Shown: in pieces, positions 1 through 37,654 of the stretch
How the letters are laid out: each line of letters opens with the position of its first letter
How positions within the stretch are numbered: position 1 is the stretch's first letter
Origin: Acidobacteriota bacterium
GTDB lineage: Bacteria > Acidobacteriota > Terriglobia > Terriglobales > Acidobacteriaceae
Direction of reading: 5' to 3'
DNA length: 37,654 nt
Assembly: GCA_013289795.1 (NCBI GenBank)
Contig: JABCZH010000022.1
Location: 1 to 37,654, forward strand
Notes under the pieces: model-generated
Database searches by the model: none
Seen by the model: the letters and a program-made list of their open reading frames with translations, nothing else
What the model was told of the DNA's origin: nothing
Translations under genes and position numbers: made by a program

Positions 1-807
1 AGAACCAGCAGCCGCGGCGGCGGAAATACCAGAGCCGATCTCAACTGCCTTGACGGCTTGTAGCGACATGACGGCGGCGGCGAGCAACGCGTCGAGCCGC
101 TCATCCCATTGCGCGTAAGTGCCCAAGCCCGGCGGAACTCCATGGGCCACTACCTCGAAGACTCCTCCCACCGAGTCTCCAGTCCTGAGAACTTTATCCA
201 CCTCGTCTTTCATGCGCTGTTGCATTTCAGGGTTGGCGCAATTCAGCAGGACTTCTTCCTGCAGGTAAAGAGATTGAATCTCGCACCATGGTATTTCCTG
301 GTCTAGAGAGGCGGTGCCCACCGCAGTGACGTGGCTGAGCACCTCGATGCCGAGCTCGCGCAGAAAAATCTTGGCGAGTGCACCAATGGCGACGCGCGCC
401 GCCGACTCACGAGCCGAAGCGCGCTCCAGCACGTAGCGAGCTTCTGGGAAATTGTATTTAAGGGCGCCAGCCAGGTCCGCATGGCCTGGCCGCGGAGAAG
501 CGACGCACTTGTGGCGGGCAGGATCGCCTGCTCCGACGGGAAGAGATTCCTGCCAGTTCTTCCAGTCTCTATTTTCCAGCTGAACGGAAATCGGCGAGCC
601 AATCGTCTTGCCGTGACGAACACCGGAAAGAATATGAGCCGTATCGCGCTCGATCTTCATGCGCCCACCGCGGCCGTAGCCCTGCTGCCGGCGCCAAAGT
701 TCCCGGTCGAGAAAAGCCTGGTCGACCTTAAGCCCCGCGGGAAGGCCCGACAGGAAAGCGACCAAGGCTTCGCCGTGAGATTCTCCCGCAGTGAAATAGC
801 GCAGCAT
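1..807 (-). CDS. aroC: Chorismate synthase, 3' end cut by window edge
   Basis: Chorismate synthase converts 5-enolpyruvylshikimate-3-phosphate to chorismate, the last shikimate-pathway step, using reduced FMN. Translating the minus strand from the ATG at 807 gives a start reading MLRYFTAGESHG, followed by GYGRGGRMKIE and ERDTAHILSGVRHGKTIGSP, all family signatures of the FMN and substrate pocket. The frame stays open for 269 codons to base 1, so roughly the last quarter of the usual 360-390 residues lies outside the window. No strong Shine-Dalgarno sequence precedes the ATG, but the start matches the family N-terminus exactly. It is divergent from the LuxR-type regulator across about 260 bases. 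The identification is very secure; only the C-terminus cannot be judged. Confidence 0.95.
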   Translation of the reverse strand, partial: MLRYFTAGESHGEALVAFLSGLPAGLKVDQAFLDRELWRRQQGYGRGGRMKIERDTAHILSGVRHGKTIGSPISVQLENRDWKNWQESLPVGAGDPARHKCVASPRPGHADLAGALKYNFPEARYVLERASARESAARVAIGALAKIFLRELGIEVLSHVTAVGTASLDQEIPWCEIQSLYLQEEVLLNCANPEMQQRMKDEVDKVLRTGDSVGGVFEVVAHGVPPGLGTYAQWDERLDALLAAAVMSLQAVKAVEIGSGISAAAAAGS

Positions 808-842
808 GAGTTGCTCGATTTTACCTGATACCGCGCTTTACC

Positions 843-873
843 GGAGTGACACGGGGTTGAGAAAGGAGTGACA
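843..873. repeat. Two 9-bp direct repeats in aroC/regulator gap
   Basis: GGAGTGACA occurs at 843-851 and again at 865-873, a centre-to-centre distance of 22 bp, about two helical turns. This spacing is seen in some activator sites, but the repeat is short and may be chance. The rest of 808-1065 is AT-richer than its surroundings and holds no ORF of note. Confidence 0.3.
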
Positions 874-973
874 ATTACGAAAGAGTCGCCGAAAAGAAGA
901 TCGAAAAAAGTGAGATTCCGCGAATTTTTCTTTCCTCGGTCCGCACGGATGCATGAATGATTGGTACAATTGA

Positions 974-996
974 GATTACGCCATTAACTCGTAATC
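974..996. promoter_or_regulatory. Perfect inverted repeat upstream of LuxR-type regulator
   Basis: GATTACG at 974-980 and CGTAATC at 990-996 form a perfect 7-bp inverted repeat with a 9-base spacer. It lies about 70 bases before the regulator start at 1066. Response regulators with LuxR-type HTH domains commonly bind such dyads, so an operator, possibly autoregulatory, is plausible. It could also form a weak hairpin in a leader RNA. Confidence 0.4.
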
Positions 997-1065
997 GTTC
1001 TAGGGTAGTTCCACTTAGCGGTTCGCGTCACTTCGCAAACTTCTGGCCAAACAAAGGAGGACTGT

Positions 1066-1743
1066 GTGCCCCCACGCACAGAGCCACGGGAAATAGCTTT
1101 TCTTCCCGAGAGAAAAATTTCCTGTGTGCTTGTCCACGAGCATATCTTGTTCCGGCAAGGTCTGAGGTGTTTGCTGGAGGATGAACCTGATATCGAAGTA
1201 GTGGGCGAGGCCGGCAATGCGGCGGAGTGCCTGCGCCGCGTTTTTGAATCTCGGCCAGACGTCGTCATCGCGGATGTCGATACCTTCGGACTGTCCACAG
1301 TTGACTCGGAGAGACTGCTGGCTCGGGAATCTCCGCAAACCAAAGCTGTGTTCTTGAACCTGCAGGAGCAAAGCAGTTCGACCACCGGCGGGATTCGCGC
1401 GGCGCGGCAGATTTCTTCCGAAGCATTAATCAAGATCATTCGCGACACGTGTCAGTGGAGCGGAATGAATTACGGGGAAGTTTCCCTCAGCCGGTCTCCG
1501 CAGCGTGCTTCCGAAATCCTCTTCGAGCAAAAACGGACCCTTACCGCCCGCGAGCGCGAGGTGCTGAAGTTGCTGGCTGAAGGAAGAACAGTGCGTGCAG
1601 CAGCGGCAATTCTGGGGTTGAGCACCAAGACCGTGGACGCTCACAAATTCAACCTGATGCGTAAGCTCGGCATCCACAATAAAGCGGAAATGGTGATGTG
1701 GGCCATCCAGCAGCGCGTGGTAAAGATTCCGGCCAACTTCTAA
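1066..1743 (+). CDS. NarL/LuxR-family regulator with degenerate receiver
   Basis: This 225-residue protein has a receiver-like N-terminal half (about 17-125) and a LuxR-type HTH (about 158-218) with the familiar LTAREREVLKLLAEG and STKTVDAH segments. The GTG at 1066 is chosen because AAAGGAGG ends five bases before it. The receiver is unusual: the acidic pair that binds Mg at the end of strand 1 reads HEH (25-27). An Asp is present at about residue 70 at the phospho-acceptor position, but the expected Thr/Ser and Lys signatures are not recognisable. No histidine kinase lies beside it. It may act without phosphorylation or bind another signal. Its stop overlaps the stop of the convergent HAD gene. 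The target genes are unknown. Confidence 0.85.
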   Translation: MPPRTEPREIAFLPERKISCVLVHEHILFRQGLRCLLEDEPDIEVVGEAGNAAECLRRVFESRPDVVIADVDTFGLSTVDSERLLARESPQTKAVFLNLQEQSSSTTGGIRAARQISSEALIKIIRDTCQWSGMNYGEVSLSRSPQRASEILFEQKRTLTAREREVLKLLAEGRTVRAAAAILGLSTKTVDAHKFNLMRKLGIHNKAEMVMWAIQQRVVKIPANF

Positions 1744-2477
1744 AGAATCGTTGCGGAAGAATTCCGACCGGACGTTTCCCCGGCGCTAGCCGCCGCAAGG
1801 TCTGCAAGGCTGGAAACTTCCAAGTCTGCCCTTCCTTTGGCGGATTTCACTGCACCCACTCCGGCTCGCGGCGAAGGGCGGTTCACCCAGACAGTGGCAA
1901 GGCCCAGCGACTGCGCCGGGATCACGTCGTGATAAATGCTCTGGCCAACATGCAGAATGCGTTTCGCAGGAATGCCGATACGGCTCAACGCGAGTTCAAA
2001 AATCTTTAGTGATGGCTTGTAGGCTCCGGCCTGCTGCGCCGTGATGACCTGGTCAAATTTCACTCCAAGCTGCGGCTGGGTCGTGGCGAAAAGATCGTCA
2101 TCCACATTGGAAATCACGGCCAATCGAAAACGGCTGCGCAACAAATTGAGTGCGGCTACCGTATCCGGCCACGGCTTCCAATTTCGCAGCGACTCGGGCA
2201 GTGAGCGGACTTCCTCAACCGTCGGTGTGAATCCGAGCCGTTCCCCGAACTGCCGCACTACGGACTGAAGAACTTCGCGATAGGGACGATATTCTCCCGC
2301 CTCGGCTCTAGCTTCGAAATCGCCGTAGAGCTTCAGAATCGTCGCATCGTCGGTGTCTTTGTTCATGCGGTGTGCGGCTAGGATGCGATGCAGGCAACCG
2401 AGGATCCCCTCCTCCCAATTGATGAGCGTCCCATAACAATCGAAGGTGAGGATTTCGAAGCGGCTGAAGTCAAGCAT
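1740..2477 (-). CDS. HAD-superfamily hydrolase (haloacid dehalogenase type II-like)
   Basis: A 245-residue HAD hydrolase. Motif I reads DCYGTL (nucleophile and acid/base Asp/Tyr region near residue 13), motif II is SNVD, the motif III lysine lies in AYKPS, and motif IV is the HVGQSIYHDV segment. The insert between motif I and motif II is an alpha-helical cap of the 2-haloacid dehalogenase/FMN-phosphatase-like kind. The substrate cannot be read from sequence; small phosphate esters or 2-haloacids are the usual choices in this subfamily. It lies 27 bases after the nuclease gene on the same strand, so co-transcription is possible. Its TAG stop overlaps the TAA stop of the opposing regulator. Confidence 0.85.
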   Translation of the reverse strand: MLDFSRFEILTFDCYGTLINWEEGILGCLHRILAAHRMNKDTDDATILKLYGDFEARAEAGEYRPYREVLQSVVRQFGERLGFTPTVEEVRSLPESLRNWKPWPDTVAALNLLRSRFRLAVISNVDDDLFATTQPQLGVKFDQVITAQQAGAYKPSLKIFELALSRIGIPAKRILHVGQSIYHDVIPAQSLGLATVWVNRPSPRAGVGAVKSAKGRADLEVSSLADLAAASAGETSGRNSSATIL

Positions 2478-2504
2478 GGTCGATACGATCTCTATCCGCG
2501 AAGA

Positions 2505-3584
2505 CTACGTTTTAAGACCGGGTAGCATCGGAGCTTCCTCGCGGACTTCGCCGGTTTCTCCCGCTTCGGCTTCAACTTCGGTAGCGGCGGAAGAATCCTC
2601 AGCAGGCGTCGAAGTCTTGGGCGTAAGAAACTTGGTGCTGTTCAGCAGTGGGCGCCCGAGCGATGGATTGTAGCTTGTCCAGGAACTTTCCAGGTCGGCC
2701 TCGCGTTCGAAGTGGGCGCGCATGGCCTCCATTTTGGAGTCGAGATCGTCCATGTAGTGCAGCAGCAGAGCTTCGGGAAACATCGGTAGCTTGGGCGAGC
2801 CGAATTCGTATTCGCCGTGGTGGCTGATGATGAGATGCTCGATCAGGGTTTTGAGTTCCGCAGGAAACTCCGGGAAGAGAGCCAACTTCGCCTGCAGCAT
2901 TTCGAGTTCGATGATCATGTGCCCAAGAAGCTGGCCGCGCGTTGTGTAAGAAAACGATCGATTGTACGTAAGCTCGTGAATCTTACCGATGTCGTGCAGA
3001 AATACGCCCGTCAGTAGCAGGTCGCGGTTGACTTGCGGATAGTTCCTGCAAACCAGATCGCACGATCGGAAAAGCGAGACCACATGATCGAGCAGGCCGC
3101 CGATATAGGCGTGATGCAACGTCTTCGCCGCCGGAGCGTTGCGATAGGCCGTGGCGATCTCCGGATCGGACATAAAAGCCTGCACCAGAGATTTGAGATG
3201 AGGATCGCGGAAGGATGCGACGAAATCGGTCAGCGTTTGCCAGAGTTCATCGATGTTTCTGGTGGTCTTGGGTAGATAATCCGAGAACTCAATTTCTGAC
3301 TCGCCGAGCTTGCGCAACTTGTGGATCGTGAGCTGAAATCGATTCTTGTACTTATTGACGAGGCCCTTGACCTTGAGGAAATCGTCCTGCTCGAAAGCAT
3401 TCAGCACCTCCTCAACGTTGTCCCACATCTTGGCTTCGAGATGTCCGCTGCGGTCGCCCAGGGTCAACGCGAGATACGGCTCCCCGCTCTTCTTAGGCTT
3501 GATTTGCTTGCTGACCACCACAAAGTTGGAGGTAACGATCTTGTTTTCGTGGCGGACGCAGTCGCAGATATAGAACTCTTTCAT
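2505..3584 (-). CDS. YhaM-like 3'-5' exoribonuclease, OB fold plus HD domain
   Basis: A 359-residue protein with an N-terminal OB-fold nucleic-acid-binding domain (about 15-105, including the segment LTLGDRSGHLEAKMWD) and a central HD phosphohydrolase-type metal domain (about 155-300). The HD ligands are visible as LHHAYIGGLLDHV, GVFLHDIGK and ISHHGEYEFGSP. This architecture is that of the YhaM/CBF1 family, which trims RNA or single-stranded DNA from the 3' end. The last 60 residues are acidic and low in complexity (Glu/Ala/Thr-rich). The ATG at 3584 has no clear Shine-Dalgarno sequence. The family call is secure; the choice of RNA over DNA as substrate is by analogy. Confidence 0.88.
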   Translation of the reverse strand: MKEFYICDCVRHENKIVTSNFVVVSKQIKPKKSGEPYLALTLGDRSGHLEAKMWDNVEEVLNAFEQDDFLKVKGLVNKYKNRFQLTIHKLRKLGESEIEFSDYLPKTTRNIDELWQTLTDFVASFRDPHLKSLVQAFMSDPEIATAYRNAPAAKTLHHAYIGGLLDHVVSLFRSCDLVCRNYPQVNRDLLLTGVFLHDIGKIHELTYNRSFSYTTRGQLLGHMIIELEMLQAKLALFPEFPAELKTLIEHLIISHHGEYEFGSPKLPMFPEALLLHYMDDLDSKMEAMRAHFEREADLESSWTSYNPSLGRPLLNSTKFLTPKTSTPAEDSSAATEVEAEAGETGEVREEAPMLPGLKT

Positions 3585-3697
3585 TCGTTGTATCAGTGTA
3601 AATCAGAAGGCACGAAGGTGCTGCAAAGCATGCCAGCTGCGCAATTCTGCCGCGGTCGAGACTTGTCCGGGCCTTAGGTGCCGCTATCCGCTAGAAC

Positions 3698-4849
3698 CTA
3701 GATCGGCACACCAAGCATCTTCTTTTTCTTCTTCTTCAGTTTCTTGGTGTCAGACGTTTTGGCGCTCGCGGTTTCGATCGGCTCCGTCTGATTCGCGCTG
3801 CGGCCGGAATCAACGTAGCCTTCGTTGACTTTGATGTAGGCTTCTTCCCGCAGCTTGGTGAGGAAAGCGCGCAGCGCGGGCTGCAGCTTCTGGTAATACA
3901 GCGCATCCTGAATCTTGGGCTCGGCGTCCTTCAACGGCGGAATTCCCGCCATCTGGTGGTCGGTAACTTTCAAGATGATGTAACCCTGCTTGGTGCGGGT
4001 CACTTCGGTGACCTCGCCGGCTTTCATGGCGAATGTCTTCTCTTCTATCTCCTTGGCGAGAGTGCCACGTTTAAACGCGCCAAGATCGCCGCCTGCCGCC
4101 GCCGAAGGCCCTTCGGAATATTTCTTGGCGATGTCTTCAAAGCTGGCTCCAGCGCGAATTTGTTTCAGTAGATCGTTGGCCTTCGCTTCGGCTGCCGCCA
4201 GAGCCGCAGCCTGCGCGGCCTGTTTGTCTGCCTCACTTCCAGCATCTTGAGTCTGCGTGTCTCCACCCGCTGCAGCAGGTTTATCGGCTGCCGTCTTCGC
4301 CGGGGCGACCAGGATTTCGCTGAGCTTGATCGATTCCGGCCGCTCCATCTCACTCTTATGCTCTTCATAAAACTTCTGCTCTTCGTCTTTGGTGATGCTA
4401 AGGTGAGAACCGACTTCTTCTCCGATCACTTTCTGCGTGATGATCTGGTTCCGCATGTTCTGTTTGAAATCTTCGTAGGAAATCCCCTGAGACGTGGCGG
4501 CTTTTTCAAGCTCTTCCATGGTCTCCAGCTTCATGTCCTTGCGCATCTGGTCGAGGCGCTTGATCAGGTCGGTGTCGCCGGTAATCCCCAGGTCTTTGCC
4601 TTTTTCGAGCAGCAGTTGCTGATCGATCAGATCGCGTAGAACATCTTTTTCACGCTCGGCATAAAGCTTGTCGGCGTTGGCAGCGTCCTGCTGCTTGACG
4701 TCATCTTTGAGTTGGTCCTTGCTGCGCATGTATTCCGAGCGGGTAATGATTTGGCTGTTCACGCGTGCAATGATTTCTTCAACCACCTGGCCAACCACAA
4801 AAGTTGGCAGGCACGCCATGGTGATGAGTACGAGCAGCAGTTTTTTCAT
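3698..4849 (-). CDS. SurA/PrsA-like peptidyl-prolyl isomerase (parvulin)
   Basis: A periplasmic folding factor of 383 residues. The ATG at 4849 is preferred over an upstream in-frame ATG at 4885 because it opens a clean signal peptide (MKKLLLVLITMACLPTFVVG). A SurA-like chaperone helical region follows (about 20-170), then one parvulin domain (about 170-300, with AKKYSEGPSAAAGGDLG). About 30 residues rich in Ala, Gln and Asp (about 185-215) are inserted after the first parvulin strand. The C-terminus ends in a run of lysines. SurA homologues carry outer-membrane-protein precursors or catalyse proline isomerisation. E. coli SurA has two parvulin domains; this protein has one. Confidence 0.9.
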   Translation of the reverse strand: MKKLLLVLITMACLPTFVVGQVVEEIIARVNSQIITRSEYMRSKDQLKDDVKQQDAANADKLYAEREKDVLRDLIDQQLLLEKGKDLGITGDTDLIKRLDQMRKDMKLETMEELEKAATSQGISYEDFKQNMRNQIITQKVIGEEVGSHLSITKDEEQKFYEEHKSEMERPESIKLSEILVAPAKTAADKPAAAGGDTQTQDAGSEADKQAAQAAALAAAEAKANDLLKQIRAGASFEDIAKKYSEGPSAAAGGDLGAFKRGTLAKEIEEKTFAMKAGEVTEVTRTKQGYIILKVTDHQMAGIPPLKDAEPKIQDALYYQKLQPALRAFLTKLREEAYIKVNEGYVDSGRSANQTEPIETASAKTSDTKKLKKKKKKMLGVPI

Positions 4850-4943
4850 TTGGTTTTCGGGGTGGCCACGACGATCCTGCGGCACAAACCTTACGATATT
4901 TTACTACTTCGGCGAGGAACTTGGTGCGCCGTGGGTGGGAGTG

Positions 4944-5711
4944 CTACATGGTTCGCGCCAAAACCAAAGCAGTCATATCGTCCGGAACAAGTGGATCGCA
5001 GGTAAATTCGCCGACGGAATTCAAAATGGCCGCGCTGATGGTCTGGGCGTGCGTCGAAGGTTCAAGGTGCAATCGCTCCTTGACCCGCTCCAGGCCAAAT
5101 TCCAGGTCTTCGTTCTTATCGTCTTTGCACTTGCCCTCGACCACTCCTCGCGAAACCAGCAACAGGACCGCGCCCTTTTCCATGGCCACAGTCGGTGCAT
5201 CGCTCGTAGCGTGCGAGAACAACCCCAGGGGCAAGCCCGTGGAAGCCAGTTCGGTGATGGTTGTGCTGTCGCGCAGGAGTCCGGGAGTATGCCCGGCATT
5301 GGTGTAGCACAGCGTGCCGAATTTCTCGTGATAGCAGCCAATGAACGCGGGGCAGGAGTGAACTCCCGCGGCAGCTTCCATCACGCCGCGGTTGAGCCGC
5401 AGGCAGAGATTAACCATGGCTTCGGCTTCGTTGATATCGGCCCCGGCAAAAAGTGACGCGCCGGACGTGCGAAAAATCTCCTGCGCCGCGGAAAGGATCG
5501 ACTGGTTATTCTCGCGGCGTCCGGCAACGTCAAGCAAGCCAAATAATATTCGCTCCGGGCTTACTCGCAGCGAGTCGTAGAAATCACCGGCAACTCGCTT
5601 TCCGTAGGTGGTAGCGGCAATCTCAGCCCCGTCGATCGGTGGAAACTCGCCTGGAACGGCCTCCAAAGCCGGTAGAGGCTCGGGCGAACGGGATTGGAAT
5701 AAGGCGCACAT
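4944..5711 (-). CDS. SpoIIE/RsbU-type PP2C serine phosphatase
   Basis: A 255-residue PP2C-like phosphatase domain of the SpoIIE/RsbU family without an attached sensor. Metal-binding acidic residues are visible in AGDFYD (about 41-46), LLDVAG (about 59-64) and the C-terminal DDMTALVL (about 244-251); TNAGHTPG is the usual core motif. Such enzymes dephosphorylate anti-anti-sigma (STAS) proteins in partner-switching circuits. No STAS or anti-sigma kinase gene is seen in this window, so its partner is elsewhere. It lies between the surA-like gene and the peptidase gene on the same strand, with gaps of 94 and 65 bases. Confidence 0.88.
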   Translation of the reverse strand: MCALFQSRSPEPLPALEAVPGEFPPIDGAEIAATTYGKRVAGDFYDSLRVSPERILFGLLDVAGRRENNQSILSAAQEIFRTSGASLFAGADINEAEAMVNLCLRLNRGVMEAAAGVHSCPAFIGCYHEKFGTLCYTNAGHTPGLLRDSTTITELASTGLPLGLFSHATSDAPTVAMEKGAVLLLVSRGVVEGKCKDDKNEDLEFGLERVKERLHLEPSTHAQTISAAILNSVGEFTCDPLVPDDMTALVLARTM

Positions 5712-5776
5712 TCGCAGGCTAGCGCAAAACCGAAACTAGCATAAGCCGCGGCCCGGAGCAAATCGGCGAACCAGTT

Positions 5777-7213
5777 TTAGTCGCCGTACTTATCGCTCAA
5801 ATATTTACCGAGCTCGATCTCGAGCTGGCCGTAGTCGGAATGGATGGTTGTGCGCAGCGCCGCTTCGGTCGAACTTCCTTGACCGAGCAGTTGCAGAATC
5901 CGTTGGATGTCGCCCATGCCATAGGCGTCGTTGATGTAAGAAACCGCCGCCAGAGACTCCGCGTACGCCAAGTAAGCCTCGGCGCCGGAGAAGCGCATGA
6001 AACTCCCTTCCAGCACGTTGAGCGGAATATTATTTTGGGCTTTGAGTAACTGAGCTAACTGGCGCCCATCGCCGCCCAGAGATTTCGGCTCAAGCAACTG
6101 CGCGATTCCTTCGTGCAGCCATGGCGGACAACGTCCAGCCGAAATCTGGTTGATGAAGGAATGTGCCAACTCGTGCTTTAACACCCGCGCCAGGTCGGGC
6201 GTCATGGAACTGAGGCCGCTGATTGGAATACGCAGCTTGCCATCGTTGAGCGCTCCAGACCAGGAAGGCGCGCGCGTCACATCGAAGAAAGCCTGTTCGG
6301 TATAAAGCGTTACAAGAATATTGTCTCGAGGCGGAGTGCCGAGATCGCGCGACAGGTCATCGTAATCGGACTCGAGTGCAGCCAGAATTTGCCCGCGGAA
6401 CGCTTCGGAGGTCTGTCTCCCTTCGTAATGCATCACGAAATGACTGCTCTCCCGCTGGGCGAAATCAGTCTCCGCATTTTGCTCGCGCTCGGCCTTCGCA
6501 AGATACTGCTGCACCGTCGCATCCGGACGCAATTCGAGCGACCGCTTCCAGGAGACAATGGCGTTTTTGGTTTGGTCGGACGCCTGCTGCGCATAACCCA
6601 GAACGGTATAAGCGTCGGGCGAATCCGGAGCCGCGGCCACGGCGCGCTGCGCGTAAGTGAGCGCCTGCGAAGGGTTCCCGGTGCGCACCAGCGACGCTGC
6701 GTAATAAATAAGGGCGGTTGTGTTCTCCGGTTGAAAGTGGAGAGCGCTGTCGAAATAATGGCGGGATTCGTTGATGTTCCCGCGGTCGAACTCAAACTTG
6801 CCGGCGATGAAGTCCGCCGTCGCGGCGAGTTCGGCGTTTCCTTTGCCTTCCAGTTTCCCTAAAGTATCCAAGTCGATTTTTCCGTCTTGAATGATGGTTT
6901 TCGGAAGGTCGCCTTCATTGGCCAGCGTATTAGCGGGGGTGAACGATGACAGATCAGCCACTCCACCGCCAGTTGTTGCCGACGCGGTTCTGATCGCTGG
7001 TATGCCGCCCGCTTCGACCCGCTCTACCGAGCTTTTCGGGATAGCATAGCTGTCGTCGCCGATGTCGTATTCATAGCGACTGCCACTTTCGCGGACGTGA
7101 TCGGCAGGGATGGTCCGGCCATTCTTCAAGTGAATGGTGTCCGCCGATGCGGTCGCGCAAGCGAGCGTCATCCACGTCGATATCGTTACGAGGGTAGTGA
7201 CACGAAACCGCAT
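5777..7213 (-). CDS. TPR protein with MA-like gluzincin metallopeptidase domain
   Basis: A 478-residue exported protein. The ATG at 7213 is chosen over an upstream one at 7303 because it begins a signal peptide (MRFRVTTLVTISTWM, then small residues to about 24). A small beta domain (about 25-70, including DTIHLKNGRTI) is followed by tetratricopeptide repeats (about 130-255) and a zinc-metallopeptidase domain with HELAH at 347-351 and the third ligand Glu in LHEGIAQ at about 368. The arrangement matches the peptidase MA-like family. The substrate is unknown. The start codon lies next to the earliest possible start of the divergent M1-like peptidase, so the two transcripts must overlap or share a very compact promoter. 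Confidence 0.85.
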   Translation of the reverse strand: MRFRVTTLVTISTWMTLACATASADTIHLKNGRTIPADHVRESGSRYEYDIGDDSYAIPKSSVERVEAGGIPAIRTASATTGGGVADLSSFTPANTLANEGDLPKTIIQDGKIDLDTLGKLEGKGNAELAATADFIAGKFEFDRGNINESRHYFDSALHFQPENTTALIYYAASLVRTGNPSQALTYAQRAVAAAPDSPDAYTVLGYAQQASDQTKNAIVSWKRSLELRPDATVQQYLAKAEREQNAETDFAQRESSHFVMHYEGRQTSEAFRGQILAALESDYDDLSRDLGTPPRDNILVTLYTEQAFFDVTRAPSWSGALNDGKLRIPISGLSSMTPDLARVLKHELAHSFINQISAGRCPPWLHEGIAQLLEPKSLGGDGRQLAQLLKAQNNIPLNVLEGSFMRFSGAEAYLAYAESLAAVSYINDAYGMGDIQRILQLLGQGSSTEAALRTTIHSDYGQLEIELGKYLSDKYGD

Positions 7214-7251
7214 TGAAGCGCATTCTAGCAACAGACAACGCGGACCTATAC

Positions 7252-9876
7252 GTGACCAAAGTGTCGATTCCATTCCGCAGATTTTGGATTGCACTGGCCG
7301 CATGCGCAGCAGTTTTGCCCTGCTCCGTCGTCGATTGTGCGCTGGCGGAGACGCCGCGGCCGGGGCCCGCGCAATCTCTCTATGCGCAACTGAGCAGCGT
7401 GGGCCTTGATCCCAGCCAGGTCTTCAAAGTGCGCGACGCGGCCATCGACCGCTCCGCGATCCATATCACGTTGGAAGATGGAAACATCGCCTTCACTCAG
7501 GACGTGATGGGCAGAATTACCGGCGCCTTCTTTGAAGGCGACGGCGAGGTGCTGCTGGCTCCTCCTAATGAAGTGGAACGGCAATCCATGAGCCTGTTCA
7601 CCGGCATGGCAATTCTCGAGGAGCGCTTCAGCTCTGCCTACTTTCGCTTCAACGACAACACTGCCACCGAGCTGCAGCCCGGCCTGAGAGCTCCCGATGA
7701 TGCCAAGGAGTTTGCCGACCGGTGGAATATGACGGCGCGCAATCTGGCGCAGACCGATGCGATGCGGCTGCTCGTCGATTTCAGCAAAATGCTGCCGGTC
7801 GCGGGCGCGATAACGTCCGAAAATCCCATAGTGGCAAATGCTGTCGATCCCGAGGATCGCATGTTGCACATCCGCCTGCAGGGGAACAAGCTGGGAGCTT
7901 TCGATATTTTTTTCGACTCGACGGCAGGGGAACAAGTTCAAGCCGGCCAAGTGAGGACTACGGAAACCGGGGCCGTGTACTACGATTCGTGGACGTCATT
8001 TTCGACGACCCCAGTCTCCAACGAATCGGAAAAAAATCGCCCGTCGCGGGAAGAGATTCCTCAAACCGTGCCGCCAGAAGCCGGATCACGAGAAGATGCT
8101 ATTTCCGTTCGCAGCTATGTGATCGGCGCAACCGTGAAACCACCCAAAGAGCTTGATGCGGAGGTGAAGGTGCACCTCGATGTCGAGCGCGGCGGGCCGC
8201 GCTGCCTGGTGTTCGAGCTGTCGCGCTTCCTGCACATTCAAACTGTCGAGGCCAACGGGCATGAGGTGGAATTCATCCAGAACCCGCCAGTGGAGGGCAC
8301 ACGCCTGGCGCGCAGCGGCAATGACGTGGTGGCCGTGATTCTGCCGGAAGCGGCGCGCAAGGGAGAGGCAATCAACCTGCGCTTCGTCTATGCGGGCGAT
8401 GTGCTGGCAGAAGCCGGCAAAGGCCTGCTTTATGTCGGAGAGCGCGGAACCTGGTATCCGAATCGTGGTCTGGCCATGGCCGATTTCGATCTCACCTTTC
8501 ACTATCCCGCGGGTTGGACATTGGTGGCGACCGGCAAACCCAGCCCGATATCGAAGCCGCCTGCGTCTCCACAAGCGGAAGGGCAAAATGCCGGAACCGA
8601 GCAAGTGGGCCACTGGGTTTCGGAACGTCCCATCCCTGTGGCGGGGTTCAATCTCGGCAGGTATGTTCGAGTCGCTGCACCGGCTGGCAATGTGATGGTC
8701 GAAACTTACGCTACAGTCGGAGTTGAAAAAGATTTTCCCCGGCCTCCGCCGCCCCCAATTCCACCCGATACGCCGCACCTGCGGCCGCGGGCAGTTTCGC
8801 CGCTGAACGTCGCTCCAACTCTGGCTCAGCCTCCGGTTTCACCGGCACAAAATGCAGCAGCGGTTGCCGACGTCACCGCCCGCGCGATTCGTTATTTCGC
8901 GGAACGATTCGGTCCATTTCCCTACAGCCAGCTGGTTTTGACTCAGTTGCCGGGACGCGAGAGCCAGGGCTGGCCCGGCTTGATCTTTCTTTCCTCTTAC
9001 GCCTTCATGACTCCGCAGCAGAACGAGGAACTCCACATGGATCCTGCGCGAATTTTGATGGTTCAACAGGTCCCCGCGCATGAGGCTGCACACCAATGGT
9101 GGGGCGATCTGGTTCTCTGGAGCACATACCGCGACCAGTGGTTTTCCGAAGGCTTGGCCAACTATTGCGCGCTGATGATGCTGCAGGAGAAAAATCCGGC
9201 GGCCTTTCACAAGGTGATGGAAAGATACCGGGAAGATCTTCTACAGAAAAATAAAGATGGAAACCTCCCGAAAGACGCTGGCCCAGTTACTTTAGGGAGC
9301 CGGTTGCTGTCGTCTCGCTTTCCCGGAGGATACGAAGCGATAAGTTATGGTCGCGGGACGTGGCTGTTCCACATGCTTCGCTCAATGTTGCAGGATACCG
9401 CGTCAGAGGCTGGGCGAAAGGAGTCGGGCCGCGGCATCGCTGAGGAACCATTCCTGCGCTCGCTGCGCAAGCTTCGCCAGCGTTACGAAGGGAAAGCGGT
9501 TACTACTCGGGAACTGCTCGATGTTTTCGCCGAAGACCTGCCGCCCTCTTTGCGCTATGAAGGCAAAGCATCGCTCGATTGGTTTCTCGAAGGATGGATC
9601 AACGGAACCGCGTTGCCTCGGCTGGAGTTGCAATCTGTTAAATTTCTTCCGAAAGCCAACTCCACAGTTGTGACTGGCGTGATACGGCAAAAAGATGCAC
9701 CCGAAGATCTGGTCACCTCCGTTCCCATCTATGCCGTGACGTCGGGCAAGGTTCCCGTGTATGTGGGGCGGGTGTTTGCCGATGGCGCCGAGTCGTCGTT
9801 TCGCGTCTCTGCGCCACTCGGAACCCACAAACTTTTGCTCGATCCAAACGAAACGATCCTGACCAGTCCAAAGTAG
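7252..9876 (+). CDS. M1-family-like zinc metallopeptidase, exported
   Basis: A large gluzincin peptidase related to aminopeptidase N. HEAAHQWW is followed 18 residues later by the Glu of WFSEGLANY, the HExxH-18-E zinc site. An N-terminal beta-sandwich region of several hundred residues precedes it. The usual GAMEN exopeptidase motif is not obvious (WPGLIFLSS occupies that place), so aminopeptidase activity is not assured. A proline-rich stretch (about residues 500-540) separates the beta domain from the catalytic domain. The frame is open from a TTG at 7213; I prefer the GTG at 7252 because MTKVSIPFRRFWIALAAC begins a signal peptide, and GTG 7261 is also possible. No start has a good Shine-Dalgarno sequence. 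Confidence 0.85.
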   Translation: MTKVSIPFRRFWIALAACAAVLPCSVVDCALAETPRPGPAQSLYAQLSSVGLDPSQVFKVRDAAIDRSAIHITLEDGNIAFTQDVMGRITGAFFEGDGEVLLAPPNEVERQSMSLFTGMAILEERFSSAYFRFNDNTATELQPGLRAPDDAKEFADRWNMTARNLAQTDAMRLLVDFSKMLPVAGAITSENPIVANAVDPEDRMLHIRLQGNKLGAFDIFFDSTAGEQVQAGQVRTTETGAVYYDSWTSFSTTPVSNESEKNRPSREEIPQTVPPEAGSREDAISVRSYVIGATVKPPKELDAEVKVHLDVERGGPRCLVFELSRFLHIQTVEANGHEVEFIQNPPVEGTRLARSGNDVVAVILPEAARKGEAINLRFVYAGDVLAEAGKGLLYVGERGTWYPNRGLAMADFDLTFHYPAGWTLVATGKPSPISKPPASPQAEGQNAGTEQVGHWVSERPIPVAGFNLGRYVRVAAPAGNVMVETYATVGVEKDFPRPPPPPIPPDTPHLRPRAVSPLNVAPTLAQPPVSPAQNAAAVADVTARAIRYFAERFGPFPYSQLVLTQLPGRESQGWPGLIFLSSYAFMTPQQNEELHMDPARILMVQQVPAHEAAHQWWGDLVLWSTYRDQWFSEGLANYCALMMLQEKNPAAFHKVMERYREDLLQKNKDGNLPKDAGPVTLGSRLLSSRFPGGYEAISYGRGTWLFHMLRSMLQDTASEAGRKESGRGIAEEPFLRSLRKLRQRYEGKAVTTRELLDVFAEDLPPSLRYEGKASLDWFLEGWINGTALPRLELQSVKFLPKANSTVVTGVIRQKDAPEDLVTSVPIYAVTSGKVPVYVGRVFADGAESSFRVSAPLGTHKLLLDPNETILTSPK

Positions 9877-10045
9877 ATGCACAAAAGTGCAAGCTGCTCC
9901 GAGGGCCAGGATTTCTCTGTGTCGGCTTGCCGTCTTCCCGCTTCAGAACCAATTCCCACCGCAAATGCCAAAACGGGCGGCGGCGCGACTTGCCCGGATC
10001 GTCCACAGGGCGCTTAACTGACGAGCACGTCGCGCCAGGCGCATG

Positions 10046-10115
10046 ATTGGCGACCAATTCCATGGAACCGCATGATGGCTACTCATGTGCTCACCTACCC
10101 AGATAAGACGTAGGT
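10046..10115. promoter_or_regulatory. Cluster of short dyads upstream of receiver gene
   Basis: Three perfect dyads occur in the 247-base gap between the M1-like peptidase and the receiver gene: ATTGG-CGA-CCAAT at 10046-10058, TTCCATGGAA at 10058-10067, and ACCTAC/GTAGGT at 10093-10098 and 10110-10115. The last ends nine bases before the proposed TTG start and would form a hairpin in the leader. No sigma-28 consensus is present. The rest of the gap shows nothing recognisable. Confidence 0.3.
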
Positions 10116-10123
10116 AATTAAAT

Positions 10124-10645
10124 TTGAACTCTAACGAAACCGAAGCCGGCGCAGCCCAGATGGACCGCGATGAGAATGCGACGGACATCGCGTCCGTGGC
10201 AGCAGGGGACGCGATCATCCGTGTGCCCTTTTCCGAAAACGGTCAGGCAGGAGGCGCGGAAACCATCCTCCTCGTGGAAGATGAGGAGTTTGTAAGAAAA
10301 GTAACCAGCGAAGTGTTGGAGTCAGCGGGCTACCGGCTCGTCAGTGCCAGATGTGCGGCAGAAGCATTAGAGGCTCAGCGCACATGCCCAGAGCCAGTCG
10401 ACTTGCTTCTTGCGGATCTCGTATTGCCCGGAACGAGTGGTCATCAGCTAGCCCATGAATTCGCAGGACTTTGCCCGCAGGCGCGAATTCTGTTGATGAG
10501 CGGCTACGCGGAACAACTGGCTCTGGATGGTTTGTCAGCTCATGGCAGAGAGTGCCTGGCGAAGCCCTTTTCCACTCGCACCTTGTTGCGAAGGGTGCGC
10601 CAAGCGTTGGACAAGTGTCCAGTTGATTCAAGAGCCTCGGCTTAA
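10124..10645 (+). CDS. Receiver-domain response regulator
   Basis: A 173-residue protein made of a 45-residue polar N-terminal extension and one complete CheY-like receiver. All canonical positions are present: the acidic cluster in LLVEDEEF, the phospho-acceptor Asp in LLADLVLPG (about residue 97), the Ser of LMSGY and the Lys of LAKPF. There is no output domain. It is not a close CheY, since the extension and the LAKPF ending are more like stand-alone receivers of hybrid-kinase systems. TTG at 10124 is used; an internal ATG at 10160 is possible and would shorten the tail. The stop codon overlaps that of cheB, so a link to chemotaxis is possible. Confidence 0.8.
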   Translation: MNSNETEAGAAQMDRDENATDIASVAAGDAIIRVPFSENGQAGGAETILLVEDEEFVRKVTSEVLESAGYRLVSARCAAEALEAQRTCPEPVDLLLADLVLPGTSGHQLAHEFAGLCPQARILLMSGYAEQLALDGLSAHGRECLAKPFSTRTLLRRVRQALDKCPVDSRASA

Positions 10646-11745
10646 CTGGCGCTGGTTCGAATTGCTCGCTCTTCGCGATAGCACGCGGCGTGCAGAATCT
10701 CATTTGGTATTTGGCCCAACGGCACAACGCGGTCGAGTATACCCATCTCCGCGCACACTCGAGGCATACCATAGACTGCGCAACTCGCTTCGTCCTGGCC
10801 CAGCGTGAAACCGCCTTCGCGATGAATGGCGCTCATACCCTGTGCACCGTCTGATCCCATGCCGGTCATGATGACTCCCATGGCTTGAGAATGAAATGCA
10901 AGTGCAACCGACTGCATCATGATATCGACTGACGGAATGTGTTGTTGATCCTCGCGTTTCTCCGAGAGGAAGATCACGGTTCGCGATTCAGTGGGGCGGA
11001 TCACTCTCAGGTTTGATCCCGCCGGAGCAATATAGACGACGCCGGGTTGAACCAGTTCACCGTGCGATGCCTCGCGGATCGAAATCGCGGAGAGTTTGTT
11101 AAGCCTCTCGGCAAAAGGAGTGGTAAAACCTGGCGGCATGTGCTGCACAACAACTACCGGAACCGGCAGGTCCGCCGGAAGTGTGGGGAGAATCTCCTGC
11201 AAGGCATTCGGACCGCCAGTGGAAATCCCGAGTGCAACGAGCGCCGCGGGCTCGTTTAGTTTCCGCGCTGGCAAGTCCACCGTTCGAGGAGGCTTCCGCG
11301 AAAGCGGCAGACGATCTCTTGAACGCTGCGATTCTGCGGCCGCTTTGATTTTGGCGACCAGCTGTTCTCGAATGTGAAGAATGTCCAGCGACGAGGGAGA
11401 AAGTTGTTTGGGCACATAATCGAACGCGCCCGCCTCCAGGGCGTTCAGCGTGATTTCGGCTTCTTTCACGGTTGCCGAGCTCACCATAATGACGGGACGC
11501 GGAAACTGAGCCATAATGCGGCGTAGCGTCTCCAATCCGTCCATGCCCGGCATCTGCATGTCGAGTGTCACCACATCGGGATCGAGGCTCGCCATTTTTT
11601 GCAAGCCCTCAGCGCCGCCGCTCGCGGTGCCAACGACCCAGAGTCCGGCATCGGCGGTCAGCATACGAGAAAGTGCCGTGCGCATGAAGGCGCTGTCGTC
11701 GACAATGAGTACTCGTATCTGAGGGTTTTCGAATTCGCCGTTCAT
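10642..11745 (-). CDS. cheB: Chemotaxis protein-glutamate methylesterase/deamidase
   Basis: CheB removes methyl groups from chemoreceptors to reset sensitivity. The 367 residues comprise a receiver (about 10-125; acidic pair VDDSA, phospho-acceptor Asp in TLDMQMPG at about 62) and a methylesterase domain (about 168-355). The catalytic triad is visible: Ser about 175 in ISTGGP, His about 202 in VVQHMPPGF and Asp about 299 in GMGSDGAQGM. The ATG overlaps the stop of the HDOD gene in ATGA. It is the last gene of cheR-HDOD-cheB and its TAA overlaps the stop of the convergent receiver gene. Confidence 0.96.
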   Translation of the reverse strand: MNGEFENPQIRVLIVDDSAFMRTALSRMLTADAGLWVVGTASGGAEGLQKMASLDPDVVTLDMQMPGMDGLETLRRIMAQFPRPVIMVSSATVKEAEITLNALEAGAFDYVPKQLSPSSLDILHIREQLVAKIKAAAESQRSRDRLPLSRKPPRTVDLPARKLNEPAALVALGISTGGPNALQEILPTLPADLPVPVVVVQHMPPGFTTPFAERLNKLSAISIREASHGELVQPGVVYIAPAGSNLRVIRPTESRTVIFLSEKREDQQHIPSVDIMMQSVALAFHSQAMGVIMTGMGSDGAQGMSAIHREGGFTLGQDEASCAVYGMPRVCAEMGILDRVVPLGQIPNEILHAACYREERAIRTSAS

Positions 11746-12638
11746 GTGCGGTAAATCGTCTGCACAACCCTGTGCACCTCGTCCATGTAGGAATCCAGTT
11801 CGAAGGTGAGCCGGGCCCAGTCAAAATGTTTTAGCGAAGGTGAGCTTTTTGCCAGGATGTAAAATCCTGCGTCATCGAACAGATTCACTTGTTGTTGCTC
11901 GATATAGCCGTAATTCAGACCACCCATGCGGCAGAGCAAGTCGGCGACGTGCACCAGAGCCACTAACTCAGGGTTCCGAGACGCTTTCTCGGGCGAGTGA
12001 TGAAAGGACACGACCTCAATCAGGTTGGGGGCGAGGTCCCAATGTTCCGCCAGAATGCGTCCGCTATCGCAGTGAGTAAAGCCAAGCGACCGCTCCTCGC
12101 CCTCATGCAGCGGAATCCCTTCGGCTTTGGCGATCTCAAACGCCGCGCGGAATTCCTGGGGCAGAACCCAGAGGTTGACGATGATTCCAAGATCGTGAAG
12201 TAAGCCCGCGAGATACGCATTTCCGGGATCGCTTAACTTGAGCTGGCGGGCGAGGTGGCGGCAAACCAGCGCGCATCCCAGGGAGTGCTCCCAGAAAACC
12301 ACTGGATCGAGTTTCTTCTTGTCGGTCGGGAGCAGGTTGAGCACCCCGCATGACATGGCGATATCGCTAAGGTGATGGAAGCCCAGACTGACTACCGCGC
12401 CGCGCAGCGTTTCCACCCGCTGCCACCGGCCGAAAAGCGGAGAGTTTGCCATTTGCAGACACTGCGCTGCCAGTGACTTGTCCTGCGACAGCAGGTCCGT
12501 GACCTCTTGTACGTCGAATTGCGCGACCGGTTGCTGCAGATGATGCAGCAAAGGAACGAGGACGGCGGGAATGGTGGGCATCTGCCGCAGTCCTTCCAGG
12601 CGCTGCAACAAAACCTGCTTGGTTGCGGGTGCGTTCAT
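11742..12638 (-). CDS. HDOD-domain protein
   Basis: A 298-residue protein built mainly of an HDOD domain (about 15-220), a relative of HD phosphohydrolases that usually lacks full metal ligands and acts in signalling. The segments TDLLSQDKSLAAQCLQMANS and AGLLHDLGIIVNL are typical; an HD pair remains in LLHDLG, and HH occurs in VVSFHHSP. It is fused to no other domain. It overlaps cheR upstream and cheB downstream in ATGA, so the three are probably translated together. Its role in receptor adaptation is not known; HDOD proteins elsewhere bind other signalling proteins or nucleotides. Confidence 0.9.
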   Translation of the reverse strand: MNAPATKQVLLQRLEGLRQMPTIPAVLVPLLHHLQQPVAQFDVQEVTDLLSQDKSLAAQCLQMANSPLFGRWQRVETLRGAVVSLGFHHLSDIAMSCGVLNLLPTDKKKLDPVVFWEHSLGCALVCRHLARQLKLSDPGNAYLAGLLHDLGIIVNLWVLPQEFRAAFEIAKAEGIPLHEGEERSLGFTHCDSGRILAEHWDLAPNLIEVVSFHHSPEKASRNPELVALVHVADLLCRMGGLNYGYIEQQQVNLFDDAGFYILAKSSPSLKHFDWARLTFELDSYMDEVHRVVQTIYRT

Positions 12639-13534
12639 CGCGTGCTTCTCCTCTCCGTGCCGTTTCCTTTCACATAGGCCGTAGTTCCGGGTAAGTGAAC
12701 CAGCTGGAAGTCATCGTTGACACCAAAAAGCGATTCCGACTGTCCGAGAAAGAGGTATCCGTGAGGCAGAAGATTGGCAAAAAAATGCTGGACTACGCGG
12801 CTCTTCGATGTCAGATCGAAGTAGATGAGTACATTGCAGCAAAACACTGCGTCCAAACTCTTCATGAAGATCATGCGTGAATCGTCGGACAGGTTAAGGC
12901 GAACGAAATTGATGTTGGCGCGGACCCGGTTGCACACCTGAAGCTGATCGCCGTACGGAAGAAAGTACCGTTCCTTGTAGCTTGGCGTGAGGTTGCGTGT
13001 GCTATGACTGCCGTAGACGGCCTGTTTGGCGTGCGCAAGGGAGCGCTCGTTCAGATCGGTGGCGATAATCTCAATATTCCAATCCTTGAGCCGGTCGGCC
13101 GCCTCCTCCAGCAGCACCATCCGGAGCGTGTAGGGTTCTTCTCCCGTGGAGCAGCCGGCGCTCCAGATGCGCAGGCGGCGAATGGGAAGATCGGCTTTCG
13201 CCTCGATAATCTTCGGAATCACGACTCGCCGGAAAGCATCCAGTTGCGCCTGATTGCGGAAGAAGCAGGTTTCTCCGATGGTGATTTCGTTCAACAAAGC
13301 GGTTAGTTCTGCCTGCCGAATGGGACGAATTGTGAGGCACTCGAAGTACTCCCGTAGAGTCGCTGCCTTGACCTCCGTCATACGGCGGCGGCAACGATCT
13401 TGCAGCAGACTGAGCTTGTTATCGGGGTGAAAGATTCCCGCGACTTGGTAGATCAAGTCGCGAATGGAAACCAGATCGGGTTCAGGAGCGCCTTGCGTAC
13501 GGAGCGCAGGTTGTGGCGAGGGCGCTGTCGTCAA
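12635..13534 (-). CDS. cheR: Chemotaxis protein methyltransferase
   Basis: CheR methylates glutamates on chemoreceptors using S-adenosylmethionine. The 299-residue protein has the N-terminal helical domain (about 20-95, ending in NEITIGETCFFRN) and a SAM-binding Rossmann domain (about 115-290) with the motif WSAGCSTGEEPYTL. The start is a TTG at 13534 with AAAGG eight to nine bases upstream. There are no C-terminal TPRs and no pentapeptide-binding insertion that I can identify with confidence. It is the first gene of the operon driven by the sigma-28 site at 13635-13661. Confidence 0.95.
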   Translation of the reverse strand: MTTAPSPQPALRTQGAPEPDLVSIRDLIYQVAGIFHPDNKLSLLQDRCRRRMTEVKAATLREYFECLTIRPIRQAELTALLNEITIGETCFFRNQAQLDAFRRVVIPKIIEAKADLPIRRLRIWSAGCSTGEEPYTLRMVLLEEAADRLKDWNIEIIATDLNERSLAHAKQAVYGSHSTRNLTPSYKERYFLPYGDQLQVCNRVRANINFVRLNLSDDSRMIFMKSLDAVFCCNVLIYFDLTSKSRVVQHFFANLLPHGYLFLGQSESLFGVNDDFQLVHLPGTTAYVKGNGTERRSTR

Positions 13535-13634
13535 GAGAGTACCTTTCAGATCGCTGGCCTGGTTGCGCCTTCCGGATTAGGCCAAACAAACACACAAATG
13601 CGTCGCTACGCCGGAGACGCGCCATCCATGAACT

Positions 13635-13661
13635 CCATCGGCAGAAAGCGGCCACACTTTA
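13635..13661 (-). promoter_or_regulatory. Sigma-28 promoter for cheR-HDOD-cheB
   Basis: Read on the minus strand, TAAA (13661-13658), a spacer of exactly 15 bases and GCCGATGG (13642-13635) match the FliA consensus TAAA-N15-GCCGATAA, differing only in the last two bases. Transcription would begin near 13628, giving a leader of about 95 bases before cheR. The last eight bases equal those of the fliC promoter. The remainder of 13535-13735 holds no gene. Confidence 0.85.
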
Positions 13662-13735
13662 CGGGTGGCCAGGCGATCGACAGAAACGAATCAAGCCTGT
13701 CCCATGATTAGTCTGGCAACTTGAATGGCTTCCGG

Positions 13736-14581
13736 TCAGGGCAATGACGGGGATGGTTTGGTCGTAGTGTCCGCACTAGGCGTCAAGAAAACCTCCGAGG
13801 CTTTCGCGGCCAGAATCACAATATCTACCCGTCGATTCTGCGCGCGGCCGTTGGGGGTGAGATTGCTCGCGACGGGGTGATACTCCGCATAGCCGGCGGC
13901 GGAGAGCCGTTCCGGCCCGAAGCGATGATTAATGATAAGGAAACGAACTACTTCCGTGGCCCGAGCCGTTGAGAGCTCCCAATTAGAAGCTATTTGGGGA
14001 GTGTGAATCGGCTGGTTGTCGGTATGTCCTTCAATGCGCAGGCGGCAGGTACGCACGGCCAGGATCGAAGCGATCCTGTCGAGGGCTGGCAATGACTCAG
14101 GCTTGATGGCTATGGAGCCGCTCTTGAAGAAACCGAATTCTTTCAAACTCACGACCAAGCCCTCGGTCTCGCGATGCATCGCGACCTGGTTCAGCGAGAT
14201 CTCATTTTGCAAGGCCTCTTGCAGTTCGCTCTGTAGCGTGTTGAGGTCTACCTGATCGCGGGCGGCAACCGGATCCTCGGGAGGCGGAACTGCACGTCCC
14301 GTTTCAGTTTTATTCGTCATTTGCTCAATGGCCTGCACGGTGCTGAAGGGCATAGGCTTGTTGCTATCCAGCGGAATCTCCGTGGTCGCCGCCGGAAATA
14401 CACCCATCTCTTGAAATGCAACCTGGATGCTCATGGCCACTCGGCCGGCTTTCCGTTTGTCCACTTGCGAGGAAGCGTAGAGAACTACAAAAAAAGCGAA
14501 GAGTAGAGTAATGAAGTCGGCGTAAGAGACCAACCAGCGTTCATGGTTCGAGTGCGGACGATGGCGCTTGCGGCGGCTCAT
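13736..14581 (-). CDS. motB: Flagellar stator protein MotB
   Basis: A 281-residue stator subunit. The N-terminus has a single membrane helix (about 17-38) containing the proton-channel Asp in VSYADFITLLFAFFVVLYASS. The C-terminal OmpA/MotB peptidoglycan-binding domain (about 150-265) has RIEGHTDNQPI and NGRAQNRRVDI. Together with MotA it forms the ion channel that drives rotation. The start overlaps the motA stop in ATGA. The Asp and the overall make-up point to proton rather than sodium use, though this is by family resemblance. Confidence 0.95.
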   Translation of the reverse strand: MSRRKRHRPHSNHERWLVSYADFITLLFAFFVVLYASSQVDKRKAGRVAMSIQVAFQEMGVFPAATTEIPLDSNKPMPFSTVQAIEQMTNKTETGRAVPPPEDPVAARDQVDLNTLQSELQEALQNEISLNQVAMHRETEGLVVSLKEFGFFKSGSIAIKPESLPALDRIASILAVRTCRLRIEGHTDNQPIHTPQIASNWELSTARATEVVRFLIINHRFGPERLSAAGYAEYHPVASNLTPNGRAQNRRVDIVILAAKASEVFLTPSADTTTKPSPSLP

Positions 14582-15363
14582 TTCTCTGCCACTTCTTCAG
14601 GAGGGGATTGGTTCGATTCAACCAAAAAGCCTAGAAGCTTAGTCTCTAACATTCGGGGGTTCATGCCTTCCAGAATGGAGGCCACACCTTCAAGGGTCAT
14701 CTCCCGCATGACTTGCTCTTCACGAATACGCAGCTTCATCTTTCCCGCAATCGGCAGATAAAGAAGATTCGCGGAAGCCACGCCATAGATGGTCGCCACG
14801 AACGCGACCGCAATTCCTTTCCCGACTTCGTCGATCTTATCCAGATGCTGCATGACTTGAATCAGGCCTAGCACTGCTCCGATGATGCCTACAGTGGGAG
14901 CGAAGCCGCCCGCAGACTCGAACACCTGGGGCACCTGTTCTTCGTACTCGGCCTGATTGTCGAGCTCCAACTCCATAATCTTGCGCAACTCCTGCGGCTC
15001 TGTCCCGTCTACTGCCAACATTAACGACCGCTGCAGGAATGGATCTTCAATCTCCGGCAATGAGGCGTCGAGTGAAACGATGCCGTCGCGACGCGCTTTT
15101 TGCGCAAACTTCACCAGCTCACGAATCATGTCCTCCTGATTGCGTTCGGGATTAACGAAAACCGTGCTCAGCTGCCGGAAAGCAAGAATAATGATGGGCA
15201 ACGGGAACTGCAGCATCACGGCTCCGAGCGTGCCCCCAAATACGATCATTGCAGCAGTCGGTTGCAGGACCTGCCCAAGGTTGCCGCCTTCGAGTACCAG
15301 GCCCAGGAGAATTCCGCCGAGAGCCAGAACGATCCCGCCAAGGCTTGCTTTGTCGATGCTCAC
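14578..15363 (-). CDS. motA: Flagellar stator protein MotA
   Basis: A 261-residue membrane protein with four hydrophobic segments (about 8-25, 33-50, 148-170, 180-200), ordered as in MotA. The cytoplasmic loop between helices 2 and 3 contains charged residues that contact FliG. The conserved AGGFAPTVGIIGAVLGLI segment (about 150-168) is plain. The GTG start at 15363 overlaps the flbD stop in GTGA and so is probably coupled to it. The 261-residue length fits the shorter MotA/PomA class. Confidence 0.95.
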   Translation of the reverse strand: MSIDKASLGGIVLALGGILLGLVLEGGNLGQVLQPTAAMIVFGGTLGAVMLQFPLPIIILAFRQLSTVFVNPERNQEDMIRELVKFAQKARRDGIVSLDASLPEIEDPFLQRSLMLAVDGTEPQELRKIMELELDNQAEYEEQVPQVFESAGGFAPTVGIIGAVLGLIQVMQHLDKIDEVGKGIAVAFVATIYGVASANLLYLPIAGKMKLRIREEQVMREMTLEGVASILEGMNPRMLETKLLGFLVESNQSPPEEVAEK

Positions 15364-15629
15364 CTCGTGGAACCCGTTTTGCCGGCATCGGAACTTTGCC
15401 CGGGAAGCAGAGTGTGCGAAGCGGAGCTATCCCAGCCAAACGTCAATCCCTGCAGAACCGAACGCCGAAACTCAATGAGCCGGGCCAGAACTTCCTTTGG
15501 ACTCTCACGCACTACGATTTTCTCTCCGGTGACCAGCGTGATCAGGGTGTCCGGAGACTGCTCGATGAATTTAATGAGGTCGGAGTTGACGGTGAGGATT
15601 TGGTTGTTAAGACGCGTGAGCTGGATCAT
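15360..15629 (-). CDS. flbD: Flagellar FlbD family protein
   Basis: An 89-residue protein of the small FlbD family (not the Caulobacter NtrC-type FlbD). The conserved core IQLTRLNNQ, FIEQSPDTLITLVTGEKIVVRES fills the first 45 residues, and a low-complexity tail follows. The ATG at 15629 has GGGAG six bases upstream and matches the family start; the frame is open further upstream to 15773 but that part would cover the promoter. The family is usually encoded before motA, as here. Its molecular role is not established. Confidence 0.88.
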   Translation of the reverse strand: MIQLTRLNNQILTVNSDLIKFIEQSPDTLITLVTGEKIVVRESPKEVLARLIEFRRSVLQGLTFGWDSSASHTLLPGQSSDAGKTGSTR

Positions 15630-15691
15630 GTTCTCCCTTGTCCTCGCGCGCCCGTCAGATTCTTTGGAGACGCACAGGCTTCTACGGGGAT

Positions 15692-15718
15692 GTATCGGCG
15701 ATACGCAATTGAGAATTA
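15692..15718 (-). promoter_or_regulatory. Sigma-28-like promoter for flbD-motA-motB
   Basis: On the minus strand TAAT (15718-15715), 15 spacer bases and GCCGATAC (15699-15692) form a near-consensus FliA site; the last -35 base and the last -10 base differ from consensus. A start near 15685 would give a leader of about 55 bases before flbD. Supported by exact spacing and by motAB being a typical late class. Confidence 0.7.
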
Positions 15719-15786
15719 CTGACGCGCGCAAATGCTTCGTTACTGAGGGTCTAAGCCCGACAGATACTACCAACGAGCACCGGTAC

Positions 15787-15813
15787 TAAAGCGGGAACGA
15801 GGATTGCCGATGG
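15787..15813 (+). promoter_or_regulatory. fliC: Sigma-28 promoter for fliC
   Basis: TAAA at 15787-15790, 15 spacer bases, then GCCGATGG at 15806-15813: the FliA consensus with two differences at the 3' end. Transcription would start near 15820, leaving about 115 bases of leader before the flagellin ATG. Flagellin is the classic target of this sigma factor. Confidence 0.88.
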
Positions 15814-15933
15814 AGACAAAGACAAGCGATTCGGGTTCCGTAAGCATGAAGTGGAACGAGAACTTAGCAGAGATTCACCCGCTGAGGAGACGGTTCCAAA
15901 GTGGCGGGACCAACTTAACAAAGGAGTAACACA

Positions 15934-18159
15934 ATGCCTCTCGGTATCCTGTATAACATTCCGTCTCTCGCGGCGGAAAGCCAACTAACTCTGACGAGTA
16001 ACGCCCTGAACTCGACACTGGAACAACTGTCTTCAGGGTCCCGCATCAACACCGGCGCAGACGATGCTGCTGGACTGGCCATTGCCAATGGGTTACAGGC
16101 CAACGTTTCGGCCCTTACCCAGTCCGTTAGCAACGCCAACAACGGCATCGGCGAATTGCAACTCGCTGATGGCGCTCTCGCCCAGGTTACCACTCTGCTC
16201 AACCGCGCCGTTACACTAGCTACCGAATCGGGCACGGGCACCGTATCCAACGCGCAACGAGTCGCGATTCAGGCGGAATACTCGTCCATCCTCACGGAAA
16301 TAAATTCCATCGGCACCAGCACCACCTTCAACGGCCAAGCCATATTCCAGGGTGGCGCAACGCCCAATACCAACGCCGTTGACAGCCCTGGAACCGGCAC
16401 GTTGCAACTCAACGAAGGCTTGACGGCCGGCAGTACAACTACAATTTCAGCGGGAGGAGCGGCCTTCACCTTCACAGCCGCCAACACGGGTCAAGTGACC
16501 ACCAACCAGGTAACGAGCGCTGCCACAAACCTGACGGCCGGTACCGCGCTAGCCTCGGGTGCAATCTTGACCGTGACCCGCACAGGTGGAACCACCACCT
16601 ATACCGCGAATGCTGCGACCACGGTTGGTAACCTGATTAATGCCATCAACACTGGCACCGGCACCGGTATTACGGTCGCTGTCACGGGCACTCAGACCAG
16701 CGGCGGGCTTTCTGCCGTGCTCGCAGGCGGAGCTTTACAGATCAATGATCTCAGCGGCACAGACAGTTTGGCCGTAGCCGAGACTGTCGATCCTAACCTT
16801 AACCAAGTACAAAGCACCACCGGAGCCCTCACGGCTGCTACCGCCATTACTTCAGGAACGATTGAAACGGTCCTGCGTAACGGCGTCACCACCACCTACA
16901 CGGCAGGCGCCGCAGCGACTGTCGGACAGTTGATCACCGCACTCACCACCGGTGTTGCAACCGCTGGTACGGTAGGCGGTGCAACCGGCATTACAGTCGG
17001 TGGTACGACTCCGACAAGCGATTTTGGAGCCGCTCTGGTGGGCGGATTCCTGCAAATCTCCGATCCTACTAACAACAACACCCTGACCGTGACTGAAAGT
17101 GTCCACGCCGACCTTACTGTCGGTCCTGCGGCGCTCGCCCATCCCCTGCAGGATTTTGCGGGCGGATTCGCAAACCCTACAGCAACGACATCCACTGTGC
17201 AGAATCTCATCAACGCCATTAATTCCGACACGGTTGTCGGGGCCAAGGCGTCTCTAGTCAACGGACTCTTGCAAGTCACGGATCCCTTCAATCGGGGCAA
17301 CATCGCGGTCACCACCACCGATACGATACTCGGTGCAGCGGTCGCGGGGGCTCAAACCAACTTCGTCAACCCCACCATCGGGTCATCGGCCCCTAACGCC
17401 AACGAGTTGGTCAGCAATGCCGGAACTAGCGGCACTCCATTGACCGCCGCCACTACATTAGCGGCCGGCAGCATCACCAGCTTCACAGCCGGGGGCAAGA
17501 CCTTTTCCTATACGGCGCCGACCGGGGGGTCCACCATCGGAGCCCTCATCAGCGCAATTGACAACCCTCTAACCGATCCGGCAAACCTGCAGGCTTACAT
17601 CGGAACCGTGGGCTCGGCTGCGGGGCAGCTGGTCGTGGTCGATCCTCTCAACAACGGTAACCTCGCTGTCGGTCCAACCAATGCCAATACCGCGCTGGGA
17701 ACCTTCAGCAGTCCGGTAACCACCGCCTCGCCAACCACCAACATCTTCCTGAGCGACTCTACCGCTGTCGGCTCCAGCGAGATCGCGGTAACCATCGGTT
17801 CTTTGAATACTGCGTCCATCACCAACGGCAGCGGTACGAGCGCCGTCAACCTTGCGGCCACCGACCTAAACACTCAGGGGGACGCGCAATCCGCTCTGAA
17901 CTTACTAGGGTCCGCCATCGCCAATATTGCCAGTGTTCGCGGCAACTTGGGCGCGGTGGTTAACCGGCTAACCGCAGCCGGCAACGTCCTCAACAGTCAG
18001 GTTTTAAACCTGACATCGGCGGAGAGCACCATCACCTCGGCCGACATCCCAACGGTGGTGGCGAACCTTACAAAGTATTCCATCCTGGAACAGACCGGAA
18101 TCTCCGCTCTCGCCCAGTCTAACCAGCAACAGCAGCTCGTTTTGAAGCTATTGCAGTAA
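15934..18159 (+). CDS. fliC: Flagellin, with repetitive variable domain
   Basis: The 741-residue filament subunit. The N-terminal D0/D1 helices (about 1-140: LTLTSNALNSTLEQLSSGSR, DDAAGLAIANGL) and the C-terminal helices (about 645-741: NLGAVVNRLTAAGNVLNSQV, ILEQTGISALAQ) are conserved; the middle 500 residues are Thr/Ala/Gly-rich. That middle is modular: related units of about 90 residues lie at about 199-291 and 298-394, a shorter one at 418-465 and another at 500-590, each with a VGxLIxAI-like and an LQIxDPxNxxxLxV-like segment. It contains no Cys or Trp. AAAGGAG precedes the ATG by seven bases. It is much longer than the common 280-500 residues, so the filament surface should be thick. 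Confidence 0.95.
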   Translation: MPLGILYNIPSLAAESQLTLTSNALNSTLEQLSSGSRINTGADDAAGLAIANGLQANVSALTQSVSNANNGIGELQLADGALAQVTTLLNRAVTLATESGTGTVSNAQRVAIQAEYSSILTEINSIGTSTTFNGQAIFQGGATPNTNAVDSPGTGTLQLNEGLTAGSTTTISAGGAAFTFTAANTGQVTTNQVTSAATNLTAGTALASGAILTVTRTGGTTTYTANAATTVGNLINAINTGTGTGITVAVTGTQTSGGLSAVLAGGALQINDLSGTDSLAVAETVDPNLNQVQSTTGALTAATAITSGTIETVLRNGVTTTYTAGAAATVGQLITALTTGVATAGTVGGATGITVGGTTPTSDFGAALVGGFLQISDPTNNNTLTVTESVHADLTVGPAALAHPLQDFAGGFANPTATTSTVQNLINAINSDTVVGAKASLVNGLLQVTDPFNRGNIAVTTTDTILGAAVAGAQTNFVNPTIGSSAPNANELVSNAGTSGTPLTAATTLAAGSITSFTAGGKTFSYTAPTGGSTIGALISAIDNPLTDPANLQAYIGTVGSAAGQLVVVDPLNNGNLAVGPTNANTALGTFSSPVTTASPTTNIFLSDSTAVGSSEIAVTIGSLNTASITNGSGTSAVNLAATDLNTQGDAQSALNLLGSAIANIASVRGNLGAVVNRLTAAGNVLNSQVLNLTSAESTITSADIPTVVANLTKYSILEQTGISALAQSNQQQQLVLKLLQ

Positions 18160-18181
18160 ATCTGTTCAAGTAAGCCCAGCT

Positions 18182-18215
18182 CGGAAGGAGGCGGTCGAGC
18201 CTGCCTCCTTTTCCG
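18182..18215. terminator. Bulged hairpin between fliC and flaG
   Basis: CGGAAGGAGGC at 18182-18192 pairs with GCCTCCTTTTCCG at 18203-18215 across a 10-base loop, with two extra T in the 3' arm. No run of T follows the stem, so complete termination is unlikely. A role in attenuating readthrough or protecting the 3' end of an abundant flagellin transcript is more plausible. Confidence 0.4.
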
Positions 18216-18239
18216 ACTCATCCACGGGAGGCTCGAACC

Positions 18240-18596
18240 ATGAGCGTGGGTCCCGCACTAAGGATTCCTGCTTCGGCCGAGACTCAAGCCGAACCGGAGG
18301 AAGTGCGCGCGGTCGCTCAAGTTCCCAGTTCAGGAGGAGACTCATACGGGAAACCCGTTCAACCAGAAAACACCGCCGCAGTATCGGCTGATCCCCAAGA
18401 TGAAGTCAAAGTGCAGTTCGAGCCACCGGGCGAGGTCGCGGTTTACCAGTTCGTGAACCAGCAAGGCGGCCTCATTGTGCAAGTACCGAGTGAGCAAATG
18501 CTCAGCATCGCTCGCGAGATTTCCACGGCACTGGCCCAAGAGGCCACGTCCAAAGTACCAGTCGTAAACGAAGGAGGAAAAGCCAATGGGCATTAG
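18240..18596 (+). CDS. flaG: FlaG family flagellar protein
   Basis: A 118-residue protein with a disordered, polar first half and a short conserved FlaG region (about 68-105: VAVYQFVNQQGGLIVQVPSEQMLSI in two parts). FlaG proteins lie beside fliC and fliD and affect filament length in some species; their mechanism is not settled. CGGGAGG precedes the ATG by eight bases. The last 11 bases overlap the start of fliD, whose ribosome-binding site lies inside this gene. Confidence 0.85.
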   Translation: MSVGPALRIPASAETQAEPEEVRAVAQVPSSGGDSYGKPVQPENTAAVSADPQDEVKVQFEPPGEVAVYQFVNQQGGLIVQVPSEQMLSIAREISTALAQEATSKVPVVNEGGKANGH

Positions 18597-20034
18597 TTTG
18601 AATCCCTCGACAATCCTCTCAGGGCAAGGCATTGATGTTGCTTCCCTAGTACAGCAGATTATTACCAACCAGAGCACCGGCCCGTTGTCGGTGTGGCAAG
18701 GGCAGGACACTGCCCTGTCGACCCAGAATGGCTTACTTGACGGGATCGAGAACAATCTCACCGCTTTGCAGGCTGCGGTCGCCGCATTGTCTGATCCGAC
18801 AGGAGCGCTCACCGCCCAGGCGGCAACATCATCGCAGCCCGCAGTACTGACCGCCACGGCGGACAGCACGGCTATCGCCGGAACTCATACCGTCGAAGTG
18901 GACACCCTCGCGACGAACGGGACACTGTATACCAATCCTGTCGCCGCCGGGGCCAATACTTCTTTTCTGGTTACCGGACAAACCGGCGACATCAAGCTGC
19001 AGGTCGGAGGAGCCACCCCCTTTGACATCCCCATCACCCAAGGCAGCAACGACACACTCACCACCCTGGCCAACTACATCAACGCGCATAGCTCTACAAA
19101 TAATTGGGGAGTCACTGCCAGCGTGGTCAGCGATTCCACCGGTTCGCGGCTGTCCCTGCAAAGCCAGAACACGGGCACTGCTGGGGCATTAACGATCAGC
19201 AGCAATACCAACACCAGCCTAACTTTCGCCACCCCGGCAGGTGGCACCAACGCCAGCCTCACCGTCGATGGAGTGCCTTTCAGCAGCACTACCAACACGG
19301 TAAAGGGTGCCATCCAGGGAGTCACGTTCAGCCTAGTCAGCCAGTCGCCCGGCAATCCCGTGCAGTTGAGTGTGGGACCCGATCAAAACCAGATCACCAC
19401 TGCGGTCAACAACTTCATTTCCGCGTACAACACGGTGGTCACCACCAACAATCAGCAATATGCGGTCGATCCCACCGGAACCACTCCCGCTCCGCCTCTC
19501 GAGTCGAATCTTTCTTTACGCTCAGTCCAGTCCAGCCTCCAGGCGGATGCTGGCTTCTCGATTACCGGGAACAGCGGATACGTCAATCTGGAATCGCTAG
19601 GCATCAACACCAACAACGACGGCACGCTGACACTGGGGACGAATGCGGAGGGCCTCACATTTGCCCAAGTGCTGGCGGCTAATCCAACAGCCGTCCAAAA
19701 TTTTTTCCAGAACGCGTCAGGAACTGGCTTCGCCAACAATTTCAACACCGATCTCAGCAACATTACGAACGCCACCAGCGGCCCTTTGAACGCGGAGGTC
19801 ACGCAAAACGAGGCGGAACAGCAGGATTTGACGACCACGATCAACAACTTCGAGGTCCAGCTCACGGCCCAGTCAACACAGTTGACGCAGCAGTACGATG
19901 CTGTAAACGCTTCTCTGCAGGCTTATCCTCTTCTTCTGCAAGAGATCACCCAGACGCTGGGCACGCTGGGTCAGGGCACCTCCAGTTCCGGCTCGCTGGT
20001 TCCGAGCGGACCCACTCTTACTTCGGGGCTATAG
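18586..20034 (+). CDS. fliD: Flagellar filament cap protein (HAP2)
   Basis: A 482-residue filament cap that folds flagellin as it emerges at the tip. The N-terminal domain (about 1-110) has GIDVASLVQQII near residue 16, typical of FliD_N, and the C-terminal domain (about 225-460) ends in the helices that contact the filament (NFEVQLTAQSTQLTQQYDAV). The variable domain lies between. GGAGG precedes the ATG by nine bases, within flaG. FliS, its neighbour, follows three bases after the stop, as is usual. Confidence 0.95.
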   Translation: MGISLNPSTILSGQGIDVASLVQQIITNQSTGPLSVWQGQDTALSTQNGLLDGIENNLTALQAAVAALSDPTGALTAQAATSSQPAVLTATADSTAIAGTHTVEVDTLATNGTLYTNPVAAGANTSFLVTGQTGDIKLQVGGATPFDIPITQGSNDTLTTLANYINAHSSTNNWGVTASVVSDSTGSRLSLQSQNTGTAGALTISSNTNTSLTFATPAGGTNASLTVDGVPFSSTTNTVKGAIQGVTFSLVSQSPGNPVQLSVGPDQNQITTAVNNFISAYNTVVTTNNQQYAVDPTGTTPAPPLESNLSLRSVQSSLQADAGFSITGNSGYVNLESLGINTNNDGTLTLGTNAEGLTFAQVLAANPTAVQNFFQNASGTGFANNFNTDLSNITNATSGPLNAEVTQNEAEQQDLTTTINNFEVQLTAQSTQLTQQYDAVNASLQAYPLLLQEITQTLGTLGQGTSSSGSLVPSGPTLTSGL

Positions 20035-20037
20035 CAA

Positions 20038-20490
20038 ATGGATGCACGATCTCATTACCGTGAAACCGCCGTACGCGGCGCAAGCCCTGTGCGCCTTGTG
20101 ATCTGCCTGTATGAACAGGCGATCGAAGACCTTCGCCGCTCCGTCGCCGCTCTCGAAACAGGCGACATCGAGGCGCGCACTCGAGGTATCAATCACGCCC
20201 TTACCGTCATCGCCCACCTGCAGGGTTCTCTCGATATGCAGCGAGGTGGGGAAGTGGCCGCCAACCTCAATCGGTTTTATGGTTTGATCCGCTCTGGTTT
20301 GGTTCAGGCCCATGTCAAGCAATCCACAAGAATCCTCGAAGAACAAATTTCCTTGCTGGTCACTATTCATGAAGCCTGGGTAGAGGTGGAGCGCATCACG
20401 GCCGCATCCTCGCTGCAACTCACGGTGAGCAGGCAGGCTGCACCCGCGTCCTCCGAGCCGCAAATCCCCATTGCCGATTGGAACGCATAA
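20038..20490 (+). CDS. fliS: Flagellar export chaperone for flagellin
   Basis: A 150-residue helical-bundle chaperone that binds the C-terminal helices of flagellin to keep it unfolded before export. The segments SPVRLVICLYEQAIEDLRR, GINHALTVIAHLQGSLDM and GEVAANLNRFYGLI are family signatures. It ends in a 25-residue low-complexity tail not needed in shorter FliS proteins. The stop TAA shares its final A with the ATG of the next gene, so coupling is probable. Confidence 0.94.
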   Translation: MDARSHYRETAVRGASPVRLVICLYEQAIEDLRRSVAALETGDIEARTRGINHALTVIAHLQGSLDMQRGGEVAANLNRFYGLIRSGLVQAHVKQSTRILEEQISLLVTIHEAWVEVERITAASSLQLTVSRQAAPASSEPQIPIADWNA

Positions 20491-20846
20491 TGCCTTCAAG
20501 AGTTCAGACCTTACGCGACGCCAACCGCCGCATTCCAGACTGGCTGGACTGTGTCATCGCCCGGCACGAGCAGGCCGCCGTAGTTACGCCGGACCAGATG
20601 GCCGGATTGCTGGCGGAACTGTTGAAGGCCGGCGAAGGGTTACGCGCGGAACCAACCCCGGAACAAGGAGTCGACCCCGAACTGGACGACGAACTGGAGA
20701 AGTATCGCCGGAACGTGGAACGGCTTCAACGAATGCTGCCGGCAATTCATAACCAGCTGCTGACGGAGCGAGCGCGCCTGGAATCCCAGCGAGCCCGCGT
20801 ACAAGCCGCCGCTGAATGGGCGCGCGCATCCCGCCGCACCCTCTAG
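20490..20846 (+). CDS. Small helical protein in FliT position
   Basis: A 118-residue acidic-to-basic helical protein. After a short N-terminal part (about 1-50) comes a Pro-rich break (EPTPEQG) and a long amphipathic helix (about 70-118) rich in Arg, Leu and Ala that may form a coiled coil. FliT, the FliD chaperone, is often encoded directly after fliS, and this gene sits there and is coupled to it (TAATG). The primary sequence shows no signature that would prove FliT; it also resembles the C-terminal helix of the FlgN-like protein in this window. Identification by position only. Confidence 0.6.
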   Translation: MPSRVQTLRDANRRIPDWLDCVIARHEQAAVVTPDQMAGLLAELLKAGEGLRAEPTPEQGVDPELDDELEKYRRNVERLQRMLPAIHNQLLTERARLESQRARVQAAAEWARASRRTL

Positions 20847-20899
20847 AAAACAAAATTCCTTTTGCAGTTTGTTCCTTGTTTTTCTCTTTCAATCAACTC

Positions 20900-21787
20900 T
20901 TACTTCAAATAAGAAAACAGGTTGATGTGCGCGGTTTGCCCGATCGTCGTCAGCGTGGCCTGAAGCGAGGTCTCTGCCGTGGTGAGATTGCTGATTACGT
21001 TGGGCAGGTCCGCGCCCGCCACTGTATTTTCTTGCTGCGCCAGTTGGACGCTTTCGCCGCTGAGGTAGGTCTGCTGCGCGGTGATCTGGTTCAGCGCGTT
21101 ACCATAGAACACCCGCTGGCTATCGATCGAAGCTGAAGCGTTGCTGACTTCGCTAACTGCGGCGGGGATGCCATTGCCGCTTTCCAGGCCGTTTATCAGA
21201 TCCTGAATGCCTTGAAACATGTCGGTCCCGGACGCGGAAAACAACTGCGATCCTGGCAGATTGGTTTGTAGCGTGAAGTGATCCCCCAAAGTAACGCTGT
21301 TGACACCCGAGTTCCCCGCATAAGTGACCCCGGAAGGAGAATTCGGATTGAGTACATAAGGGGTGGTTTGAGTGGCGGTTCCCGCGAAGACGTAGTTGCC
21401 TTGATAACTTAAATTGGCCAGGCTCACGAGTTGGCTCTGGATGCCGCGCACTTCCGTAGCCAACGCGGCTCGGTCAGAGGCGTTGAGCGTGCCATTGGCC
21501 CCCTCCACCCCCAGGCTGATGGCCTGCTGCAGTGAAGTGATCACTGAGTTCAGCGTGGAATCCGCATTCTGTATTTCGTTCTGTATACTTCCGCTGCTGC
21601 GCTGGAATTGATCGTCCTTGGAGGTTTGATCTGCGTTCTGCACCAGGATTGCGGCTGCGGCGGGGTTGTCGGATGGAACATTGACGCTCGACCCGGTCGA
21701 GATCTGTTGCTCGTCAGTATTGATCTCCTGTTGAGTCTGAGCCACGGCAGCGAGCAAATCAGGATACGGATTGGGGTTTACGCGCAT
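20900..21787 (-). CDS. flgL: Hook-filament junction protein HAP3
   Basis: A 295-residue hook-associated protein that joins the hook to the filament. Its ends are flagellin-like: RVNPNPYPDLLAAVAQTQQEINTDEQQISTG with NVPSDNPAAAAIL at the N-terminus, and ENTVAGADLPNVISNLTTAETSLQATL at the C-terminus. The central part has YQGNYVFAGTATQTTPY, common in FlgL. It starts four bases after flgK and closes the flgM operon. It is convergent with the fliC operon across about 50 bases, where an AACAAA/TTTGTT pair and T-rich stretches are the only terminator-like sequence. Confidence 0.93.
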   Translation of the reverse strand: MRVNPNPYPDLLAAVAQTQQEINTDEQQISTGSSVNVPSDNPAAAAILVQNADQTSKDDQFQRSSGSIQNEIQNADSTLNSVITSLQQAISLGVEGANGTLNASDRAALATEVRGIQSQLVSLANLSYQGNYVFAGTATQTTPYVLNPNSPSGVTYAGNSGVNSVTLGDHFTLQTNLPGSQLFSASGTDMFQGIQDLINGLESGNGIPAAVSEVSNASASIDSQRVFYGNALNQITAQQTYLSGESVQLAQQENTVAGADLPNVISNLTTAETSLQATLTTIGQTAHINLFSYLK

Positions 21788-21791
21788 AGCA

Positions 21792-23171
21792 TTATCCAGT
21801 TAAGGTGCTCATTTGGATGACGGCGTTCATCATGTCATTGATGGTGGTCACGACCTGCGCCGATGCGGCATAAGCGTCCTGAAACTGCACCATGTTGGCC
21901 GCCTCTTCGTCGAGATTAACTCCCGAGATCGCAGAGCGCTGGTCGTTCAATTGCTGCAACACCAGACCGGAAGCGGTCTGTTCCGCGGAAGCGTTGGACG
22001 CATCGGTGCCCACGTTGAAGACGATGCTGGAATAATAATTCGTCGGACTCTGGCCGGCGACGATCCCCTGATTGCCCAGCGCATACATGGCTTCGGCATT
22101 CCCATTGCTTCCCACACTGCCGTCGGAGCTGGCTGCGATCAGGGACGGATTGGTGATGGCTACGGACAAGCTGGCGGCCGCACCCACTCCGTTGACCGGC
22201 GGTGGATTGAAAAGGTTGGTGCCGGCCACGCCGTGGAGATCGAATCCGCCCGTTTGCACGGTATTGACCGCCGTTGCCAATCCCGAGGCCAGGGTATCGA
22301 GCTGCGTCTTAATCGCCGGAATTTCCTGGTCGCGAGCCTGTAGCGTTCCGCCTAACTGGCCAGATGTAATCTGGCTGGTGATGTCGGCTCCCGCCTGCGA
22401 ATAAACGTCATGCAGGCCCGAGGCGATCGCCTGAGCCTGCAGTTGAAAGCTCTGCTGGCCAACCACCAGCGGCGCCCCGTTCCCCGTGGTCAGCGTGATC
22501 GAGTTGTCGCTCGGAATCTCCGAAACGTCCACCAGGCTCGAAAGCTGATCAATGGCCTGCGTGCGCTGGTCAATAAAGGTTCCCGCGCTCTCGCCGACAT
22601 TTTCGAGGTTGCTGATCTGTCCATTGAGTTGCGCAATCTGCTGCGAAAGCTGGTTGATCTGCCCCACCGTCTGCACCACGTTCAGGTCCAGATTCTGCTG
22701 TTGCTGGGTCAGGTTGTTGGCGATGTTGTTGAAGCCGGTGGCGAGATTGCCCGCCGCAGTCAGAACGGCCTGGCGCAGCGATAAATCGCTGGGGTTGGTT
22801 GAGAGTTGATTGATGCTGTCGAAAAAATTGGTGATCTGCGTTCCGATGTCGTTGGTGCTGGTGGTGAAGTTTACCTGAGTCTGCTGCAGCGCCGAAGTCA
22901 GCGCGCTGAATTGTCCCTGACCCTGGTTCTGTTGCTGGATTTGCGATTCGAGGATCGGGTCGCGGATGCTCTCCACACTCTGAAGCGTCACTCCCGTGCC
23001 GAAGGTGAGCGGTTGCAGCACTACTGGATCGCTCGCCACCAGCACAGCCTCCTCACGCGAGTAGCCGGGAGTATTGACGTTGGCCACATTGTTGGTTGTG
23101 GTCGCCATCGCGCCCTGATCGGCCATCAATCCGCTGAGAGCGGTCGCCAGGCTGGCATTCAGGCTCGACAT
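21792..23171 (-). CDS. flgK: Hook-filament junction protein HAP1
   Basis: A 459-residue protein linking the hook to FlgL. The ATG at 23171 is chosen because MSSLNASLATALSGLMADQG, followed by NNVANVNTPGYSREE, is the family N-terminus; the frame is open to 23414 but that part overlaps the FlgN-like gene. The C-terminus has INLDEEAANMV-like and YAASAQVVTTINDMM segments shared by FlgE, FlgG and FlgK. It is somewhat short for FlgK (often 500-650), the variable middle region being small. It starts two bases after the FlgN-like stop. Confidence 0.94.
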   Translation of the reverse strand: MSSLNASLATALSGLMADQGAMATTTNNVANVNTPGYSREEAVLVASDPVVLQPLTFGTGVTLQSVESIRDPILESQIQQQNQGQGQFSALTSALQQTQVNFTTSTNDIGTQITNFFDSINQLSTNPSDLSLRQAVLTAAGNLATGFNNIANNLTQQQQNLDLNVVQTVGQINQLSQQIAQLNGQISNLENVGESAGTFIDQRTQAIDQLSSLVDVSEIPSDNSITLTTGNGAPLVVGQQSFQLQAQAIASGLHDVYSQAGADITSQITSGQLGGTLQARDQEIPAIKTQLDTLASGLATAVNTVQTGGFDLHGVAGTNLFNPPPVNGVGAAASLSVAITNPSLIAASSDGSVGSNGNAEAMYALGNQGIVAGQSPTNYYSSIVFNVGTDASNASAEQTASGLVLQQLNDQRSAISGVNLDEEAANMVQFQDAYAASAQVVTTINDMMNAVIQMSTLTG

Positions 23172-23173
23172 GA

Positions 23174-23638
23174 TTAGACCCCACCTTGCGTGTCGTAAAC
23201 CACAGTCGCCGGCGCGTTCGGTTTCACAAACAAACATCGGTAGTTGAGACTCGGTCCGGCCAGCATATTTGCCAGAATGCGCAGCTTTCTTTGCGCCCGC
23301 GCTAGTAACGCAGCCTGTACCCGCGCCGCCTGAAGAACAGCCTCTTCCGAACGTCGAATCTCTTCTGCGATCTCCTGCTGGGGCGCTGTCTCGCTCCGCA
23401 ACATTCGTTCGCAAAGCCTCTGCATTTCTAGAACCAGTCCAACCTGTTCCCGCGTTCCCTGTTCGATTGCGGCTAGATCAAGCGCGAGCAGCGCGCGGCG
23501 GCTGCCATTCAGGCTTGCCTCCAAATCTTGCAACAACTTCAAACGCTCGGGCGTGAATCGCTCCATCGTGAGGGAAGTGCTTTCCACGGAACTGCTGTTC
23601 AAAGAGAACTGGCGTCGGGCGATGGAATCAGTTGGCAT
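23174..23638 (-). CDS. flgN: FlgN-like export chaperone for FlgK/FlgL
   Basis: A helical protein of about 154 residues whose core (LKLLQDLEASLNGSRRALLALD, EEIRRSEEAVLQAARVQAALL) fits the FlgN family of chaperones for the hook-associated proteins. Its place just before flgK and flgL agrees. The start is uncertain: the frame is open up to a TTG at 23671, ATGs occur at 23638 and 23566, and none has a good Shine-Dalgarno sequence. The ATG at 23566 would still contain the whole conserved helix region. The C-terminal 25 residues (LNYRCLFVKPNAPATVVYD) are not typical and are of unknown role. Confidence 0.7.
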   Translation of the reverse strand: MPTDSIARRQFSLNSSSVESTSLTMERFTPERLKLLQDLEASLNGSRRALLALDLAAIEQGTREQVGLVLEMQRLCERMLRSETAPQQEIAEEIRRSEEAVLQAARVQAALLARAQRKLRILANMLAGPSLNYRCLFVKPNAPATVVYDTQGGV

Positions 23639-23701
23639 CGTGGTTTCGAGCAGGCTCTTCGCTTCGCGCAAGCCTCTTCGGGAACTCTTCGATAAATCTG
23701 T

Positions 23702-24023
23702 TCAAGCGAGACTGTCAATACGATGTGATCCCAGGCCGCCATCCTGATTTTGATCTGGCTCCGGAGGATACTGTCGTCGCTCACGCTCGTGTTCCGGAAC
23801 TTGATCCGCTAGGGAGTCGCCGCTCAACTCAAGGATCTCGCCAGGGGCCTCGTCGTCAGGCGCTTTCATGGCAAGCCGGATCGGGCGGCGATCCAGGCGC
23901 TCTCTTTCTTTTCCATCTCCGCTCGCGGCCGCATTTTGGCCCTTGCACTGCCTGCGCCGTTGCCACCGGCGCTAATCCCTCGACTCCGAGACCGGAGGTC
24001 AATTCAATTCTTTCTGGCACCAT
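23702..24023 (-). pseudogene. Small ORF between flgM and flgN, probably frameshifted
   Basis: An ATG at 24023 with GGAGG seven bases upstream opens a 55-codon frame ending at 23856. Another frame with no start until 23869 and no ribosome-binding site runs to a stop at 23702; in it the sequence is acidic and Pro/Glu-rich (PDDEAPGEILELSGDSLA, then PEHERERRQYPPEPDQNQD). Dropping one G from the GGG at 23940-23942 joins the two into a single protein of about 106 residues. The translation start is well supported and the second frame has protein-like composition, so either a real indel, a sequencing error or programmed slippage may be involved. I recognise no family. This fills the gap of about 390 bases between flgM and flgN. 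Confidence 0.45.
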
Positions 24024-24065
24024 GGGCCCGCCTCCAGAATTAATGTTGTCTCAGCTCGATCCGGT

Positions 24066-24371
24066 CTACGCCGCCGGCTCGACCAGCAGGTGCATAAAGA
24101 GCGCATCGGCCGTTTGCCTGGCGTCTGGTTGATAGTTTCCGCTCTGGACCACCTGCCGCAGCGCGTTCACCTTTTCCTGGCGAATTTCCGGAAGCTGCAA
24201 AGCCTGGGCCGTCAGGGCTTGCACTTGTACGTGAGCCCCCGAGAGTTGCGCCTGATCTTCGCCGGGTGCGCTGGTTGCGGCAGGGCGCGTATCGCCACTG
24301 GCGGGTACCGCACTGTTGCTTCGACTGCCTTCGGGAAGCGCTTGCGCTCCCGCATTTCCATCAATTCTCAT
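24066..24371 (-). CDS. flgM: Anti-sigma-28 factor
   Basis: FlgM holds sigma-28 inactive until it is exported through the finished hook. The 101-residue protein has a disordered N-terminal half (Ala/Ser/Gly-rich) and the conserved C-terminal sigma-binding part (about 70-98: RQEKVNALRQVVQSGNYQPD and ADALFMHLL). The ATG at 24371 has GGAGG about seven bases upstream; an upstream in-frame start at 24404 lies too close to the promoter. It is preceded by two tandem sigma-28 promoters and heads the operon that ends with flgK and flgL, giving autoregulation of the pair FliA/FlgM. Confidence 0.93.
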   Translation of the reverse strand: MRIDGNAGAQALPEGSRSNSAVPASGDTRPAATSAPGEDQAQLSGAHVQVQALTAQALQLPEIRQEKVNALRQVVQSGNYQPDARQTADALFMHLLVEPAA

Positions 24372-24409
24372 AGTTGGTTCCTCCCCCGAAGATTGCCCTT
24401 GCAATTGAA

Positions 24410-24436
24410 CTATCGGCGGATGGTTAAAAAACTTTA
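24410..24436 (-). promoter_or_regulatory. Proximal sigma-28 promoter of flgM
   Basis: Minus strand: TAAA (24436-24433), 15 spacer bases, GCCGATAG (24417-24410). Seven of the eight -10 bases are consensus. A transcript would begin near 24403, about 32 bases before the flgM ATG, and would include the GGAGG ribosome-binding site. Confidence 0.88.
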
Positions 24437-24489
24437 ATTCAGCCTCAGCTCAGGCTTACCAGTTGCCTGTACTGCGGCCTTATGTTGTT

Positions 24490-24516
24490 CTATCGGCAGA
24501 AGTTACATAAACTTTA
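24490..24516 (-). promoter_or_regulatory. Distal sigma-28 promoter of flgM
   Basis: Minus strand: TAAA (24516-24513), 15 spacer bases, GCCGATAG (24497-24490), the same two boxes as the proximal site exactly 80 bases downstream. The -35 box contains the TAA stop codon of flgJ (24516-24514). Leader length to flgM would be about 110 bases. Confidence 0.88.
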
Positions 24517-24912
24517 GGGCACCACTCCAGGGTTACGCGCAGGCGCGGCTTGGTTTCCGGCCGCGCCTTTGGTGCGTTCGAAATATTGCGCGATCATGCG
24601 TGCGATCCCAAATCCGCCTCCGGCCACAATGGCCGACGCCAAAGCTTGCGTACCCATATAGTTGTAGTTATCCTCGCCCGCCATGGCTTCCTGCCCGGGC
24701 ACCGAAGCGAAGGTCTTTTCCATCGACTGCAGCAACGTGCCAATCAGTTGCGCTTCAAACTCCCGGGCCGCCTTTTGTCCTCTGCCCAAAGGCGCGTTCG
24801 CCAGAGGCAGCATGCTCGCCCCGGAAACATTTCCGGGAGACAGCCCGGAAGTCCCCGGAGTAAATCCAGAAGAAGTAAAACCAGCAGAAGCAAAACCGGA
24901 AATCGAGCTCAT
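24514..24912 (-). CDS. flgJ: Rod-binding protein, FlgJ N-terminal type
   Basis: A 132-residue protein with a Gly/Ser-rich start (about 1-40) and a rod-binding domain (about 45-115: AAREFEAQLIGTLLQSMEKTF, MGTQALASAIVAGGGFGIARMI). It corresponds to the first half of enteric FlgJ, the rod-assembly scaffold; the muramidase half is absent, as in many phyla, so a separate peptidoglycan hydrolase must open the wall. The ATG shares its A with the flgI stop (TGATG). A short C-terminal tail is Ala/Pro-rich. Confidence 0.9.
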   Translation of the reverse strand: MSSISGFASAGFTSSGFTPGTSGLSPGNVSGASMLPLANAPLGRGQKAAREFEAQLIGTLLQSMEKTFASVPGQEAMAGEDNYNYMGTQALASAIVAGGGFGIARMIAQYFERTKGAAGNQAAPARNPGVVP

Positions 24913-26216
24913 CAGATTACCTCCAGATCGGCTTCGAGCGCGCCCGCAGCCTTGATGGCCTGCAGAATCGAAACCACGTCGCGCGCTGTCGCTCCGATAG
25001 CCTGCAGTCGCGTTACCAATTCTTCCACGCTGGCCCCTTCGTTCAACTCCACGTTGCGCGCCGGAGTTTCGGTCGCCTTAATCTTTGTTTCCGGCAACAC
25101 CTCGGTTTGTCCAGCGCCCAACGCATTTGGCTGTGACGCCCCGTAGGTTGTGGTGACTTCGATCGAGAAAGTCCCGTGAAGAATCGACACCGCTCCGAGG
25201 TGCACGTCCTTGCCCATCACCACCGTGCCGGTCCGTTCGTTGACCACCACTTTGGCTTTACGGCGAACCCGCACTTCAAGGTTTTCGATTCGAGCCAGCA
25301 GGGCTGGAAGATCGCCTACCTTCGACCCGGGAGTTTGAATTTCCACCCGCCGGCTGTCGATCACCGCCGCCGCCGGACTCGCCAGCTCGGCGTTGATGAC
25401 TCCCGCGACCTCCTCGGCTGTCGAAAAGTTTGCTTCATTCAGCAGCAGCGAAAGTCGCGGGAGTTTGGTGAGATCGAGCGAGCTGTCGCGTTCGACCAGT
25501 CCTCCGCTGGGAATGCGTCCGACCGTGGGATGATTCACCTGCTTCGAGTTGGCCACCGATCCCACCGAATATCCGCCAACCACCAGCGGCCCTTGTGCGG
25601 CGGCATAAACCTGCCCATCGGCCGCGTACAGCGGCGTCAACAGCAGCAGCCCGCCCTCGAGACTCCGCGCGTCTCCCGCGGATGAAACTAGCACGTCGAG
25701 CGGCATGCCCGGCCGCGAGAACGGCGGCAGATTTGCAGTCACGAACACGGCCGCAACGTTTTTGACTTGCACCGTCGACTGCACCACCGAGGGAGGAATC
25801 TCCACTCCCATGCGCTGCAGGATGCTGGCCAGCGTCTGAATTGTGAAGTACGTCTGTTGTTTGTCGCCCGTGCCCTTCAATCCCACAACCAGTCCGTAGC
25901 CGATAAGCGAGTTGTAGCGGATACCCTCGACGCTGGCCACGTCGCGGATCAGCACCTTGTGGTCGTGGTTTGGTTTTTGCTGAGCTTGTTCTGGCAGGTC
26001 TAGCTTTGCTTGATCTAGCTTTGGCTGATTCTTCTTTTGTGGGGCTTGCTTCTGATCGTTGCTTCGGCTGTCCAGGATTTTATGATCTAAATTCTGCAAT
26101 TCCTGGCATTCGCCAGCGAGACCGGCCGCTGTCATGATTGCGAATGCAATCAGCGTGAGCATGCACCGTCGCGCCCATCGGATGGCAAACTTAATCTGGC
26201 GACGGAATCGATTCAT
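24912..26216 (-). CDS. flgI: Flagellar P-ring protein
   Basis: FlgI forms the periplasmic P ring around the rod. The 434 residues start with a signal peptide (about 1-37) and contain the family core from IRDVASVEGIRYNSLIGYGL onward, with VVQSTVQVKNVAAVFVTANLPPF and the C-terminal SVEELVTRLQAIGATARDVVSILQAI. Between the signal peptide and the core is an extra segment of about 45 residues (about 40-86) rich in Lys, Gln, Asp and Asn, with a 15-bp tandem duplication in its DNA at 25999-26028. AGGGAG precedes the ATG. It needs FlgA for assembly, encoded two genes upstream. Confidence 0.94.
   Translation of the reverse strand: MNRFRRQIKFAIRWARRCMLTLIAFAIMTAAGLAGECQELQNLDHKILDSRSNDQKQAPQKKNQPKLDQAKLDLPEQAQQKPNHDHKVLIRDVASVEGIRYNSLIGYGLVVGLKGTGDKQQTYFTIQTLASILQRMGVEIPPSVVQSTVQVKNVAAVFVTANLPPFSRPGMPLDVLVSSAGDARSLEGGLLLLTPLYAADGQVYAAAQGPLVVGGYSVGSVANSKQVNHPTVGRIPSGGLVERDSSLDLTKLPRLSLLLNEANFSTAEEVAGVINAELASPAAAVIDSRRVEIQTPGSKVGDLPALLARIENLEVRVRRKAKVVVNERTGTVVMGKDVHLGAVSILHGTFSIEVTTTYGASQPNALGAGQTEVLPETKIKATETPARNVELNEGASVEELVTRLQAIGATARDVVSILQAIKAAGALEADLEVI
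25999..26028. repeat. Tandem 15-bp duplication within flgI
   Basis: Two 15-bp units at 25999-26013 and 26014-26028 agree at 13 of 15 bases and encode the repeated Lys-Leu-Asp-Gln-Ala/Pro-like part of the charged insert of FlgI. The length is a multiple of three, so the frame is kept. Probably a slippage product. Confidence 0.6.
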
Positions 26217-26235
26217 GCATCTCCCTGAAGCTCAC

Positions 26236-26285
26236 AATTTTCAGAAGGCCGGAATTTTTCAGAAACCCGATTTTCATAAGCCGCG
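26236..26285. repeat. Three degenerate 17-bp repeats in flgH-flgI gap
   Basis: Units beginning AATTTTCAGAA, AATTTTTCAGAA and ATTTTCATAA follow each other at about 26236-26252, 26253-26269 and 26270-26285, filling most of the 70 bases between flgH and flgI. The first two agree well and the third less. The function is unknown; it may be slippage-derived spacer DNA in the operon. Confidence 0.45.
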
Positions 26286-26286
26286 A

Positions 26287-27075
26287 TCAGAACCCCACGA
26301 TCCTCAAAATCCATTTCATGATCGGGTTGGGCGAACGCACGCCTTCGCTGATAATGCCTTTGCCTTTGACTTCGACTTCAAGATTGCCCACCTGATTCGA
26401 CGTAACCGTATTCGTGGCATCGAGGTCGCCGGTGCGCACCATGCCGCGCAGGATCACGATCTCGCGCTGATCGTTCATCACGATCTGGCGCTCCGCCTCA
26501 ACCACGAGAGTGCCCGAGGGCAACACCGCAACCACGCGTCCAGTCAGCGTCGTGCTCAAGGCGGTGGTCGAGGTGGCCTGTGCTTTGCCCGTCAGTGCCT
26601 GCGTCGACGTCGGCGAAAACAGGCTGGCAACGCCGCTGGTCTTGATGTGCCCGCCCAGAGCGGTAATTCCCGAGCTCGCCGAAAACGTGCGATTCGTGGC
26701 GACATTGCCGGTATTCGTCGACGAAAGATTCTGCGACACGCTGATCGTCACCAGATCGCCCACCCGCGATGCCTTGTAATCGGTCACTAGATTCGCCAGC
26801 CGGCCATTGTCCGTCCACAAGCTGCCGAGCGTATTGGTGCTTATGTTTGGCTGCACCGGCCCCGAAACTTTCTGCAGATAATCGGCCAGCGAATCTTTCT
26901 TGGGAGACGTAGTCTTCTTCTTTGGACTGGCTTCTACGCCGGGCACAAGCGCTGCCAGCATCAGGACGACCGCTGCCAGCGGAAACACCACGCCGGTTTT
27001 TCTGCGCTGGATTTTTCTTTCGGCGATCGTCGTGGGGCCGAAATTGATTCGCGGGTGAGCTTGAACAACGCTCAT
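26287..27075 (-). CDS. flgH: Flagellar L-ring protein
   Basis: FlgH forms the outer-membrane L ring. The 262-residue protein has the family core (SLWTDNGRLANLVTDYKASRVGD, TLTGRVVAVLPSGTLVVEAERQI, VRTGDLDATNTVTSNQVGN) and ends in WILRIVGF. FlgH is usually a lipoprotein with a lipobox cysteine; here the hydrophobic stretch (about 29-45) ends in PGVEAS and the whole protein has no Cys, so cleavage by signal peptidase I is expected. The part before the hydrophobic stretch is long for a signal peptide (about 28 residues). The ATG overlaps the flgA stop in ATGA. Confidence 0.92.
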   Translation of the reverse strand: MSVVQAHPRINFGPTTIAERKIQRRKTGVVFPLAAVVLMLAALVPGVEASPKKKTTSPKKDSLADYLQKVSGPVQPNISTNTLGSLWTDNGRLANLVTDYKASRVGDLVTISVSQNLSSTNTGNVATNRTFSASSGITALGGHIKTSGVASLFSPTSTQALTGKAQATSTTALSTTLTGRVVAVLPSGTLVVEAERQIVMNDQREIVILRGMVRTGDLDATNTVTSNQVGNLEVEVKGKGIISEGVRSPNPIMKWILRIVGF

Positions 27076-27947
27076 AGCTTCACCTGCACTGCCCCATTCC
27101 CGACGACTTCAGCGCGCAAGACCTGCGGCGTGCTCTTCAAGCGCACCCGCACGTACTGGCCTAATCCGCCGGCATCCAAGCATGTGACGGGCAAGGTAAC
27201 TCGAATCCCGGCCTGATCCCAGGTAAGCATCGCGGTCTCGCCCGGCCTTACCAGCAAAGCAAAACCGGCCGAGCTTTGAACCCTCGTGGAAGATTCGGCG
27301 GAGGACGCTGCATGCGGCGAATTTCCTCGCTGCGTTTCCGGATCGCGTGCCGAAACCATGAACGGCACACAATCCTCCGGGCGGACGCAGTGCAGCAGAA
27401 ACTCCCAGCGTCGCAATCCCGCGTCCCAATCGCTCTTGATCAGTTCGAGTTCCGCGTCTTCCGCGATTCCCTGGATCGCGCCACACTCCAGATTGTTTCG
27501 CCATAAGTGCGAAGACAGCCGGTCGTCCTGCGAGGGCGCAGCTCCCGCGAGGAAATCCGCGATCTCGACGCAGGACTTCGTCGTTCCCGCACGCCGCACC
27601 ATAATGCGATCGGGAATGCGATCCGGAATTTGAAAGCTGGCAGTGTTGCCTGCGTTGTCGCTCACCAGCCCCGCGAACAGCGCACGCACCTGCTGGCCCT
27701 CGACTACGCGCACGGCTCCGGCCCGCGGAGCTTTTCCCATGCTCACTTGTGCCGCCGCCTGGCGTATGTGCGGACAAGCTTCACTCGACAAAAAGTCGGC
27801 CAACGTCAAGTCTTCGCGAGCCGCGTCGACGCTCGCGCGAACCGACACGCCGGCACATGCCGCTTGCGCGGCGCATTGCGGCATCGTTGCAAGCAACACA
27901 CCACTCATCAGCGCCGTGCCAATCCATTTCATGCCACTCCACTTCAT
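27072..27947 (-). CDS. flgA: P-ring assembly chaperone FlgA
   Basis: A periplasmic chaperone for FlgI. I place the start at the ATG at 27947, which begins a signal peptide (MKWSGMKWIGTALMSGVLLATM, cleavage near residue 28) 19 bases after flgG; the frame is open to 28013, inside flgG. The C-terminal part (about 225-290) is the SAF-like FlgA domain: LLVRPGETAMLTWDQAGIRV, then TCLDAGGLGQYVRVRLK. The long N-terminal region (about 30-200) contains a handful of cysteines (for example SEACPH, KSCVEI, NLECGA), which may form disulfides in the periplasm. Confidence 0.88.
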   Translation of the reverse strand: MKWSGMKWIGTALMSGVLLATMPQCAAQAACAGVSVRASVDAAREDLTLADFLSSEACPHIRQAAAQVSMGKAPRAGAVRVVEGQQVRALFAGLVSDNAGNTASFQIPDRIPDRIMVRRAGTTKSCVEIADFLAGAAPSQDDRLSSHLWRNNLECGAIQGIAEDAELELIKSDWDAGLRRWEFLLHCVRPEDCVPFMVSARDPETQRGNSPHAASSAESSTRVQSSAGFALLVRPGETAMLTWDQAGIRVTLPVTCLDAGGLGQYVRVRLKSTPQVLRAEVVGNGAVQVKL

Positions 27948-27966
27948 GGGAACCCGCACCCCGCCG

Positions 27967-28758
27967 CTATCGGCCAAGATTGTTGATGGTCTGCAGCATC
28001 TGATCCGTCGCATTCACTACTCGCGAACTGGCTTCATAAGATCGCTGGGCGACGATCATGTTCACGAATTCGGTGACCACGCTGACGTTCGATTGTTCGA
28101 GCATGCCCTGCACAATGCTGCCCAAGCCTTCACTGCCGCCCGGGGTCCCGACGATGGGTGATCCCGAGGCCGTGGTCTGTAACAGCAGGTTGCCACCAAC
28201 GCTGTTCAGGCCTCCGGGATTGTTGAACAGCGCCAACTGCAACGATCCCACCTGCTGGGCCGCAGTCTGTCCCGCCAAAGTCACGCTGACCGTTCCATCG
28301 GATCCCACGGTAATCGAGGTTGCGCCCGTAGGAATCGCGATCCCGGGCTGCACCGGATCGCCGTCCTGATCCACTAGGTTGCCCGACCCGTCTGTGTGAA
28401 AGCTGCCCGACCGCGTGTAGGCAGTCTCGCCACTCGGCAGAAGAACCTGGAAAAAGCCCTGTCCTTGAATGGTCAAGTCCAAAGGATTTCCAGTCTGGCT
28501 GAAGTCGCCTTGCAGTTGGAGAACTTCCGAGGCGGCAGAGCGAGTTCCTAAACCAACCTGAAGTCCCGCAACCAGCGTGGTCTGCTGCGTCGCTGCCGCT
28601 CCCGGCATGATCAGGTTCTGATAAATAAGATCTTCAAACTGCAGTCGACGGCTGCGAAAGCCGGCAGTGCTCGAGTTCGAAAGATTGTTCGCAATGTTAT
28701 CCAGGTTAAGTTCCTGAGCGGTCATGCCGCTGGCGGCGGTGTAGAGCGCGCGAATCAT
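27967..28758 (-). CDS. flgG: Flagellar distal rod protein
   Basis: The 263-residue distal rod subunit. The N-terminus MIRALYTAASGMTAQELNLDNIANNLSN and the C-terminus (EFVNMIVAQRSYEASSRVVNATDQMLQTINNL, in the usual order) are diagnostic. Length is standard at about 260. GGAGAAG precedes the ATG by six bases. It follows flgF after 32 bases and is followed by flgA. Confidence 0.96.
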   Translation of the reverse strand: MIRALYTAASGMTAQELNLDNIANNLSNSSTAGFRSRRLQFEDLIYQNLIMPGAAATQQTTLVAGLQVGLGTRSAASEVLQLQGDFSQTGNPLDLTIQGQGFFQVLLPSGETAYTRSGSFHTDGSGNLVDQDGDPVQPGIAIPTGATSITVGSDGTVSVTLAGQTAAQQVGSLQLALFNNPGGLNSVGGNLLLQTTASGSPIVGTPGGSEGLGSIVQGMLEQSNVSVVTEFVNMIVAQRSYEASSRVVNATDQMLQTINNLGR

Positions 28759-28790
28759 GAGTTTCTTCTCCAGAAAAAAATTTGTGCAGG

Positions 28791-29528
28791 CTAGACCTTC
28801 GGCAAATCCTGTACTGCAATCTGGTTCAACGACCCGTCAATCGCGGTGAGAGCCCGCGCCAGCATGTCGGTATTGCGCTGCACCATGATCAACTGGACCA
28901 CGCCCTCGGTCGGACTCACGTTCGACGCTTCAAGCGCGCCCTGATGCACCGACGAAGTGGTCACAATCAGCGCGGAGTTTGGGGGAGCGCTGTAGGTGGC
29001 ATCGCCGAGCGCCGTTAGATTTGTCGCCGGCGAAAATTCCGCCAGCCGCAGCTTGTCGACCACTGCGCCTTCGACCGAAATTGTGCCATCCGAACTGATT
29101 GCTACACTTCCGCTCGGCAGTGTCACCGGACCCAGTTCTCCCAGCACGGGATTGCCCTTGCTCGTAACCAGCAATCGTGCGGCTGTAAGGTGCATCTCCC
29201 CGGCGCGCGTGTATAACGTGTCTTGCCCTTGCTGTACTTCCAGAAATCCACCGCCGCCAATGCCGACATCGAGCGGGTTTCCGGTGGCGACAAGATTGCC
29301 CGGAGTCATATCCAAGCGGCTGCCGCTGAGAACGCCAAAATTGTTGACCGCAGAATTGAGCGCGCTGGCGCTTACCCATCCCGTACTTCCCGTCAGCAGA
29401 GAACGAAACGTTGACTGTTGTCCGCGATAGCCAGTCGTCGACAGGTTGGCGATATTGTGAGCGACCAACTCCAGGGCTTGACTCTGCGCGGCAAGGCCGG
29501 CAGTGGCTGCGTAGTATCCGCTGTCCAT
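28791..29528 (-). CDS. flgF: Flagellar proximal rod protein
   Basis: A 245-residue rod protein of the FlgF/FlgG type. The N-terminus MDSGYYAATAGLAAQSQALELVAHNIANLSTTGYRG and the C-terminal EGVVQLIMVQRNTDMLARAL place it in this family; the short length and the position before flgG favour FlgF. It is the first gene of flgF-flgG-flgA-flgH-flgI-flgJ. A weak GG-N10-GC pair on the minus strand (29570-29557) could be a sigma-54 site, but is not close enough to consensus to list. Confidence 0.9.
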   Translation of the reverse strand: MDSGYYAATAGLAAQSQALELVAHNIANLSTTGYRGQQSTFRSLLTGSTGWVSASALNSAVNNFGVLSGSRLDMTPGNLVATGNPLDVGIGGGGFLEVQQGQDTLYTRAGEMHLTAARLLVTSKGNPVLGELGPVTLPSGSVAISSDGTISVEGAVVDKLRLAEFSPATNLTALGDATYSAPPNSALIVTTSSVHQGALEASNVSPTEGVVQLIMVQRNTDMLARALTAIDGSLNQIAVQDLPKV

Positions 29529-29741
29529 GTGGGTTTGCTCCGTCCAACAAGGAAGAGCACGCAGCGCTCCATCTGGAAGGCGGTGGGAAAAGTTATCTGT
29601 AAGGAATGAAAGCCTGACAAGAATGGCGTTCGAAGAAAATTCTTAAGTGGCAGCAGACGAAAGCAGATCTTGCCGGGTAGAAAGATGCCTCCCTGCAAAG
29701 CCTTCCAGACTCATGGCAACACTCATGCCGATCACCGGACT

Positions 29742-30236
29742 CTATGCCAAACCTTTAATCTCAAGCCCAGCCAGCAACAACGCTCCCTCAAACAAAAAGC
29801 CGGTTTGCATCCTGCGCGCGTTCGCTGCAGAGTGGAATTTATAGTTCCCTCCCTTGATCACCGTTGGTACGGAAAGCAGGCAATTGTCACCCATGCCCGG
29901 AATCTTTATTTTGAAATTTCCCGCAACCATGTTGCAGACTTCGCCCAGCGCATCCCAAGTCTCAATCCCAGATTTTTCAACTTCCGTGCCAAGCATCTTC
30001 GACGCCATGCGAATCGCCGACAAAGTGGCGCATTGGATGGTCACAAGGCCGCACATCTTCCCGGCTAGCCCCACCATCGTGGTGACATCGAGTCCCGTAT
30101 CGCTCAACGGCTGAGGCGCCATCTCAAGCTGGCTTCCCAGCATCAGATCGAAGACTTCGCGCGAGGCCAGTTCTAACAACCCGATCCAGTTCTCGGTAGC
30201 TTCCTGCACTGCCACATCGGTGTTCTGCGGCGTCAT
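29742..30236 (-). CDS. cheX: CheX-like CheY-phosphate phosphatase
   Basis: A 164-residue protein of the CheC/CheX/FliY phosphatase fold. The catalytic Glu and Asn appear in WDALGEVCNMVAGN (about 95-108), the E-x-x-N signature that positions water for hydrolysis of phospho-CheY. Two glycine-bearing strands and the C-terminal LLLAGLEIKGL match CheX. GGGGA precedes the ATG by five to six bases. It has its own perfect sigma-28 promoter and stands between the fliN operon and flgF. No cheY or cheA gene lies in the window, so its partner is elsewhere. Confidence 0.88.
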   Translation of the reverse strand: MTPQNTDVAVQEATENWIGLLELASREVFDLMLGSQLEMAPQPLSDTGLDVTTMVGLAGKMCGLVTIQCATLSAIRMASKMLGTEVEKSGIETWDALGEVCNMVAGNFKIKIPGMGDNCLLSVPTVIKGGNYKFHSAANARRMQTGFLFEGALLLAGLEIKGLA

Positions 30237-30269
30237 GTTTTCCCCAAGAATCGAACTCGTCCTCAGGGA

Positions 30270-30296
30270 TTATCGGCAAGACTGGGCGGGACTTTA
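30270..30296 (-). promoter_or_regulatory. Perfect sigma-28 promoter for cheX
   Basis: Minus strand: TAAA (30296-30293), 15 spacer bases, GCCGATAA (30277-30270), an exact match to the FliA consensus in both boxes. The TAA stop of the upstream MshEN-like gene (30296-30294) lies within the -35 box. Transcription would begin near 30262, about 25 bases before cheX. Confidence 0.9.
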
Positions 30297-31211
30297 GACT
30301 GCCGCTGCCTCGAAGGGACGGAGCTCCACCTCGGTGGTTATATGCGCGGGGACGCGCAAAATCAGATTGACCGCGTCTTGCCTGAAACGTTCCAGCCGCA
30401 CCCACAGGTGGTCTCCACACCGTGCCAGCCGGACCTCCTCGGCCCGAAAGTTCGCGGTGTAGTTGCCGATGATGCGCCCGCACTCCACGCCATTTTGCAC
30501 TCCGTCAAAGACCACATCGCTCGCCGTGTGGCGTTGGGCCAGCGCCTGCAAACCCTTTTGCAGCGCGGCCGGAGACACGACGCATGGCTGGGTATGGCAC
30601 CCCAGCATCTGCTCCACTGCGTAAAGCATCGTGTAGTCGATCCCGTCACTGAAGGCGACGAGAAGTGTCGATGTAGATTTCACAAACTCCACCGGAATCA
30701 TCTGAAAGCCTTCGAGTAAAAGCATCGGAATCCCGGTGAATCGTGCCTCACCCAGCGTCTCCACTCCGGTTCGCAATACGGGACATGACCACTGGCGGGC
30801 CAAAGCAGCCGTCACTTGCGGCTCGGTGACGAAGCCCAGTTGCTGCAGCCACTCGCCGATTTTTCTGCTCCCGGCAGCACGCTGCGCCTCGAGCGTGCTT
30901 TTTAGTTGCGCAGCCGTGAGTTGCTGCCGCGACAGAAGTAGCAATCCCAAAGGAACCCGATGCGACTGCACCAGTTCCAGGCGGGGAACGGAACGCTCTC
31001 GGTGCAGAATTTCTACGAGAACGTGCTCTAAACATTCCGACTGGCAATACCAACTTCCCTGCATCCGCGTGCCCCGCTTCCGTCGCCGCATGCGGTTCCA
31101 GCGGCTATGAGCGTGCATGCAGCCGGTGTAGGCGCATCGTGGCGCAAGTTTTTCCCATAAAGCACCGCCAGCCGCACTCCAGGATGCGATGAGCCTGAAA
31201 AGCAAACTCAT
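30294..31211 (-). CDS. Cys4 plus MshEN (GspE N-terminal-like) domain protein
   Basis: A 305-residue protein I cannot assign to a named flagellar family. Near the N-terminus are C26-x4-C31 and C56-x3-C60, separated by a very basic segment (RRRKRGTR), suggesting a zinc site. Residues about 87-215 resemble an MshEN/T2SSE_N domain: VPLGLLLLSRQQLTAAQLKS and KIGEWLQQLGFVTEPQ, then the IPMLLLEGFQMIPVEF half. MshEN domains in other proteins bind cyclic di-GMP through two RLGxxL-type motifs; here the motif Arg is Pro in the first and Lys in the second. The last 90 residues are unassigned. No ATPase domain follows. It overlaps fliN in ATGA, so it is probably made with the switch complex. A cyclic di-GMP effect on motility is inference. 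Confidence 0.75.
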   Translation of the reverse strand: MSLLFRLIASWSAAGGALWEKLAPRCAYTGCMHAHSRWNRMRRRKRGTRMQGSWYCQSECLEHVLVEILHRERSVPRLELVQSHRVPLGLLLLSRQQLTAAQLKSTLEAQRAAGSRKIGEWLQQLGFVTEPQVTAALARQWSCPVLRTGVETLGEARFTGIPMLLLEGFQMIPVEFVKSTSTLLVAFSDGIDYTMLYAVEQMLGCHTQPCVVSPAALQKGLQALAQRHTASDVVFDGVQNGVECGRIIGNYTANFRAEEVRLARCGDHLWVRLERFRQDAVNLILRVPAHITTEVELRPFEAAAV

Positions 31212-32113
31212 GATGGAGTCCTGCCAAGTCCGAGTGGACTTACATCCGTCACCCGCAAACCGTAGTCTCCGTTGATCACCACAACTTCTCCGCGCGCCAC
31301 CAGCTTGCCATCGAGCAACAGGTCGACCGGCTCCGCCACTTTGCGGTCGAGTTCAATCACCACGCCGGGGTTGAGATCGAGTATTTCCCGCAGCAGCATT
31401 TGTCTTGAGCCGAAGCGCAGGGTCAGGCCTAACTGAACATCCATCAACAGATCTAAAGCGCCGCTGCCTGCTGCGGGGTCGGGTGCGGGAATGGATGAAG
31501 AGGATGGAGAGGATGGAGCCGATGGCGCGGCGGATGGCGCAGAAGGTGCAGCCGCGGCTTTGGCGGCTTCCGCCTTAGCAGCGTCCGCTTTCTCCCGCAA
31601 CTCCGCCACCAGCGCGGCACTCAAGCCAAACTCCAGCATCATCCCGGCTGGACCTTCTTCTCCCGCATGGAGCCAAAACGATGTCGCCGGCTGCCATGAG
31701 GGAGCGGCAGGAGCAAGTTCCACGCGCAGTTGAATTTCTCCCCAGCGCGCCTTTGCGCTGGTCGCAACCACCCCGGCAACCTGGCGCAGCAGTTCGACCG
31801 CCGCCTCGCGATGATCAGCCGTCAGTTCCACTTCGGGCGCGTCCGGCTCGCTCATCAAGTCCTGAGCCAGGCGAAGCACGGTAGGCGGCGCCAGACGCAA
31901 GCTCATCTCCCCGCGCAGGCCGCCGGTGGATGTAACCACCGCCCACAAATCGCTTTCCGCTGCCGGCGGAAGGTCGGCGGGGGCAGACGGGTTGACCGCG
32001 CTCGGAACCGCCGAGCCTTTGATTTGCCCCACCACCTGGGAAAAGCTTTCCGACCACACCTGGATGTATTCGGCAGGCGCGGGTTCGAGGGCAGGAGCGG
32101 CGGCTTCCGTCAT
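31208..32113 (-). CDS. fliN: Flagellar switch protein FliN with long N-terminal domain
   Basis: FliN forms the lower part of the C ring and transmits the CheY signal. The C-terminal SpoA domain (about 218-298: LMDVQLGLTLRFGSRQMLLREIL, then KLVARGEVVVINGDYGLRVTDV) is standard. Before it lie about 215 residues, compared with 40-60 in usual FliN: a globular region (about 55-170, with GEMSLRLAPPTVLRLAQDLM and EAAVELLRQVAGVVATSA, which faintly resembles the CheC/CheX fold with Gln at the Asn position) and an Ala/Pro/Ser linker (about 175-215). The ATG at 32113 overlaps the fliM stop in ATGA. FliY of Gram-positives is similarly built; the comparison is tentative. Confidence 0.9.
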   Translation of the reverse strand: MTEAAAPALEPAPAEYIQVWSESFSQVVGQIKGSAVPSAVNPSAPADLPPAAESDLWAVVTSTGGLRGEMSLRLAPPTVLRLAQDLMSEPDAPEVELTADHREAAVELLRQVAGVVATSAKARWGEIQLRVELAPAAPSWQPATSFWLHAGEEGPAGMMLEFGLSAALVAELREKADAAKAEAAKAAAAPSAPSAAPSAPSSPSSSSIPAPDPAAGSGALDLLMDVQLGLTLRFGSRQMLLREILDLNPGVVIELDRKVAEPVDLLLDGKLVARGEVVVINGDYGLRVTDVSPLGLGRTPS

Positions 32114-33114
32114 GGTTTCGTCCCACCCTGTAGCTTCATCTCGTCCGCATCCGTCTCCTCCGTCGCGACCGGCTGAAGCACCTGCGCGGCGCGGGTGGGG
32201 CCGCAACGCGAGGGTGTTGCGGTAAACATCTCAACCCCTGCGACCAAGACCGAGGCCGGTTTGCTCACGGCGCGCCGCAGTGGAAGCAGATATCCCGGAA
32301 CCAGCTCGGTCAATTCGCCCACGGTCGCAGTCAAGCCGTCGACGCCTAATTCCAGGGGAAAAGGACAATCCAGCACGCAGCGCTTGACCCGCTCCCGCCA
32401 GCAGCCGCGGTGGCGCGGCAGGTGTTCGCTCGATTCCGCGGAGATCTTGCGCAGCAGGGCGTGGGAAACCGATACCGGAACCGCCAGATTCAATCCTCCC
32501 CGCACCTCAAGCATGGTGATCTCAAAACTCAGCGACAGAGTCTTCTCGCCCAACGGCATCAGGCGCTGTGCATCCGCCAGTCCTACCCGCTTCTCGAAGT
32601 CCACCTGAAGATTCACTGCCTGCCAGGCCGCTCCCAGGTCGCGGCACACGATGCGGGCCACGCTTTCGACAATTTGCTCTTCGATTTCGGTGGGCTCGCG
32701 GGTGACTGCGAAAGCTTTACCTTCACCGCCCAGCAGCAGATCGACAATCGGCAAAGCAACTTTCAGGTCCAATTGCAGCGCGCCAATTACGCCCATTGGT
32801 TCGAGCCTGCAGGATGCCAGATAGGTGGTCTCCGGAACCCGCTCCAGAAATTCGCGGTAGGTCAGGTGCTCGGCGGAAACCAGGGTCGCGGCGAACACCA
32901 CTCGCAAATACGCGCCAAGGGAGTGGGTCAGGCTACGGGCAAAGCCTTCGTGCAGCGCGGTAATGGCTTGCAGTTGCTCACGCCGGATCTGGCCCGCCCG
33001 CCGCACATCCCAGGGCTCGACTTTGGGTTCCTTGGCTTTGCCCGCGTCGGCGCCGCCGCTGCGTGCCGCCCGTACCATGGCATCGATCTGTTCCTGGTTA
33101 AGTTCGTTCTGCAC
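32110..33114 (-). CDS. fliM: Flagellar switch protein FliM
   Basis: A 334-residue C-ring protein that binds phospho-CheY. The N-terminal peptide NQEQIDAMVRAARSG (about residues 6-20) corresponds to the CheY-binding SQEEIDALL motif. The central CheC-like domain follows (about 45-235: FARSLTHSLGAYLRVVF, RLEPMGVIGALQLDLKVALPIVDLLLGG in pieces) and the SpoA domain is at about 245-315. The C-terminus is acidic and short. It lies about 40 bases after fliA on the same strand. Confidence 0.95.
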   Translation of the reverse strand: MQNELNQEQIDAMVRAARSGGADAGKAKEPKVEPWDVRRAGQIRREQLQAITALHEGFARSLTHSLGAYLRVVFAATLVSAEHLTYREFLERVPETTYLASCRLEPMGVIGALQLDLKVALPIVDLLLGGEGKAFAVTREPTEIEEQIVESVARIVCRDLGAAWQAVNLQVDFEKRVGLADAQRLMPLGEKTLSLSFEITMLEVRGGLNLAVPVSVSHALLRKISAESSEHLPRHRGCWRERVKRCVLDCPFPLELGVDGLTATVGELTELVPGYLLPLRRAVSKPASVLVAGVEMFTATPSRCGPTRAAQVLQPVATEETDADEMKLQGGTKP

Positions 33115-33153
33115 GCTTCCGCTTCCGTTCTCCGCTGGATTCGCAGCGCATCT

Positions 33154-33939
33154 TTAATGGCCGCCGCTGGCCGCCGCCCGTGTCTCCGGCTTGGCTCCCA
33201 TGAGATCTTCGAGCCGCGCCCGCAGCCGCACCACGGCGAGAGAATGAATCTGCGATACCCGCGATTCTCCGATGCCGAGCACCACTCCGACTTCCTTCAT
33301 GGTGAGTTCTTCGAAGTAGTAAAGCGCCAGCACCTGCTGCTGTTTCTCCGGCAACTCCGCCACGGCGCGGGTCAGCAGCTCTTTCATCTCGGAGCGCATG
33401 CAGCGGAAAAACGGAGTGTCCTCGGGAGCGTTCGGCAGATAGTCGCAGAGATCCTCCTCCTTGCCGTCCCACGGAGACTCCAGGTGCAGGCTGCCCACTT
33501 CGAGGCCATCGAGTTCGGTGAGCAACTGCTGAAACTCGCGCAACTCCAAATGCATCTCTGCGGCGATCTCAACTTCCGTGGGAGCGCGGCTCAGAGCCAT
33601 GCTTAGCTTGCGCTGCGCTTCTTCCACGCTGCGCGCCTTGCGCCGCAACTCGCGCGGCCCCCAATCCATTTCGCGCAGGCTGTCGAGGATCGCGCCCCGG
33701 ATGCGGAACTTGGCATAGGAGCCGAACTGCACATGTTTCGAGCGGTCGAACTTGTTCAGCGCATCCATCAGGCCGATCACTCCGGCGTGCACCAAGTCTT
33801 CCAGAGGAACGTGCCGCGGCAGACGCTCATGAATACGCCGCGCCAGGTAACGCACCTGCGGCAACTGTTCGAGCAGGATGCGGTCGCGCTCTTCTTTGTC
33901 TTGCCAGGTGGTGTAGGCTTGCGCCGTATTCTTGCTCAT
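33154..33939 (-). CDS. fliA: RNA polymerase sigma-28 factor for flagellar genes
   Basis: A 261-residue sigma factor that reads the TAAA-N15-GCCGATAA promoters of this window. Region 2 (about 20-90: QVRYLARRIHERLP, EDLVHAGVIGLMDALNKFD, FGSYAKFRIRGAILDSLRE) and region 4 (about 190-250: LPEKQQQVLALYYFEELTMKE, GESRVSQIHSLAV) are plain. I choose the ATG at 33939 because MSKNTAQAYTTWQD starts close to region 1.2-like sequence and CGGAG lies just upstream; the frame is open to 33990. It lies directly after flhA, where many bacteria have flhF and flhG in between. FlgM, its anti-sigma factor, is encoded about 10 kb away. Confidence 0.95.
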   Translation of the reverse strand: MSKNTAQAYTTWQDKEERDRILLEQLPQVRYLARRIHERLPRHVPLEDLVHAGVIGLMDALNKFDRSKHVQFGSYAKFRIRGAILDSLREMDWGPRELRRKARSVEEAQRKLSMALSRAPTEVEIAAEMHLELREFQQLLTELDGLEVGSLHLESPWDGKEEDLCDYLPNAPEDTPFFRCMRSEMKELLTRAVAELPEKQQQVLALYYFEELTMKEVGVVLGIGESRVSQIHSLAVVRLRARLEDLMGAKPETRAAASGGH

Positions 33940-34015
33940 GGCTCCGCTTCCTTTTTCTGTTCCTGGTTCCGGTCTCTGTTGGCTCGCCACTTTCTTCCCA
34001 TCGTTTAATCCCCGA

Positions 34016-36112
34016 TCAGTGCAGGACTCCGAGCGACTGCACCTGAATCACCGGCGGAACCTCCAGTGGTGACAGCACTACCACCTTCGGCAGGAATGGC
34101 TCGAGCAAGCGCTTCAGGTGGTAGCGCGCGGGGCTGGCGCACAGCACCACCGGCGTCGCCACAACAATCTGTTCTCCGGCGAGGCGGCGCAATCCATCCA
34201 CAATGCGGCGGGCAAATGGAGGCTGCAGGCCCGCGCTCCCCGCCGTTGCCTGCCCGGAGAAGGCGCGTCCCAATTCGTCTTCGAGCGCGCGGTCGAGCGT
34301 GACCACGCGCAGGCCTCCGTTTTCCGCTAGCAGCGGTTGTACCAGCGCGCGCGACAAGGCCTGGCGCGCCGCCTCGACCAGCATGACTGCGCTCTTGTTT
34401 GCGGGCGCGATGTCGAGCAGGGTCTCGAGGATGGTCGACAGATCGCGGATCGAAACCTGCTCGCGCAAAAGTTGCTGCAAAGTTTTCTGCACTTCGCCGA
34501 GGCTCAGAATTTTCGGCACCAGTTCCTCGACCAGCTTGGGATGGCTTTCGGCGAGGCGGTCGAGCAGACGCTTGCTCTCCTGCCGCGTCAGCAGTTCATA
34601 GGCGTGCTGTTTCACCACTTCCGCCAGGTGTGTCGCCACCACCGACGTCTGGTCGACTACGGCATAGCCGGCGGCGAGGGCCTGGTTCTGCATCAACGGG
34701 GGAATCCACACCGCGGCCACGCCGAAGGCCGGCTCTTTTGTGGGGATTCCCGCGAGCGGCCGCGGCGAACCTTCCGAGCTGATGGCCAACAGGTTGTCCT
34801 GATGAAGCTCCCAGCGCGCGATTTCCACGCCGCGCAATGCGATGGTGTATTCCTTCGGCTTGAGGCGCACGTTGTCAGTGATGTGCACCGGGGGAACGAT
34901 GAAGCCCAAATGCTGCGCCAGATTTTGCCGCAGAGCTTTTACCCGCGCCAAAAGCTGCCCGCCTTGATTCACGTCGACCAGCGGCACCAGCCCGTAACCC
35001 ACCTCGAGGCTCAGTTCGTCGAGCTTGAGCATGTCTTCGACGGAATCTTTTGCTGGTTTTTTCTCCGCCGTCGCAGCCGCTCCGACGGCGGTCGCGGCCG
35101 CGGGCTCTTCGAGTGACTTCGGAGCGCGCCAGGCCAGAAAGCCGGTGCCCGCCGCCAGCAGGAAAAAGGAAAACTTCGGCAGCCCCGGAATCGCCGCCAG
35201 CGACAGCATCACTCCCGCGGCGATGATCAGCGGACGGCGCCGTGAAAGCACTTGCCGCCCCACGTCGAGTGAGAGTGTGGCGTTGGAGGAGGCGCGGGTT
35301 ACGACGATGCCGCCCGCCATCGAAACCAGCAGCGAGGGAATCATGGTAACCAGGCCGTCGCCAACGGTAAGCACGGTGTAAGTCTTCAACGCCTCGCGGA
35401 AGGGAATGTCCAGCTGGAAGACGCCGATGAGAAACCCCGCGATGATGTTGATCGCGGTAATGAGAATCGTCGCAATCGAATCGCGCTGGTTGAAGCGCGC
35501 CGCACCGTCCATCGCGCCGTAGAACTCCGCATCGTGCGCAATCTGCTCGCGGCGGGCGCGGGCCTGCGCTTCGTTGATCAACCCGGCATTCAGGTCGGCG
35601 TCGATCGCCATTTGCTTGCCGGGCATGGCGTCGAGGGTAAAACGCGCCGTCACTTCCGCTGTGCGCACCGCGCCGTGCGCCACCACCAGATACTGAATCG
35701 CGATCAAGGCTACGAACAGCACGAAGCCTACGACATAATTTCCGCCTACCACGAATTGGCCAAAGGCTTCGATGACGTGTCCAGCCGCGCCCGCGCCCTC
35801 GTTGCCGTGCAGAAGAATGCGGCGGCTGGAGGCCAGGTTCAGCGACAGGCGAAACAGGGTCAGCAGCAGCAGCAAACTGGGGAAGACGGAAAACTGCGAT
35901 GGACGCAGAATCTGAATGGCGGAGAGCAGCACCAGCACACTCACCGTCATGCTGGTCGCCAGCAGCACATCGAGCAGCACGCTCGGCAGCGGCACCAGCA
36001 TGATGAAAACCAGCGACACCGCCGCCACCGGCATGATCCATTCCGCGGCGCTATCCTTCTTCTGCGGCGGCACCGCGGGGGTGAGAAGCGGGATGTGGGC
36101 GGTTGCGGCCAT
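34016..36112 (-). CDS. flhA: Flagellar type III secretion protein FlhA
   Basis: The 698-residue export-gate protein. Eight membrane helices occupy about residues 25-325, and the FHIPEP cytoplasmic loop is recognisable (LLTLFRLSLNLASSRRILL near 82-100; DAMPGKQMAIDADLNAGLI near 160-178). The C-terminal cytoplasmic domain (about 350-698) has HITDNVRLKPKEYTIALRG and TLLDIAPANKSAVMLVEAARQAL, in fragments typical of FlhA. It starts three bases after flhB. Confidence 0.96.
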   Translation of the reverse strand: MAATAHIPLLTPAVPPQKKDSAAEWIMPVAAVSLVFIMLVPLPSVLLDVLLATSMTVSVLVLLSAIQILRPSQFSVFPSLLLLLTLFRLSLNLASSRRILLHGNEGAGAAGHVIEAFGQFVVGGNYVVGFVLFVALIAIQYLVVAHGAVRTAEVTARFTLDAMPGKQMAIDADLNAGLINEAQARARREQIAHDAEFYGAMDGAARFNQRDSIATILITAINIIAGFLIGVFQLDIPFREALKTYTVLTVGDGLVTMIPSLLVSMAGGIVVTRASSNATLSLDVGRQVLSRRRPLIIAAGVMLSLAAIPGLPKFSFFLLAAGTGFLAWRAPKSLEEPAAATAVGAAATAEKKPAKDSVEDMLKLDELSLEVGYGLVPLVDVNQGGQLLARVKALRQNLAQHLGFIVPPVHITDNVRLKPKEYTIALRGVEIARWELHQDNLLAISSEGSPRPLAGIPTKEPAFGVAAVWIPPLMQNQALAAGYAVVDQTSVVATHLAEVVKQHAYELLTRQESKRLLDRLAESHPKLVEELVPKILSLGEVQKTLQQLLREQVSIRDLSTILETLLDIAPANKSAVMLVEAARQALSRALVQPLLAENGGLRVVTLDRALEDELGRAFSGQATAGSAGLQPPFARRIVDGLRRLAGEQIVVATPVVLCASPARYHLKRLLEPFLPKVVVLSPLEVPPVIQVQSLGVLH

Positions 36113-36115
36113 GGT

Positions 36116-37210
36116 TTAGTTTTTCGAGGCTTGATTCTGTGAAGCCTGATTTTGCGAGGCCTGACTCTGGGAAGCCTGGCTTTGCGCACGCCAGATTGCG
36201 GCCAGTATCTCGGCCACCACGGTGTAAAGTTTCGCGGGAATCGCCTGCCCCACTTCCACCGCGCGGTACAAGGCATGCGCCAGCGGCGGATTCTCGATCA
36301 TGGGAATGCCGTTCCAGCGGGCGATCTCCTTGATCTGCGCGGCCAGCAGGTTGCGTCCCTTGGCGACCACGACCGGTGCGTCCATGTCCATGCGGTATTC
36401 GAGCGCGATGGCAAATTCCGTAGGGTTGGTGATCACCACCGCCGCGCGCTCCACGTCCTTGAGCATCTGGCGGCGCCGCGACTGGCGCTGCAGGCGGCGG
36501 ATGCGCTGCTTGATCACGGGATTGCCTTCCGTGTCCTTGAACTCGTCTTTCTGCTCCTGTTTGCTCATCTTCAATTCGTTTTCGTGGCGCTGGCGCTCGA
36601 GGAAGTAATCCGCCGCCGACCAGAACAGCAGCACCAGCGAGCCCTTCCACGCCACCTCGTACATTCGCGAAGTGGTAAAGGCCGTCAGCGCCGTGCGGCT
36701 GCCGTGCAGCAACGCGGGAAAGTGCCTCCAATCCCGCACCAGGATGGCCGCCGCGAAATACACCACCACCACCGTGGGCAACAGAGACTTCAACAGGCGG
36801 CTCAGCGCGCCCAGCGAAAATAGCTGCGAGATGTGGCTTGCCGGATCGAGACGGCTCCAGTTGGGCGCGAGCGCCGACGGAGCAAACACCACCCCGCCTT
36901 GCGCCATGCCGCCCGCTGTGCCTACGACCCAACTCATCCCTGCGGCCAGCGCGACCCCGCGAAACAGCCAGATCGCATTCCGCCACACGGGAATCAGCTG
37001 CTCGGGACGCGTCGCCGCCTGTTCGAGCTCCTGGCGCAGCAGCCAACGCCATTGACCGGCGAAGGCCGGCATCTGCCAGCCGCAGAACACGATTGCAGTC
37101 ATCGCCGCGAGGCCGGCGGTAAGGTCGCGGCTGCGGGCGACTTGTCCCTGCTCGCGCGCCTTCTGCCGGCGGCGCGGCGATGCTTTTTCTGTCTTGCTCT
37201 CATCGGCCAT
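36116..37210 (-). CDS. flhB: Flagellar type III secretion protein FlhB
   Basis: FlhB sets substrate specificity of the export gate through self-cleavage. The ATG at 37210 begins MADESKTEKASPRRRQKAREQG, the family N-terminus; the frame is open to 37321. Four membrane helices (about 30-50, 78-105, 138-160, 180-205) are followed by the cytoplasmic domain. The cleavage site reads NPTE at 262-265 where most have NPTH. The C-terminal tail (342-364) is a Gln/Ser/Ala repeat encoded by four 15-bp units. FliR follows upstream and flhA downstream in the operon. Confidence 0.95.
   Translation of the reverse strand: MADESKTEKASPRRRQKAREQGQVARSRDLTAGLAAMTAIVFCGWQMPAFAGQWRWLLRQELEQAATRPEQLIPVWRNAIWLFRGVALAAGMSWVVGTAGGMAQGGVVFAPSALAPNWSRLDPASHISQLFSLGALSRLLKSLLPTVVVVYFAAAILVRDWRHFPALLHGSRTALTAFTTSRMYEVAWKGSLVLLFWSAADYFLERQRHENELKMSKQEQKDEFKDTEGNPVIKQRIRRLQRQSRRRQMLKDVERAAVVITNPTEFAIALEYRMDMDAPVVVAKGRNLLAAQIKEIARWNGIPMIENPPLAHALYRAVEVGQAIPAKLYTVVAEILAAIWRAQSQASQSQASQNQASQNQASKN
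36126..36185. repeat. Four tandem 15-bp repeats in the flhB 3' end
   Basis: Four adjoining 15-bp units lie at 36126-36140, 36141-36155, 36156-36170 and 36171-36185, with a pattern like GARGCYTGRYTYTGN on the plus strand. They encode the Gln-Ala-Ser-Gln-Ser/Asn repeats at the end of FlhB. The multiple-of-three unit preserves the frame while allowing copy-number change. Confidence 0.8.
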
Positions 37211-37238
37211 GGTTAGCTTTGCGCTACGAGTTTCTCCC

Positions 37239-37654
37239 TCATCTCGCCAGATGCAATAAATGTTCGGCGGTGCGAATAGCCAGCACGAACTGCTGGCTGA
37301 AAACCCGCGGCCAGTAGGCAATGGCCGCGATCAGCACGGACAAGCCCACCAAATTTTTCACTGCCAGCCCGATGAACAAGACCGGCAACTGCGGCGAAGC
37401 CTTCCCCAGGAACCCCAGAGCCATGTCGGCGATCAACGTCGCCACCAGCGACGGAGCAGCAATCTGCACGCCGGTCAAAAAAATTCCGCCGGCAGCCTGC
37501 AGTAAACCGCCCGCCATCGCCAGCGTGGCATGCGCGCCGCCTGGCGGCAGGTAGGCGAAGCTGCGCACCAGCGCTCGCAGCAGCCAGTGGTGCACGTTGA
37601 GCTGCAAAAAAATCAGCAGTGCGGCCATCTGGTGAAATTCCGACAGCACCGGTG
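37239..37654 (-). CDS. fliR: Flagellar biosynthesis protein FliR, N-terminus cut by window edge
   Basis: The last 138 or so residues of an export-gate membrane protein run from the window end to a stop at 37239. The segment QLNVHHWLLRALVRSFAYLP and, further on, VTLIADMALGFLGKASPQLPVLF-like sequence are typical of FliR, with hydrophobic segments at the positions of its last two or three helices. The N-terminal half lies outside the window. A gap of 28 bases separates it from flhB. FliP and FliQ would be expected further along. Confidence 0.88.
   Translation of the reverse strand, partial: PVLSEFHQMAALLIFLQLNVHHWLLRALVRSFAYLPPGGAHATLAMAGGLLQAAGGIFLTGVQIAAPSLVATLIADMALGFLGKASPQLPVLFIGLAVKNLVGLSVLIAAIAYWPRVFSQQFVLAIRTAEHLLHLAR

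Follow-up and report, generated by a model that had tools for sequence, protein, structure and literature searches.

The window, as the whole stretch of DNA analyzed here is called, comprises 37,654 nucleotides of an Acidobacteriota genome. Directly behind its fliM and fliN-type genes lies a gene whose product combines four N-terminal cysteines with an MshEN-like domain (hereafter Cys4-MshEN). Domains of this kind are frequent sensors of the bacterial signal cyclic di-GMP (c-di-GMP), and the locus raises the question of whether this protein belongs to the flagellum and, if so, whether it could carry a c-di-GMP signal to the motor. A first, sequence-only reading had named it a candidate flagellar regulator. 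The features of the locus are listed below, each with the evidence for it.

30294..31211, minus strand: Cys4-MshEN gene, ATG start, 305 aa, stop included (ORF list and conserved family of 103 distinct sequences)
31032..31136, minus strand: Cys4 head, residues 26-60, consisting of C-x4-C, a 24-residue basic stretch, and C-x3-C (cysteine conservation)
30528..30953, minus strand: MshEN-like domain, about residues 87-228 (NF053729, structure matches by sequence and by profile)
30882..30953, minus strand: half-motif I, residues 87-110, with Pro87 in place of the first Arg and Gln110 retained as the final Gln (alignment and motif check)
30792..30863, minus strand: half-motif II, residues 117-140, with Lys117 in place of the first Arg and Gln140 retained as the final Gln, followed by Trp141 (alignment and motif check)
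30297..30527, minus strand: C-terminal domain, residues 229-305, with W270-x-R272, matching no recognized family (W270/R272 conservation)
31208..32113, minus strand: upstream fliN-type gene, long FliN, 301 aa from ATG (Pfam FliMN_C, 76.6 bits)
32110..33114, minus strand: fliM (Pfam FliM, 107.3 bits)
29742..30236, minus strand: cheX-like gene, next downstream (Pfam CheX, 67.9 bits)

The minus-strand frame at 30294-31211 and its overlap with fliN, both claimed at the outset, are present in the sequence, where the start codon ATG of Cys4-MshEN (31211-31209) and the stop codon TGA of the fliN-type gene (31210-31208) form a common ATGA. The cysteine pattern described earlier was also found, as C26-x4-C31 and C56-x3-C60 with a basic stretch between the two pairs; the C-terminal part has a length of 77 residues. 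The upstream gene had been called fliN, which holds insofar as its product is FliN-type, but it is 301 aa long and not a classical short FliN. A weak CheX-like match (Pfam, E=0.015) was also observed in this long FliN-type protein. The names fliA, fliM, fliN, cheX, fliP, fliR, flhB, flhA, flgA, flgH, flgI, and the FlgE/F/G rod type were taken from Pfam or NCBIfam, and that of cheY from a Pfam receiver domain only, while flgJ, flgM, and the distinction of flgF from flgG were assigned by reading. Genes in other loci were named by similarity to the proteins of this genome, and six frames labeled flgF and three labeled fliN were confirmed against Pfam. PADLOC gave no match.

The genome searches for relatives covered the window's own order and phylum. 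Full-length copies were defined as the 92 places with E up to 2.2e-16 in the order search, and these are distributed over 88 of the 150 genomes searched. The other listed places (E from 1.5e-11 up), where the match is limited to the MshEN part, were taken to be PilB-type; nearly all of them are frames of 572-645 aa (exceptions, 137 and 752 aa). A family profile scan that covered 247 Acidobacteriota genomes gave full-length relatives in at least 11 genomes outside the order, the copy in one of these being truncated where its contig ends. A single-protein contig scan returned one relative (L033, 51%), in Candidatus Sulfotelmatobacter (Terriglobales, Acidobacteriota), which follows fliM-fliN. The set of 103 distinct sequences used below consists of 92 from the order and 11 from outside it; sequences identical over their last 150 residues entered it once, frames showing a Walker A pattern were dropped, and one row that is truncated at a contig end was kept (L064; L064 and L075 are one copy). 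Since the ORF is conserved across all of these sequences, a chance origin is excluded.

The earlier assignment of an MshEN domain was checked against profiles and solved structures. For the window protein alone, Pfam MshEN (PF05157) scored 18.4 bits, under its cut-off of 23.1, a weak score of the kind that had been named beforehand as refuting the idea, but the other profile tests were clear; the NCBIfam model NF053729 ('c-di-GMP_motif, MshE-related') scored 39.2 and just passed its cut-off of 38. The same model matched all 32 family members scanned (E up to 0.01), and the Pfam cut-off was passed by 8 of 10 members from outside the order, with scores of up to 51.4 bits. Single-sequence comparison with solved structures gave the PilB N-terminal domain (6olj, E=1e-10) and MshE (1.1e-6). 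With a 32-member family profile the values were 3e-22 for PilB (6olj) and 1.2e-14 for MshE (5htl), and the best match was Thermus PilF (6f8l, 3.6e-39 over four stretches). By these comparisons, the domain at about residues 87-228 is an MshEN homologue, and its half-motifs mark it as one with a modified ligand site. The ATPase that had been described as lacking is indeed absent, as no Pfam ATPase domain was matched in the window protein, the sequence ends at residue 305, and the NCBIfam PilB model matches it over its N-terminal 144 positions only. A structure model, for which the window protein and one relative (L033) served as inputs, reached a mean pLDDT of 39 and was too poor for use.

Coupling to fliN and a flagellar role had likewise been claimed, and the survey of fliM-fliN operons in relatives bore this out. 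In the order, every one of the 92 full-length copies has a FliN domain upstream of it on its own strand, which is the opposite of an absence from that neighborhood; 30-385 bp (median, 171.5) separate the end of the FliN-domain match from the beginning of the Cys4-MshEN match. FliMN_C was found in at least 97 of the 150 genomes of the order, among the matches listed; the gene is present in 88 of these 97 genomes versus none of the 53 without FliMN_C. Fisher's exact test gave P 1.5e-31 for this co-occurrence, a naive yardstick because the genomes are treated as independent though they are not. The start codon nearest the fliN stop (ATG or GTG) lay within -30 to +60 of that stop in 88 of 98 loci and formed an exact ATGA in 8, a procedure that is biased towards overlap because the nearest start was the one taken. 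An order fliM-MshEN-fliN appeared in one of 49 loci and was rejected as most likely an artefact of ordering overlapping stop-to-stop frames (such overlaps were seen in L014, L015, and L022), all 92 copies being downstream of FliN.

Nine genomes of the order have FliMN_C without the gene. A profile search that included them (within 20 genomes) found no full-length copy in any of the nine: G005, G017, and G021 gave PilB-type matches, G143 gave matches that were short and weak, and the other five gave none. In three gene-less genomes (G024, G060, and G148), fliN is directly followed by flgF, and in G040 (L094) an HDOD protein lies between fliN and flgF, in the place of Cys4-MshEN; no flgF was seen beside fliN in G066 and G005. 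The existence of these nine genomes points to an accessory or regulatory gene rather than to a structural part of the flagellum. In 49 loci the next recognized gene after Cys4-MshEN was cheY and/or cheX in 18 and flgF in 9, with none recognized in the rest. The fixed place behind fliN, together with the variable next gene, points to an association with the C-ring rather than with the rod.

Beyond the order, FliMN_C was found in at least 79 of the 247 phylum genomes. These include 22 of the window's own taxonomic family, 21 of which have the gene, and 57 others, at least 11 of which have it. No full-length copy was present among the matches listed for 46 of these 57 genomes, which may include genomes with injectisome proteins, and Cys4-MshEN is therefore not a general flagellar part. 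The 11 outside copies are all part of flagellar clusters: fliN precedes ten of them on the same strand, and the truncated copy has flgF after it. In several of them one or two genes, for an HDOD protein or a small membrane-type protein, stand between fliN and Cys4-MshEN. Eight gene-less FliMN_C genomes outside the order were opened, and one (L087) has an HDOD gene in the slot.

Three side observations were made in these loci. An HDOD-domain protein occupies the fliN-flgF slot of other Acidobacteriota (L065, L067, L068, L087, and L094), in some of them beside Cys4-MshEN. In lineages outside the order, Cys4-MshEN is preceded by a small protein whose N-terminus is hydrophobic and whose matches to DUF6115/DUF2802 are weak and below cut-off (L065:7654-8148, L067:6541-7017, L068:2543-2971, and L071:5791-6261). 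FliMN_C matches in frames of 443-530 aa (G237, G298, G261, G189, G212, and G201) look unlike FliM or FliN and may be injectisome SctQ.

In the window's own genome the family is matched three times: besides the window gene itself, contig C13 carries a 40% paralogue, and on contig C7 a 630-aa PilB-type frame is matched in its MshEN part. The paralogue lies in a second flagellar cluster with the order fliP-fliR-flhB-flhA-fliA-fliM-fliN-[Cys4-MshEN]-cheY-cheX-flgF-flgG-flgA-flgH-flgI-flgJ, so that a copy is present in each of the two flagellar clusters seen in this genome. The two clusters (the window and L034, G000:C13:28000-46000) have the same order around fliM-fliN, the second with cheY between Cys4-MshEN and cheX. 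The second cluster has another FliMN_C match immediately ahead of fliP, in a frame of 163 aa (G000:C13:28181-28372); taken with the long fliN, it suggests that there may be two FliN types per system.

A maximum-likelihood tree was computed from the 103 sequences and 11 PilB N-termini. PilB falls on one side of a fully supported branch (100/100), and with PilB as outgroup Cys4-MshEN forms one clade in which the outside-order members branch first, although the tree itself is unrooted and has some long branches. The outside-order members are not one group (2 changes). The window copy groups with the relative L033 (100/94) and then with G087 and G092 (100/99), and the second copy of its genome joins outside this group (98/91), an arrangement that does not look like the result of a recent duplication.

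How such a protein could act was considered from the observed domain homology, the conservation of the four cysteines, the linkage to fliN, the co-occurrence with FliM/FliN, and the clean absence from some genomes with flagellar genes. The reading preferred here, which in our judgment stands an even chance of being right, is that Cys4-MshEN is a flagellum-dedicated accessory of the C-ring, made with FliM and the long FliN, whose MshEN domain would serve as a cyclic-dinucleotide sensor acting on the motor. Translational coupling would probably account for this joint production, and the Cys4 head and C-terminal W-x-R domain would dock the protein on the switch complex. The ligand of the MshEN domain would be a cyclic dinucleotide, most probably c-di-GMP bound with altered affinity, and its sensing would bias or brake the motor, in the way that YcgR acts via its PilZ domain. 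The genome has 19 GGDEF matches (18 over cut-off, some being pieces of one frame) and 29 PilZ matches, on account of which c-di-GMP is probably present in this organism.

The predicted ligand site speaks to both sides of this proposal. At the first position of motif I, the order-level alignment has Pro in 89 of 92 sequences and Ser in three, and the 11 outside sequences have Arg (5), Leu (2), Lys (2), Thr (1), and one gap, one row being cut by the contig end. The first position of motif II is Arg in 70 and Lys in 16 of the 92 (86/92 together). The half-motif Gly is kept in 92/92 (motif I) and 89/92 (motif II) order-level sequences, and the final Gln in 81/92 and 92/92, respectively, and in 11/11 outside sequences for both half-motifs. 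The half-motif length is also kept, with one 23-residue exception among the 92 and one truncated row among the 11, as are most Leu positions. Arg85, present in 90/92, was aligned in our own placement of the register to MshE Arg7, a residue of the basic patch (PMC5013675). The relaxed motif published for MshEN domains (PMC5013675) was matched at motif I by 63, at motif II by 5, and at both by 1 of the 92 order-level sequences; the corresponding numbers among the 11 outside sequences, which are closer to the consensus at motif II, are 1, 4, and 0. The window protein departs from this motif (PMC5013675) at positions 10 and 11 of motif I and position 7 of motif II, and these deviations, too, weigh against nucleotide binding.

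Pro and Lys in place of the motif Arg residues had been taken as an argument against ordinary binding. The residues are there (P87 and K117), but the relaxed search motif used by the MshEN authors permits R, K, P, or N at the first position (PMC5013675), and hence the Arg replacement alone does not exclude binding; imperfect MshEN motifs may bind according to the same source (PMC5013675). Conversely, the MshEN domain of Xcc GspE (2D27) is reported as non-binding (PMC5013675 and PMC12002112, cited jointly for this domain and GSPII-A of PilF). In GSPII-A the lack of binding is attributed to motif and structural changes combined, and restoring the consensus alone did not restore binding (PMC12002112), so that sequence decides binding in neither direction. 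It is possible that Cys4-MshEN responds to c-di-GMP, and it is perhaps a degenerate sensor of that ligand.

The close rival to sensing, a substantial possibility though short of an even chance, is that the MshEN fold no longer binds a nucleotide and serves as a protein-protein module that helps to assemble, stabilize, or place the C-ring. The change of the motif I Arg to Pro in 89/92 and the single order-level sequence with the relaxed motif in both halves agree with such an adaptor, as do the two domains reported as non-binding. So does the strong conservation elsewhere, at Trp141 and Pro162 (both 92/92 in the order), W270, R272, and the cysteines. Docking to inner-membrane partners is likewise the task of the N-terminal domains of secretion and pilus ATPases. 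For PilF, docking to PilM via the N-terminal domain has been described (PMC12002112). Set against the adaptor are the half-motif length, the Gly, most Leu positions, and the final Gln, all retained over large distances, the outside-order members nearer the consensus at motif II, and the NF053729 matches in 32/32 members scanned.

The regions flanking the MshEN domain are highly conserved. The four head cysteines are kept in 88, 90, 92, and 92 of the 92 order-level sequences (C1 to C4), the 10 outside sequences that are not truncated have Cys in all four columns, and these cysteines are among the most conserved residues of the family. Residues 1-60 had been proposed for comparison with zinc ribbons, and the result was negative: the head of the window protein matched no Pfam family at E up to 1, and no zinc-binding Pfam family was found in the 32 members scanned (E up to 0.1). 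The best PDB stretch over the head with the family profile was YNG1 (E=0.76). The head is likely a small zinc-binding module. In the C-terminal domain, W270 is present in 92/92 and R272 in 91/92 order-level sequences, and both in 11/11 outside. A remnant of the PilB/GspE N2 domain, suggested on inspection by eye, was considered for this region and is not supported: the full profile path reaches PilB N2 in order, but with the C-terminal part alone, 8 of 100 column-shuffled PilB alignments scored as high (103 members), which is no better than chance.

The conserved cysteines would also suit a protein in which the head senses zinc or thiol state and the MshEN domain is a passive scaffold. We consider this improbable, as no Pfam zinc family was matched and the 51% relative L033 has an altered first Cys pair, which is unlike a sensor site; moreover, conserved Cys4 heads are often structural zinc sites. 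That the gene merely rides in the operon without a flagellar function is scarcely credible, for although some genomes with flagellar genes do without it, it is linked to fliN across lineages, is present in 0 of 53 order genomes without FliMN_C, and has a copy in each of two clusters of one genome.

Cys4-MshEN is thus probably an undescribed accessory regulator of the flagellum. The preferred reading of a motor-acting sensor has a more far-reaching form, which we offer tentatively and regard as rather doubtful: made with FliM/FliN, the protein would be a PilZ-independent motor receptor of Acidobacteriota, kin to pilus and secretion ATPases, that binds a cyclic dinucleotide at a modified MshEN site and sets C-ring output directly, with a separate copy for each of the two flagellar systems of one cell. 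A limited search of the open-licence PMC literature found no description of a fliN-linked MshEN protein, which is weak evidence of absence. To our knowledge, where c-di-GMP controls the motor directly, it does so mainly by way of PilZ proteins. Such control is described for proteins such as YcgR (PMC9303241). If sensing is true, this fliN-linked family, which occurs in several lineages of Acidobacteriota, would open a second c-di-GMP route to the motor, would tie a signaling domain of pili and secretion to the flagellum, and would give a point of entry to motility control in this phylum of soil bacteria. Even without nucleotide binding, it would be a conserved accessory of the flagellar switch genes for which that search found no description.

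Compared with known systems, Cys4-MshEN shares with the MshE/PilB/GspE-type ATPases (PF05157 and NF053729) a homologous domain with tandem 24-residue half-motifs in which the Gly and final Gln are kept. It differs from them in having a Cys4 head and no ATPase domain, in its site in flagellar clusters, and, for order-level members, in the Pro that replaces the motif I Arg. NfrB (the NCBIfam name), PA3740, FrgA, and Bd2402 (PMC5013675) have in common with it an MshEN domain outside a secretion or pilus ATPase, and PA3740 and FrgA have been tied to swarming (PMC5013675); these proteins were compared by description only, and none is described in that account as fliN-linked or as having a Cys4 head (PMC5013675). 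With the flagellar brakes YcgR/FlgZ (PMC9303241), which are PilZ proteins, the common point is the proposed nucleotide-responsive action on the motor, and the difference is the sensor domain, the window protein being without a PilZ match (Pfam, E up to 1). The tetrameric PilZ protein of the Campylobacter motor (PMC12943098), which unlike Cys4-MshEN has a PilZ fold and comes from a different phylum, is an earlier example of a receptor-type domain that works with the motor although it lacks the binding motifs.
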